64,000 bases of DNA from Cyanodermella asteris (Eukaryota > Ascomycota > Lecanoromycetes > Ostropales > Stictidaceae), in contig UYJD01000014.1 in assembly GCA_900618795.1 (NCBI GenBank), positions 502,245-566,244 on the forward strand. The letters are read 5' to 3'. This document shows positions 1 through 64,000 of this stretch, piece by piece. The number at the start of each line of letters is the position of its first letter. Position 1 is the first letter of the stretch. The notes under the pieces are model-generated. The model searched no databases, had not been told where the DNA came from, and saw only the letters and a list, made by a program, of their open reading frames with translations. The position numbers were made by a program, and so were the translations under genes.

Positions 1-156
1 GTTGCTCCTTCGCAGCCCAGTGTCCAGAGCAGCGTTGTCGTTCCCCAGAACTCTGCCCAGACTGGCCTCCAGTCCATCGCTACCGGTGGTGCTTCCAGCT
101 TCGGCTCCAGCGTTGTTGCTTGGATCGCCGCTGCTGCTTTCGCTGTTGTCGCTTAA
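1..156 (+). CDS. C-terminal end of a GPI-anchored cell-wall protein (5' part outside window)
   Basis: An open frame enters from the left edge and ends at a TAA at 154-156, giving the last 51 residues of a protein. The tail is Ser/Val/Gln-rich, then has a small-residue stretch (GGASSFGSS) followed by a hydrophobic Ala/Val end (WIAAAAFAVVA) that runs to the stop. That layout, an omega-like small-residue site followed by a hydrophobic C-terminus with no charged residues, is the classic GPI-attachment signal of fungal surface proteins. The catalytic or binding domain lies outside the window, so the family cannot be named; CFEM or Ser-rich wall protein are both possible. Confidence 0.7.
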   Translation, partial: VAPSQPSVQSSVVVPQNSAQTGLQSIATGGASSFGSSVVAWIAAAAFAVVA

Positions 157-615
157 GCGGTTGGACTTCAAGTTTTGATGATGAGTGTTTTTAATGGATT
201 CATACGAGCGGATGTCCAGTGTGAAATCGCTTCCCGCTATAACGGACTAGATTTAGACAAATAAATATACTTTCCACCTTTAGATACTTTCTCTGGTATT
301 TGTGCATTGTAGATCTTGCAAATGATTTTGTACACCATTTTTGACTATACTGTGGATGGTTTTCCGCACACACATCTGCAGGACGCAGTGCTGGAAGTGG
401 GATGCCGCCAAAACTCTCGGCAAAAGACCTCTCGAGCTTCACGGGCCGCCGGAGATTCTTTCCGCGCCGCTCGTACCCGAATTCGCCGCATCAACTTTTT
501 TCTCTCGGTATTAGAGACACTTGGCACGGGGCTTCTCTGTACGTCAAAGTTGAAGATATCGACACGCAGTAGGAGACATACAAGTGTTGGCGCCTTCTCG
601 GACTTGTCCTGCAAG
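157..615. other. Intergenic, 459 bp
   Basis: 3' region of the GPI-protein gene and promoter of the MTD1-type gene. I see no gene here. The open frames that cross it are not supported by any recognisable domain. Confidence 0.5.
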
Positions 616-1868
616 ATGAGCTCCAAAGCTCCCAACAACACATCCTGCAAGGTCGTCTTGGCGGGAACGATCGCTAAAAAGCTGCAGAATGAGATCGCCG
701 AAGGTCTAAACAAGGTAGGCAGGAAACCACATTTGGTGGGATTCTTGGCCAACCAAGATCCGGCGGCGCGCATGTATGCCGACTGGACGAACAAAACATG
801 TACCGAGAAGTACGTTCTAAGCATTTGATAAAGTCACTTGTGTATCTGGAGAAGACCGTTCCAAATAAGTGCCTCCTTCAAAGTCCTTGCAATGTCTGGA
901 CGTTTTGTGAATGAACTGCAATTCAATCTCAGGTCTTGTGCTTTGCAGAATGATTCCTTCTCTTTCTTTTGGCAAGTACAAAAGCGCGAGAACGGCAAGA
1001 CTAACCATTGTTCAGCGGCTTTGCTTTCAGTCTCCGAGAAGTTGACCGCGAGGAGCTCGAGAGCGATATTCGAACTGCAAACGACGACCCGTTGGTCGAT
1101 GGTATCATCGTCTATTACCCAGTCTTTGGTTCCGCCCGAGACCGGACGTTGCAATGCACCGTTTCCATGTACAAGGACGTTGAGGGGCTTTCACCTTTCC
1201 TGATCAGCAACATGTATCAGAACGTCCGCTTCTTGGATCCACCAGCGAATACACAAAAGTCCATCCTCCCCTGCACACCACTCGCCATGATCAAAATACT
1301 CGAATCCCTCCAGATCTACAACACCTTCCTAGACTACGGCAAGCGCCTCTTCGGCCGCCGCATCACAGTCATCAACAGGTCAGAAGTTGTCGGGAGACCG
1401 CTGGCCGCATTGTTGGCCAATGACGGTGCAGAGGTGTACAGCGTCGACATTGGCGATGTCCAGCGCTTCAGCAGAGGCGCCGGTCTGAAGAACAACCATC
1501 ACGCCGTCGAAGACAAGCCTGGCTGGACGATGGAGGACTGCCTGCCGATAAGTGATGTGGTGATTAGTGGTGTACCAGGAGACAAGTTCAAGGTACCGAC
1601 GCATCTGATCCGGGACGGCGCTGTCTGCGTCAATTTTTCGAGCGAGAAGAACTTCACACCGGATGTGAAGGAAAAAGCTTCAATCTATGTCCCTGCTATC
1701 GGCAAGGTTACGATTGTGATACTGATGCGGAATCTGCTGGTAAGTTGCTTCTGCCGAACATCTGAGAGATCCGGGCCCAAGGCTAACGAGACGAAGCGTA
1801 TGGTGGAGAACAAGCCAGCAAGAAGTAGCGATACTGCGTCTGTAGTTGAAGAGATATCGGTGTCATAG
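616..1868 (+). CDS. MTD1: NAD+-dependent 5,10-methylenetetrahydrofolate dehydrogenase (yeast Mtd1 type), three exons
   Basis: Oxidises 5,10-methylene-THF to methenyl-THF with NAD+ in cytosolic one-carbon and purine metabolism. Model: exons 616-809, 1016-1739 and 1797-1868, 329 residues (yeast Mtd1 has 320). Intron 1 (810-1015) runs from GTACGT to TTCAG with a CTAAC branch at 1001-1005. Intron 2 (1740-1796) is 57 nt, GTAAGT..AAG, with GCTAAC; it is in frame and stop-free, so it looks coding if ignored. Family motifs: YADWTNKT after the N-terminal fold (substrate-side Tyr/Lys pair), SILPCTPLA, the NAD loop NRSEVVGRPLAALLANDGAE, and GKVTI near the end. Joining exon 1 to exon 2 restores the family's conserved GF.F.LR stretch (GFAFSLR here). 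The family match is strong; the exact intron-2 acceptor is inferred. Confidence 0.92.
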
Positions 1869-2412
1869 AGGCCTGCACCCATTACCAGCAGACCAATTAG
1901 ACCGTCACAGCCACTAGACGACCTAGAACGCTGGAGAGACGTGTGCTTGTCGTTCGGGCACAAGACACCTCTAAAGTTTCAGACATCATGGAATTTGAGA
2001 ATAGTCCTTCGATATGAGACAATCTAGGTATGCAAATGCAGTACGAAAGGTACGATGTATTTTTGTAGAGGGAGCAGTGGTGGTCTCGAGAACAAATTAA
2101 ATGACGTTGGGCCATGTGACATCGGCTGTCTCTGGGTCGGCGCTGTCTCACTTGTTGACAATCGTCCGCCAAGCGACAGGAGCTGCCTCTGGATTTCAAC
2201 TGCGCATTCAGACACTCGTCGCACTATCGCGAAGGTAAGCGCGTGTGTCGCGAGGGGCTTTCCTTTTCTTCTCCGGTATATAATTCGCCTTGCTTCTGCT
2301 TTGGTCGCTTGTGTACTGTCAGCAGCTTAGAGCAGAAGCGCTTGTTGGTTACCCTCTTGCAAAGAGCTCTTTTCAGTAATCGAATCATACAAAACCCCAA
2401 GCCAGCAGCATC
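1869..2412. other. Intergenic, 544 bp
   Basis: Holds the 3' end of the MTD1-type gene and the promoter and 5' leader of the coiled-coil gene. The stretch before the ATG at 2413 is CT/CA-rich, as usual for a fungal leader. No gene is seen. Confidence 0.5.
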
Positions 2413-5400
2413 ATGGCCAGTATCCCTCCCAAGCGTCCGCCTGTAACGGCGCGAAAAGCTCCCACGACGACTGCAAGCTCGTCATCGACGCCCACCACTA
2501 GCAGAACTACCGCCTCGAAGCCCGCAGATTCGAGTACCACGAGGACCACGAGCACGCTTAGCAAGCCTCCTGCTCGACCCCCGACCAGTGCATCTGCAAG
2601 GAGACCGGCGCCTGCCGCTTCCTCTACAACAGCAACACACCGTCCCAAAGTGTCCACTAGTTCGATTGATGAACCTTCGAAGGTGACGTCTGCTAGGCGC
2701 TCGTCTATCCTATCTTCCACATCAGCTACTCCCGCTCGCCGGCCAGCAACGTCTTCCGCTGCAGACAAGAAGCCTCCGCCATCGATAGCAAGGCCTGGAA
2801 GCTCACTGGCACGGCCAGCAACATCTTCCAGCAATGCCCGCACCACCCCCCTTACACCACGAATGGCGGCATCATCACGCCCCGGCGCGACCAAAGTAGC
2901 TCCAAAGCTCAGTACGATCCAAGGCTCACCAGCCCAGGGAGCTGGTTCCAAGGCCTTATCGACGCCCACCACGCCACGGGCTCCCCAGCGACCACCTCTC
3001 GGGCAACGCAAGTCTACAACCATGTCGGCCACCATGCAGCAGCGGTTACAAGAGTGGGAATTGGTACAGGGGATGCTCAAGGCTGCAATGGCGGAAGATG
3101 GAGAGGACGATGACCCCGAGAAAATCCAGCAGATGCGGCAGCTGGATGAGGCAATTCACAATCTGCGAGGCGAGCTAGTAGAGGCGCGGAAGAGCGACGG
3201 CCTAGCGCCGTTTGACACAGACCGGAGACCTAGTCTGACTTCGGAGGAAGACTTGCAGAGGATCAGTGAACTCGAGAAACACCTTGACGAAGAGAGGGCA
3301 AAGAATGAAAGGTTGGGAAACCGACTAGAGTCTGTACTTGGCGAACGGGACGGCCAGGATACCGATGTCGACACTGACGCTGAGGGTGAAGAGCTCGCCG
3401 ATCCACACACCAGAAATTTAATAGAGGAAGCCCGGCATCAACTTCGACAAGAACATGACAAACACCTGAAACAGGTCAATGCTGCACATAACGAAGATCA
3501 AATAGTGCTACAGAACCGGATTAATGACCTCGAGGACCGGGAGAAGGAAATGGCCAAGGAGCTCGAAGCAATCAAGACACAACAGGAGACGGACAAGTTG
3601 GCCCAGGAAGCTGATACCGCAAACGGCAATAAACTGCAAGCCCGCATCGACGAGCTCGAGAGTAGGGAGAAGGAGCTCGCAACGGAAGTTGACGCCCTCA
3701 AGTCGGATCAGCAGTCCAAGCAGGCCGTAGCAGACGAAGAAACTGGTATTGCTCTTAAAGGACGTGAACAAGAGGTCGAAGAGATGCGCGCACATATCGA
3801 AGAGCTGAAGTCTGAGATTGATATGATCAAGCTTCAAAACAAGTCCGACCTTTCAACGAAAAATTCCGAGCTTGCGGGCCACTCTGCCACGATCAAGCGA
3901 CTCGAAGAAAGCCTAGCCATTGCGAAGGAGAGTGGCGAAGCAGACAAAGAAGTTTCAGAACGTCTTGAGCAGCTGGATAAGAAATACCAGGACCAGATCA
4001 ACGAGCTGAAGCGAGATCACGAAACAGATCTCGATGAAAAGGAAGAGCAGATAAGGAGGCTCGAGGCTGGCGCGACGGACGCTACCAAACTTGCTGAAGC
4101 CGAAGAAGCTAAAGCCGAAGCCGAAGGAGCTAAAGCTGAACTCGAGCTCGAACTGTCTGATTCAGCAGCTGCGCGGGCTGAAGCTGAGAAGCAGCTTGAA
4201 GAGATCAGCGCGATTCGCGATCAAATCGAGGCCAAGTTTGCAGAAGTCGGTGCGGATCGTGACCAGTTCGAGAAGAAGCTTGCCGAGGCAATCTCAAGTA
4301 GATCCGATCTCGAAATCAAGCTTGCAACTCTTGAGTCAGAGCACTCTGAGAAAGAACAGCAATATGCAGAAGTTGTTGCGAGCAAGTCTGAATTAGAAGC
4401 CAAGCTCTTGGAAGCTAGCGCAAGCCAATCTCAACTGCAGACTGAGCTCAAGGAAGCGAATGTTGCGCGCGATGACACACATGCTCAGCTCGAAGAGGCC
4501 AACAAGGCTCGAATCGATATGGAAAGCCAACTTTCAGATTTCGCTCAGCAGATGGAAGCACTAGAGTCCAACACCTCGTCTCTCGAGTCGAAAGACGCAG
4601 AGATCAAGGAATTGACGACCTCCAAAAACAATGAGAAAGCAGAGTTGCAGGCAGCAATCGACACTTTGAGCAAGCGCATGGAAGAGCTGCAAGCTCAGCA
4701 TGCGAAAGAGCTCGAAACCGCATCTTCAGATAGGGCTGCCGATACGGACCAACTCAGATCTCTCCTTGATCAGCGATCTAAGCAGAACGAAGAACTGCAG
4801 AAAGAGATTGACTCTGTAAAGCAGCAGGGAATTGATGCGAGCGAAGCAATGGATAATTATTCCAAGGAACTCGACAAAATGAACTCCGCACACGAGAACG
4901 ATCTCGCCGCGTCGAATAGCAAAGTCAAGGAACTCGAGGCTAAGCTTGCAGCTATTCATTCCGAGCACCAAGAGCAGCTTAGGACCGCTAGTTCCACTTC
5001 TGAGACCAACCTTTCTGAGACCATTCGGAATCTGGAAAAGAAGCATGCCGATGCGTTGGAAACTGCCCGCAGCGAGCACTCATCGGCACTGGACAGCCTG
5101 AAAGGTCAACATGCCAAAGAGCTTGCCGATGTGAAGACTTCCACTGATGAGCTAGAGGAACTTCGATCTTCTTTGGCGACCCACCAGAGCCGCGCCGGAG
5201 ACTTGGAGGCCAAGCTCACGAAGCTCATCACCGAGCACGCCGAAGAGCTTTCTCGTGTCAAGACAGACGCGGAGTCCGGAAGCGAGAGCGCGGTCCAACG
5301 ATTGCGCGATGAGCACGCCAAGGAAATCGAGCACCTCAAGGCGACTGGCTCGAAAGACTCGGAAGAACTTATTTCTTCACATTCTCGTTTTGCAGAGCTA

Positions 5401-8115
5401 CAAGAGAAGATCGAGGTACAGACTAAGAGTCATGAGGAGCAACTTGCTGCGGAACAAGCTCACGTGCAAGACCTGGAGAAACGTCTAGCTGAAGTGATTG
5501 AAGATTACGAAGCTCGTCTAGAAAAGGCCACATCCGATCTTATTGCAACTAAGGACGCAGAGATCCAGAAGCTTCGTTCTGAACACGGTGACTGGGCTCG
5601 TGAGACTCGTGCCGAGACGGAAACGCGAATTGCAGACTTAGAGAAGCAGCTAGTCCAGGTCGAGGAAGAGCACGGCAAAGAGCTCGAAAGTGCACGAACC
5701 GCAGCGAACACAACAAAGGCAGAGCTGTCAGCCAGTCTCGAAATTGCGCAATCTCAGATCACCAATCTCGAGACGCAAGTAAAGTCAATGGTAAGCGAGC
5801 ACGAAGCAGAAATTACGCGCGCGCGATCCGAATCAGTATCTGGTAAGGATGAGATTCAAGGAAAGCTCAACAACGCCGAGACCCGCATCTCTGAGCTGCT
5901 CAGCGATCACCAAGCCATGAAATCAGAGCATGAGGAACAGCTCGCTCAGGCGCGATCTTCTGCAGACGCTGGAAATGAGGAACTCAAGCAGTCGCTGCGT
6001 ACCACCGAAGAGCAGCTTACTCAAATGCAAGAGCGCTTATTTGATGCCGAGGATCAGCTGAAGGATCAGCGCGAAGAGGCTCGTGCGGCTGCTGACGCCA
6101 GCAAAAAACAGCTCGAGGAGGCTTTGGCCAGAGTGTCAGATCTCGAAACACAGGCCGAAGAGTCCACAAACGAGCACTCGAAACAGCTTGATACTCTCAA
6201 AGAATCGCTGCGGACATCGGATGTCCAAATCAGCGATCTGCAGGCGAAGCTTGCCGCTAGCCAAGAAGAGGTAAAGCAACACGTGGACGCTGCAACCCTG
6301 TCTAAGGAACAGGACGAACAACGGTCCACCAACCTTGTTGCACTGAAGGACCAGCTCGCGCAGCTCACTGCAGATCACGACAAGAAGATCCAAGAAATTA
6401 CTTCTTTGCACGAACGAGCTATCCAAGATGCCAAGACTTCTCATGCATCGGAACTTGACCAACTGACTGCGACGCATCAAAAGAGTCTCGAAACAGCCGC
6501 CGCACAGTCGAAACAGCTCGAAACTCAGCTTCAGGCCATCACCACTGCGCATAATAGTGAACTTGAGAACATCAAGGTTTCCGGATATCAAGACGTCGAA
6601 GAACTGAAAGCAAGCCTCAGTAGCCAAGAACTACTGGTGCAAGAGCTCGAGCGCAAGATCGAGTCGTTGAAGCAAGACCATTCGTCTGACCAAGCTTCAA
6701 TGGAGAGACTGGAGCAAGCTGAGAAGGCAAGATCAGACGCCGACGCGAAGGTCAGGGAACTGGAGAGTAATCTTGACGATGCTCGCAACGAGACAGCCGG
6801 CCTTAGAAGCACTCTCGACACTCTTCATGACACTCAGGAGGATCAATTCAAGTCCAAGGATCGTCAAATTGCGTCCCTCAAGGCTGAGCTCGAGCAAGTC
6901 CGCTCTGGTGCCAATGATGAGCGTAGCACCAACAGTGAGACGGTCGCCAAGATGGAGGAAGAGATCGCCAATCTCAACGCTAAGCTCGAGGAGCAAGAGC
7001 ATTCACTTGACGAGAAGACCCACGAAGCAGACAGCGTGCGTCAACAGCTCGATGTACTCCAGCAGACCAACGGCATCAACGCTGCAGAGACACAATCTCT
7101 CCACGAGAGACTTAAGAACATGCGCCAGCAATACAACAGTGCAACTGTGGATCATGACAATGAGACTAAGGATCTGAAAGCACAATACGAGTCAAGAATC
7201 CAGCAGATGACAGAAGAGTTCGACAAGAAAGCTGCAGCTGGTGCGCAGACTCGAGACAAGCTCGCAGCTCAGCTGAGTGATCTAGAAGAGACTCGCAAGG
7301 CTCTGCCGGCTGCCCGAGCAGAGGCTGGGCGCTGGAAGAGTGAAGCCGACATGGCAAAGGCTGCGATTCAGGAGCTGCGCGCAAAGTTGAGCCAGGCCGA
7401 GGAAAGATCAAGACAGGGTACCGCTCAGATCGATACCCAGGTTGCACAGCTTCGCAAGGAGAAGGAAGCGTTGGTCGGCCAACTTGAACAAGTACGAGGC
7501 GAATCCGAACGCTTCGCGCAATCCCGCGGGCAGTCAGATCAACGGCAACGTCTGTGCATCAAGGACCTTGAGCTTGCGCAGATCAAGAATCTGCAGGAAG
7601 TCGAGGATGTCAAGCATAGACTGACCGAGGAAGTTGCTAGAGTCAAGGAGAGAGATGCCGTCATCAGAGCCAAGGAGGCCGAGATCGCCAACTACCAGGC
7701 GCAGCAGAGGCAAGGCGTCAAGCCGGTACCGAAGAGTCCTGCACTTCGTGCTGGCCTGCTTGGTGGCAGTCGATGGGCCAAGAGCAAGCTTAGCCCGGAA
7801 CGGAAGGAGGTACCACAGGAATCTGAAGAGGACGACCAGAAGAAATCCTACCGTAGTGAATTGGAAGGAACAGTAAGTCGAACAAATTGGAGCCATATCG
7901 GAATAACGTTGACAATCATACAGATGGCCGGTCTCCAGGAGCAGGTTCGTCAGCTCGGCGAGATCAACGATAGCCTGATCAGCGATCACCACAAGATGAT
8001 CAACACGCTGTCGCCCGTCCGTACACCACGAGCAAAAGATGAGAACAACCGTCCCAGCCCCTTTACCACACCTCGAAAAGGCTCGCGGTTCGTCATAGCC
8101 GACCAAAAGCCCTAG
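2413..8115 (+). CDS. Very large coiled-coil protein (M-protein-repeat / myosin-tail-like)
   Basis: Begins with ATG at 2413. The uninterrupted frame is 1900 residues; with the likely 51-nt intron at 7873-7923 (GTAAGT..ATACAG, branch-like AATAACG) removed it is 1883. Residues 1-210 are basic and rich in Ser, Thr, Pro and Ala. From about 212 to 1760 the chain is almost continuous heptad coil (Glu/Lys/Gln/Leu/Ala, with many repeats of the type ELEAKL and HEEQLA). The last 60 residues carry TP/SP sites (LSPVRTPRAK, SPFTTPRKG), possible cyclin-dependent-kinase targets. There is no motor or enzymatic domain. Known relatives are annotated only as M-protein-repeat or myosin-tail-like proteins; a cytoskeletal, spindle-pole or tethering scaffold role is an inference from architecture. 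Confidence 0.85.
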   Translation: MASIPPKRPPVTARKAPTTTASSSSTPTTSRTTASKPADSSTTRTTSTLSKPPARPPTSASARRPAPAASSTTATHRPKVSTSSIDEPSKVTSARRSSILSSTSATPARRPATSSAADKKPPPSIARPGSSLARPATSSSNARTTPLTPRMAASSRPGATKVAPKLSTIQGSPAQGAGSKALSTPTTPRAPQRPPLGQRKSTTMSATMQQRLQEWELVQGMLKAAMAEDGEDDDPEKIQQMRQLDEAIHNLRGELVEARKSDGLAPFDTDRRPSLTSEEDLQRISELEKHLDEERAKNERLGNRLESVLGERDGQDTDVDTDAEGEELADPHTRNLIEEARHQLRQEHDKHLKQVNAAHNEDQIVLQNRINDLEDREKEMAKELEAIKTQQETDKLAQEADTANGNKLQARIDELESREKELATEVDALKSDQQSKQAVADEETGIALKGREQEVEEMRAHIEELKSEIDMIKLQNKSDLSTKNSELAGHSATIKRLEESLAIAKESGEADKEVSERLEQLDKKYQDQINELKRDHETDLDEKEEQIRRLEAGATDATKLAEAEEAKAEAEGAKAELELELSDSAAARAEAEKQLEEISAIRDQIEAKFAEVGADRDQFEKKLAEAISSRSDLEIKLATLESEHSEKEQQYAEVVASKSELEAKLLEASASQSQLQTELKEANVARDDTHAQLEEANKARIDMESQLSDFAQQMEALESNTSSLESKDAEIKELTTSKNNEKAELQAAIDTLSKRMEELQAQHAKELETASSDRAADTDQLRSLLDQRSKQNEELQKEIDSVKQQGIDASEAMDNYSKELDKMNSAHENDLAASNSKVKELEAKLAAIHSEHQEQLRTASSTSETNLSETIRNLEKKHADALETARSEHSSALDSLKGQHAKELADVKTSTDELEELRSSLATHQSRAGDLEAKLTKLITEHAEELSRVKTDAESGSESAVQRLRDEHAKEIEHLKATGSKDSEELISSHSRFAELQEKIEVQTKSHEEQLAAEQAHVQDLEKRLAEVIEDYEARLEKATSDLIATKDAEIQKLRSEHGDWARETRAETETRIADLEKQLVQVEEEHGKELESARTAANTTKAELSASLEIAQSQITNLETQVKSMVSEHEAEITRARSESVSGKDEIQGKLNNAETRISELLSDHQAMKSEHEEQLAQARSSADAGNEELKQSLRTTEEQLTQMQERLFDAEDQLKDQREEARAAADASKKQLEEALARVSDLETQAEESTNEHSKQLDTLKESLRTSDVQISDLQAKLAASQEEVKQHVDAATLSKEQDEQRSTNLVALKDQLAQLTADHDKKIQEITSLHERAIQDAKTSHASELDQLTATHQKSLETAAAQSKQLETQLQAITTAHNSELENIKVSGYQDVEELKASLSSQELLVQELERKIESLKQDHSSDQASMERLEQAEKARSDADAKVRELESNLDDARNETAGLRSTLDTLHDTQEDQFKSKDRQIASLKAELEQVRSGANDERSTNSETVAKMEEEIANLNAKLEEQEHSLDEKTHEADSVRQQLDVLQQTNGINAAETQSLHERLKNMRQQYNSATVDHDNETKDLKAQYESRIQQMTEEFDKKAAAGAQTRDKLAAQLSDLEETRKALPAARAEAGRWKSEADMAKAAIQELRAKLSQAEERSRQGTAQIDTQVAQLRKEKEALVGQLEQVRGESERFAQSRGQSDQRQRLCIKDLELAQIKNLQEVEDVKHRLTEEVARVKERDAVIRAKEAEIANYQAQQRQGVKPVPKSPALRAGLLGGSRWAKSKLSPERKEVPQESEEDDQKKSYRSELEGTVSRTNWSHIGITLTIIQMAGLQEQVRQLGEINDSLISDHHKMINTLSPVRTPRAKDENNRPSPFTTPRKGSRFVIADQKP

Positions 8116-8674
8116 AGCATATCGCTCACAGAACACTCGCGCCACGGCTGTTACGACTCAAAAGAGGCGGTGGCCGTAACCGTTTGGAAGAAACATGGAA
8201 ACCGGAGCGTTGATTGCATTTTTTGACTTCAACTGGCATGCTTAGATACCCCCAAACTATGGTTGCATTGGGTTTGTGATGAATTATATCTGTCAACCGT
8301 CGGCGCTGGTCTATACATGCATGATAGTCGCGTGGTTTGAATCAACGGCTTCCTCAAATCGAACTGACTTGAACGCACAAGCTCAGTCGCGCATTTTTTG
8401 TTGCTTTCGTTTTTTCTTCATCGCACTCGTCTCGACATTTTCGACTCTGTTTCTAGTCCTGTGCTTTGCCATTCTCAATGACAGGCACACAGCTTCTGGA
8501 CATCGTGAATTCCCCCCTCTGGGCTTGCTGCGGCAGTGACGGACAGTGGAGTCCTTGTCCTCTGGAGCTTCTGGAAGCTCTTGGTTCAGCTGAGTGGTCC
8601 TCCCTGTCCGACTTTACCTAGTGTTGACGATCTGTGGGGAACAAGGTCTGTGTCGAGATACTGTAAGTCCACTG
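8116..8674. other. Intergenic, 559 bp
   Basis: Terminator region of the coiled-coil gene and leader of the acidic protein. A GTAAGT at 8663-8668 just upstream of the next ATG could be the donor of a leader intron. No gene is seen. Confidence 0.4.
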
Positions 8675-9934
8675 ATGTATCAAGGCATTATGTGGAGGTT
8701 TCGTCGAGCGCTCGCTGCCGCGCGAAGGGCCTTTCGGACTACCAGGCGCAGAATTTTTCGATGCTGCCATATCAACCGTCCAGATATTAATCGAGCTCTT
8801 GATGGAGTTCCTGGTTCAGCCACCAGCCAAGACGAAGAGCTTATCGGACCGCAGTGTGGAGAACCTACGGCGCTACAGCGATTCCATCACAGATACTTGC
8901 TTTACCCCGGCGACAGCAACGATGGCGATGAGTTCGGCGAGACAGAGGTCATAGTGCACCACGTCGAATTCGCAACGACGCTTGTCCGAACGCCACTGAG
9001 CGACCCCGAAGGAGGAGACTCGACCTCCCAGCCCGACTCGTCCTCTGCATCCGAACAAGACGGACCCGATCGATCTCGTTCCAGTTCGATCCAGCGTACT
9101 CCAGACCGCTTCTACAGACGAGGCGAGCCCAGACTCAGACACCCGGGCACCATGCCAACGGAGCGACTGCCTCGCACCACTTTCACCGCCGTTTTCAGAC
9201 CCTCGGACAGGGCCCCTGGCCGCCCTCGTACGCCTTCTCCCGATCTCTCGGATGGAGAGCCCGTCGTGCCCGATCCCCCACCCAGGCCCACGTACGCAAG
9301 GCTCGTGGACGAGACCGTCGCCGGCCCGAGTCGTGACCTTAGTGATGAGTATGGTGGTCCACCCCCTATCGAGCACCTCCACATTGCACAGCCCGTTCCG
9401 AGGCGAGTGATCCGCCACGCGCTCCTGGACAGCCACTTTTCCGATGTTGATCCCGCTCGTGCCGACCACGTCGAAGAAAATGCTCCCCTCGTTCCGGACC
9501 CCGAGAGCAGGACACCGCCACCGGTAGGGTTCGGTGGGGTTGCGATGGGGCGCGAGGGAGGTCGCGTGGCTCCCGCTCCCGTCGGTGGTTCGTCTCCTGT
9601 GCCGACGTCACCCCAGCCAGAGCGGTCTTTGGATCCATCGGTTGTGTGCCAACATTGCGGATGCAGCTGCCGCGGCGCGGGGGAAGGAAGGGACGACGGC
9701 CAGGAATGCGAACAGGGCGATGACGAGACTGCTGAGATGGGGAAGGAGGAAAATAATGAAGGAGGGAAAGGAACTGCAGAGGGAGAGAAGGGGGATGGAA
9801 AGGGTGATGAGAATACTGCCGAGACGGAGAAGGAGGACGGAGAGGAGGAGGAGCACAGTGCCGAGACGGGGGACGAAGATGAAACCGGCAATGATCCGAA
9901 TCCCAGGAAAAGAAAACGCTGTCGGATGCAGTAG
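8675..9934 (+). CDS. Hypothetical low-complexity protein: basic N-terminus, acidic C-terminus
   Basis: The first ATG in the long frame is at 8675, giving 419 residues; the frame is open upstream but only with non-ATG codons. The N-terminus is strongly Arg-rich (MWRFRRALAAARRAF). The middle is rich in Pro, Asp and Arg, with several PDP/DPE motifs and segments resembling disordered regions. Residues from about 325 are Glu/Gly/Lys-rich and acidic, in imperfect repeats of the EKGDGKGDENTAE type, ending in a possible nuclear-localisation cluster (PRKRKRCR). I recognise no domain. The codon pattern supports coding, but the GC-rich antisense frame is also open. A possible leader intron at 8663 makes the start uncertain. 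Confidence 0.5.
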   Translation: MYQGIMWRFRRALAAARRAFRTTRRRIFRCCHINRPDINRALDGVPGSATSQDEELIGPQCGEPTALQRFHHRYLLYPGDSNDGDEFGETEVIVHHVEFATTLVRTPLSDPEGGDSTSQPDSSSASEQDGPDRSRSSSIQRTPDRFYRRGEPRLRHPGTMPTERLPRTTFTAVFRPSDRAPGRPRTPSPDLSDGEPVVPDPPPRPTYARLVDETVAGPSRDLSDEYGGPPPIEHLHIAQPVPRRVIRHALLDSHFSDVDPARADHVEENAPLVPDPESRTPPPVGFGGVAMGREGGRVAPAPVGGSSPVPTSPQPERSLDPSVVCQHCGCSCRGAGEGRDDGQECEQGDDETAEMGKEENNEGGKGTAEGEKGDGKGDENTAETEKEDGEEEEHSAETGDEDETGNDPNPRKRKRCRMQ

Positions 9935-10363
9935 GCGGTGCTCATTGTGTGAAGAGAATGCATGAAGGGAGCAAGGAGGGATGAGATCGTACCACGCCAC
10001 GTCACCCACACGCGAGTGTCCCTTGCTCAGTGCCGGATCGAAGTATATAGCTCGTGAAGTATTTCAGTAACTGCCCAATATTCTAGCCAAGTCTCTACCT
10101 AAGTATCAATGTAAAGACTTGCCTGAGACTTCACATGAAGATCTGCTCGGTTGTCAACATGGTCCATGCTAACGCAGCCATAGCTAAGTGTCAGCACACG
10201 CAACTCCCAGGTTGTGGACTCGAAGATTTCACAAGGCGTCACGTAGTCATATACGATCTAGCAAGCTCAAAAGATATTCTCCACGCATGAAATTCCGGCT
10301 TTGTAATTGTAATCGTCTCTGCAAAAGACCTCGTTAATTCACGATGCATGGAATTTCCTGCGC
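9935..10363. other. Intergenic, 429 bp
   Basis: Space between two convergent genes; holds their 3' regions. It is AT-richer than its flanks. Nothing else is seen. Confidence 0.5.
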
Positions 10364-11387
10364 TCAATCAGAATAGCACTGATAGCCACCGCTTCCACCA
10401 CACGCCACCATGTTTCGCACGCCGGCTGCAGTCATGCCATCATCCGTCACTGTGGCATTCCCCGGGTGCCTGTCGCAAAGCGTGCAAGTGCTGCTTCTGT
10501 AATCGAAGTTGAAACCAACACAGTCCACGTAGTGATCACACTGGGTGAGACAATCGTAGTACGTCGTACCAGGCTTCGACCAGGTGCAAGTCGATCCGCT
10601 GAACTTGCCACAGCTCTCTGTGTACTTGCATTCGCAGTAGTCATTTCCGGTGGCTTGTTTGGATGATGCAGTGCAGGTCGGATAATCAACCTCGTACGTC
10701 TGGGTTCCGTACGTCGTGGTTGCGACGACTTCCACCTCGGTCGTAGACGTAGCCGGAACTGTCGTCACTGGGGTCGGAAGCGTAGTCGTCGTCGTAATAG
10801 TGGTTGTCGGTGTTGGTACCGTGGTGTACGATTTACTCTGTCCCCAACACGAACATGCGGACGCGTATTTGACCGTTCCTGAGCACGCACTTGCGTACAC
10901 GGGCGTGGCAGTCGGACAATTCGTAGTCGGATCCGCCGCTGCCTTGATCGCCTGTATGACGGCTTGTGGCGGATTCAGCCAGTGGTCGAGCGGAGCCACA
11001 TCTCTCTTGAAAACTGGATAGGCGGAGCTGACGAGGGTTGTTGCAGCTGGGATGGTTTCTGTCTGCACCGTGCTGGTATAGGCGACTGTGGTAACGACCA
11101 CGGTCGAATAGAGTACCGCAGGTGTCACTGTGACGGTGCTGGTCTGGGTTGAGGTCGGTGGCGTCACGGTACATTGCTGGAAAGATTTGCATTCGGCGTA
11201 GTGTGTGGATGTTTGGGATCGGAAAGTTCCTGAGACAGCTCTGGCGCAGTCGTCCTGTGTTTTGCGGTCAGTCCAAGCAGCGTACTTCGAGATGTCGTAT
11301 TATGCGCACCGCTTTGCATGGTACCGCTGGCTCGGCGACAACGCCTTGCCAAAGGGCAGTCACGAGTAGGATCACGGATCCGATCAT
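10364..11387 (-). CDS. Secreted Thr/Val-rich protein with a C-terminal PAN/Apple-like Cys module
   Basis: Two-exon model: exon 1 11325-11387, exon 2 10364-11254, 317 residues. Exon 1 encodes a signal peptide (MIGSVILLVTALWQGVVAEPA). The intron 11255-11324 (GTACC..AACACAG, ACTGAC branch) joins it in frame to DDCARAVSGTFRSQ and then CKSFQQCTVTPPTSTQ, a layout common in secreted fungal proteins. Repeated TVTVT and TTTIT stretches suggest O-mannosylated linkers. The C-terminus has a dense Cys pattern (CTWSKPGTTYYDCLTQCDHY followed by DCVGFNFDY and CTLCDRHPG), which fits PAN/Apple domains that bind carbohydrate or protein. The protein probably acts at the wall or outside the cell; its ligand is unknown. 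The first exon is inferred from the signal peptide and splice signals. Confidence 0.75.
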
Positions 11388-12424
11388 GGCTGTGAAGGTT
11401 GATGGAGCTTCACGAACCAGCAAGTTTGCGGGAGCCAGCAGTTCTTATGACAGGCCCAACCATGTTGATCTCGTGCCGTCAGGTGTACCAGGAGCTCGGT
11501 CCACTTGCCGTGAGACCGGCTCGAAGTTTAACGTAGCAGTTCACGTTGGTGTCATAACTTGGAGTCAACATGTATGAGAGCAATACTCGTTGGTAACTTG
11601 GACATTGTCATTGTCAAGGCCACCTTTTCAACAGCTTGCTCGTCCAGGCTTTGCATTCACACAGGGCCATGGACCACGGAGACCTATGAATCGCATAGCA
11701 GTGTATACAGAAAATAGAGTTGGATCTCGAAAGTCGGGTGTGTAACAAGGGGAAGGAGATCCACCGACAGCAAGCTAAGCCGACCAACGGCGGTCATGCT
11801 GGAAGCTTGCATCGACGAGCCGTTGAGAGTCTCGTGACGATGCAGCAGTTGATTCGCCGGTCGGCCCCGTCGAGGAGGGAACTTGCTTGTGGCTTGCAGC
11901 TAGCTCTGGGAGCTGAGCAGCAGATTTGCCCGTTTCGGCGTTGGTGTTCCGACCAAAGCGCAGATCGTCTCAACCCCGCGCAATCTCGAAGCGCAATCGA
12001 AGCCAATCACCTTCTTCACTGCCACCTCGCTTTAGGCCCATGACTACGCTCCCTTTTGAATCCCAGTCAGCATCTGGTCATTGATGCAACTAGCCTGAGA
12101 GCTCCAGTACATTGTGGAAGAACGCAGGCTACGTGTGACTCTGCTGGACAGCCTGCCCCTTCAGTCCTGGACTAACAGATAAAATTGGATGCTAAGTAAA
12201 TAGCAGTTTGATGCTTTCATCACAAAGTGGCGCATGAGTCGCTATGCAATCATCGGTTCAATAAGTCGAAACTGGAAAGGACATTAATGAAACCGGCGAG
12301 CTTTTCTGTTGCTTCCTGCTCTTAACCTGGCAGACGTACATCGTCGTTTCTTGCTTCTGGCGCACCAGGGCGTCTTCCAGAATCTTATCAGAGAACCTCA
12401 TTGTATGTTAAAATACTTCTGAGG
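11388..12424. other. Intergenic, about 1.0 kb
   Basis: Divergent promoter region between the secreted PAN-like protein (minus) and the karyopherin (plus). A 107-codon frame at 11720-12043 shows no domain, signal peptide or splice context, and I do not call it. Confidence 0.4.
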
Positions 12425-15415
12425 ATGGAGAATGGGACTTTCATTACCGCCGAAGATATAATAGGCCTCGTTTTGCGATTCTGGTGTCAGCAAGGTAGAC
12501 TGACGCCCGAGGCCCTCCAAGCGACTGAAGCCACCTTAAGGTCCGTTCAGGATCGTTATCCTACCGAGATCAGGCTTCAGCTCGCCCGACAAATTTTCAG
12601 TCACAACAATGAGCAAGTCAGGTTCTTTGCAGCCAGCCTGTTCAGTGCGGTTGCGGCCGCTCCAGATGCCCCCAAACTCAAAGCGGAGTACATCGACCTT
12701 CTTGCTCGCGCAATAGAACGAGGCAGTTCGCAACTGGAGATCAGAAAGCTCTGCGATGCTGTCGCGATACTGTTCTGTACTTCGAGGGGATGGCAGGGGT
12801 GTTTCGACGATTACCTAGCCATATGTCTCCCAGCCTTCGTTGACTGTGACTACGGCCCTCATATGCAGGCCATTGCACACGCCAGTGGCCTCCTCCCTCT
12901 GCACGTTGCCTTGACCCTGAGCGATGCGCTGACAGAGCAGACAGGGCGATTAAATCAAGACGCCGCGCAAAACGACACTACAATGCAAGAATTTGCATCC
13001 AACGCGAAGCGAATGCTCCCCGTTGTATCGGCACTTCTCACAGTCGACGGGCTCGCAAATGAACTTGAGTCGCCACTGTCTGTCCTAAGAAGGATGATTG
13101 ATCATCCAGCTATCTCACTCCAAACCTCGATCAGCTTTGAGATCGACTTGGTCCAGATCTCGAAACAAGTCCTGGCTTTGCTCACTGCACCTATCAGGAA
13201 GAACTTGCGAGATGTCGCCAGCTTGGTCGAGGTGCTCTTAAAGAAGGCAGGTACACCAACTGGGTTCCCGGCGGGAATCATGGCCTACGTCACTGACCAT
13301 GACGATGGTGCTCTTTCAACGATCTTGAGACATCGTGGTGGTCAGCTCCAAGACGAGGTGACGATTTCTGGAGCGCAAGATCTGGTGCTTAGCATCGCGA
13401 ATCATGCTTTGGAGACGGAAGAAATATTCAAACATGCCGCTGATCATCGTTGGCGGCAAATACTTGACGTCCTCGTCTCAGAGTTTGGTCGTGAAGGCGC
13501 AGACGACGATGAGAAGTACTTTTCGTTCAGGTTGCTCGGATTCTGGAACGAATTTATCGATTCGGCAACTTTGGCTCTTGCCGATAGCGAGACATCTTAT
13601 GAAGCCACAGCTACAATACAGCAGGTCGTTATAGCAGCACTGATTCGCATCGTTCCATTCATTGTGGAATCAGACGACGATTCCGGAAGCGACAACCTTG
13701 CTCATCTGCGCCAGGAAGCTCATGAGGTGTTACTAGCCGTCTATTCCTTCTTCCAGACAAATCCTCCCTGTCCTCTTGTGATGACAAAGACATATTCCAG
13801 GCTCGCACGAGAGGAAAGACCTCACTACTGCATGTGGCTGCTATCTCTGGATGAGACTATATCGGAAGACCAAATTCCTGCCAATGCTCGGCTAGCAGCC
13901 TTCACCGTCGTCGCCGAGTATGCATCGAAGTCAGCTTCAAATGATGCGGCGATCGCAGTCCTTCTCAGTCTTCCTCATTTCGATGCAACCCAAGCCAAGA
14001 GCCCGTCAGACATCCGCCACACCACCAAATTCATCCATGCATATAGTTCATACTTTCAGCGACATCCCGGGACCCTTCTGTGCCTAATTGAGATACTATT
14101 TCAATTTCTTGGATGTGATGAAGAAGAGTTGAGACAGCTTGCCGCCCAAAGCCTTTCGTCAATCTGCCAGCATTGTCGTTTGGAGATGACGGCCCACGTT
14201 GGTGCCTTGTTGTACCGGTGCCAGAAGTCTCAGATGAATGAATCGAGACCTCTACTACTCGAGGCATGTGCAGCAGTCGCTTACGCCGCCGACCAGAATT
14301 CTCAAAATCGAGACACGATTGCGACGGTCGTTCAGTTCATCGAAGCAGATGTTGCAGCTTTTCTGGACATTGGACAAGAAAACATTGATGAAGATCAAGG
14401 AAGCAGAGCGGGCCTCAGAATTTTGGACTCAATTCGTCGATTTGGCTTAGCCATAAGCAAAGGCTCAGACCAAGCTTCCGCTATCGACATCGAAGGCGAA
14501 GACGTCGCCGCCGAGAGCGCCATCGTGCAGCATCAAGAAGTGCACCTGCAGCAGCGTCTAACCAGCTGTACTTCTCAGCTTCTTGGGAGCCGTCACATGA
14601 ACAACTCCGAAGCCGCCTTCCGTCTCGTATGCGACATATTTCTTGTGCAACAGCAATTCGCTGTTCCCATGATATTCGATTTTCCTGCGTCGCTCCATCT
14701 TGAGGTCATGCGCTTGTGTGTTGCGAAGCAGCTTGCAGCTGATTATGCACTCGCAACCTTCTCACAGGCCATCAAAGCCAAGAAACTTGGTCAAATCGGA
14801 CCGGTCGCGGAAGAAGCTTTTGCCTTCATACTACAGCATGTACACGAAAACGCCACCACCGCCATCGACCCCGACAGCCTGACCAACGCACTCGAGCTCA
14901 TCACCATCTTCATCACGAACTTTCCCATCATCGTTGCAAACAGCATAAGCGATTTTGCTACTTTACTCGGCCAATTGACCTATCTAATCACCCTGCCAGA
15001 ATCTCTGCCCAAGGCAGCGGTCTGCAACCTCTGGTTAGCACTGCTAGACGATACTCACAGTTTAGTATCTAACCTCCCAGTACAGCATCTAAACTTTCTT
15101 GTGTGGAACATCTGCAGTCAGATCGCTGGTGGTTTTCTGAAGCAGGACCTACCAATTCTTGCGGCGCTGGTTGGGAACCTGGTTGTCAAAGGACCGAACG
15201 TGCGAAGGATCTTCGAAGATGCTTTCAAAGAGTTACAGAGTCAGAATATGTTTGTCTCGGGCTGGGAAAGATTTGTGAGTCAGATCTTCATGTTGAGGGG
15301 TAAGAAGGCACAGACGAAGAATGTCATTACGGAGTTTTGGGAGTCGTGCGCAAAGGGTCCAGTCGCCGGGGAATATGCGGACGAATCTGACGAGGACATA
15401 ATCGTGCTTGACTAG
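12425..15415 (+). CDS. HEAT-repeat karyopherin (importin-beta family, Kap122/importin-13-like)
   Basis: The first ATG in this frame is at 12425 (MENGTFITAEDI), giving 996 residues, the usual size for a beta-karyopherin. The protein is alpha-helical throughout, with repeated paired helices. An N-terminal importin-N-like stretch has the typical hydrophobic pattern VRFFAASLFSAVAAA, followed by LEIRKLCDAVAILF and a Trp-containing turn. The C-terminus ends in an acidic tail (YADESDEDIIVLD). Such proteins carry cargo through nuclear pores under Ran-GTP control. Assignment to the Kap122/importin-13/transportin-3 branch rests on pattern similarity only, and the cargo is unknown. No introns are needed. 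The gene is flanked by divergent and convergent neighbours and stands alone. Confidence 0.6.
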   Translation: MENGTFITAEDIIGLVLRFWCQQGRLTPEALQATEATLRSVQDRYPTEIRLQLARQIFSHNNEQVRFFAASLFSAVAAAPDAPKLKAEYIDLLARAIERGSSQLEIRKLCDAVAILFCTSRGWQGCFDDYLAICLPAFVDCDYGPHMQAIAHASGLLPLHVALTLSDALTEQTGRLNQDAAQNDTTMQEFASNAKRMLPVVSALLTVDGLANELESPLSVLRRMIDHPAISLQTSISFEIDLVQISKQVLALLTAPIRKNLRDVASLVEVLLKKAGTPTGFPAGIMAYVTDHDDGALSTILRHRGGQLQDEVTISGAQDLVLSIANHALETEEIFKHAADHRWRQILDVLVSEFGREGADDDEKYFSFRLLGFWNEFIDSATLALADSETSYEATATIQQVVIAALIRIVPFIVESDDDSGSDNLAHLRQEAHEVLLAVYSFFQTNPPCPLVMTKTYSRLAREERPHYCMWLLSLDETISEDQIPANARLAAFTVVAEYASKSASNDAAIAVLLSLPHFDATQAKSPSDIRHTTKFIHAYSSYFQRHPGTLLCLIEILFQFLGCDEEELRQLAAQSLSSICQHCRLEMTAHVGALLYRCQKSQMNESRPLLLEACAAVAYAADQNSQNRDTIATVVQFIEADVAAFLDIGQENIDEDQGSRAGLRILDSIRRFGLAISKGSDQASAIDIEGEDVAAESAIVQHQEVHLQQRLTSCTSQLLGSRHMNNSEAAFRLVCDIFLVQQQFAVPMIFDFPASLHLEVMRLCVAKQLAADYALATFSQAIKAKKLGQIGPVAEEAFAFILQHVHENATTAIDPDSLTNALELITIFITNFPIIVANSISDFATLLGQLTYLITLPESLPKAAVCNLWLALLDDTHSLVSNLPVQHLNFLVWNICSQIAGGFLKQDLPILAALVGNLVVKGPNVRRIFEDAFKELQSQNMFVSGWERFVSQIFMLRGKKAQTKNVITEFWESCAKGPVAGEYADESDEDIIVLD

Positions 15416-15770
15416 TTGCCGGCATGATTTCGAGGACAGGCTCGGTCATAATATCTGTGGTCCAGCATCGGGGTCCTGTATGCCTTGTTATGCAGACATG
15501 GAACCACCTAATATAACTAATAGGCAGCAAATTATCTCGAAAATAGTTTCTCTTTGATTCTGCGCGATGATGTCCACTTTGGGCTTGGTGTTCCGACTGC
15601 TATGAGCTGCGACCCTGCCGGTTGATTCTGTATATACAATTTGCTCAACCTGCTCCAAACTTCCAGATCCGTCTCTTTCGCAAATTCGCGTCCATTTTGA
15701 TTGTTTTCGATTGCAAATGGACCCCCCTCGAGGTTCTCATCCCAAACGATCCCGGAACGAATTCCCAGAA
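15416..15770. other. Intergenic, 355 bp
   Basis: Convergent 3' regions of the karyopherin and the FUN14 gene; nothing else is seen. Confidence 0.5.
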
Positions 15771-16271
15771 TCAAAATTCCGCAAACGCAGCCAACGCAAA
15801 CGTGACCCCAAAACAGACCTTGAAAGCCACATTATCCCTGACCAGTCCCCGTACGTTGACCCCCTTGACCCACCCCTGTATCCTCTGCGTCGGCACCACG
15901 TGAACGCCCTTGAACTCCAAGTACTGCACGCCCGCCACCGCCGCCCCGATCAGGAACGTCAGCGTCCTGGAGAACATGCCGACCGCCAGCCCGCCGACGA
16001 GGCCGAGCAAGCTGCCGGAGCTGACTTGGCGGAAGATGGCCGGGTTGACTTTGTTGTCTTTCACAATCGGGTTCTTGGCGTCGTTTTGGTACGTGCGGAA
16101 GATGGAGGATGGGTAGGATGATGATGAGGAGCTGGAGTCGCAGAGGAGTGGCCGGGAGGTAAAGGGGCTGGATTGGCTGAGGAGCGTGCTGGTTAGGAGG
16201 GTGGTGGTGCCGAGGCCGAGGCCGAGGGTTAGGGCGCGGGGAGCGCGCGAGAGGAAGAGGAGGGTGGTCAT
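15771..16271 (-). CDS. FUN14-family mitochondrial outer-membrane protein
   Basis: 166 residues from the ATG at 16271; a longer upstream open stretch lacks homology and is probably leader. Residues 1-35 are Arg-containing, Leu/Thr-rich and Ser-rich, fitting a mitochondrial import or targeting segment. The core carries the FUN14 signature: SSGSLLGLVGGLAVGMFSR, then a second hydrophobic helix (LTFLIGAAVAGVQYLEFKG) and a third near the end (VAFKVCFGVTFALAAFAEF). In animals FUNDC1 is a mitophagy receptor with an LIR motif; in fungi the role is less clear. I see no obvious N-terminal LIR. Function in mitochondrial membrane organisation or mitophagy is family knowledge, not shown by this sequence. 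Confidence 0.8.
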   Translation of the reverse strand: MTTLLFLSRAPRALTLGLGLGTTTLLTSTLLSQSSPFTSRPLLCDSSSSSSSYPSSIFRTYQNDAKNPIVKDNKVNPAIFRQVSSGSLLGLVGGLAVGMFSRTLTFLIGAAVAGVQYLEFKGVHVVPTQRIQGWVKGVNVRGLVRDNVAFKVCFGVTFALAAFAEF

Positions 16272-17144
16272 GCTTGACAGATTTCTGGTCCGGAGGCAGA
16301 AGATGAAGGTCGATTGCGTGGGAGGAGAGGTGTTGGGACTTTGGCTTGGGGGTGAAGGGGGAGAGGTGGAGTGGATAGGATGGACGGTGAGGTGAAGCTT
16401 TGTGTTGAGAGTTGGATTGCAGCTGGTTTCGGTGACGATGTCATCGCTGTTCGGAGTTGGTCCGCTATGGAGTTGGTCTGTGCCGATTGAGCAGAGCCGC
16501 ATTCTGAAATGTCGGTTTCGTTCTTTTTTCTTCATGCCCTGTCATTGTTGATGTACGATTGTAGGCTTTTCAAATTCGAGAAGCGTGTTGCTTATGAGGT
16601 CCACGGAAGATCAGTCACAAGCTGGGATGCCCAAAGTTATAGACGTTGTCGATGCTGTCCTTGGATCGCTTTTTTGTAACATTCGCTTGGTGCCAATTGA
16701 TCCTTGGTCTTGATTATTACTAGCATGACACAACATAAATCGTGGAACGTGACCTCTCCCTCGTGACGATGTCGTTTGTAGGGTATCTGTGATAATACTG
16801 GAGCCTGGGGTCTACCTTGGAACAATTAAATTCAATTTAAGACGGTCACCAAGGGTTGAAAAGTCACTGTGCAAGCACACTGGAATGAACAATTCTGCGA
16901 GCGTCTCGATCTCAATCTCAATCATCCCTCGGGGTATATACAGGAAGCGACTGTATGAGAAGTATATACGAGAAAGAAAAAAAAATGTTCCAGGTACATT
17001 ATAATGCAAAGCATACCACCAAACGAATGCCAGTCGTTTCCCAGAAATCCCTCGACGCCAATGCCCCCGTCTGAACCAGTCTCACGCCATCATGCTTCGT
17101 AAAAATCTCAAAATGTATAGTTCGAGTCTATGGTGACGGTTTCC
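16272..17144. other. Intergenic, 873 bp
   Basis: Promoter of the FUN14 gene and terminator of the eqolisin gene. It holds a short CTCAAT-type microsatellite near 16909-16922 and A-runs near 16976-16984. No gene is seen. Confidence 0.4.
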
Positions 17145-18068
17145 CTATGAGCCGTAGGAGAACTGAAGGTCGGTAGCAGTGTCAATGTTCGCGTGGCAGA
17201 CAACGTTGTTGTTGGCGACCATGTCGACCAGCGTGCTACCAGCCAGGTTGACGCCTCCGTTCGTCGTGCCAGCGTTGCAGCCGCTCATGTGCACCGGCGT
17301 GAAGCTGCCAAACGGCACGAGGCCACCGGCGGAGAAGTCCTCGTAGATCCACTCGGCGTTGACGCCCTGGAGCGCGTTGTCGTTGCTGGGCGCGTTGAAG
17401 TTGTTGCTGTACTCCTGGCCCGTGTTCTGGTTCTTGAAGTAGACGTTGCCCGTCGTCGGGCCGTACGAGGTCACGACGCAGAAGATGGTGTCGCCGGGCG
17501 AGACGCTGAAGCCCGAGATCTCCGACTCCGGGTTGGGGAACCATTCGAACCAGGCGTTGGCGGACTGGTAGCTGGAGCCGTCGGAGTTGACGGTCACGGC
17601 CGAGGTGGTGCCCGCCTGCAGGATGGCGCCGCCGTATGTGTATCCGTCGATGCCGACCCACTGGCTGCCGTACCAGGTACCGGTCCCGGATTGTCCCGAT
17701 GGAGGGGACAGTGTCGGCATGGTCCAGGAAGCTTGGAGGGTGGTGAACTTCTGCCCGCTCGGTGCCGAGGTCTGCACGGCGCCGCACCAGTTGGAGGAGT
17801 AATCTGTGTTGAAGGTGGTGTTGCCCGTGGCGATGTTGACGTGGACTTGCGGGCCCTTGCCGCCCTTGTAGTCGGCGGGCACATTGGGATGCGACGCGCC
17901 GTCGCTAGAGTTGCCGCTGACGGCGGCGGCGCGAGCCATGTGGCCGGCGAGGTAGCGTTCCCGGCGAGCAGCGGCGACATCGCGGGAGGTCATGCCAGTG
18001 CCTGCAGCCGGAGCGGCGGTGGCGACTGTGGCGGCAAGGGCCGCCACGAGGGTGGTGGTGAAGTACAT
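17145..18068 (-). CDS. Secreted G1 (eqolisin) glutamic peptidase
   Basis: 307 residues from the ATG at 18068; the frame extends 15 codons upstream, but the signal peptide begins at this Met (MYFTTTLVAALAATVATAAP). A propeptide with basic sites (AAARRERY) precedes the mature enzyme. G1 landmarks: YSSNWCGAV at about 90-98, SQWVGIDG at 135-142, the catalytic Gln in AILQAG (Q151), and the catalytic Glu in NAEWIYEDF (E239). The Gln-Glu dyad is the family mechanism, active at acid pH. The protein should be exported and processed outside the cell. Two GCCARG sequences upstream (18117-18122 and 18236-18241) match the PacC consensus, which fits pH control but is weak evidence. The GC-rich opposite strand is also open for 318 codons, a shadow. 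Confidence 0.93.
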   Translation of the reverse strand: MYFTTTLVAALAATVATAAPAAGTGMTSRDVAAARRERYLAGHMARAAAVSGNSSDGASHPNVPADYKGGKGPQVHVNIATGNTTFNTDYSSNWCGAVQTSAPSGQKFTTLQASWTMPTLSPPSGQSGTGTWYGSQWVGIDGYTYGGAILQAGTTSAVTVNSDGSSYQSANAWFEWFPNPESEISGFSVSPGDTIFCVVTSYGPTTGNVYFKNQNTGQEYSNNFNAPSNDNALQGVNAEWIYEDFSAGGLVPFGSFTPVHMSGCNAGTTNGGVNLAGSTLVDMVANNNVVCHANIDTATDLQFSYGS

Positions 18069-19344
18069 GATGAAGGGGACGGGGGTATAAACGAGTACCA
18101 GAGGTATCAGCACGAGGCCAAGACAAGGAAAGTTGGGGCTGGCGGTTGATCGAGTGGATGGAAGAACACTAGGAGACGCGGATCTCTAGAAGATCTTATA
18201 CATGTAGACCTCAATGGTCGAGAGATGGGAGCAAAGCCAAGGGGGCGGATTCGACATGAGGCCGCAGGGCATGATCCACACCATCTGGACAGGATGACCA
18301 TAGAAAAGGGTTCCTCCATGTAGCAACGCGGCTCAGATATCCACGGCCGAGGCGCAACGTACTCGGCGACCAGCCATCAGCGGCGTCTGTCGACAAACGA
18401 GATCCCTGTACTCAAAGGCTGCCGGCCTCTCGGCATGGCGCTTTACACAAAACGGCATACAGCCAGACGGCAAAATTCTTCTGGAAAATCGGGAAGGAAA
18501 TGGAGGCATTCGGAGATGGACGAATGGGAAAGGGAGGATGGGCAGTGTACAACAGTCTTAGGACGAAGGTAAAGTAGCTGAAACAGTATCTGATCTCCGA
18601 AGGGAGGTGTGGGGATGATTTGGCTCACGGGATGTGGCTTGCTTAGGGTTCGACGGATCAAGAACGCATGAGAGGGAAAAAGAGCTTATTCGAGGAAGCT
18701 GAGATTTCTGAAAGTGAAGCAAAGTAGCAAACCCAGCAAAGCGACCTGCTGCCAGGTCGAGTTATACGGCACAGGTCGCACGAGCAGGCGACCGCGTGCC
18801 TGGCCGCGTGTCGATCTGGTAGTGAAGCTGGGACAGATCTCAAGGCGAAGCTCGCACGAGGACGACTTGGGCACGCGAGCCGACGCAGACAGCTTACTCT
18901 GGCTCGAGGCTGACAAAGTCGGTGGAGTTTGTCTTCGTGGCCGATAGGAGAAGCTGAGGCCGGCGGATCAGCGTGATCGACGCGCTCAGGTGGATGCTTC
19001 AAGTCGTTCTGCCGCCGCGATTCGCCAGCGCCGCTTGCGCAACCAAGCGGTAGCAATTAGCTCGGCGACCAATGCGCTTCCGTAGACGCTCACTGTCGCG
19101 CAGTCACCAGATCCGGTCAAGGGGGAACGTCTGCCATCGTGAGCTGGCAGCGAAGGGTGTGCGCCCAGCTAGGCCCGCATGTGCCGGTCGATCTGTGCAG
19201 CGACGATCCGCTCGATGGACTAGCTGTGGTGTGGTGGGGCGTGGTGAGTAAAGTATCCTTGTCCTTTATCATTATGCGATTGCATTATGTCTATCTGCGA
19301 CTCTATCGCTCCTCCTGCCCGTCTAGTGCCGCCGTGATGACTGA
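18069..19344. other. Intergenic, about 1.28 kb
   Basis: Promoter of the eqolisin gene and 3' region of the Dbp3 gene, both on the minus strand. The part at 18.7-19.05 kb is GC-rich with short open frames on both strands, none with recognisable content. I do not call a gene. Confidence 0.4.
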
Positions 19345-21207
19345 TTAGTCGTCGAACTTGATTTTCTCTGCCTTCTTGCCCGTGTCTTCCTTGTAAAAGG
19401 CCCCGTACGTGTCGTGCTGCTTTTTCTTGATGGTCGTGCCGAACTTCAGCAGCTCCTCCGGGACCGCCTGGTTTGCCGCCTTCAGCACTGCGATCAGCGA
19501 CCCCGAGTAGGCCTTGTCATGTTCGGTGAACATGGTGATGGCCAGCCCTTCGGCCCCAGCGCGCCCTGTGCGACCGATGCGGTGCACGTAGTCCTCGATG
19601 GTCAATGGAAAGGTCACGTTAAGCACCAATTTGACGTTGGGTATGTCCAAGCCGCGCGCCGCCACGTCCGTAGCCACAAGTAGTGGTGTCTCTCCAGACT
19701 TGAATCCTTCCAAAGCTTTGGTCCGCCGTTCCTGACTCAGATCGCCGTGGATGCCTGCAACCTTCATACCTCGGTGGTACAGAAAGTTCTCCACCCGACT
19801 AGCCTCTTTCTTGTATAGACAAAAGACAAGTATTCGGTCTTGTGCGTTCTTGCCCGACTGATACTGCTTGATCAGCTGCAACAGCCGTTGCTCCTTCGCC
19901 CGCGTGTCTACCACCTCGACGAGCTGCTTGATGCGGTTGTTTGCCCGCAACTCTCCGTCGGGATTGTCGGCGCCAATATTGATTCGTACCGGCTTATGCA
20001 TGAATGTCGCGGCAAGCTCGCGCACCGAAGGTGGCCAAGTGGCTGTGAACATGAGGGTCTGCCTGTTGCGACCTTTGCTGGCCATTCCGGTCGACGACGG
20101 GCTTGGCAGGGTCGACGAGATGATCTTTCTGATTTCTTGCTCAAAACCTTTGTCCAGCATGCGATCGGCTTCGTCAAGCACTACGTAGCTGACATTGCTT
20201 AGGTCAGCCGACCCTTCCTCGATCAGATCATTGAGTCGTCCGGGCGTAGCCACCACGATCTGCGCCGTCTTGAGGTCCTTCCGCTGTCCATCTTTGGGAA
20301 CGCCTCCATATACACATACGGCACCGAGACCTGCGGGCTTGCTTATTAGGATGATTTGTTCGTAGATTTGCACGGCCAGTTCGCGCGTCGGTGACACAAT
20401 CACTGCTCTAGCTGGCGAACCCTTTGTCTTGCCGCTGCCCTGTGCAGCCATGATATGTCGCACACAGGGTACACCGAAGGCCAGCGTTTTGCCTGAACCG
20501 GTCTCCGCAACACCGACGACATCCCGCCCTGAAAGCAGAAATGGCCATGCGGCCGACTGAATTGGCGTAGGGTTTTTGAAGGATGCGAAAATCTTGGGCT
20601 CCGGTGTCGCAGTGGTGGGAAGGTGGCTGAATGCAAGGATGGGCCGTAGTTTTGAATCTGTGCCTGCATCATTGATGGTAATATGGTTGTCGGAGAGAAA
20701 TTTGTCCACCTCAGATTGTGCTAGGGAGCTGAGGGTCGAGGACTGTTCGTATGCCAATGAGCTGTTTGAAGCTGTTCCATTTTGTCGTGGTATCTGCGCG
20801 CTTGCGCTGGGCTCTTCTACCTCCTGATCATCGACATCCTCCTGCTCGGCCTTTTTCAGGGCCTTGAGTCGCTTCTTCTCTGCTTTGCGAGCTTCTTTCG
20901 CTGCCCGCTTCGCCGCCTTTTCGTCCAGCTCTGCAGCAGGGTCGGCAGCAGGGCCGTCTTCGGAGGCGTCTGGCGCAGTAGCACCCTCTGTGACCTTCTC
21001 TCTTTCCTTGCGCTCCTTCTTTTCCTTCTTGAGTCGCTTCTTTTCTCGTCGTTCATCCTTGCTGAGCTTGGGTTCGGCCTCGGCGACTGTTGCGGCGTCG
21101 CTGGGCTGTTCTTTCAACTTTCTCTTCTTTTCCTTGCGGGGGAGATTCTCTACATTGATGGTGTTTGAGCTGGCGGCAGCTGCCTCGTCGGCTTTTCTTT
21201 TCGACAT
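19345..21207 (-). CDS. DBP3: ATP-dependent DEAD-box RNA helicase Dbp3 (ribosome biogenesis)
   Basis: 620 residues from the ATG at 21207. The first 130 residues are Lys/Glu-rich and highly charged ([15 protein letters not shown]), typical of nucleolar helicases. The helicase core shows motif I AETGSGKT (234-241), Ia PTRELAVQ (273-280), Ib TPGRL (321-325), II DEAD (345-348), III in the Dbp3-type form TATW (388-391), then [20 protein letters not shown] (511-523) and motif [10 protein letters not shown] (542-549). The C-terminus ([21 protein letters not shown]) is the Dbp3 hallmark. The family assists rRNA processing at site A3 and 60S assembly in the nucleolus. No introns. Confidence 0.95.
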
Positions 21208-21310
21208 TCTGAAGCGGTACGGTGCAATGTGCAATGTGTGAGCGCAATACGGTGCGGCAAGTTTTCGCGGCGCAAGACTCGGGTGCCGCAACTTTTTCTG
21301 CTGTTATCTC

Positions 21311-21781
21311 CTAAGCCCGAAACCGCAAAGCGGCCGTGATAACAACGATCACACATGTAAAGACAAAGTTGAAGATCGTCTGTATGTCGACAATGGACCT
21401 TTTAGGAATCTTGTACCGGGCTTCGAGAATGTGTACCCACGGTATGCCAACGGTACAGATGGTTACCCAGACTCCTAAAACAGCAGTGGTCCACTGAGCG
21501 TCGTCAGGCTCCTTGAAGATGGGGTTTGTGTCGGGAGTATATATGGCCGCCAACAGAAGGTATATGGCAATAACGGCGTGGCTCAAGAATCTAGCGATGG
21601 TCCTGGGGACTGCCCAAAATGCCAATGATGCCAATTTTGGATCCGGTGGTGCTGTCTCAGCTATGCTTGTCTCGCGGTCATGAAGAGTTTCGTCGTCGGC
21701 GGCGAATTCGCTCTCACTTTACTGTTTCTCGAGCATGGTCAAGGTGCGATGAATCTGAAAGGTGAAGGAGTGAGATTTCAT
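21311..21781 (-). CDS. Small hypothetical membrane protein (3-4 TM segments), tentative two-exon model
   Basis: A frame open from 21718 to the stop at 21311 encodes RFLSHAVIAIYLLLAAIY, VLGVWVTICTVGIPWVHI and IFNFVFTCVIVVITAAL: three clear hydrophobic helices plus a weaker first one. It contains no ATG. A model that supplies one uses exon 1 at 21723-21781 (begins MKSHSFTFQIHRTL), a 57-nt intron 21666-21722 (GTAAAG..ACAAG) and exon 2 at 21311-21665, about 137 residues. The splice sites are ordinary but the branch point is poor, so the start is uncertain. I do not recognise the family. It lies only 100 bp from the Dbp3 start codon, on the same strand. Confidence 0.5.
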
Positions 21782-22187
21782 GAAAGAAAATGCGGGCTGC
21801 ACAAGTTAATATATGGGCCCGTGATAGTAGGTGCCACAGTGCAATTCAACGAGATCTCCAAAAGCGCCGAGAATCTCACGAATTCCAGGGGGATCATTAG
21901 CCGAAGGCCATCAGATGACACTTCTTGGGAACGAACGCCGCTGCTTCGAATCCTCCTGGTGGTCTGGGTTTCAGATTCGGGCGCCCGGAGCCATCTTGTT
22001 TTTGTGCGTTACGTCTACTGTAGAGACCCTCGATTTCTCAAGCGACGTCTCAATCCCCGGAACGTCTTGAATTCTGTGAGCTATAGATCGCAATGAATTC
22101 AGCTGACATTCAATCTGAGGGCAAACCTCTCCTCCTTCTGTTGTCCTCGACGTCGACAAGTAAATCTCGGAGAGCGTGAACATCTGA

Positions 22188-23319
22188 TCACGAAGCGGTC
22201 TGGTTGAAGCAGAAGAACTTATCAAGAGCCACCGGTTGTGGAGGATCCTCGAAATCGTCACCACGGTTCGAGTTCCTCGAGGTCACATGCCCGATGTCAG
22301 AAAGACTCACGGACAACAGTTCGTCGCATTCCCTCATCGGACGCAAAACATCGTCCGCCCAACTGCCTTCCCATGCTCGTAACCTCACGAGAATGACTCG
22401 TTGCAATGTGCGTCTCTGTGCCGACAAGACCATGCGAAGCATACCTGTCCACATACAGGCGTTTGTGATCTCAAGAGAGGTCAGGTTCCTCAACCTGCGG
22501 AACTCGCCCATCTCGTCGCCAACCATCGTCTTAAAGAGCTCGACGTTCCGGAGGCTCAGCGACCGTAGCTGATCCGCTCCCTTCAGTAGCTCATTAAGGT
22601 CCTTTGGCTCAAACCCATGTCCCTCACGAACATTCCCAACCCCATCCTCGTCGAACCAAAAAGTCAGCATTTTCAACCTCCCCAGCACGCCGAGCCACTC
22701 CTCCTTGTAATCCTCCCCAATGAGCCTCGCCGTAAAATACTCCGCCGTCGTCCTCGTCGGCAACAACAACGTGAGCTCCTCAACACCGGTCAACTCCACC
22801 CTGAAGATCGCGTCCCTTAACACGGTCAAGAACCGAATCTCCGCCGCCACGTTCCGGAACCCTTCATCCAGCGCCACGGGCCGCATCATGGCAAAGGACA
22901 AGGCCTCCAGATTCTGTAGATTCCCGAGACACGCTCGCAGCCGCGCGGAGAGGTCGAAAATGGTGACGGTCGGGAAGGCGTCAAAGTCGATCGAGGCGCC
23001 GACGCTGACGGAGCGGACGTGCCGGGACAGCCCGGACGAGACGATGCGCTCGAGGTGATCGATCCCGGCTTCGGAGATTGACGTGTTGAGGGCGCGGAAT
23101 AGGTGTCGGGTTGCGAGGTCGGAGATGTGTCGGGACACCAGGCGCAGGGAGGCGAGGCTGCTGTTTTGGAGGGGTTGAGGCCATGCTCGGGGTGCGTGTT
23201 GAGTGTATGTAGTCGAGTGTTCACAGATCTTGAAGTATTCGTTTACATTTGGTTCGATTGCGGTAGGCTTTCTAGATACGTACCTGGTCAATGATCTCGT
23301 TGGGTAGGGAGACTGGCAT
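22188..23319 (-). CDS. F-box / LRR-like protein
   Basis: Exon 1 23284-23319 encodes MPVSLPNEIIDQ; the 55-nt intron 23229-23283 (GTACGT..TTCAAG) joins in phase 0 to ICEHSTTYTQHAPRAWPQ in exon 2 (22188-23228). The joined start, LPNEIIDQICE followed by SLASLRLVSRHISDLATRHLFR, is the usual fungal F-box. Total 358 residues. The rest is leucine-rich with regularly spaced LRSLSLRNVEL and LRNLTSLEIT segments, resembling degenerate LRRs. F-box proteins connect substrates to Skp1-Cul1 ubiquitin ligases; the substrate is unknown. The exon-1 assignment rests on the restored F-box. Confidence 0.8.
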
Positions 23320-23850
23320 GTTAGTCTGCAGCTCAATCTGGGGAGAGATTGTCAGAGCATGGGTGGTTGGTGCGAGTTCCGTGAGCGGCTATCTCAGAGG
23401 CGGCGGGTGCTCGAGGACTTTTCACTTCGACAGAGAGCGAGAAACGTTTTACTGAGGTCCAGTCTGTGTGCAGTCATGTGCACTTCGCATTTCATATCGC
23501 AAACGGCGAGGAGCGGCGCGTATGCAGAGAGGATCGCTCCGCATCTCGGCAAGGCAGCTGCATCTTCCAGGCAACACATTTCGGGGGTCACTTGGAGGTT
23601 TGGCTTGTAAAAATAGCAGTTTATGACGAAGCGTCTGGCGACGTTCCTAAAATCAAGTAATAATTCCTAGTCTAATCCGTGGACCTGAGATCTGCGAAAG
23701 GTATTCCAGGATACCAGTACTGTCCTTCTGCAGGCCCTTATCTCAATTCATGTATCGAATGTCTACCTCGATCCTTCGCCTGGCATTGTATCGATATCAA
23801 GTCTTCCGGCGCGTGCTCAGAGGCCTGGCGAGGGAACCTCAGCAGCGAGT
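23320..23850. other. Intergenic, 531 bp
   Basis: Promoter of the F-box gene and 3' end of the first BTB gene. Nothing else is seen. Confidence 0.5.
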
Positions 23851-24818
23851 TCAAGGCAACTGGAGGAACTCTCCAGCACTCCGCCTGAAGCCGTCCAATC
23901 GTTGTATTTCCTTCCTCGTCCCCTCCAGATCCGTACTCAAACCTCGCCTTTCGTCAGCAAAGAACAGATTATAGGTGAATAAATCCATATACCCTCGACT
24001 GCATATGGCCATGGTCACCGTGTTCCACCTGTGCGTTTTTGGCTCAAAGTCAGGTGCGAACGACTCCTCTCCACAGTCCTTGGAGGCCTCCTCAGACAAT
24101 TGAGTCATGAGGTGATACCATCGAATGAAATCATCCTTTATCGCAGCCTTATCAGGGTCAAAATTGATCCCGGGTACGAAGGTAAGTCGGGCAGGCGCCA
24201 ACATGTCATTGCGACGTCTCCAGTGGTGGCAAAAGAGATGGCGAATCGGATGCCACTGGACCGAGTTGATCAAGGGCAACAAATCGTCAAACTTCTCCGT
24301 CTCTTCTCCGTAATCAAATACCGCGTTGGAAAGAAGCTTCCACGTTTCCTTGCAGAAGTCATTTTCCGTCAGCTGAATCTTGTCGGCGAAAATGTGTAAT
24401 GCCGTCGGGGTTTCGACATACCGAACCTCCGACCAACCCTCTTTTTCATTTCTGACGCACGCTTCAGATTTGAAGCCTCTAATTAGCCATTCCAGGATCA
24501 AATCGAAAGAATCGGGATCTTCGTCTTCCAGCTCAATGGACTCGGGCGCCTTGCATTTGCGCTGCTGGTTGCGGGTGAAAGCAGCGTTGAAATACNNNNN
24601 NNNNNNNNNNNNNNNNNNNNTCCGTGACAGATGACTCTCACATGAGCGACATATTGTTCCACGCGCTTGGGATTCGGTCCATTGCCGACGATGAAGGTAA
24701 CGATCCCTTTCTTCGCTTTCCGTCGGGCTTTGCATGGCGCCAAATGCTCTTCCCGAGACAGGCATGACTTGCTTAGGTCGGTAACACAATAACCGTGACG
24801 ATCAGGATCTAAGGCCAT
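23851..24818 (-). CDS. BTB/POZ-domain protein, copy 1 (interrupted by an assembly gap)
   Basis: Begins at the ATG at 24818 (MALDPDRHGYCVTDLSK). The N-terminal part reads to KKGIVTFIVGNGPNPKR and VEQYVAHVRVICHG, then meets 25 N (24596-24620). After the gap the BTB fold resumes (YFNAAFTRNQQRKCK, IELEDEDPDSFDLILEWL) but in another frame, because 25 is not a multiple of 3. The downstream region runs to the stop at 23851 with segments FADKIQLTEN, TWKLLSNAVFDYG, HPIRHLFCHHW and DFIRWYHLM that recur in the other local copies. BTB domains mediate dimerisation or Cul3 adaptor binding; no second domain is visible. The break is probably artificial. Confidence 0.75.
24596..24620. other. Assembly gap (25 N)
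   Basis: A run of 25 undetermined bases in the middle of the BTB domain of copy 1. The flanking motifs would normally be only a few residues apart, so the N count is probably a placeholder and not a measured length. Confidence 0.99.
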
Positions 24819-25549
24819 GGTGAGTCAGGTTAGTTTGAAATGAGTCCAAGAGTGTTCGCGTTGCAGCGTAGTGAGCCGAACCTTCTGATGTCAGAAAAGG
24901 AGGGACCGGAAGGGTTGCTTTAGAATGGAAAGATAGGTGAGAAGCATGATTGATATATTCTGATCAAGATCTACATGATCAGATCTATTGTTCGTGACGA
25001 CGAGCTTCACAACATTGGTCCTCGCCATCTGTGATGGTGGACCGATTAGCTAATTGTTTGACCTATCACTTACGGAGCGAAATCTGGCAGTCACCGCTCA
25101 ACGGCCCTTTGACACAACTCCGTAGTCACCGACATCCTCCTTGGAACATCCCTCTTGGCTTGTAGGTTGCATCACTACCTTTGTTCTCATCATATCTTGC
25201 TGCTGATTCAAGAGTCACGTTTCGAATCATTGCCGCAGGCAGCCCGGTTGCAGTGCTGTAGATAATTCCCTACATGGTCATTCGCTGTCGCTACGTCAGA
25301 TGCCGGCGAAGGCCCGTGAGAAACACGCATAAGAGTATGGACGCATTCACGAGAAATGACCATTACGTTGACAACGTAGGAGCGGCCAAGACAACTTTAT
25401 GTTGTACTGAATCAACGTCTATGGTTTCTTCTCGAGACTCAAAGTTTTGAGCTCCACCCGAAACCATCAATAAAGTACAATCAAATAGACCCGCGTTTCA
25501 CGAAATGACGAGGTTTGCCATGGACAGGACATGCTGAATCGAAACCGCG
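24819..25549. other. Intergenic, 731 bp
   Basis: Upstream of BTB copy 1 and downstream of the RRM gene. AT-richer than the flanks; no gene is seen. Confidence 0.5.
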
Positions 25550-27085
25550 TTACCTTGGGTTTGCCAGACAGATAGGACTGCTCGGCAAATGCTCGGGAAT
25601 CTCGTTGACATGCACGGCTTCCGTCTTCTCGTTGTCGTCCTCAGGATACTCGTCAAGATGTACTCGTCGCCTAAATATCCATTCGTCCGATGACCCGCTG
25701 CCTGAAGATGGAGAAATGTCCCTGCCCTTACCTTCACCACGGCCATTGCCACGTCGCAGAAGAATATTGGTGAGGCTCTGCTTGAGATTGAAAGCCTGGG
25801 GGCTGTCATCAAAGTCCAATGAGCTTGGTTGCTGCCGTAGTGCTGTCACCTCATGAGCCCAGTCCGGTTCTGGGAACACAGAGCTCGGTGGAACTGATTC
25901 AATTTCTGCTGGCGACAGAACACTAGTTGTGGAATACTAGTCCTCAGAGGCCTGTCGTCGGTCTGCGAGGGTCGGTCTTGACACAGCACCGCTTGTAATA
26001 GACGGACTGTTACTGGAATTGGACGCGAAAGAGCTCCACCCCGGATCCGTATGGTGCCTACTTGTTGAGGCAGGATATCGACGCGGCGAATCATGTTGAC
26101 TTTCTGGTGCTGAATGCTGGTGAGAGAGCATCGGACGGTCAAACAGGGGTGCAGAGTAGCTCGGCTGGGGTGAAAGCATCGGTGGCGTTGCCCATTTCAC
26201 GGGCGACACAGATCCTGGACTTGGATCGCCGGCCCGTACGCTGGGTAAACTTGTCTTCCTTTCAGCCTTTCGCCACCAATTTGGGTGATCCACAGACCCA
26301 GGGGTCATCAAGCTAGGTCTGAGAGAAGTGTTGCGCTGGGCAATTGCGGCTGACCAATCCATTACATGAAAATCCCTCTCCGCAAATTTGGTGACTGGTG
26401 TTTTTGCAAGCCTCTGCGCCTTCGGCGACCATTTCATTGAATCAACGGTGCTCATGCGTTTCAAGGCGCCGGGCGATGTTGGACCCTGCTGAATGGGGAC
26501 TGGTGGTGTCCTTAATCTTGATTCCTTCTCGGGATGATATGTGAGCGATGACATGTGCATTGGACGTCCGCCGGCGAGCAGTCGATCCAGATGGGAGGCA
26601 GCCTATTGCTGGTCGCTCTCGGACTCGAAGTAAGCAATGGCGTATCCGAGTGGCTCACGTGTTTGTGGATGCGACATGACCTCAATGGAATGGAAAGATG
26701 GTAGGAGCTGGTGAAGCGTCTCAAACATGGCGGTTAAGCGAGCGGTAGTCATGGTCTCGTCCAAGTTACCAACGACAAGACGATGCAAGTCTGGCGGGGT
26801 AGAAGGATGTGGTCGTATGAGATCCACAGGTGGGAAGTAGCTGTTGGACGCCTCCGCTTGTTCGCTGAGTGAGTGTGGTCGTGAGCCTGACGTGCTATAG
26901 GTTCTGACGAGGGGCGAGGGTCTGTGCGGAACAGAAGGTCGACTGTAGGCGAGGTGTGACTGTCGACGATAATTTCCCTCGTCCGAGACCAGTCCATCGA
27001 GACCAGACAGAACCGATAGGGAATTCCAATGGCGTCGCCATTGCGAAGCAGAGTCCTCATCAAGGAGCGGGGCCCTTCTGGGCAT
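25550..27085 (-). pseudogene. RRM-domain protein gene interrupted by two in-frame TAG codons
   Basis: One frame runs from the ATG at 27085 (MPRRAPLLDEDSASQW) to the TAA at 25550, about 511 codons, broken only by TAG at 26603-26605 and TAG at 25937-25939. The first segment ends inside an RRM: RNP2-like RLVVGNL, RNP1-like GYAIAYF, then FESESDQQ-stop-AASHLDRLLAGG, where helix 2 and the last strand clearly continue past the stop. The second segment is Ser/Pro-rich (KWSPKAQRL, SPVKWATPP) and the third ends RRVHLDEYPEDDNEKTEA. I found no frame-consistent intron that removes either TAG. It may be a pseudogene, a gene with two sequencing errors, or one whose UAG codons are edited or read through. The RNA target is unknown. 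Confidence 0.65.
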
Positions 27086-27847
27086 GAGCGAAAAGAGGGT
27101 GGATCGGAAGGTTATTAAAGACAGATAGTTCTAGGATTTCATGGCGAGTACGAATGTAGATATTCAGAGGCAAGGAATGGGACTTGCAAGCAATGCAAGT
27201 CGGCTTTTCTCGGCATCATTGCCTTGTTCAGAGGGAAAGCGCACTGAAGACTTTGCCGTGTAGCCGGGCATGGCAAAGGTGAGATCGAGATTGCCCAGTA
27301 GACATGACGCCGTGCTAGAAAAAAAGAGAGTCGAACGGGACGAGGAGACACCCTTACCTCATGTGTGTAGACCGACTGCGACGAAGAAGGAGCTGCTGCT
27401 CGTCATGCGCTATCTGCACCAGCCGGGACGGCGTGCTTCATCCGTCATATGCCATGAGCAGTGACAGCTGTGGGTCTTGGGAATAGCCGTGCTCACGAGC
27501 TTCTGCATTGCTTGTGATGAAAACACGGTTTCATGTAGATGAGGCAAGACATGAAGATGCGTGCCGGGCAAAGTTGATGGTGTTAAAAGCTTGTGGTCTT
27601 GAAAGTCGACTTAAAGATTGAAAATTATTGATTCAAAAGGGTCTCATCCTCTAGAGTTATGGGATTTTAAGAGAAACTCCATCAGTGCTCTGCGTATGCT
27701 GATGGACCAGTCTCCGGTCGTCAAGTTTGTCGTCGAGTTGTTTCGGAAAGAAATGCGTGCCCCACGCCAAGACACGTGCTCTCACCTCTGTCGCTCTCTA
27801 AATCCAGTACTCTGATTCAAGAACTCGTAGCCTAATTTCTTCAGCTA
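27086..27847. other. Intergenic, 762 bp
   Basis: Divergent promoter space between the RRM gene (minus) and the rhodanese gene (plus). Short open frames only. Confidence 0.5.
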
Positions 27848-28474
27848 ATGTTCAGTCAACTCAGGATCGCCTCACGCAGCCTATCAAGACAACGATTCCA
27901 GAGCCAAAGAGACAAGATGTTCACGACGACTACTCAAGACATCAACATCGCCACGGCACGCCGCATGACCCGCGAGGAACTTGCAACCTCTATCGTCGAA
28001 GCTGGTCAACTGCCCTCCAACACTGCTGTAATCGATGTACGCGATGATGACCACGTCGGAGGTCATATCAAAGGATCGCTCAACGTGCCATCGGGTCAAT
28101 TGGACTACAGAATGCCCGAGCTAGTTCGCAAGCTGAAGGACAAGGACCAGGTCATCTTTCATTGTGCACTGAGCCAAGTACGAGGACCAAAGGCTGCGAT
28201 GAATTATCTGAAGGAGAGGCAAAGACTATTGAAGGATGACGACAAGAGTGGAGATGTCACCGAAGACCAGGAGGCTGAGCTGAAAAGCGAAGGCAAGTCA
28301 AAGGCTCAGGACGTGTACGTCCTGGACGGCGGTTTCGTGAAGTGGCAGGAAAAGTATGTGTTCGCCCTGGTCGCCACCACATGTAACAAAACTGATCTTG
28401 ATCACAGATATGGCAAGGACGCAAAGTTGACAGATGCGTATGCGGAGGACATTTGGGCTGAAGGTGGAAGTTAG
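27848..28474 (+). CDS. Rhodanese / Cdc25-like phosphatase-fold protein (Ych1/Ibp1 type)
   Basis: Exons 27848-28353 and 28408-28474, 190 residues. The 54-nt intron 28354-28407 (GTATGT..CACAG) is in frame and stop-free; removing it restores KWQEKYGKD, the family's normal reading. The fold starts at residue 38 (MTREELATSIVE), passes AVIDVRDDDHVGGHIKGS, and has the active-site loop HCALSQVRG, a C-x5-R signature with the nucleophile Cys, then YVLDGGFVKWQ. Known relatives are small Cdc25-like phosphatases and arsenate-reductase-like proteins. The first 23 residues are Arg/Ser-rich (MFSQLRIASRSLSRQRF) and could target mitochondria; Met24 could give a second, cytosolic start. Confidence 0.85.
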   Translation: MFSQLRIASRSLSRQRFQSQRDKMFTTTTQDINIATARRMTREELATSIVEAGQLPSNTAVIDVRDDDHVGGHIKGSLNVPSGQLDYRMPELVRKLKDKDQVIFHCALSQVRGPKAAMNYLKERQRLLKDDDKSGDVTEDQEAELKSEGKSKAQDVYVLDGGFVKWQEKYVFALVATTCNKTDLDHRYGKDAKLTDAYAEDIWAEGGS

Positions 28475-28791
28475 TGAAACTGCCTATGTTGCGGAAGACC
28501 CTCTGTTGCGCAACCTGCTGAGGCTGTTTCACAAAACATAGGAGCTGTCTCAGTCGCATCGACCGTGGCTTTTGTTGGCGCATTATTGCACAGAGAGCAG
28601 CTGATCTAAACGCATGTCTGCGCTATCGGTTGCGCAGTTTGATAGCGAGGTTAGTCCGTCGTGCCTTCCCTTTGTAACACCAGATAGCAATTTGCGGCCC
28701 TGTTCAACGTTCCGTACCCGCGATTGTCTTCACCCGGCGCAGTCAGCTCTCTTGTGAGAAATAAATCCTTGCAACCATCAATAGCAACATC
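28475..28791. other. Intergenic, 317 bp
   Basis: Short spacer and promoter before the next plus-strand gene; nothing else is seen. Confidence 0.5.
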
Positions 28792-29424
28792 ATGGCTGCC
28801 CAACAACCCGGCAAGCCCCCTATGTCCAAATTGCAGCTCGCAGAACAACAGCGTCGGCAGGATGAGATCGAAGCAGGCCCATCAGATGCAACACAGCCCT
28901 TGAAGCGAATACATCGAAAACGGTCTTGGTCCGCACCAGGGGTGATGGAGAGCCCCGATCCGACCGAAATACCCAGCAATGCGCACGGAGACGGCGACAT
29001 TGCTCTTCAGCCTGATCGGGCACTCTCGCCAGAGCTCGACACAGTCGGCAGCCCCATCACCGCAGCCGCTCACAAGGTCATCGAACGCGGTCGTGGGGTG
29101 CCAGAAATCGAAGAAATACTTGCACAACTGGGATACCCCCGCGCCGTGGTGAAAGTGGTAGCAGAGTATCTTCCAAGGACGACGAAGCAGCTGCTTTGCG
29201 AGCTCAAGAAAGAGGTTGCGAGGACGACATGGGCCATGACATCCATAGGAGAGCGGAGGCCGATTGAAGCTCTGGAAAACCAGCTGAGAGGGATCGACCG
29301 TGACTTTGGGTTCACGACCGAAAACATGATCCTGGACGATATTGACGAGCTGTGGAGGAAGAGGAAGACTCTCAAAACGATCGACAAGGCAAACGCAAAG
29401 CGAGCTGCAAATCTCACCAACTGA
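28792..29424 (+). CDS. Hypothetical conserved-looking protein, 210 residues
   Basis: A single open frame from the ATG at 28792, which has a good CATC ATGGCT context. The first 90 residues are polar and disordered (KRIHRKRSWSAPG contains a basic and phosphorylatable patch). Residues 95-200 are helical, with GVPEIEEILAQLGYPRAVVK and ELWRKRKTLKTIDKANAKR as amphipathic stretches. There is no signal peptide and no transmembrane segment. I do not recognise a family. Its clean frame and spacing between two genes support it as real. Confidence 0.6.
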   Translation: MAAQQPGKPPMSKLQLAEQQRRQDEIEAGPSDATQPLKRIHRKRSWSAPGVMESPDPTEIPSNAHGDGDIALQPDRALSPELDTVGSPITAAAHKVIERGRGVPEIEEILAQLGYPRAVVKVVAEYLPRTTKQLLCELKKEVARTTWAMTSIGERRPIEALENQLRGIDRDFGFTTENMILDDIDELWRKRKTLKTIDKANAKRAANLTN

Positions 29425-29649
29425 TCACGAAATACAAGGCTGTGATGGCTATCAGCGAGCAACGTTCACACCAAGCACGACCGTACACCGTCATCTGAAA
29501 AGTGCATGAATCAGAGTCAAATCGAAAAATTTGGAGTGGACGAGTGCGCATCCACGAATTGAGGCAGATTGCCGCCAAATTATGAATTATGAGTTATGAA
29601 CTCGAGGCGCAATGGGTAACGTCAGCCCCCGTTTTGGAGAGGTACTCGA

Positions 29650-30264
29650 TCACTGGGACTTCTTGATACTAGTCTTGGCCGTCAAGGTCTTCTGCAGGCG
29701 CAGGAACGTTTCCAGTCCCATGAAAGCGGCTATACGCATGTCAGAGCGCGACTTGATGACGAGGGCTTCTTTCACTTACCAAGAGCGCAGTATGGCACGT
29801 ACAGACCCGAAAGCCCTTTGAGCTCTTCAGTCGATACGTTGGGCCAGGCGAAAAACTCCACAATGCACACCAATGTGGTAAGGAAGGTTTCGATGCTCCA
29901 GATTAAGAGGTGAAGCGGCACCAAAGGGTCGTCTATGGACCAGAATTAGTCGGAATCTGTGAGATAGTTCCATGGGACAGAACAAACCTCTGATGAGCGC
30001 AGGAATGGCCCACAAGCTCAATGGCACGTGATATAACAGCTCCAACCACATGAAAGAGAGGAACCACGCAGGCGGATGAGTGAAGAATCGGTCGTGGTAT
30101 GTATCTATGTACCATTGTCGCAAGTTGAGCAAATAAGCCGGCGTAAAGTCTTTCGGGTAGATGGCTACCATGTCCACGTTGAACATGATGACCAGGTGCA
30201 AGGCGAACCAAACAACGTAGACGGCGTCCAGCGGTCGCGCAGTAAGGGGCTTGTATGGAGCCAT
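29650..30264 (-). CDS. EXPERA-domain membrane protein (TMEM97 / sigma-2 receptor-like)
   Basis: Three exons: 29988-30264, 29780-29932, 29650-29729; 169 residues. Intron 1 (55 nt) is GTTTGT..CATAG and intron 2 (50 nt) is GTAAGT..GTATAG with CTGAC. The start is MAPYKPLTARPLDAVYVVW. Four TM helices follow the EXPERA plan: VYVVWFALHLVIMF, the loop with WYIDTYHDRFFTHPPAWF, LLYHVPLSLWAIPAL, then after splicing RDDPLVPLHLLIWSIE, TTLVCIVEFFAWPN and LSGLYVPYCALG. The tail KKSQ resembles a KKxx ER-retrieval signal. EXPERA proteins bind sterol or sterol-like ligands at the ER. The C-terminal exons are not visible as one frame and were recovered by splice sites. Confidence 0.85.
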
Positions 30265-31479
30265 TATCTAACCGTGGTCTGGCGAGATGCTCAATCCAGA
30301 GCGTTCAGAAAGCTGAAGTCAGTTCTCAAGTAACGGCTTTGGTTGTTGTCAACGCAGCAAACATGCACGAAGCTGACAAGAAACGCGTCCACGGCGCCAA
30401 ATATCGAAGCGTTGGAGAGTGCAGATAGATCTTACCTGATTGGTCGGCCGTGCACAACCAAGCGTCGTTGCGGAAGCGGAAGCGGAAGCGGTGCCGCCGT
30501 GACTTCAAATCTCAAGGCACCGAATTGGTGGGACATGGTGGATCGGGTTCATGTCAAATGCATCGCGCTCCTCAAAGAATCCAGTCTTGTCTTCGGCCGC
30601 AAGACCGCCTCGCGCCCGCACTGCCCAAGGCTCCATGGACATCCCACGCCGCGTCGAATAGCAACCGTATTCGGGCGCGAATTCGTACACGGACGATTTA
30701 CACCAGAGCCTGGACCGAAGCTGACAAGTCCAACCTACTGCAAGCATCCGACGTCGAGGTGACAATATCTTCCAAGTAGTACAGGATGTCGGGCCTGAGG
30801 ATGAGCCATTGCTGGTCCGTGGCTTTGCGTTGAGCACGGAGTGAGGACAACGTGTGGTGGTATGAGGATCTTGCCTGTGGGTGCGCGTTTGGGAGCACAC
30901 CTTACCTGACGCGCCTGAAATGGAGGTTCGAAGGTAGGCTTTCACATGGACAATTTCTTAAAAGAGTACTTGGTTGTCGACATGTTTGATTTGCATGGTT
31001 GCTGAATGTCAAAACAGGAGAATTAATGCAACTGTTTCTGTATTCTATTTGTGAACTTCTTACATCAATGTGGTCCCAAGTCTATTTCTAGTCCCCAGGA
31101 ATAACTCGACAAGCTATCCAAAACTTTCTATACAGATAAGAAGGCACTTCCTGGGCACTTTGACGAGCACCCTGAGGATCGACCATGGTCATTCTCACAC
31201 CGTGTCGTCTTGCCTTTGACCTACATATGGTGATGTCAGCACTCATGGCAGCCTGAAGCAATCTCTAGCGAAACGACTGAAAGCGCTTTTTGCGTCATGT
31301 CGTGGCTTCGCCTCCTCCGGAGTACGGGGTGCAACTTCCTGTTCGCAATTCGTACATTCGAGGCAGCTCCCGCATTCGACGATATCATCGCCAAAGAAGA
31401 GGAGGCTGACATCTCAAATGCGAATCTCCTGTCTCGAACACCCCACATCCGAAGGCACCCAACCATCTCTGTTCCCTAA
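30265..31479. other. Intergenic, about 1.2 kb, with one doubtful open frame
   Basis: A minus-strand open stretch at 30505-30945 has two protein-like segments in different frames (WLILRPDILYYLEDIV and FAPEYGCYSTRRGMSM), which I could not join with ordinary splice sites. A (CGGAAG)n microsatellite lies at 30471-30492. The region may hold a decayed or mis-assembled small gene, or nothing. No call is made. Confidence 0.3.
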
Positions 31480-32226
31480 ATCAACATCCTCCCAGTTGTG
31501 GGCTATGATGATGCGTATGAAGGTCTCGAACCTGCAAAATATCAGCAAGCAACGAGGATCCCATCGGCTCAGGAACTCGCCCGGACGACACTTTTCCAGG
31601 GCGTTGAATGAATTGGGAACTAGAAATGGTTCGTGCTTGCCTCCAGGACAAAATCACCCACCCACTCCGCGAGTAAAAACAAAAGCAGATGGATTGGTCC
31701 TTGAGCGAGAGTAGCAACGGGATGAGACCTTCATTTTATCCTCTCGGTCAGCATACTCCCGCACCGCGTTCGCCAGAAGCTTCCAGGAACCTCTCATCAA
31801 ACTCCGTAATCTGCAATTTTATCGGCCATGATGTACAATTTCCGTCAAAACTCCGAATGTTCTCCTCGTTCGATTTTATCGTCGTCGTCCCAAGCGGGTC
31901 TTTTCGGTTCTGAAACCGCGCTGCATACAGATGATCAGAAGGCCAATGGCATCGGGGTCTTCGTCGCGAAGGATCAATTCTTTGGAGGTTCTTGGCTGAG
32001 CTCCAGCGTTTCTCCGGTGAGAGCGACTCTGAACTACGGGATTGCGGTCATTGTGGTCGACGTATTGCTCGTTCACTGACCTGTCTATGCCAATGTGCAT
32101 TCGCACCATTTCTTTGGTGCAGGTCTGTATGGGCTTCAGTAGTTGCTTCTTGGTTAGCAGTGGTTTGCGGAGATCAACGTGGTACTTGCATTCTGAGAGG
32201 ATGGTGGATGAATCGGCGGTCGACAT
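31480..32226 (-). pseudogene. BTB-domain pseudogene, copy 2 (closest to copy 1)
   Basis: Begins at the ATG at 32226 (MSTADSSTILSECKYHVDLR). The BTB core is recognisable (TSKELILRDEDPDAIGLL, then MQRGFRTEK) but the frame ends at 31876. Continuing along the minus strand, pieces of the copy-1 C-terminal region reappear in changing frames: MADKIADYGV (compare FADKIQLTEN), SWKLLANAVREYADREDK (compare TWKLLSNAVFDYGEETEK) and EGLIPLLLSLKDQSICFCF (compare DDLLPLINSVQWHPIRHLF), with intervening stop codons. At least three frame changes are required. The order of pieces is preserved, so this is a point-mutated relic, not a rearranged one. The 3' limit is approximate. Confidence 0.75.
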
Positions 32227-32650
32227 GATGAGCTGCGCCCGATGAATCTTCGCAGGGAAAACGTTTGCATCGAAAATTGCGGTGGTGAATGTAGGGTGTG
32301 AGGGATGAAGAGGGGAAGAGTGGTGGTTTGGGAATAGAAGGTAGAGTGATGAGTGGGGGCTTCATACATTAGCATTAGTTTGACATGATCAAATCAATTG
32401 TTCGTGATGGCACGGTTCACAGCTTTGAAAGTGATATTCAGCATGGTGCAAAAAGAACCTGTCGAATTCCGCGATGTGAGCGAGCACGATTCCACCAAAT
32501 GAATTCAAACTACCAACCTAACAACAATAATGCGTTAGCATCAGAAGTAAGCGAATCGTGAATGACGATAATCACGTCGCTCCTTCTCCCTTCTGTGGTG
32601 AATGCAAGAGGACTGAATGAATCCTGGCTTGGACCTTGCGTAGCCGCGAT
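32227..32650. other. Intergenic, 424 bp
   Basis: Spacer between BTB copies 2 and 3. The text shared with 24.9-25.0 kb upstream of copy 1 (a motif close to GATCAAATCAATTGTTCGTG at about 32387, compare GATCAGATCTATTGTTCGTG near 24978) suggests the promoters are also duplicated. Confidence 0.45.
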
Positions 32651-33517
32651 TCACATCCGCAAGAACTTCCTCGAAAAAGCCCGACGCTTTTCTCGGACAG
32701 GCTCGAGTTTGGCAAAATACCCCAGGATGTCAGGGAACGGCTCATCCTCGAAGAGAAGTGGAATCAACAGTTTGTCATTGTTGTGGGCTCGAGACTCCGA
32801 CTTGCTCACGTGGGTACCGGTTGACCACGCCACTTTTTTTCCCCCAGCCGATTCCTCTCATGAGGTTCTCCCAACGAACCAGATCGCTAGCGAATTGGGT
32901 TTCCTCGAGTTCCGAGAAAATGACCTCCGGCCACATTTGAGGAAGATACATGGGAACTGCGTGAACGAACAGGAAGCGAATCGGGTGTGAAATCGTCAGT
33001 CGGTACCCTTCGATCACGGGATCCCATTTGGAGGGGACCGCTGCGAGCTGTTCGTGCAAAAGATTCGAGATGTGTTTCGTCGTTTCCTTGGCAAGGCTCA
33101 TGATGCACCACTTGTCTGCCATTAGAGAGAAGCCGATCCACTTGTTCAACGGGACGTCCTTCAGGTCCGTGTCGAGGTCGTTGGTGGACAGTCCGCGGTA
33201 TAGCCAGCGAATGAAGATGCGGAATACCTCTGAATCTTCTTCGCTCAAATCGATGCTCTTGGAAGAGCCTTCCTTGAAGTTGCCATCGAAGGCCTTTGCA
33301 AAGTACTCAATCTGACTGGCGTATCGCCGCGGGAGTTGGAAAATCGTCTTCTTCTGTTTCGCAGGTCCAACTTTGATCTCGACGACGTCAAATCCCCCTC
33401 CTTCGAAGCTTTCCACCAGGGCCCCTACCGGCAAACCCGGAGTCGCCATATCGACAGCGTAACTGAGAACCATCAGTCAATGCTGCGTGCCATGGTTGCA
33501 TCAACTTACCGGACCAT
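32651..33517 (-). pseudogene. BTB-domain gene, copy 3, with one frameshift near the 3' end
   Basis: Exon 1 is only 8 coding bases (33510-33517, ATGGTCCG), followed by a 47-nt intron 33463-33509 (GTAAGT..TTCTCAG, TGACTGA branch) and exon 2 from 33462. As written, the frame stops at 32775, 231 residues. It holds the BTB core (YFAKAFDGNFKEGSSKSIDL, FRIFIRWLYRGL), DKWCIMSLAKETTKHISNL, HPIRFLFVHAVPMYLP and FASDLVRWENLMRGIGW. Past a T7 run on the plus strand (32834-32840) another frame continues the family's C-terminus (LLIPLLFEDEPFPDILGYF to the stop at 32651). One indel in that homopolymer separates them. It is either a sequencing error or a recent mutation; the rest is intact. Confidence 0.7.
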
Positions 33518-33799
33518 GGCGCAAGTCGTTCAATGCAATCCGTTCTGGTCGAGCCCCGGACCTAAGGATGTAGAGGGGCACTGAAAGATCCACTGTGAGC
33601 CGGTGGGTAATCGGGAGACGTTCGTGATGGACTTGAGGGATGTTGATAGCGAATCTGGATCATGCAACTCACTAGCATGGCATTAAATAGGCTGTTTGAA
33701 GTGGTGAATCGACTTGCGACTCACTCGAGCACCTTCTTGTCCGATCATTCCGATTGGCCCCGCCTCCTGACGCAACTCGCTGATGCATACAGTTGACCA

Positions 33800-34625
33800 T
33801 CACATCTGCAAGAACCCCCTCCAATAAACCCTCTCATTTCCCCTCTGCTTCATCCAATTCTGTGGCAAACAACTCGTATAACTCGGCCACGTCTCCGCGT
33901 CATGCAACAATGGCATCAACAACAAATCGCTCCCATGCGCACTCCCCTCGGGCGCCTTGTAATGATTCTGCGCAACATACGTCTGGGGCTTATCCGTCGT
34001 GCGGACCAACATGTGCATCCAGCGTGCCAGATCCGTGTCGAAGCCCGTGTCCGGCAGGTCGCCGATCATGCGCGCCGGGCACCACAACCGGTTCATCTGA
34101 TGAGACGCGTGAACGAAGAGCATGCGGAGCGCATAAGATTCGGTCAGACGGTAGCAGGTCTTGAGCTGTTGGCAGTGGGCCGTGAGGGCTTCGTTGAGGG
34201 CGTCGCCCGTGAGGCCGGCGCAGAGGGAGGACATGGTCACCAGGTTCCAGATCTGTTTCGATATCCCCGGCATCGGGGACTTGACTATCCATTTATCGAG
34301 CATGAGGTAGAACTTTGCCCACGTTGTGAAGCTGTAGCTGCTGCCGAGGTGGGTTCCTGGAAACCCTCGGTACAGCCATTCTGTGAAGAGCCGGAACGCA
34401 TCCGGGTCTTCGTCGTCGAGCGTTATCGTTTTGGACTCTGCTTCGGCGAAGTGGCCGTTGAAGGCGCGGTCGAAATAGCTGATGGCGCATATGTGCTTGA
34501 GAGGAAAGGTGAACTTCCTCTTCTCCGGCCCGACCAGGATGGTGGTCATTTCGCTGTCGGGGTAGCCGGTGCGGAAGAGTTTTTCGGAGAGCCATGGTTT
34601 GCCGAACGGGACGGTTTGCGTGTAA
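33800..34625 (-). CDS. BTB-domain protein, copy 4: main exon intact, first exon not located
   Basis: The long exon starts after a CAG acceptor at 34626-34628 (phase 2, the same site as in copies 3 and 6) and runs to the stop at 33800, 275 residues. The first internal Met is at 34549 (MTTILVGPEKRKFTFPLK). Family landmarks are all present without interruption: YFDRAFNGHFAEAESKTITL, DPDAFRLFTEWLYRGF, LDKWIVKSPMPGISKQIWNL, LRMLFVHASHQ, DTDLARWMHML, and the end HGSDLLLMPLL, ETWPSYTS, ERVYWRGFLQM. No 8-nt ATG exon of the kind seen in copies 3 and 6 was found in the 600 bp upstream, so the start may be the internal Met or a distant exon. It is the only copy of the group with an undamaged body. Confidence 0.75.
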
Positions 34626-35257
34626 CTGCATGGGCATGTCAGCGAACTGTGTCCCCGTGATGACGGTTCAATGGTTCAACGGTTATGACAGTGGTGGAGC
34701 GCCCAAGGTAGGTAACCAAAGGTCGTGGCGTATGTACGGACAAGAACACATCGGTGTACACTTCATCAACGACTTACATACCTCTATCTTGTCGTACCTC
34801 GTAAGAGCGCCCCAACCCCTGTAGGCACCTATAGTAGTAGCTATCAAGGTAGATATGAAGGAAGTCTGCTAAATAGAAGTTCTGGGACTTGTGCAACCAC
34901 CTTTGCTTGTCCGCCTTGGGTGGAAAGCTTGTGGTACTCTGAACACTGGGCGGGACGATCATGATGTAACGTACAGAACCATTGTTAGTTGTGCGATGGC
35001 AGAGCGGTCCACGTTTTAGGGGCAGGATTCGGCAATTTCTGTATTATTGTACCGCGACAAGTTCCTTCAGAGACGTAGTCTAGAATGGCGCTCGATCTGT
35101 GATCCCACGGGCGTGCATATCGTTCAATCACGGCCATGGTCCGCCATCATCTCAGCCTTGTTGATGAGCCACCCAAGCACGTGACCTTTCCGTTCTTCGT
35201 GATCCGCTTGCGGGTCTCTTCATCCCTGTCGCATGCTCTACCCTCTCTCGGGGCGGA
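34626..35257. other. Intergenic, about 630 bp
   Basis: Upstream of BTB copy 4. No gene is seen; the expected ATG-bearing micro-exon of copy 4 was sought here and not found. Confidence 0.4.
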
Positions 35258-35415
35258 AAAAAACGTGGCACAGCAAAATGCGGCAGGATCGACAAAATAG
35301 GGAACCCAGTGGGAGCCACCGCTAACGTGACTCTCTAAGCAACAGCCCCAGCTGGAGTCTCAGGTGGAAGTTAGTGGGCTCTGTCCCTTGGCAATTTTGC
35401 TGTGCCACGTTTTTT
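35258..35415. mobile_element. MITE-like inverted-repeat element 1 (158 bp)
   Basis: Perfect 22-bp inverted terminal arms at 35258-35279 (begins AAAAAACGTGGCACAGC) and 35394-35415 (ends GCTGTGCCACGTTTTTT). The inside is also imperfectly palindromic: the stretch with AGGGAACCCAG and CGCTAACGTGACTCTC on the left resembles the complement of CTGTCCCTTGG and GAGTCTCAGGTGG on the right. There is no open frame. I see no clear target-site duplication, so the class is unknown. A long RNA hairpin is an alternative reading. Confidence 0.6.
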
Positions 35416-35451
35416 GTTGTTGTTTTTTCACCTCGAGCCTCTGTACAATAG

Positions 35452-35657
35452 GGGGTTCGAAACGTTTAATTCCTCCTAGACCCACCGTATAATGCTCTTA
35501 TGAGGATTTAGTCATCGAGCGTCAGGTACGGTAGGCAAACAGGGCCCGCGCGTTCGAATACCGCACCCTTTTTGGCGGAAAAATTGGCGAAAAATTGATT
35601 GCACGAGTTCTCATAAACTCTCCTACAGGCCCACTAGGATTTTACATTTCGAACCCC
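35452..35657. mobile_element. MITE-like inverted-repeat element 2 (206 bp)
   Basis: Inverted arms GGGGTTCGAAA at 35452-35462 and its complement TTTCGAACCCC at 35647-35657; similarity extends inward with mismatches (AACGTTTAATTCCT against ATGTAAAATCCT, and TCTTATGAG against TTTATGAGA). It lies only 36 bp after element 1. No coding capacity and no sure target duplication. Confidence 0.45.
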
Positions 35658-36024
35658 TGCCATCGGCCATTCGAGAATTTTACCTAGCTCTGGATCGAGT
35701 GCCTCACCGGTCGCTAAAGCAAGTGTGGAAATTTGGCATTCAGTCAAACAAGATGAGCCGAGTGGCTAAACAGCTACGCGTATACGGCCAGGTGGCCAGC
35801 CGAATGCTCAGACACGGACAGGTCCACAGAAGGGTATGAAGCAGTGAGTATGTGACTAGGAATTTTGGCCGACGAATCAGCGCTTGCCCTGCTTTCCTTT
35901 GCCGGATCCATTCAATGCACCCTGTCTCCGCCTACTGCTTGCTGTCCTACACTAATCGACCTATCATCTGAAACCATTGACCGAAAATCACAAATCCAAT
36001 CGTTCTCGCGTCGACGTCTGCCGC
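35658..36024. other. Intergenic, 367 bp
   Basis: Between the inverted repeats and BTB copy 5. Nothing is seen. Confidence 0.4.
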
Positions 36025-36905
36025 TCACAGCCTCAAAACGCCACGCCAGAACGTACGTTCGTCGAGTTCCTTTTCTGGATCCTTTTCGCCGCGCACACTC
36101 GAATACTTTGGCCAGGTGTCGACTGAAGAGAGGACGGGCATCAGGAACCTGTCTGTCGAATGCTTGTCGTGCTCGTTACAGGTGAGATGCCGCCGCCAGC
36201 TGAAGTCTCCGAACAATGGATTGCCCATTGTGTGTTGCTGGACATTGTGTCATCGCACGATGTCTTGTTTGAATTTGAGGGCTTTGGGAATGATCGGACT
36301 TGGAAACTTCTTATTGCCCTGGTAGACCGCGTGAACGAATATAAAACGTGTGTCGTGATCCTCGCAAGCTTTGTAGGCAGTCTCCACGGAGGACTTGAAA
36401 GTCGCCGGGCACCGTATCGGTTGCTATCTTTGCAATTGTCAGATTCCAGATTCGGCGGGCAATCTGAGGTAGGTGTTCCGTTTGGATGACCCATTCATCG
36501 AGCATCAGGTACAGTCCGACCCATGCCATCAGATCGGAGGAGGAGTCGGTCTTGTCTGAAACGCCGCGATACATCCATCTCAAGAAGAGTGAAAATGCTG
36601 CCGGGCTCTTGCTTGGCAATTCGATTGTTTTGCTCGGGCCTTCCTTGAACCGGCCGTTGAAGGCTCGTGCAAAGTACTCAAAGGTACAAATCAAGTCGAG
36701 ATGCAAATCGTAAGTGATCTTCTCTCCTCCTCCGATTATATGCGCCAAGTCTGGGTTCAGCATGGCAGTCTGGATGGCAGCCTGTGAGACACCAGGAGGA
36801 ATTGCTTTGAGAGCATAACTACGTACGTGTCAGTAAACGCTGAGGTGCGGTACACGTACCATCAAGTTGTGCATTGAGATCACTTATAGAACCATAGCGA
36901 ACGAC
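36025..36905 (-). pseudogene. BTB-domain pseudogene, copy 5 (lost donor, frameshift, Trp-to-stop)
   Basis: The position of the 8-nt start exon is recognisable at 36898-36905 (ATGGTTCT) but is followed by ATAAGT where copies 3 and 6 have GTAAGT or GTAGGT. Exon 2 starts at 36818 (YALKAIPPGVSQAAIQTAM) and reads YFARAFNGRFKEGPSKTIEL, FSLFLRWMYRGV, LYLMLDEWVIQTEH. A one-base frameshift near 36385 moves the frame to VETAYKACEDHDTRFIFVHA, YQGNKKFPSPIIPK, DIVR. The next codon is TGA (36250-36252), where the other copies have Trp (VRW, ARW, IRW). It then continues to HSTDRFLMPVLSSVDTWPK and ends RTFWRGVLRL. Three independent lesions make it a pseudogene. Confidence 0.85.
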
Positions 36906-37439
36906 AGCGTGTGAGTACTGTTGGTCTTGTTGAAAAGGATGGTGATCGTGAGGGTTATCGGCGTGGTGATAAGAGATACTTCAGTTCAAATGAGGAAACA
37001 GTTCGCTTTCATCATGAAACTCGCAATCGCTTGCTTGCGCATACAGCGGGCGAATCCAAGGACCTTGGCCTCATTCATGCGACAGCTATTGTCGTGGTGA
37101 TTGCGTGCCTTCACTGGTATATTGCCCTTTTTGGGCTGATCCCATCTTGGCATACTGACTCAACCCGCACGAGGGTCCTGCACTCATATTCCTTTCTTCC
37201 GAGACAGCGAGCTACACCACTTTTTTTTGTTTTAGACAGGCATGAATTGATTCCTTTGTTGAGGTTTTCTTCCTATTTCTTTTGCTTGAGGTAACGGCGT
37301 GGTTGCACTCGTGACTTCCCTCTCCGACGATGTGAGCACCCAGATCGGCACCGTAATTCCCACTACGCTATAAGTATGAAAAGCGAGAGTAGTAACCATC
37401 CTTAAGCTGAATCGCAGCTATTTCACAACGCTCGTCCGC
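36906..37439. other. Intergenic, about 530 bp
   Basis: Spacer upstream of BTB copy 5 and downstream of copy 6. AT-rich with a T-run near 37220-37229. No gene is seen. Confidence 0.4.
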
Positions 37440-38412
37440 TCACGATCCTACTCTTGCGTGCCAAGTGCCACTCCCTTCACGAGAACCCTTTCTAGCCAAC
37501 GGAGCGCAACAGCCTTTCACAGCTGCAACTTCCCACGCCAATAGTCGCGCTCGGGCACATCGCCCCTCGACTTCGCAGATCGTCGATTCGTATAAACCGG
37601 CCAAGGTTCGCTCGAGAACAGCACCCGGGAGCAAGAGCGCGTCCGATCCGTGCATCCCGTTCTCACTGCCAAAAGGCATGTTCTTTCGCCACGTACTCTG
37701 CCTCGTCGTATTGGTTCACCGTCCAAGTCAAGACGTCGGACCAGCGCACGATGTCTTGGATTGAACTTCAGATTTCTCGAGCACGACCGGGACCCGGGCC
37801 AGCGCCGGTTGGCCTGGAAAAGCCGCGTGAACCATTACGTAGGTAGCGAATTCTTCGTGATCCCGGGCAACGCCACACGCATCGTTCTAGAGCGGATATG
37901 CATTCCGCCATCGTTCTTCGCCGATCTTTCGAGATTGGGGAGTGCGTTCGAGAATGCGGCGGGGCGATTTGGGGCAAGGGTTCCGGGATCAGCCCACTCG
38001 TTGAAACTATCAGATACAGCTCGAATCCACGGAAGCGGTTCGGGGTCGTCGTCGTCGATGTTGCTTTCGAAGCCGTGATATAGCCACTTGGTGAACAGCG
38101 AGAAGCCTGCCGGGTCTTTGATCTGGGAGCTCGATGGTCTTGGTGATACCTTCCTGGAACTCGCTGCCGAAAGCCTTGTCGAAATGTTCAACGGCACAGA
38201 TCTTCTCGAGGTTGATGTGATAAGTGGTCTTCTCGGGACCAACAACGAATCTTGCAAGTTCCGGACTCAGCAAGGCCCGCTGCACAGCTGCAGGCGATAG
38301 AGCAGGCGGGACAGCGGTGAGATCGTAGCTAAAGGGACGTCAGTCAAGGTTCATGAACAGAGCGTCTCCTAACGTCGAATTGCGGATGTGTTGGGTTCAC
38401 CTACCGAACCAT
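37440..38412 (-). pseudogene. BTB-domain pseudogene, copy 6 (several frameshifts)
   Basis: The 8-nt start exon (38405-38412, ATGGTTCG) and donor GTAGGT are intact; the intron ends at CTTTAG and exon 2 begins at 38328 (YDLTAVPPALSPAAVQ). It reads FVVGPEKTTYHINLEKICAV and EHFDKAFGSEFQEG, then the frame shifts near 38130, where a second frame gives DPAGFSLFTKWLYHGFES. Further shifts expose YVMVHAAFPGQPA, QDIVRWSDVLTW, HGSDALLLPG and finally PVYTN, ERDYWRGKLQL. About five frame changes are needed. The pieces stay in family order, showing an old intact gene that decayed by small indels. Confidence 0.8.
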
Positions 38413-38711
38413 GATGATATTGCGAACGCGTGGGTGCTGATCAAAGCCTGTTTGTTCTGACAGCAGGCCAGTCATGCGTTTGTTATGTGGGAGTGTTTCA
38501 GAAAGGGCGCTTCTGCGGAGAGTCGCATACCCTCGCGGAACATGCAACCATCTCAAAAGAAAACTAATATTGCGAATGTTGCCTGTCAAGACAACAGCTC
38601 ACAGACGGACAAAGCAGGTACATGAAGTGAGTCGAAGGATTCATCAGCCGCTCGTCATGGCCGAGCTGCATCTATTGTAACAGCTCACAATACCTGTACC
38701 CTTGATCTGAA
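38413..38711. other. Intergenic, 299 bp
   Basis: Short spacer between BTB copy 6 and the rhamnosidase gene. Nothing is seen. Confidence 0.5.
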
Positions 38712-40706
38712 TTACGCTCGTGCAGTGTGAAGTGTCCACTGTCCACCCTTCACGTTCTCAGCCTTTCCATTCACCAAGTCAATCGTCTGACCTTGCTTTT
38801 CCACGAGCACACCTCTCGCGCCCTTCAACTCGACATCTCCCAGACTCCCGCTGGGTGCCTCGAACTGCCAGCTCGTCACACTACAATCTGAGGTCAGCAT
38901 AAGCGAGCTGCTGAATTTGCCCAACACAGTCTCAAAGCCAGCGGTGACCTCCTTCAAATCCCCGGGCTGTGGCGCAATCCTCCACGTCTTTCCTCCCTGT
39001 CCGATGACTTGCAATCCCGCTGCGTAGAATGTCAACGCACTCGTTGGGCCAGTACTCCAACCGTGCGCATGGCTGACTCGCGGATCGTTGACGTACGGTG
39101 CGTAATGGAGACTTCCGTCGGCGCTGTAGCCCTCGATGAAGGTGCTATTGGTCATGCGAGGGTCGTTGAGCATGAAGCCCCATTCCAGGCGCATGAGATC
39201 GAGGGCGGATTGTGGAGAGTTGGCAAGGTAGTGTGCCTCCAGCTCGAAGCTGCCAATGAAAGGCGAGATTGTGAGTGGAACACCGCCTTCCGGGGCTGGT
39301 GCTCCGTAGGTACCCCAGCGAGATTTCAGGGCGGAAGAGACGGCGGTGGCTCGGCTGGAAGAGGATGTCAAATTTGACACGACTGCCCAAGCATTTCCAT
39401 CCTGCGGATAAAGCGACGTCGTCTCGTTATCGCGGTAAAGACCTGCAGATGAATCCCAGAGCAGAGCATTGGCGGCGGTCTTGAGCTTGCTCGCTGTTGT
39501 GCTCCAATTCGAAATGAGTGTCTTGCTGTCGCCGAGCGTGGTGGCAAGGGAGATGGCTTGGTTCAGCGTCGAGTACAGAATGGCATTTGCTTCGATGTTG
39601 TGGCCGCCCATGCCGACACGAAGCCAGTCCGCTGGCGCCGTGACATTCATGAGGTTGCTCGAGTCGATATAGCCCAATGACCACGCAAGACCAGCTTTGT
39701 ACTGTGACCAGTGGCTGGACAGCCAGTTGACATCTGAAGTATACTTGTAGTAGTTGTAAATGGCCTGCAAGTTGTACAGATGGTAGGTGAAGCTAGTAGT
39801 ATTGCCAAAGGAGAATGGGACACCAGCGTATGGCAGGCGGCCGCTCGGCTCTTGCAACACAAGAAGAGACTCCAAAGAGTTCTTGACAGTGAGCAGGTCG
39901 TTGGTGCTGACAACGATGGAGGGAAGCGAAATGGCAAGATCGCCTGGCCATACTATCTTGTCGCGCTTGGCCCCGTCAACGCTGACAGTGCTCCCGTTGC
40001 TGATGGTGTAGTTGTAGTACCAGTCGTCAGTATTTGGCAGAGAGATGTTCTGCGCCGAGGTGATCACTCCAAGGTAAATCAACGCATTGCCGTGCTTCGG
40101 GTCAATGGTGCAAAGCTGATTTGTGTATGCACCGGCGTACCAAATTCGATTCAATAACTCATCGTCACTGTGGAAAAATCCTTTATACGCCCGGAGGTTT
40201 TGCAGCGGTGCCGCTGTGAAGTTGATCGTCACGTTGCTGATATCAATGGTCCCGGTACCGTTAGTGACCAAGCTAAGATACCTGAAACCGCCTCTTTCAT
40301 GATTGCGGTCGGCCGAGTACGTGCCAGGGCCAGCGCCAACGTTGAATGTCAACGGTCTGTCCAAGCCCGCATCAGCTGTAGCATCGCTAGCTTTTCCATT
40401 GATCCATAGACTAGACTCGGAATATGTCACATATATTTTGGCATCGGACGAGGAGGAATGGCCTGCGGTGATCGAAACGACGCCTGCTATGTTCTTGCCG
40501 AAATCGTACGTGACTGCCGAGGAGCCGTTGAAGGTTGCTGTACCTATGTGACCCTGAGTCAGCGCCACAGCATTGATCACTGAACCGTTGACGCGGTGAA
40601 CAGTGCTGGGTACGAGTGTGCGAGAGGCTGGGGCAAGAATGTATTGGCTGTAGGGCACTGCAGAGCAGGCCGTAGCCAGGACAGCCAGCAGAGAGATCCG
40701 TTTCAT
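38712..40706 (-). CDS. Secreted GH78-type alpha-L-rhamnosidase-like glycoside hydrolase
   Basis: 664 residues from the ATG at 40706, which opens a signal peptide (MKRISLLAVLATACSAVPYS). The N-terminal half is beta-rich with many N-glycosylation sequons. The (alpha/alpha)6 catalytic part carries the bacterial/fungal rhamnosidase motif DGAKRDKIVWPGDLA, then ADWLRVGMGGHNIEANAILY, and near the end EGYSADGSLHY and SHAHGWSTGPTSALTFY. These fit six-hairpin glycosidases of family GH78, in which a Glu/Asp pair hydrolyses terminal L-rhamnose from glycosides or pectin. There is no intron. The substrate could be rhamnogalacturonan or a plant flavonoid glycoside; the sequence does not say which. Confidence 0.88.
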   Translation of the reverse strand: MKRISLLAVLATACSAVPYSQYILAPASRTLVPSTVHRVNGSVINAVALTQGHIGTATFNGSSAVTYDFGKNIAGVVSITAGHSSSSDAKIYVTYSESSLWINGKASDATADAGLDRPLTFNVGAGPGTYSADRNHERGGFRYLSLVTNGTGTIDISNVTINFTAAPLQNLRAYKGFFHSDDELLNRIWYAGAYTNQLCTIDPKHGNALIYLGVITSAQNISLPNTDDWYYNYTISNGSTVSVDGAKRDKIVWPGDLAISLPSIVVSTNDLLTVKNSLESLLVLQEPSGRLPYAGVPFSFGNTTSFTYHLYNLQAIYNYYKYTSDVNWLSSHWSQYKAGLAWSLGYIDSSNLMNVTAPADWLRVGMGGHNIEANAILYSTLNQAISLATTLGDSKTLISNWSTTASKLKTAANALLWDSSAGLYRDNETTSLYPQDGNAWAVVSNLTSSSSRATAVSSALKSRWGTYGAPAPEGGVPLTISPFIGSFELEAHYLANSPQSALDLMRLEWGFMLNDPRMTNSTFIEGYSADGSLHYAPYVNDPRVSHAHGWSTGPTSALTFYAAGLQVIGQGGKTWRIAPQPGDLKEVTAGFETVLGKFSSSLMLTSDCSVTSWQFEAPSGSLGDVELKGARGVLVEKQGQTIDLVNGKAENVKGGQWTLHTARA

Positions 40707-41589
40707 GGTTGGTCGTGCGCCGCAATCAACCTGTGTGTCAGTCGTTTCAATCGACAAATACCGGACCTTGCACGAAGCTAAGTTGGAGCCCGAGTTTTAG
40801 CAAGCAGACGGAGAAGACGGGGTGCAGAATTGTTTCGAGAACTCGTCGGTCCAGCCATGATATAGCTTGTGAGCTACAAGGTTGGTCGGGCTATCATTTT
40901 CACTGCAGAGGCTCTCGGACCAGACAGTTGGATTCGCCCAGAAGTTTTCCAGAAGCACAGGCATCAGCAACCACGTTTCCATGGTCAACGAGGGAACCGC
41001 GCCCAGCGGCAATGAGCTCGATGGTCGAAGCACAGACCCTGGAGGGAGCTTTACCCCGCAAACAGGATCTCTGGATGCTTGTAGACACTAGACAGGGTCG
41101 GGTGGAGATGGAGATGGAGTCGAGTTCGGCGATCTGAGCATTAGACTGTGGGGCACGAAGACGGGGGAAAAACCGGGGCTGAAATGTGGTCCGTGCACGG
41201 CCGCTCGTGGTGCTTCGGGAGGCGGTCGCGGGAGTGAAGCCACCCATCACAGGCGCACGGAACAGGTGGAGAGAGGCTTGCCGAGAGTTACCAAGACGGA
41301 ACATATGTCATTGACGAGGACGTCGCGGCTTCCAAGTTTGGTGTCAACGTCTCTTGCAACAGACCTGCGGGTTCAGCGGTTGCTTCCCAAATGCCAATTG
41401 TAATGCTCGACGGGATCAAGCATTTCAGGAGGAAAGCCAGTCATGAGGAGATGGGTCACAACTCTTGATCATATACTGTGGTGTAAAGTCGGGCTCTCGC
41501 TATCTTGCATGGATCTTGCCTCCCCGACACTCGTTACATGGATTGCTCTGTATGTGCCGTCTCATCAAACGTAGCCAGCCACCTTCTCT
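40707..41589. other. Intergenic, 883 bp
   Basis: Promoter of the rhamnosidase gene and 3' region of the transporter gene. A 134-codon minus frame at 40900-41304 has no recognisable content. No gene is called. Confidence 0.4.
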
Positions 41590-42549
41590 TTAAGCCTGTG
41601 TCGTATCGCTGGGAGTACGTCCAGCTTCCTTCCTGGACAAATCAGCCGCCAGGCCCGAGTGGGCGTGGCCGGCGGAGTCGGGAATGCGAGCGTCAGGTGT
41701 AACACCGACAATCTCATGTGAGCCGACTTGGTCAAAGTGAATCTTGACTCCCTCCGGACCAGTGCCTGTCAGGTGGAGGTACCAGAAAAGGCAGCCAACA
41801 AAGAGGCCTCCGCCGACGATGTTACCGATCAACGACGGAATCATCGACTTCCAGATGTAGTAGCCGACGGTCAGTGGAGGAGGCGCGCCGACGAAGATGC
41901 CGAGAGGGATAAAGAACATGTTGGCGACAACGTGATCGAAGCCGAGACCAACGAATGTCATGATGGGCAGCCAGACAGCGTAGACTTTGGAGACGAGCTC
42001 GCGGGCTTGGATGGATTGCCAGACGGCAAGACAAACCAGCCAATTACAACCGATGCCTCTGAGGAAGATCTGGTGCCACATGGGTGTGACGGCTTTGGTG
42101 TTGGCAAACGTGATTGCTTCTTGCTTGTACAAGCCGCTGCTGAATGTGCCGCCGTAGCCGGTGATGATGGCCATGAAGAAGAGAGACCCAGCGAGGTTGC
42201 CGAGGAATGTCAACACCCAGTGCTGGAGTAGCTGGACGATGCTGATCTTTCGCTGGATGAGTCCCACAGGCATCATCATGAAGCTGCTTGTGCAGAGGTC
42301 CGCACCAGTCAGGACGATCATGGTCAACCCGACCGGGAAAAAGAATGCGCCGATGGTGCGAATAAGACCGGGAGCGTTCTCTTGAAACCATGGTGCCGTC
42401 TGTGTGCTAAGGGCCAGGGCGCAGCCGAAGGAGAGGAGAGGACCAGCGGCGACGGCGTTGAAAAAGATCTTGTCGGGTCTCATGTGAGCCTTCTTGACAG
42501 CGATGCGAGACATGAGCTCAGTGGTCTGAGCTGGGGTGAAGGCGTCCAT
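41590..42549 (-). CDS. Formate/nitrite transporter (FNT) family channel
   Basis: 319 residues, ATG at 42549 (MDAFTPAQTTELMSRIAVKK). Six membrane helices are visible. FNT landmarks: FFNAVAAGPLLSFGCALAL, LTGADLCTSSFMMMP, the central RGIGCNWLVCLAVWQS, GFDHVVANMFFIPLGI and GNIVGGGLFVGCLFWY. The family forms pentameric channels that move formate, nitrite or short monocarboxylates across the plasma membrane. The cytoplasmic tail is polar and Ser/Thr-rich, suggesting control by phosphorylation (inference). No introns. The choice between formate and nitrite cannot be made from sequence alone; no nitrate-assimilation genes are nearby. Confidence 0.93.
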   Translation of the reverse strand: MDAFTPAQTTELMSRIAVKKAHMRPDKIFFNAVAAGPLLSFGCALALSTQTAPWFQENAPGLIRTIGAFFFPVGLTMIVLTGADLCTSSFMMMPVGLIQRKISIVQLLQHWVLTFLGNLAGSLFFMAIITGYGGTFSSGLYKQEAITFANTKAVTPMWHQIFLRGIGCNWLVCLAVWQSIQARELVSKVYAVWLPIMTFVGLGFDHVVANMFFIPLGIFVGAPPPLTVGYYIWKSMIPSLIGNIVGGGLFVGCLFWYLHLTGTGPEGVKIHFDQVGSHEIVGVTPDARIPDSAGHAHSGLAADLSRKEAGRTPSDTTQA

Positions 42550-43785
42550 GATGTCTGATTTCTTGGAGACGACGCCTCGAGTCTAGCTGGACAATGCACA
42601 AAGGCAATGGTGTGGACAAGAGAAAGGCGACGAATAAGCGGTAAAAGAGATGGTCTGGGAAGAGGTCAGCTTACATACAGCTCCCCACCTCAGCGCGCGA
42701 GAACTGAACAGGACCCATGTGAGTGGGTGATGTGGGGAGAGCCAGGACGAGTACGATGCGTGGCCGGAATAGGAAAGCAATGTTTCTGTATCACAGTGGG
42801 ACATGGATGGGGCACTTGTGCGGATCAGATGAAAGCAAGTCGCGATACAGAAGAGCTCAGATTGATCGCAGCAAATCAAGGGCCTCGTCCAAGCTCGATC
42901 AACGTCTCCGTCATGGACGAGATCTGCACCATTGCTGCTGCTTTTCAGAGCTGTCGCGAATGTGAATGGTGAGACGGGGGAGCTTATCGTCTTGCATGGC
43001 CGTACAAAAGATAACGATCATGCACACACTAAGCCGAAACAAGACTGCCGACCATGTCACCAATGTAAGAACGTCAATCTGCAACTCCACGGCTTTCACT
43101 GGGAGCTTGTTCCGTGTGACCCGACGGAAGGCGCAATTCTATTTGCTGCTCTTGACAAAAGCTTCATCTCGTTGCGATGGAGACACGACTTGTGAGGGAT
43201 GATAAGGTGCCTTTTGACCGCTGTACAGTTCGTGAAGTTTGCGATCGATCTCAAAATGGCGTCCGAATGATAGGATTGAAAGACATCGAACGGCCTTGAA
43301 GGACTGCGGATCTGATGCTGCGCCGGTTCCAATGCATCTCTAGCATTCCTATGGGCACCTACACCATCCGAGCCCCTAGCAGGCGAAGACGAAGTTGACT
43401 TTGCGTGACTAGTGCTGGATGGCACGGGGCCGATGAGCCTATATGTAGCACACGACTTCTGGAATCCGTCAGCCGCAGTATTGACAACGCGGCCAAATTA
43501 CTGAAAGTCTTGGAGGGCCAGGATCCGACTCGATGCATGACTGCGCCTATGCCACATGGTTCTACCAGGCGAGATCCGACACCAGAAGCGGCAAGTTCTT
43601 GCTCAAACGCCTCGAATACACCGCAATCGACGAGCTCAAGGGCACTTGATGCACGAGCAGCCTTGAAAGCCGGACGGAACAGACCGTGCGAGCTCTGCTT
43701 CGCATCCACGCCGAGCTATGCAGGGCCGTCGAGGAGAAATCAAGGAACGTGACGACGGCGGACGACCCGCATCGATTCGAACTGA
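42550..43785. other. Intergenic, about 1.24 kb
   Basis: Promoter of the FNT gene and 3' region of the next minus-strand gene. Short frames on both strands only; no gene is seen. Confidence 0.4.
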
Positions 43786-45254
43786 CTATTTCTTCAGTGC
43801 CTTCTCCGGGTTCTTCTCAAAATTCTTGCACCACTTGTCCCAGCTCTTGGCAGCTTTCGACATGACCATCTTGAGGTCATCCTTGACCTCCTGTGTTTCC
43901 CACTGCTCATCTTCCCAGTTACGCGTCGCACCACCGACCTGACTGGGCTCCCAGCCAATCGCCTCTAAAACTGTCGTCTCTGTCGGCGTAGTACCCACTT
44001 CGCGCAAAGGAAAAAGCTTCGGGTCTTTCTCCGCACATCTTGCGGCCAGATATCTGCGCAGGATCTCGAGTCTGGAGGACGGCAGGAAGTGAAGCTGAAG
44101 CTGCTCCTTGGTGTCTTCGTGATGATTTCCCAAGGTCCCGGACTGCGTGGAGGAAGCTAGACGCTTCGTGACGGACCGGGACGTCTTTGCACCTCGAATA
44201 CTCGAGTAAGCCCAAACAGCGTCGATTTCGAGCAAACCTCCGAAAGGCCAAATCAAAGTGGCAAGTAGATCTACGGCCGCAGACACAGGCAAAAGTCCGG
44301 TCGCAATCACAGAGTCCCGTTGTGCCTTACTCTTGGTCCTCATCATCGACTCGATGAACTCCTTCCTCAATTCCTGCTCTCCCCCGGGGAATCCGCTGGC
44401 AAGGCTGGGTGGATAAATCATGTCCAACGCTTCCAGTCCGACCGTACGATGATCGGATGCGTCTTTCCCATCTTCGGTGTGCTTGTCCTCGAGGCTGGCC
44501 CGCGGACTCTTCTCGGTTGAAGCATTGTTTCCAGGCACCCGGCCCAGAAAGTCGAGATCGGCAGAGGTCACGGAGTTAATAGCCCATGAAATGCCCTTGG
44601 TGGCTCTGCTCTTCAGACCCTTCCATGAGGCTAGCTTTGCATCGCTCTGTTTTGCTTCACGGACCTCGGTCTGCCACTTGCGCTGCAGTTTATGTGCTTT
44701 GGCTTCCTTCTCCCCTTCGGCTGGGGCCTGCAATGGTGGAGGCGGAGGCGTGTAGATGAGGAATCGCGCTGGAATCTTTGCTGGATCCACACCTGGGAGA
44801 GTGGGTTTTGGAAACGGTACAAGGTAGCTGTAAGAAGTGATTTAGTATACCTCTATTGCTAAGGCCACTTCACCCGATTGCCCGCGAGCCAACATGCTCG
44901 AGCAAAGACTCACCCTATCAATCGGTGTGGATCTCTTGTATAATGGACTGGATTCGAGAGATCGTCGTCAGGGAAGCTGGCTGACGGATGCTTGGGTGGG
45001 GCTGCAAAGACATGCGCCTGGTTCGGTCGCTGAGGTAGCGGCGGGGCGTACAAGTCCTCGTCCGCATACGGCGGAGGGGCGCCAGAGTGTAGCTGTCCCG
45101 GAACAGCTTGTTGCGCATCTTGCTGGGCATGTTCTGTGTATTTTGCTTTCTCGAGCGTGGACGTTGGGGGCGGTACTTGAGAAGGTGGTGGGTACTGCTC
45201 CTCGATGGGGACATTCGGGTTCACTCCCGCAGGTATCTGGTTATTGGAGGTCAT
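43786..45254 (-). CDS. Conserved unknown protein, Pro-rich N-terminus, two exons
   Basis: Exon 1 44914-45254 (MTSNNQIPAGVNPNVPIEEQ), intron 44828-44913 (86 nt, GTGAGT..CTTACAG), exon 2 43786-44827; 460 residues in a phase-2 join giving RLIGYLVPFPKPTLPGVDPAK. The first 115 residues are Pro/Gln-rich and disordered (PPPYADED resembles a PPxY ubiquitin-ligase-binding motif). Residues 115-150 contain RFLIYTPPPPP. A central stretch LLATLIWPFGGLLEIDAVWAY is hydrophobic and may be membrane-associated. The C-terminus is Lys/Trp-rich (KSWDKWCKNFEKNPEKALKK). I do not recognise a named family; its clean splice structure supports it as real. Confidence 0.75.
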
Positions 45255-45983
45255 CTTGAAACGGTTGAGCTATGCTTGAGTAAATTGATTCCGAGATCAC
45301 TGAGCATAGATATTTCAATTTATCAGCGCGCTCGAAAGCAGCCTGTTGGTGGACGCGTCGGCGGATGACGAGGCGGGGAGCAAGACGTCATATCGCAACG
45401 GCAAACTCGCGGGCGAAGTCAAAGTTAACCTGGCAGCCTGGGGCGCAGCTTCGTTCAACTCGTTCCTGGTTGCCACGTCTATGCGAAGCGATGGCATTAT
45501 TGTGCTATGATCGTCAGCTAAAAATGGACGGTGAATAAGGTGATGGTGCGACCGCGACTGGGATGTGGCTGGCTGACGCCGCGTCCTTGGCTGAAGATCA
45601 TGCTCGTTATGCATCACGACCCAAATTGGCATCATGCTGAGAACATGTTGCCTGATGTCCTCAATAGTCAGGGATCGTTGGTCCTACGGTTCGTTATTTC
45701 ATGTCGTTCCTTCTTCTTCGTCTTCGTCGCCATGTTATGTGGCAGATGACATAGTCGGATGGGACGTGTCGTTGCCTGACCATCTCATTCAAGCACGCCT
45801 TCGAGCATGTATTCCGGTTTCTGTAACCATCTCTTCGGGTGTATCCTCTGGCATGTCTTCGACTAAGTTCTCGAGAATTCACACAACCGCGCTCTCGCCT
45901 CTGTCGTCGCTGATTCTTTCATCTAAAAGAATGGGCCTTGATTAACTGTATGCCGATACCCGTCAGACCTCAGCTCTCTGTAA
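45255..45983. other. Intergenic, 729 bp
   Basis: Promoter of the Pro-rich gene and the 3' end of the HET pseudogene. Nothing else is seen. Confidence 0.4.
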
Positions 45984-48126
45984 TCAAACAAGCATGATCT
46001 CATGTTGACCATCCTCATACTTGTTCAGGTAGCCATCGTCCTCAATATCAGATGAGGACCAAAAGCTTTCGGACCACCTTGTCTCATCACGATGGAGAAC
46101 GAGGACGCCAACCCTCTCATACACGCCCAACCGATGCGGTAAGCGTTTGACTAGAAGTCCGGACATTTCCAGAAGATAGTCTCGACTGCCCAGGTCCGAA
46201 ACGGAGTGCCACGGTCTAATTGCATCCTTCAAAGAGCGCCACGATATCGGAACAAACCAGATCTGTGCGGCGTCCGCGCCTCGGCGATCAAAATGCACGA
46301 GTGCAGAATCGACATGGGCATCCGCGACCACACTGGCCGCAGCAGTGTCGGGTGATATCATGAAATGTTCGTGCTTATGCAAAACGACTCGTCGAACGGG
46401 CAGAGTGCGTTCCAGGTGGTCTGCAACGTATTCGTCCAATTTGAACTGGATGATGGAGACTTTGAGCCTCAAAAAGTCGTCCTCAATTGATCCGAATGGA
46501 CTCTCCGCTGAAGCAGTCACCCCTGCATCGACCACATCACAAATCAGAATGCCACCCAGGTCATCCTCAAACACCACTTGCCTATCGATAGCTGCTCATG
46601 ACCAACTTGGTGCTTGATATTTGTGCTGTTCTTGTAGGTGTCCTGAACTCACATTAAAGTGAGGCCACTCAAGTGTATGCCAAAGCAGCTGCCTTGGTAG
46701 GTCTCTTTTCCACATACCCGCCAGATATTAACCTTCACTTAGGTCACACAGCGCACTCAAAAATTGCGCCACTCCTACAATCGCCATCAATTTGTCAGTG
46801 GGCTGGGTGAGTTTCAGACGGCTGTAATCCAAGGCGACTCGCACCCAGGAACCTCTTTTCAAGCCCGCACGGAACGAATCGGCTTCCTCCTCCACGAACA
46901 ATGCATCCGAGAAGCATGACTGTCCGCACTGCCAAAATATCGAGTTTTCTGCGAAATGAACCGTTCGCGGCGATAGTACAGCTTCCTGAAAGACCCAACC
47001 CCTCATGTTCAGGGGCGCGTGATATACATTGCGAAGCCACGAACCAACCTCTGATAAGACAATGTCTTTAAAGTTTTTCGGGAGCCCAGTCCACCTTGTA
47101 CTCATTTCATGAGGTAGTAAAGTGTCTACAGATCGAGAGAGTAGTCCGCCGTTCGAATCCGACGACGCAGTTGCCGCTAGGTTGACGTAGCCTTGTGAAT
47201 AAACATAGGACATCTTGGGCGCCTCTACCTGCCAATCATGAATCGAGTCTTGGAAAATGCACAATGCATCGACCCAGAGGTAATTCAGCCCCAGCTGCTT
47301 TGAGACCTGCACAGCGTCGCGAAATGTGGGCGGCAGGGAGCTGACAGGCACTCCCCGATACAGCGAAGCATGCGTCTCGCTGGTGAGCCTGATAGGTAAC
47401 TCTTGACCCCAACAGTGACTGAGAGTCGCATAAGCAATGTCAGAAGAAATCTCACTGCTATCAACCACTTTGACACACGGCTGCTCGAGTTCTCCAATCT
47501 CGATCATCCTCGACGGAAACGGTGTCGCTGATTTCGTCGATCGCCGGCCGACTTCGCTCCATATGCGACAGTCGTCATGCTCAAGTTGACATTCTTGCAA
47601 CCACTTCGAGATTGTCTGCAAGCAAGAAGCTTCCGAGGCGTTATCGCTCAACCTCGCCCGCGCAGCTGAATTGATACCTGTGCCAGAAGCTCAGTCCTGG
47701 ATCATGCAGAACGTCACCATGCTAAAATCTTACACGTAAGAGGATGACAGCGGATCTGACAAGTCGCGTGCGGGAACTCGAGGAGAAGATCCCAGGCATC
47801 ATCAATCTGGCAGGATTGTAGCTTCACCTCGCCCGTGCTCAACTCGTCGCCAAAGCGGTTGTCGTGCGCTTCGCGGGCGTTCCATAACAGATTTACACAG
47901 CTGGCAGTCGGTGTACGCGCTGGATCTGAGGTCTGCGTAAAGGTACGGTGACAGCCTGGTGGGAGAATATCTTCTTCACTGAAGCGAGCTCTCAAGGGCC
48001 GACCTCGACATCGATTCGCTTCATAGCCTGGAAGCTACGACGCCCATGGTCCAGCAGGGCAGGGATCTCGATCCAATGGCAGTCCAAAAACATTCTGCAC
48101 GTGTCGCAAAATGGGTCGAGCTTCAT
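45984..48126 (-). pseudogene. HET-domain (heterokaryon incompatibility) pseudogene
   Basis: The start is probably the ATG at 48126 (MKLDPFCDTCRMFLDCHW). A typical Cys motif (TDCQLC) appears in one frame and continues in another (NLLWNAREAHDN), a frameshift. An intron at 47678-47733 (GTAAGA..GGCACAG) leads into the HET core: LSHCWGQELPI, GLNYLWVDALCIFQD, MRGWVFQEAVLSPR. The same frame then stays open to 45984 except for TAA at 46728-46730 (LSEG-stop-YLAGMWKRDLPRQLL) and TGA at 46596-46598 (YQAPSWS-stop-AAID), where the family has Trp. HET proteins trigger cell death on fusion of unlike strains. Three lesions suggest the gene is dead, unless they are assembly errors. Confidence 0.8.
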
Positions 48127-49535
48127 TGTGGTGGGCGGCGCAGTTGGCTTTCATTCTCTCCCACTGCGCAGGGTCCATGGACGTCCCAGCTCGATTGGTG
48201 TAATCGCTTCACTGGGTTGAGTAAGAGCAGCTCTGGCTGGATGCGAGGCATCCTGTAAGATGGAACGAAGGCAATCGTCCAATCGACACCGCATCAATGT
48301 GCGAACAGGTTTGTGCAGTGATCTTGGACCGAGCCCAGAGGAATGCCTATGCAAGTACACAACTGAAACGTTGCAAGCATCCGTGTTGCCGTATCTTTAC
48401 AAGTAAAAGCGATATGACTCGCTGAACGGGCGAGATGTAGCCTCTGAAACAACGCTTATGCGTGCAACGGTGAACTCTCGTTAAAAAAAACAATGCATGG
48501 GTAATAGTTCACGAATGGCGCAGACTCAACACTCCCCCTTTAAGCCCCATCCTGCCTCGAATATCCGACTCGCCACTGCGGAGCCCGTCCCCACAACCAT
48601 GATCACGCCTGCCAAATAATACACTACCTAATATCCACCACGGGCCAACACAACGCCGGCAATCGGCATCGTCATCATCGACCACCAAACACCACATTCT
48701 TCGAGATTGGAAATCAGCGAGACGGCTCTCCCCGCGCGTCAAATGATCAGCAAATGTGAAGGAAGTACTTGGTTCAAAAGGGACACCAAGTGACAGCGAC
48801 GCAGGATGAGAACCAGACGAGGTCCAAGAATCGCTCGTCCCTCGAGAGGAGATACGACTTGCAATAGCACCTTCCAGATGGGATGTAGGAAAGCTGATAC
48901 GCTCGGGCTGAAGTTGTTGCAGGGATCCCATCCATAGGTAATGCGTCAACAAGTAGCTGGATGACTAGGTACGTACTCCAAGTGACATTGCATCTCACGG
49001 CATGAATACGTTTGGCACTCGGAATGAAAAATAGGTCAAGAGTCGATTCAAGTATTTCACTCCCAATCGTCGTGAGAAAAGTGCTTCCCGTCCCGCATCA
49101 TCGTACGTTCGCGTAACCCATTCCACATATTCCTCCCAGACTCCCTGCGATACGATCCGGCTGCTCCATCTCCTGGGAGCAACAGTCTCGCTCCTGCTTG
49201 CAAGCTCCTAGACCCTTTCCCTGCCGAAAGTATGCCGACCTGGCCATTCTCGAGACACCAAGAAAAGCCGGCAAAAGCAAATTCGCACATCCGTCGCTCG
49301 ATATGCCTTCCCTCCGTACTCAGTCTCTCACAAATAGCGGCGCTGAGACGAGGAAGCCAATGACGCATGTACACAAACAGAAAAGGCGCTCAAGACGAGC
49401 AATGGCCAACTCATGTCGGGACAATTAAACACATAAGTAGTGAAAGCACATACAGAGAAGCAAAAGAGCACGCCATTCTCCTTCAGATGCCTTTCGTCCG
49501 CTTCAAAACGGGTGGCTCCCCTTTCCCTCTCATTC
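48127..49535. other. Intergenic, about 1.4 kb
   Basis: Upstream of the HET pseudogene and downstream of the formin gene. A 147-codon minus frame at 48509-48952 and a hydrophobic stretch in a neighbouring frame are not enough for a call. Confidence 0.4.
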
Positions 49536-52500
49536 TTAGTCGTCTTCAATCTCCACGGGTCTCTCTTTTGTTCCATCTTCTTCCTGTTCTGGTTCTTTGA
49601 TGACAGGCAAAGAGTGCTCTCCAGAACCAGAGTTGGCGTTGGCTGCGCCGTCGGCCTGATCAACACTGTTCCCCTGGCCAGTCCTGCGCCTGGCTCTGCG
49701 ACGAGCTCGTTCTTCTTCGTTGTTCTCTCTTCGTCTCCGCACGCGAAGTGTGCTGTCTCCCTCTCCGTCACCGTCCCCGCGAAGACCTTGTAACAAACTC
49801 GCAGCACGGTCGGCGATATCTTCGCCTTCCGACACGGGCTCTTTCTCGGCCGGAGCGACAGGTGGTGGGCTGAGAAGACTGGACTCACTAAGCCCAGGGC
49901 TTGTCGCACCCTCGGTGTCGTCATTGGGATCGGACAGCTCAGGCACTTTCTGACCACTTGCAACGCGGATGTCATGCTTGTTCTTGAGGCGGGCACGGCG
50001 CCTACGTTCGCGTTGATCTTTGGTCTGCGGCGCGGCAGCGCGCAGCTTGTCGAGGAGCGAGTCCATAGCGCCAGTCCCGGCGGGACTCGAAGGAGCATCG
50101 CTGCCCTCGCCCCCTGTGGCAGCATTCAACCTGTTGCCCGCTCGCTTGCGTGCCATGCTGGCTTCGTTGCGCCTGCGTTGGTCCTCTAGCTGGAGGTTCT
50201 TTTCCTTGCTCTTCTTCCATTCCGTCACAAAGACAGCTAGCTTGTTGAAGAAGTCACGACGCGCGTTCTCGTCAGTGTGGTCTTCACCATAGAATGTCAT
50301 GATATCGTTGTAAGTACGAATCATCTCCTCGAGATACAGTTGCATTTGCTCGGCCTTGCGACGGGCGTCTTTCATGCAACGGGTTACCACTTGGGCGACA
50401 CGGTCCTGAGGGTGGAACTTCTTCGGGTCGCTCAGATTGCCGTTGTCGAGCGATTGCTGTGTGTATTTGATGCTGTCGATGTACTTCTTGGCGTTCAATG
50501 ACAGCTGCTCGACGTTCAGCTTCTGTGCAATAATCACACCATTGATTTCATCGACAAAGCCTTCCCATTCGGGATATTGAGTTCGCACGATGCGCTCAAC
50601 CATGTCGGCAAACGTGGATTCATTTCGTTCGTCCTTGACCATCGCCAGCCGTGACAATGAGCTCAACTTGAAACCGGAAGCCTGCTTGTTCGCGTCGTTC
50701 ATGTAGTTACCGATGTCAAGAATCAAGCCTAAAACGTTCATGAGGGAAACAGAATCGCGCAGTGACTCGGAGACGTTTACGACCTCTCGCAAAGACTTTG
50801 AAATCTCATCGTACTCTCTCTCATAAGACTTCGTCAGCGCCAAAGCCCGCATTCTCGCTTTCCAGTAGTGATGGAGCTCGTAGGCGGTGTGCAAATAGAT
50901 CTGGTCTTCTCGAGTAAGCTCTTCGGGATCTTGCTCGCTCTTAGAGTTCATCGCATCTGGACCCGTCCAATCTTTGCTGTACGGAGCCATGAGCTTGGAC
51001 GTGTTGTCGGGGATGATGCAAAGATCGTCGTGTTGCAAAAAGTCCATCACAACTTCGTTGTTCAATACCTCGTGGTCACAGTGGATGATCATTCGAATGA
51101 CATTACCAATCGAAATCTGAGAAAACTTGGCCAACGCGATGTGGTATTTTTTGCGCAGGTCTGACGAGATGATCTGCTTTTTGTCGTCCTTGATGTCGCG
51201 CTTCGCGCCAATGATTTTTGCTTCTTTGGCCAGGAATAGCTTTTCGACTTCGTCGAGGACACCCTTTCGGTGCAGTTCGAGATATTTCGCTTCCTTGTCT
51301 GCTGTGGTTGGGGTATGTGCAGCCCAGACTGTGACCTGTGGCGTATCGACCTTCTCCCAATGCAACGCCTTGAGCTTTTTCTTCGGTCTGATGAAAGGCA
51401 TGCTGACCACACCTGTCAAACCGGCCGGTTCGTGCCTCGGTAACCAGCCACCGCTCATCTGACCTGGCATTGGCGGCGCTCCTGGAGGAAGTGGTGGCGG
51501 CGGAGGTGCCAAGCCTGCTGCGAGGACATCCGGGTCGTAGTACCCAAGCATCATTCCCGGCGCTGGCGGTGCGTCTGGTATCGCCACCGCCTTGCCGTTG
51601 ATCAGCATGCCAGGGGGCGGTGGGGGAGGCATCATACCCATACCGGGCATGGGTGGAGGCGGCGGCGGCGGCGGCGGGACGCCAGCGACAAGTTGTCCCG
51701 GTATGGGAGGCGGAGGAGGTGGTGGCGGAGGCGTTGCGAAGGTCCCTGGCATGGGCAGAGGCGGAGGGGCTGATGCGTCTCCGCCTGTAGAGGCTTCCAC
51801 AGGCGTGTCCACAGAGGTTCCTGGAATAGGCTGCGCGGCAGATGACTCCACTGCATCATCAACAGGCGTCTTGGGGCTCTCAGACTCTAGGCTGGTATGC
51901 GAAGGACCGGTCGTAACCCCCTCGTCCTCCTCGACATCACTTGCTTCGACTTTCTGGGCCTTGCTGCGAAGTTCGGACAGGAATGCGTTCTGCTGCTTTG
52001 GATCAAGCTTAGGCCTAGAAAGCTCGACCATCTTGGGTTTCTCGTAGATGGTGGCTTCCTCGTCTTCAGGAATGGTGATGTCTGCCAGGGTTGTTTCCCG
52101 CTTGTCACCAACAGGCTTGCGACGGACCGTTGATCCAACCATGCTGTTGGCGAACTCCTGGCGAAGCTCCCTAGGAACTGACATATCGGCGGCAGCCTCT
52201 TCTTCGCCTCCGTCCATCTCTTCTCGCAATTCGCGGAGCTTCTCGGACGGCGCAACTTGCTGCCAAACTTTGCCCTCCAATTTGGCCTGCGTTTTGGAAC
52301 GCTCGAGCTGGATCTCAAGACGCTCCATGAGCTTCTCGCGGTCAAGAATGCCTTTCTGTTCTCCAGCGACCTGTTCTGTGCCAGACTTCTTCGCCGCGGC
52401 TGCTGCCACATCCTGAGCGTCTCGAAGCATGAGGTAAAGTTCTCTGGTTTCAAGCTCCTGTCGCTGGTTCTCCTGAGCACGAATTCTCTGCACTTCAACC

Positions 52501-54884
52501 ACCTCAGCTTTAAGGGCATCTGCCTGCCGGTACTGCATGTCAATGACCGCCCCTTGTTCCTCAATCTGCTTCTGAAGCTTGGCGACGAGGCCATTAGCCC
52601 CTAATTCAACCTGCGCTTTCATTTCATCGCGCTCCGCAAGAGCCGATTCGGCGATCTGTCGGGCGTCGGTAGCATCATCGTATGCCTGTCGAGCTTCAGA
52701 GTCTGTGTGAAGGCGATCGAGCAAGTTTTGAACGGAAAAGTTCAGACTCTGTTTTAGGTCCAAGTCGGGAAGCCTTCTATCCATCGCAACATAGCTCAAC
52801 ATGGCGTCCACAAGCTGAAACATCCGCAGTCGATCTTCGCCTTCATTATCTCGAATCAAGAGCATATGTTGCAGAGCGGACATGAAGTAGTCTTGCGTCC
52901 GACTGCCCTCAACTCTGCTCATAATGGCCTTAACAATTTGTTCCGGGTCGTGCATGTCCTGGGGTTCGTCATCGGCACTATCACGCTGACTTCCACCCTC
53001 CTTTTCCAGAAGATCTTCGTAATCGATTGCTTCGTGTTCTCGGTAGCGTTCGATCTGCTTGTCAATGGGATCGTATTGGAAGCTTTCCATCTTTGTCAAA
53101 AGACGCTTGATACCGCACGACCCTAGTTGTGCTCTGATATGGCATCGTAGCTGCAAATCGCGCTCCGGGGCGTCTATCATTTCGTTGACCAGGAACATTG
53201 TTGACAGGGCGTACTCCATGAGGAGGTTCTCCATACCAACACCACCCGACCTGACTTCCTCAGACGCACCAACCATACTGCCCATCTTACCCCTTCCATC
53301 AACCGTCACCTCGACGATGCGCATCCATGCATCGAAGCGGCCGGTCTCGTTGTGAGAGCTCTTGAGATGGTCCAGCGCTTGTAAGACCTTCAAATGACCA
53401 GCACCGTCCGACCAATGACACAAGAAAGTAAGAACGTCGCTGGTCCATTTTCGTGTCGTTAGACGAGACGACGTGAGCGATGTGGCTAGCGCTACTATGA
53501 TCTGCTGGTGTTGCAGGGCATCGTCGGCACCGTAGCGGTTGTTCATGAGCGCCTTCATACATTTAATTATGTCGAACTCACGATCCAGTTCCTTGTCGCT
53601 CGTTAAGCCCTGAGCTGGCATCGGACCTTGGGCCTGCTTTCTGTTGATCTTGGACAGAACATTGCAGAGAGCGACGGAGCCTTGAGCTTCAACAAAAGCT
53701 TTGACCCAGTTAATAGGCTGCGTTCGCAAGCTTACACCGAGACTCTGTAGCTGCTTGGGTGTTATGCTGTCGTCTAGTATCTTTCGCACGTACCACTCAG
53801 GGCTGCCTTCCTCTTCTGACTTGCTGAGGACGTCAAAGTTGGAGTGCTCGCCAGTCAGCGTGGTGCGTGCTTGCTGGCGCCGCTTTTGCTCGCCTTGCCA
53901 TTCGGTGAGCCGATCCTGATACAGCAATGTCCACTTCTTTTCCGAGGGGTACGCAAGCATTTGGCGGCGCGCCTGATCGGGGAGGTTCTGCCAGCCACGT
54001 TTCATCATGAGCGCCTTGAACTCGTCGTCTATAATGGAATCATCTGCAGGTCGCTGTAAGTCAAAGCCCTCCGGAGCGAAACCTGTACCGGCATTGAAAT
54101 GGCTGCTCGCGTGGGCTCCAAGATGTGATACTGTAGACTGTCGCGACGCTGAGTGAGACGAAGCCGGCCGGTTGTCGCGATGGAAATGGGACGGAATTGC
54201 AGTCTTGGAAGGATTATCGGAGGAGAATACGCTCGACCGGCCAGTTTGTGATGAATGCGTGCTCGCCTGGTCGAAGGAGTTCCGCTTAACGGAATGGGTG
54301 TCGGTGGTCGAGTAAGATGGTGTCCCGGGATATGCCTGATACTGGGGTGCTGCAACCTGAGCAGTGCGCATTGAAGACAGCGAACTCGAGTTATGCGGAG
54401 GGGGCCTCGGTCCATTTAGCGGCGGTGATGAAGCGGGAACTTTTTTGGGATCCCAGACAGGGTATTGATGAAAGTCTATGCCCTGGTTCAAATGATGCGG
54501 CTGTAGAGTGCCCGGCTGCGATCGGGACTGCTGTTCCTGCTTCGGCAAGTAGTCGACCGAGACTGGTGCTCGTGAGTTCTGGGCGGCTTCGTATGGGATC
54601 GATGTTATCACTCCCGCAGCCATGTTGAGGCCTTGAACACCGGGGCTCATGGGCGAGTCCATCCCCCGATCCATGTCGACGGAATTTATCGACTCCCGCT
54701 TCTGATGTCCGGAGTGGCCGGAATAGCCCGATCGTATCGACGGCGCCGTAGACGCCCCGCTGGTGGGAGCGAACAGGCTGCCATCCTGAATTGAAGGTGT
54801 TTCTGCGGGCTTCTCCTTACGACGTCCGAAGAAGGAACGGGCACCGGAAGACTGTCGGGACTTTGAATCGTCTTTTGATGGCAT
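49536..54884 (-). CDS. SEPA: Diaphanous-related formin (SepA/Bni1 type)
   Basis: 1782 residues in a single frame from the ATG at 54884 (MPSKDDSKSRQSSGARSFFG). Domain order: disordered N-terminus; Rho-GTPase-binding/FH3 region from about 275 (SIIDDEFKALMMKRGWQNLP) to about 700; coiled coil 740-900; a Pro-rich FH1 at about 1020-1135 with several polyproline runs; FH2 from about 1160 (FIRPKKKLKALHWEKVDTP) to about 1570; and a C-terminal autoregulatory DAD (MDSLLDKLRAA followed by basic RERRRRARLK). FH2 nucleates and processively elongates actin filaments, fed by profilin at FH1. Rho/Cdc42 binding releases DAD inhibition. In Aspergillus, SepA is needed for septation and tip growth; the same role here is inferred. 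No introns are needed. Confidence 0.95.
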   Translation of the reverse strand: MPSKDDSKSRQSSGARSFFGRRKEKPAETPSIQDGSLFAPTSGASTAPSIRSGYSGHSGHQKRESINSVDMDRGMDSPMSPGVQGLNMAAGVITSIPYEAAQNSRAPVSVDYLPKQEQQSRSQPGTLQPHHLNQGIDFHQYPVWDPKKVPASSPPLNGPRPPPHNSSSLSSMRTAQVAAPQYQAYPGTPSYSTTDTHSVKRNSFDQASTHSSQTGRSSVFSSDNPSKTAIPSHFHRDNRPASSHSASRQSTVSHLGAHASSHFNAGTGFAPEGFDLQRPADDSIIDDEFKALMMKRGWQNLPDQARRQMLAYPSEKKWTLLYQDRLTEWQGEQKRRQQARTTLTGEHSNFDVLSKSEEEGSPEWYVRKILDDSITPKQLQSLGVSLRTQPINWVKAFVEAQGSVALCNVLSKINRKQAQGPMPAQGLTSDKELDREFDIIKCMKALMNNRYGADDALQHQQIIVALATSLTSSRLTTRKWTSDVLTFLCHWSDGAGHLKVLQALDHLKSSHNETGRFDAWMRIVEVTVDGRGKMGSMVGASEEVRSGGVGMENLLMEYALSTMFLVNEMIDAPERDLQLRCHIRAQLGSCGIKRLLTKMESFQYDPIDKQIERYREHEAIDYEDLLEKEGGSQRDSADDEPQDMHDPEQIVKAIMSRVEGSRTQDYFMSALQHMLLIRDNEGEDRLRMFQLVDAMLSYVAMDRRLPDLDLKQSLNFSVQNLLDRLHTDSEARQAYDDATDARQIAESALAERDEMKAQVELGANGLVAKLQKQIEEQGAVIDMQYRQADALKAEVVEVQRIRAQENQRQELETRELYLMLRDAQDVAAAAAKKSGTEQVAGEQKGILDREKLMERLEIQLERSKTQAKLEGKVWQQVAPSEKLRELREEMDGGEEEAAADMSVPRELRQEFANSMVGSTVRRKPVGDKRETTLADITIPEDEEATIYEKPKMVELSRPKLDPKQQNAFLSELRSKAQKVEASDVEEDEGVTTGPSHTSLESESPKTPVDDAVESSAAQPIPGTSVDTPVEASTGGDASAPPPLPMPGTFATPPPPPPPPPIPGQLVAGVPPPPPPPPPMPGMGMMPPPPPPGMLINGKAVAIPDAPPAPGMMLGYYDPDVLAAGLAPPPPPLPPGAPPMPGQMSGGWLPRHEPAGLTGVVSMPFIRPKKKLKALHWEKVDTPQVTVWAAHTPTTADKEAKYLELHRKGVLDEVEKLFLAKEAKIIGAKRDIKDDKKQIISSDLRKKYHIALAKFSQISIGNVIRMIIHCDHEVLNNEVVMDFLQHDDLCIIPDNTSKLMAPYSKDWTGPDAMNSKSEQDPEELTREDQIYLHTAYELHHYWKARMRALALTKSYEREYDEISKSLREVVNVSESLRDSVSLMNVLGLILDIGNYMNDANKQASGFKLSSLSRLAMVKDERNESTFADMVERIVRTQYPEWEGFVDEINGVIIAQKLNVEQLSLNAKKYIDSIKYTQQSLDNGNLSDPKKFHPQDRVAQVVTRCMKDARRKAEQMQLYLEEMIRTYNDIMTFYGEDHTDENARRDFFNKLAVFVTEWKKSKEKNLQLEDQRRRNEASMARKRAGNRLNAATGGEGSDAPSSPAGTGAMDSLLDKLRAAAPQTKDQRERRRRARLKNKHDIRVASGQKVPELSDPNDDTEGATSPGLSESSLLSPPPVAPAEKEPVSEGEDIADRAASLLQGLRGDGDGEGDSTLRVRRRRENNEEERARRRARRRTGQGNSVDQADGAANANSGSGEHSLPVIKEPEQEEDGTKERPVEIEDD

Positions 54885-55948
54885 CTTTGGAAAGTTGTCC
54901 GTTTCCTGCTGGCCGCTGGTGCGGGCTCAACAACACTCAACCCCTTTCCGTCTGGCGACAGGCGGGCGGTTTTGCTTGTAGTTGTAGGTCCTCCTCTTCA
55001 GCCTCTGCAGGCACTCATCTCCCATCAAGTCATCCGCGTGGTTATATCGGGTTCGGTTATCGTCGATTTTGCGGACAGGGGCCAGAGAAGGCGGAGGAAT
55101 AGCGCAGCAAGGGTACGTATTTGCGCGCGGAGGAGAGCTGTTGACGCGCTAGACGGGCGAAAGAGGAGCGGTCGTGATGGGGCCCGGGCGAAAGCGTGTG
55201 GGAGCTCGGTCCGACTGGCGCTGCCGCTGATGACGGGCTTGAGAAAGGCAGCCGAGGGCGTGTGCTGAGTGTTGCGCAATGGTGAAGGTTGAGATGAGCG
55301 TTCAGTTGTTTCGCTGATTTGATGGTCGCAAGCGGCCGAAGCGCCAAGCGTGCTTGCAATACACACTTGGACAACCGAAGACTGAAGACAGCAAGTCGCT
55401 TCCCGCCGATCTTCCAAATTGCACAATTAAGGAAATGGACCCTGGCCGTGACACTCTACGCAAAGCGACCAGCCTGACCAGGGGGGCGCCAGAAGCTTCC
55501 CCGCCGCCATTGTCATCTGTCTAGCCTTATCGAGCTGCCCCTGGAGATACTCCAGTCCTCGCGACAACTGGAGCCTCTTTGTCAAGCTGTCAGCTTTCCA
55601 GAATACTGGTACCCAGGCTCGTCGCAGCGGCTTGACCTTGACCGAGGAGCCGCATCACCGTGGCGTCGACTGCTTTGCCTCAGCTGTACCGAACATTACC
55701 TGCCTGACAACCTGAGACGCTTCGTCCCGTTTATACCGGCCTCCACAGCGTCAGCCTACAAGCATGAATCCAGCCTGACGGTTGGCTCTATTCTGACCTC
55801 ACCCGATTCTCTCCACCCTCTGAACTCCAACCTCGGCACACACGTGTACATTCTACGAGACTTTTATCTGTCTATACGCTCTACGTAGCCCGGCCGTAGG
55901 GCAGCTGTTCAGCCTAGTATCGCTTCGACGGGAGATCGCGCCTACGAC
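54885..55948. other. Intergenic, about 1.06 kb
   Basis: Divergent promoter region of the formin gene and the small membrane protein. GC-rich with short open frames on both strands, no recognisable content. Confidence 0.4.
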
Positions 55949-56456
55949 ATGTCGGTAATTGAGGTGTGTATGCTCCGATAGGCGTCATTTGCATCCGGAA
56001 TGTGTTGCTAACATTGTCCAGCTTGTTTTTCCTCCCATCATCGCTCTTCTCCTCTTCTTCTTCCTCTCCTACGTCTGCCTGCCTCTGTACAGACAACGGC
56101 AGCGTTATGCGCAGTACATGCCGATAAGCCTCCCAACGAACCTGCAACCACACTCCCTGCGAGAATGGGTTCTCGACAGATTGTCGGCGTATGCTGATCC
56201 GCTATCTTCGCGTTTCCATCGAAGGACTTTCAGTGGGCTGTCGGATGAGGAAATGGACCCCGTGGAGGGATTGGAAGAGCTACATGAGCACCGGCAGGAT
56301 AGGCACAATACAGATGGTGATGGTGATGGTGAGAGGGGCCGGATGGCAACACGAGAGGCCTCGAGAGATGATCAAAGAAGGTTGAGTCGGGACTTGGAAG
56401 CTGGATTTCGTGATGACAGCGACGAAGAGGACGACGATGAGCGGGTGCGGAGATGA
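55949..56456 (+). CDS. Small single-pass membrane protein with acidic tail
   Basis: Exon 1 55949-55963 encodes only MSVIE; the 58-nt intron 55964-56021 (GTGTGT..GTCCAG, with TGCTAAC) joins to exon 2 56022-56456. Total 149 residues. The join gives MSVIELVFPPIIALLLFFFL, a strong transmembrane helix right at the N-terminus, followed by basic residues (YRQRQRYAQYMP), which orients the rest to the cytosol. The tail is acidic and Arg-rich (DEEDDDERVRR) and may be disordered. I do not recognise the family. The short first exon is inferred from the clean splice signals and hydrophobic continuation. Confidence 0.7.
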
Positions 56457-58032
56457 TCGCTTATTTGAGCTTCGGTCTCGGGGTTATTCGATCTCGTAGC
56501 ACGACATGCCATTGACGCGAATTCGAAAAAACCCGGACGCCCCACAGATTGATGACTTACTGCGTCGAGTGCCAGAGTATCCTTCGTTCCCTATGGTGAC
56601 CACGTCGGGGAGAACGTCGCTACTCTACAGCTTGTGTGGGCCCAGAGTACGGAACATGATAAGTGCAACAGTGACAATGGACACCCACGATTCAACAACT
56701 GAGTGAAGGCATCGTTCAGCAGCGTGGTCTGGTCGATCCAAGACAAACAACCATTTCGGCCACTTGTCGAACGGGACTCTTTGCGAAAACACTGCGAGGC
56801 AAACACTGCTGGACGCATGCGTGGCCCCTGGTAACAAGCACAGTCGAGCTCCCAGACACCGCTGTACTAGATCTTGCTTGAAGCACGCATAGTCGCACGC
56901 TTGTACGGTGCGCCGGGGTTGAGCACGCCTCACAGTTCGAGCCGTTCCACTGGCCGCTTCCCAATTGAACCGTCCTAGTATTACATCAACATGATCACAG
57001 TGGGTACCGGATCCGGCGAACGAAAGCTCTATGTACCTGCAGGGTTCAGAGCTCACGGTAATGGACATCTGCCGATGTATTTACAACGCACGCGACAATT
57101 GCTGCAACCTGCAAAGGAAATGAAAGGCGTGTGCAAGTTCCGATGCCATGCAGCTCCCGTGTAGCAACGTGTGTTGACCTTGTGTGACCTGCGACAGCTG
57201 AGGATATCGTAGAGGAAAGTGTATTGGACTCGAACAGTGGCTTGGAGTTTAGGCTTCAATGGCTTCATCATGACGAGCTTACTTGAGGCTTTACTTCGAC
57301 CAGGCTTGAAAGACTACGTAGGTAACCAAGTGCGTGAGCGTGACGTTTCTATTCAGCTTGGCGATGCGTATGCGCACTAATCATCTGACGTTTTCGTTTT
57401 CGTTTTCGTCATTGACATTCTTGAGTGCTGTCTTGCCTTTAGATCGTCGGGTTCTCATTTCGCGAGAATTTATTCACCGCACAAACTCTTCCAGATGCGC
57501 GGTCACGGACATCGATGTTTGACGGAAAGATGGCATAGACTTTGGTTGATTTCAATGTTACGCATTTACCCAAGGGAGCCTATGCAAAAGCATTGGATGT
57601 CTGTAAAGTAGTCTATCCAGAGTTCTACATTTGATTGGCACTGGAGCTTGGCTCACGGGGTTAAAGCTGATCTTATCTAATGCGAGGAGCCACTAGCTGA
57701 TCCAGGTACACCCGCTTCTGCTTTTCTTATACAATTGCGCGTCACGCCTCCTTGCTCGTACTTGCTAGGTAGTGGCTACGCGCGAGATACACATCATTGA
57801 GATCAATCGTTTATTGTACTGTTTCGCGTGTGCTTCTTATACACAGGGGTATCGTAAAGGGCTCATCGTGTCGTTGAACATGGTCCTCCACACCGCTCCC
57901 TCGGCCGTCCCGAGTTCTCCCGCCTCCACCTTTGTGTGTACAAACAGTCTTGTGCCGGTTGCAATTAGCCACCAATACCGTCATTTCCTCGTTATTATCC
58001 ACCGGCAGGCTGCAACCAAATGCCCGTTTTGC
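56457..58032. other. Intergenic, about 1.58 kb
   Basis: Convergent 3' regions of two genes. It holds a (CGTTTT)n microsatellite at 57389-57408. The 56.6-57.1 kb minus frames show no domain. No gene is seen. Confidence 0.4.
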
Positions 58033-59004
58033 TTACAAGACTGCAAGAGCGGCCAGAGCGATGGCACCGGCAGCCATGGGGGCAGCAGTGGCGCGCATGG
58101 CTGGGTTGCCGGCGACCGTGGAGCTCGCACGGGAACCAGCTGACGAAGCAGCGTTACTCGCGGACGCACCGGCGCCAGTGGCAGCCGACGAAGCAGCAGA
58201 TCCGGCAGACTCGGCAACAGACGAAGCAGAGGCAGCGAGGCTCGAGGCGCTGGCGGCAACGTCCGAGGTCAGCGCGGCGATGCTAGTGGTGATGACAGAG
58301 CCGGCAGAGTTGGTGTAAGTCAGGAGGCCTCCGGCACCGACAATGCCAGCTCCTCCAGCACCAACAGTGGTGGTAGCAGGGCTGCCATCCGAGTTGGTGT
58401 ATGTGATGGTGCTAGCAGTTCCATTACCGTTGGAAGTTCCGTTACCAGCAGCACCGGCGGCAGCAGTAGATGCGGCCGATGAGGCGGCCGATGCGCTCGC
58501 GGCGATCGAGGAGCCAACGGCGGAGACAGCCTGGGAAGCGGACGACGCGGAGCCAGAGACGCCGCTGCAAATGTTGTTACCGAATGTCAGGACGGCCTCC
58601 TGGTCACCGGATGGGCAGCTCTCGACAGTGCAGTCGTGGACGCCGTTCTTGAAATCGGCGGCGTTGCACAGGCAGCTAATGTCGGTAGCGCCGCAGTTGA
58701 ACTGACCGGCCTTGGCCAACATCGAAGTAATGCAGTATTGCTGGGAAGCGTTAGTAAATGGTCTTCAGTCGTTGCTCCTGTCCAAGGCATTCAATTGAGC
58801 GACGTCGCCGGGTCCACGGTGTGCGTAGGATGCACACCGGCGGAATGGGAGACAAGGACATTGACCGAGAATCTCAATCGAATGCTGGACCTTGGGACCA
58901 AGTGTTCAAAGTTGACTTACACCACACTGGGGCAGGGAGCTAACGTCAGGCGACTGAGCAAGGACGACGGCAACCAGGGCCGAGACAGCAATGAAGCTCT
59001 TCAT
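58033..59004 (-). CDS. CFEM-domain GPI-anchored surface protein
   Basis: Exon 1 58921-59004 encodes a signal peptide and the first Cys (MKSFIAVSALVAVVLAQSPD, ..LPQCG). The 180-nt intron 58741-58920 (GTAAGT..TTCCCAG, TTACTAAC branch) joins to exon 2 58033-58740. Total 263 residues. The CFEM domain has all eight Cys: LPQC, YC, NC, then GATDISCLC with the heme-ligand Asp, DC, SC and IC. It is followed by a long Ser/Ala-rich stretch and Gly-rich segment, and ends in a GPI signal (AAPMAAGAIALAALAVL). Fungal CFEM proteins sit on the wall or membrane and bind heme iron or act as effectors; which one is unknown. Confidence 0.9.
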
Positions 59005-61981
59005 GGTGACGGTAAGTTTGATTGATTGTAGGATACCGGTGTAGGATTGCTGGTTGAAGAGGCTGGCAGCGACTCAGGTGTGTTGGAACGCGGGTGAGGT
59101 GAGGGGAGAAGGAAACAGAGTCGACGCTGGGGATGGCAGATATTTCAAGCCGTGGCAGGCTGGCAGCAGAGCGACGTAAGTTGGGGAAAGAGCGACTCAA
59201 ACAATCAAACTTGGCATCAGGTACCAGCGTCAGAGGCAGGCGCGCCCTTCATTTGCTCATGGCTGAGCCGGACCCCTGTCTCGCACTCCCAACTCCGCCT
59301 ATCAAACCTCTGTTCTTCACCTTTACTTTTCCTTTTTCCTTTCTGCGGCCGTGCTCGCAACAACCTCGCCTGACAACTCGCTACTTCACTTTGCTCTAAC
59401 CTTGCCGACCTTGCTTTGGTTGGTTATGCACCACGCTCCAACTTGGGCAGCAGCCATGCTTCCCACTCGATCGGGCGCTCGTCCTTCCCATCGGTGCTCG
59501 TTATGAGCTCAAGCTTTTTGCCTGACTACTACTAGACCTCCCGATTTACGCCTCCATCGAGCAATTATTGCCGGACATGTGGCCTCTGCTTGGCTTCGAC
59601 CTCGCTCGTCCCTGGCCCGGAAGCCCTCAGCTTGACTGATGTCTTCACCTATAGCCCATTCTACCATTCTCGACGCCTATGCCTGCTCACTGTGGAAGCC
59701 TTGCTGCTACGGTGCTCAGGGTCTGACTCTGGCCGTCGGAGAATCCGGCCTGTGATTTTTTCTGTGCCCCTTCAGCGCTCACGGCGTTCGGGAGCAGGGG
59801 ACATTTGGTACACTTTCATCGGATCGTTGCCGGGGAGGCTTGCAAGCTGCACGCAGTCTGTGGCCCTGTCTCGGGTCCAGCCACGGATCCAGAACAGCAA
59901 GACCAAGGCGTAATAGTACAGTACAGGCCGCCGAAGCTCGATTCGAGCAGGAAGTGATGTTGTGAGACCCGCTATCCGCCTATCACAGCACGCTCCAAAG
60001 CCGGTTTGTAAAGGAGCACTGACCCGACACCAGCCACTCACACCCCGACTTTCGAGCTGCAAACGCGCGATCATTGGCTAGGTTTCACTTGAATCAGCCC
60101 AGATCATGGCACGGCACATGTCGCCAAGCCGCATATGTGGAGCTTTTGCTGGACCCAGCTGCCAGTAACCCTGTATCAAAACTCTTACGTCGAGAGCTGT
60201 GGCGGTGCAAAGATCGCACTAAACAACACATCACCGCAAACCAGCACACGCTTGTTGCTCCCGTCTCCACCACGCGCTCCGCGCCGCACGACGATGTCAT
60301 CGTGCCTGGCCTCTCCACCTGCTGTTGACCGCCCCGACCAAGATTTGCTGCAAAATTGCTCCTTTCACGTTAAGGTCTCCATCATGTCGGAAGCAGTCTG
60401 TGCATTCATCTCGTCATTCGGAAAACGTGGTCGCCTGGAGAGGCACCGCAAGAAATCTCGCTGTCCCTGCCGCAGCGTTCTGTTTCACTACAATGGTCGT
60501 GCCACCATCGGGCGTGGTGATAAAGGTGCTCAGGGGTCTGGTCGAGACCGGAGCTCATGCTTGGTTTCCCGTCTGAGAAAACTCGCAGGCGTGCCCCGTA
60601 CCCGGCGTCCCCGGTCTGTGCCTGGCAGCGCTAAAGTTGGACTGCCGGAGGCATCTACTGGACTAACGGGGGGCTGGAACAACCAGGGGTTATGTGCTTT
60701 CAACACGGGGTCACACGGTTCGCACTTTCAGAATGTGACCACTCACCGCCACTAATATGTAGTCTCATTTCCCATGCATGTATTCAACGATTGCATGTCT
60801 TACTCCTAAACTTTGTGGTGAGACATTCTCGTTTCCTTGCGCAAGAGACATTGTACAGCATTGTAAAAGGACTCTGATATGCCATGGTAGGTCGCACCAA
60901 GATCGTACTCTGCAGGTTAGCTTTGCAAACAACTATACTAAAGTCGGAATGCTCGAAGCTTACTGATAGGCGCGTGGTTGAAATGTCGGCTGCAGCACTC
61001 GCACGAATTGCATGTAGCAACAACCACGTTGCACGCGCAAAAATTGACCGCTTTGCAGGCCGTTGCAAATCAGTGTCAATGCCCTGAGGCCACTGTCGTC
61101 ATTGTTGTTGCGGCACGATATATTCCCATGTAGGCGAACAAAATGTTGAACGAGTTGAACAGCGACGAATTTATCGTTATCAGGTCTGAGGACCTCTACG
61201 CTGTGCTCTACGGCGTAACTGGTCTGATGATCGGGTTTCAGCATGTAATTTTCTGCGATTCCTTGGACTGACCTCCTTGTCGACCTATCTTGAAACAGCT
61301 GAAGCTGTCCGCTTTCTCGACTCGTTTCAAGACTGGCCAAACGCCTGCCACCCGGTCAACCAAGTGTGTGCGCATTGACCCAGAGATGGACAGCATTGTC
61401 TCAGGATGGCGACGATTGTTTTGTCGAACTCACCCTCCGCAAGACCCGTGCAGGTCATCCAATGACGCACTGGCTAAAATGACAAAGAGAATGAGTGCTG
61501 AATCTTGGTGACACTGCTGCCTATGCGGACCCTACCACCAGATCACATGTTCTTGGCCAGCTGGTCCGTCGATGAGATGAGCCTGCGCTGCGGCACTCGT
61601 GCTCTTTGATCGCCGTTGTCAGCAACAATACAATACTGGTAAGCGATGTTGATTCCGTGGCTCCAAGGCTGGAATATGGAAGTTGTGGCATTGATGCCCA
61701 CCCAAGAATCTTTCCGAGCTATCGGCGATCATATTCAGAGGGAGTCTGACCATTGACTGTGTAGGAGTGTATTTCGTGCCCCCAAGAAGGGCTGAGCAAG
61801 TCCCACCATCGACCAATAGGGAGCTGATGCCCGAAATGGATCCAGAGCAAACTCAACAATTGCTTCAACTCAGATCTCCCAGGGCTATTTGGGGCATATT
61901 TCATTTCGAATGAGCAAGGATCCGTAAAACAGATATGTTCGTGGAGCTGCTGCCCGCAGTGAGATTGAGGTTAAGACTGTT
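59005..61981. other. Long intergenic interval, about 3.0 kb, no supported gene
   Basis: Promoter of the CFEM gene at the left and 3' end of the dehydrogenase gene at the right. The longest frame is plus 60135-60755 (206 codons), with no domain, no signal peptide and no usual codon bias. Some minus-strand segments near 61.6-61.9 kb look protein-like but are broken and not identifiable. Confidence 0.35.
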
Positions 61982-62901
61982 CTATCGTCCGAAGTTTACA
62001 TCAATCAACCCGTATACGTCAGTGACTGCACGACCTAGCCCGGCAACAGTGTGTCCTCGGCCAGATGGCCCAGGATCGTTGAAAGGTAATACTGAACGGA
62101 CCTTATCTGTGCCAACTTCCAGTATGGTTCCCCCCACGTTGTCTTCCTTCGTGATCAGCTCTATTATAGTCGCAACGACCGTGTCTATCGACACCCACTC
62201 ATCGACTCGTTCGTCTACCCACCTCAGTCTCGTCTCGGTCCAGATAGGGGTTTTGACCACTCCTGGCGCGACCGCATTGACGCGAATATTGCGCTGTGGC
62301 TCCAAGTCTGCTAGACTGCGGGTGAAGGCGGAAATAGCATGCTTACTTGTGCTATACAGCGGTGTTGGCAAGAGTGGGAGTTGCGCGGCTATCGACGAGA
62401 TGAGCACTACAGTGCCGTGGCCATGCTTTTGACGAATGAAGCTATCAATAGCCAGTTGTGTCGCGCGGATAGGATGTGTGATATTGACTTCCAGCGTTCT
62501 GAAGTGCGAGCTTTCGGCGGTGTCGACACCAGTATTGTAGTTCCAGAAACTGGAAGAATCCTGCGAGATATTTAGCATTCAACGTTCGTGCCCTGATGGC
62601 TGCTGATACGCACTGGCTCGAACAACCCAGCACCAGGGACGACAATATCCAGACATCCAAATTTCTGAATCGCGGCCTCGAATGCGCGCTGCAGCTGGAC
62701 CCAATTCGTTACGTCAGCCTGAAAGAACTCGACTTTCCCGTCTGCTGAGATATCGAAGCTGTCTTTGATGTTATCGTGCAAGGCGATGTCGACAGCAAGC
62801 ACGTTACAGCCTTCAGCCAGGAGTTGCTTGGTCAGTTGCAAGCATATACCGGAGCTCGCACCTGTCACAAGCGCTGTCTTGCCTCGCAGCTCTTGTGCCA
62901 T
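61982..62901 (-). CDS. Short-chain dehydrogenase/reductase (SDR family)
   Basis: Exon 1 62614-62901 and exon 2 61982-62560, 288 residues; intron 62561-62613 is 53 nt (GTGCGT..CTCGCAG, TGCTAAAT branch) and joins in phase 0 (FEP to DSSSFWNYNTG). The Rossmann start reads ALVTGASSGIC, where the third glycine of the usual TGxxxGxG is Cys. The usual NNAG is replaced by PGAG, which also occurs in some fungal SDRs. The catalytic part is VLISSIAAQ plus YSTSK, so the Ser, Tyr and Lys of the YxxxK active site are present. Further on are PGVVKTPIW and a C-terminal substrate region. Cofactor NAD(H) or NADP(H); substrate unknown. Confidence 0.87.
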
Positions 62902-64000
62902 CTTGCCGGCAGGCTGAAATGTCTCCTGCGATAGTTCAGAAGGGTCATGACCACTTCTTTATAGAATTCGCGAAAGGTACCACAATACAGCCGCTAGTGC
63001 ACGCAAAGCCCCAGGGCCTGGCCATCTGGCCCCTCAATAGTGCTGACCATGGCGTTCTTGCTGTAAGATGTATGTGTCACCCCAGGAGACGTGGCCACGA
63101 GAAACTTTGGTCGACGACCTCAGCCCGATTTGGAGTGGCGAATCAGCGATCGCAACAGGGCGAGCACCACTTCGCGAAGATCGTATTCGATAAGCGCTGC
63201 CGAGCATCATAGTTTGAACCTGCGGAGCCATTGCGCCATCTCCGCTTTTGATTGGCGATTAGTGAGTCCTGTGAAACTCACTCGTCCTGTCCTGCCACTC
63301 GCATTTGGCGACTCATGGCTGACCAGCGTGGAAGTTCGAGCGGGGGCGTCTGCGTGTGTATAGGCTAGCATGGAGCTAAAGAACCGCTGGTGGTGTAAGC
63401 ATCCAATGGTGGCGAGATCGGGATGAGCGGGCTCTGCGAAGAGCCCGATTCTCAAACTGACATGACAGAGCTTGATGCCTTCTTCGGCGATGCAAGATGT
63501 CGATCAGTCCAAATCGAGGCACTCATCGACGTCCCTTGACATGATGCTTGTAACGAGACAGCCCCCATATCGTGTTCGGTCACGGACCAACGGAGCTCCG
63601 TAAGGGTGCACTGGCTCGCGCTCGAAAGCTGGACGTGAGCACTCTTTCCGAAAAATTTCGGAGTGAATCAAAAAATAACCATCGCATGGTGAAAAATATG
63701 AAAAACTGCATTTGTACGGGCGAGTTCACTATTTGTGCAGGCGTCCCTCCTCAGAGGGCACTGACAGGCTCTCTTAGCAGTGCTAGCGGGTTCCTTTAGC
63801 TCAAGTACTCCAGACAGTACTCCTGCAAGTACTTCAGCAAGTCCCCTACTAGCATCGCCCTGATAGTAAAAGCGCTTATACAACTATCAAAAAGCGCCTG
63901 TACATTCACGGCCACCAGTAAATGATGTTGATACCAAGACGTATAAAGCCGCAGACGCGAATCAATCGTGTCACGGACAAAGGAAGGACCGATCAGACGT
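62902..64000. other. Intergenic right end, about 1.1 kb, with a short 12-bp tandem repeat
   Basis: Promoter of the SDR gene, then no gene I can support. At 63804-63839 there are three imperfect 12-bp units (AGTACTCCAGAC, AGTACTCCTGCA, AGTACTTCAGCA), a tiny minisatellite. Confidence 0.4.

Follow-up and report, generated by a model that had tools for sequence, protein, structure and literature searches.

A fungal RRM-protein gene interrupted only by two in-frame TAG codons: a candidate for premature-stop mRNA editing

Introduction

The closest described systems are fungal genes whose mRNAs carry a stop codon that is edited away. PUK1 of Fusarium graminearum has tandem UAG-UAG codons in kinase subdomain nine that become UGG-UGG in perithecia, its Neurospora crassa orthologue NCU03242 (STK-21) has UAG-UGG at the same site and likewise yields UGG-UGG in perithecia, and in Magnaporthe oryzae and Claviceps paspali the G is already genomic (PMC4817773). 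NCU03242/STK-21 is an AGC/NDR kinase with CBK1 as its best yeast match, separate from the COT-1, DBF-2 and RIM15 types, and deletion of An-Stk21 in Aspergillus nidulans is viable (PMC3591445).

How far such editing extends beyond the Sordariomycetes is less settled. It occurs in the pezizomycete Pyronema confluens, and individual edited sites are poorly conserved across species (PMC5381528). The review PMC11156358 reports that genome-wide editing was not found in fruiting bodies of A. nidulans and Botrytis cinerea, disputes claims of editing in basidiomycetes, and states as open which classes of Pezizomycotina edit their mRNA; apart from the disputed basidiomycete claims, we recognised no report of editing beyond the Sordariomycetes and Pezizomycetes in the open-licence literature. 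The change from KN to MV is held to be the key step in the evolution of Ame1 in Sordariomycetes, the class in which the interaction of Tad3 with Ame1 is considered to have originated, and Pyronema, which has an extra Ame1-type copy, edits by a route of probably independent origin (PMC11087585).

Here we analyse a gene for an RNA-recognition motif (RRM) protein in a 64-kb stretch of a fungal genome (the window), together with a kinase gene elsewhere in the same assembly, and weigh editing against other explanations of their in-frame TAG codons.

Results

A long frame with two TAG codons as its only interruptions

The frame of the RRM gene (27085-25550, minus strand) comprises 512 codons counting its terminal TAA. 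Its stops are TAG at codon 161 (TAG 1), TAG at codon 383 (TAG 2) and that TAA, with no TAA, TGA or frameshift inside the 511 codons, in agreement with the original prediction of a frame of about 511 codons broken by two TAGs alone and free of indels and of other stop types. Three stops, the terminal one included, compare with a mean of 15.2 and a minimum of 4 in dinucleotide-preserving shuffles (n=2000), so the frame is open beyond chance expectation. By hexamer score, frame 0 ranks top of the six frames before TAG 1 (0.082) and after TAG 2 (0.17), and synonymous codon preference departs from the null in the same two segments (z 3.3 and 2.0, respectively); on both measures the outer parts of the frame look coding, and the C-terminal piece has the clearest signal of the two pieces that lie behind a TAG. 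The middle segment is serine/proline-rich and open for 221 codons; there frame 0 ties with another frame (0.045 vs 0.054), codon preference is near the null (z 1.05), and coding constraint is weak and equivocal.

Table 1. Positions of the features discussed (window coordinates unless a contig is named).
Feature	Position	Strand	Basis
Whole frame, ATG to TAA, 511 codons, two internal TAG	25550..27085	-	stop scan of frame
RRM_1 match, residues 103-176, uninterrupted over codon 161	26558..26779	-	profile match, 24.7 bits
TAG 1, codon 161, predicted second helix of the RRM model	26603..26605	-	frame stop scan and structure model
Predicted small hairpin CAGC-AATAG-GCTG, A of TAG 1 in loop	26599..26611	-	RNA folding
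TAG 2, codon 383, within serine-rich stretch	25937..25939	-	frame stop scan
Two ACTAGT palindromes, 8 bases apart, able to pair; TAG 2 in the first	25922..25941	-	sequence and folding
C-terminal piece behind TAG 2	25550..25936	-	hexamers, codon preference
DBP3-type DEAD-box helicase frame, neighbour of the RRM gene, used for placement	19345..21303	-	domain match, protein search
NDR-type kinase frame, one TAG in DWWS motif	contig C21:381147-378337	-	kinase domain survey

Protein and DNA searches found no second copy of the gene in the 28.5-Mb genome, where only two other RRM frames resemble it, and those weakly, and its TA/AT and (CA+TG)/(AC+GT) indices are normal. Lacking both a duplicate and a CpA-to-TpA skew, the gene gives no sign of RIP, and we reject that process as the cause of its stops; the original choice between a C-to-T nonsense change and editing of UAG to UGG is the right one, with RIP removed from the former. 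Reassignment of TAG to sense is contradicted by the terminators of the 264 kb around the window, where TAG ends 19 of the 68 long frames. It had also been proposed to align orthologues and see which of Gln and Trp they have at the TAG sites; protein searches returned no orthologue to align, either with the full length at E 0.01 or with the RRM region at E 10. Rfam families gave no match on the 64-kb window.

Elsewhere in the window, two BTB/POZ matches on the minus strand stand barely above the cut-off of 20.5 bits (32775-33476 and 33800-34675; 20.7 and 20.6 bits), and their frames are perhaps a local family. A run of 25 N at 24596-24620 lies inside an open frame that resembles these nearby BTB-type frames (BTB score 14.4, below the cut-off).

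TAG 1 lies inside the RRM domain

The RRM_1 match, scored with codon 161 entered as X against a cut-off of 20.7 bits, spans TAG 1, which had been predicted to fall inside the domain. A single-sequence structure model with Gln at codon 161 has the order beta-alpha-beta-beta-alpha-beta (mean pLDDT 72) and puts codon 161 in the second helix, so that a protein ending there would lack the remainder of this helix and the final strand. A fold search with this model returned RRMs intermixed with other ferredoxin-like folds; model and search served only to locate TAG 1. The residues matching TAG 1 in two Sex-lethal RRMs are R and E, and for this reason a lost Gln (CAG to TAG) would fit the position better than an ancestral Trp.

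An intron over TAG 1 is disfavoured because the RRM match depends on the sequence to either side of it, and no frame-keeping candidate there passed the GT...AG filter. A donor-like GTGAGC at 26658, noticed by eye, would open a 56-base intron that ends at TAG 1; it shifts the frame and deletes the RRM core, and we rejected it. At TAG 2 there are at least six weak frame-keeping GT...AG candidates, with 2 of 4 donor bases matched and no branch-point match, and the reading of TAG 2 as non-intronic is less certain than that of TAG 1.

A kinase with UAG at the apparent PUK1 editing codon

The kinase frame on contig C21 is a single exon of 609 codons, a TAG (C21:379319) and a further 326 codons in the same frame, the stop standing in the context D-TAG-W-S. 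The lysine motif YAMK, HRDVKPDN, DFG and APE are all present. The TAG aligns without gaps with the first W of CDWWS in yeast Cbk1, the closest solved structure, and by this alignment Trp does fit at the position. Identity with Cbk1 is 50 of 102 and 29 of 67 residues in the two aligned parts, which we judged too low for a COT-1 orthologue. A Pfam scan found no domain besides the kinase, and an NCBIfam scan returned bacterial kinase families only and was uninformative. From the low Cbk1 identity and the lack of another Pfam domain, the frame is, by elimination, the probable STK-21/PUK1 orthologue. Hexamers trained on contig C20 make frame 0 clearly the best on either side of the TAG, which speaks against C21 being a foreign contig.

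About 330 single-base changes could create a stop in this frame (327 when this codon is left out of the count), and one of them yields the TAG observed. Chance does not readily explain its presence at the apparent published editing codon, in the sole kinase type known for such editing.

Folding and neighbouring bases of the three TAG codons

Of the 8 flank lengths used for folding, 7 place the A of TAG 1 in a hairpin loop; the exception, with the A in a stem, is +-30 nt, the flank of the published hairpin criterion. At +-30 nt, 17 of the 43 UA sites of the RRM gene lie in hairpin loops, so the hairpin at TAG 1 is not distinctive. For TAG 2, 7 of the 8 lengths put the A in a stem, and the A of the kinase TAG is paired. 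Set against the neighbour preferences in PMC9600606, 3 of 6 bases around TAG 1 are preferred and 3 depleted, TAG 2 has 4 preferred, 1 neutral and 1 depleted, and the kinase TAG has 5 of 6 preferred, in scores to which the TAG itself contributes the U at -1 and the G at +1. These features do not separate the readings weighed below.

In-frame stops across the genome

A domain survey gave at least 480 matches in nine families; a tenth, SPO22, had no match. Its counts are a lower bound, with 124 of 177 kinase, 9 of 304 MFS and 150 of 360 WD40 candidates scored. Stops fell in 29 matches, and the 37 stops among the matches listed divide into 8 TAG, 14 TAA and 15 TGA, which is no excess of TAG inside domains among these matches; most of the 37 are probably intronic. 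None of the matches listed for WD40 (149 matches), RhoGAP, MFS, DUF726 or DNA methylase contained a stop. Seven of the eight TAGs were examined (the eighth is C19:930966): five stand at or behind intron borders or at match edges, and TAG 1 of the RRM gene and the C21 kinase TAG are the only ones within a continuous domain. Among the TAA and TGA codons, 4 of 29 were examined, three of them at intron borders or match edges and the fourth being C18:342909; TAA or TGA may interrupt domains in this genome as well. One WD40 match, at about 64344-64430 of C21, belongs to a frame open for 21669 aa, which may be a long run of N.

A scan of the 264 kb around the window for pairs of frames (at least 80 codons) joined in the same frame across a stop gave 131 pairs, 69 of them at TGA, 35 at TAG and 27 at TAA. 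Eight passed a coding-like filter (5 TAG, TAG 1 among them, 2 TAA and 1 TGA); TAG 2 failed it. The filtered TAG at 621608 fits an intron end, the three remaining ones look by eye like true ends or shadows of genes on the other strand, and we did not count this result as an excess of TAG.

Placement of the fungus and its DUF726 proteins

The DBP3-type helicase was used to place the fungus. Among the best 120 of 3140 relatives none exceeds 70% identity. The named ones among these 120, which we take to be members of Lecanoromycetes, Leotiomycetes, Dothideomycetes and smaller classes along with one basidiomycete, include no Sordariomycete. A 37-row tree puts the window sequence on a long branch outside the Leotiomycetes, and constraining it to group with Leotiomycetes was rejected (AU p 0.001; p 0.029 for Dothideomycetes). 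This is one gene on a long branch, in a tree without a Sordariomycete row, and it suggests that the fungus likely lies outside the Sordariomycetes. The modest identities of these best 120 of 3140 relatives also indicate that this lineage is sparsely sampled in the protein collection.

The genome has three DUF726 frames (C16:44839-45969, C9:667213-668229 and a third on C15). Those on C16 and C9 are of Ame1 type, are 42% identical to each other and have the S-D-H spacing of FgAme1 (58/40; 58/41 in the C15 frame). The Sordariomycete MV pair (500-501) is absent from all three proteins, which have AK, AQ and SL at the equivalent positions as set by distance from the catalytic Ser. With the Sordariomycete form of Ame1 not seen, editing would need another route; the absence of MV does not exclude it, since Pyronema edits with a probably independent origin (PMC11087585).

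Discussion

We propose that the RRM gene may be a premature-stop gene of the PUK1 kind. Translation of unedited mRNA would end at codon 161, inside the RRM, and give a 160-residue fragment with an incomplete domain. During the sexual stage, an adenosine deaminase of the Tad2-Tad3 type would convert the A of each UAG to inosine, and the edited codons, read as UGG (Trp), would yield an RNA-binding protein of 511 residues. In favour are the two TAGs as sole lesions, RRM similarity that spans TAG 1, and the UAG-UGG in the DWWS motif of the C21 kinase, whose probable orthology with PUK1/STK-21 lends indirect support to editing. The two genes are also the only ones among the seven examined TAG cases with the stop inside a continuous domain, and two DUF726 proteins keep the FgAme1 spacing. 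Against it stand the R and E of the Sex-lethal RRMs at TAG 1, the paired A of TAG 2 and of the kinase TAG, the lack of a TAG excess, the lack of MV, and the failure to find editing in fruiting bodies of A. nidulans and B. cinerea (PMC11156358). We infer that the fungus edits mRNA, that the RRM gene is a target and that the edited protein would work. At the level of the genome we consider it rather probable that premature-stop editing runs in a lineage outside the Sordariomycetes and Pezizomycetes, at the codon of the Neurospora STK-21 kinase, without an MV-type Ame1 and perhaps by means of one or other of the two divergent DUF726 proteins of Ame1 type, with the RRM gene a likely further target. 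The kinase site may be ancestral or an independent gain; given the poor conservation of edited sites (PMC5381528), it need not be inherited. For the RRM gene itself, UAG-to-UGG correction is our best reading, held with evenly balanced confidence and less firmly than the genome-level claim, mainly on account of the residues at TAG 1.

The main rival, tentatively entertained and less probable than editing, is a recent pseudogene or null allele, in which two nonsense substitutions, most simply CAG to TAG, would have struck a dispensable single-copy gene, the C21 kinase being a second loss, with neither gene needed any longer in this lineage. A Gln or other polar residue would be in keeping with TAG 1, codon preference in the middle segment is slight, and A. 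nidulans can grow without this type of kinase (PMC3591445). Nor is a double TAG rare: the original prediction took the uniform stop type to speak against random decay, and both stops are indeed TAG, but the argument is weak, as the codon counts of the gene (CAG 13, CAA 6, CGA 13, TGG 10) imply that two transition-type nonsense changes would both give TAG in about one case in five. What a pseudogene accounts for less well is 511 codons without frameshift, TAA or TGA, outer segments that still look coding, and a kinase lesion that would have hit the published edited codon by chance.

Removal or bypass of the TAGs by other means, whether splicing, ribosomal read-through, a recoded TAG or separate short products, we regard as improbable: the weak candidates at TAG 2 would allow splicing there, but TAG 1 has no frame-keeping candidate and lies in a domain match that needs both flanks, and TAG serves as a terminator in the surrounding sequence. 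Read-through contexts are CTA or CARYYA, and the bases behind the two stops, GCT and TAT, match neither. Least probable of all is that both codons reflect mistakes in sequencing or assembly, or polymorphism in the strain that was sequenced. The TAGs do rest on a single assembly, but two TAG-making errors in one gene and a third at the published edited codon of the kinase would be a coincidence; error-prone assemblies, moreover, usually carry frameshifts, and this frame has none.

In a probable non-Sordariomycete, the kinase with UAG at its PUK1-type codon and the RRM gene interrupted by TAG only provide two mRNAs that bear on which classes of Pezizomycotina edit. Genes of this sort would be truncated by automatic annotation or given spurious introns, which has been reported for both PUK1 and CHE1.

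Among known systems, a nonsense-mutated pseudogene resembles the RRM gene in its nonsense codons, its single copy and the failure to find a homologue; gene decay, however, usually brings frameshifts and mixed stop types, and the RRM gene has neither. With PUK1 and STK-21 it shares an in-frame TAG as sole kind of interruption, inside a domain (PMC4817773), and the genome holds a probable orthologue of that very kinase with UAG-UGG. It differs in encoding an RRM protein rather than a kinase, in a position at TAG 1 where related RRMs would not lead one to expect Trp, in a fungus probably outside the Sordariomycetes, and in that editing is known there from RNA and proposed here from DNA alone. In Pyronema confluens, too, editing was demonstrated by RNA-seq (PMC5381528), whereas here it is proposed from the genome. 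The likeness to Pyronema is that editing here would again be editing outside the Sordariomycetes (PMC5381528), in a genome that, like that of Pyronema, carries extra Ame1-type DUF726 copies (PMC11087585).
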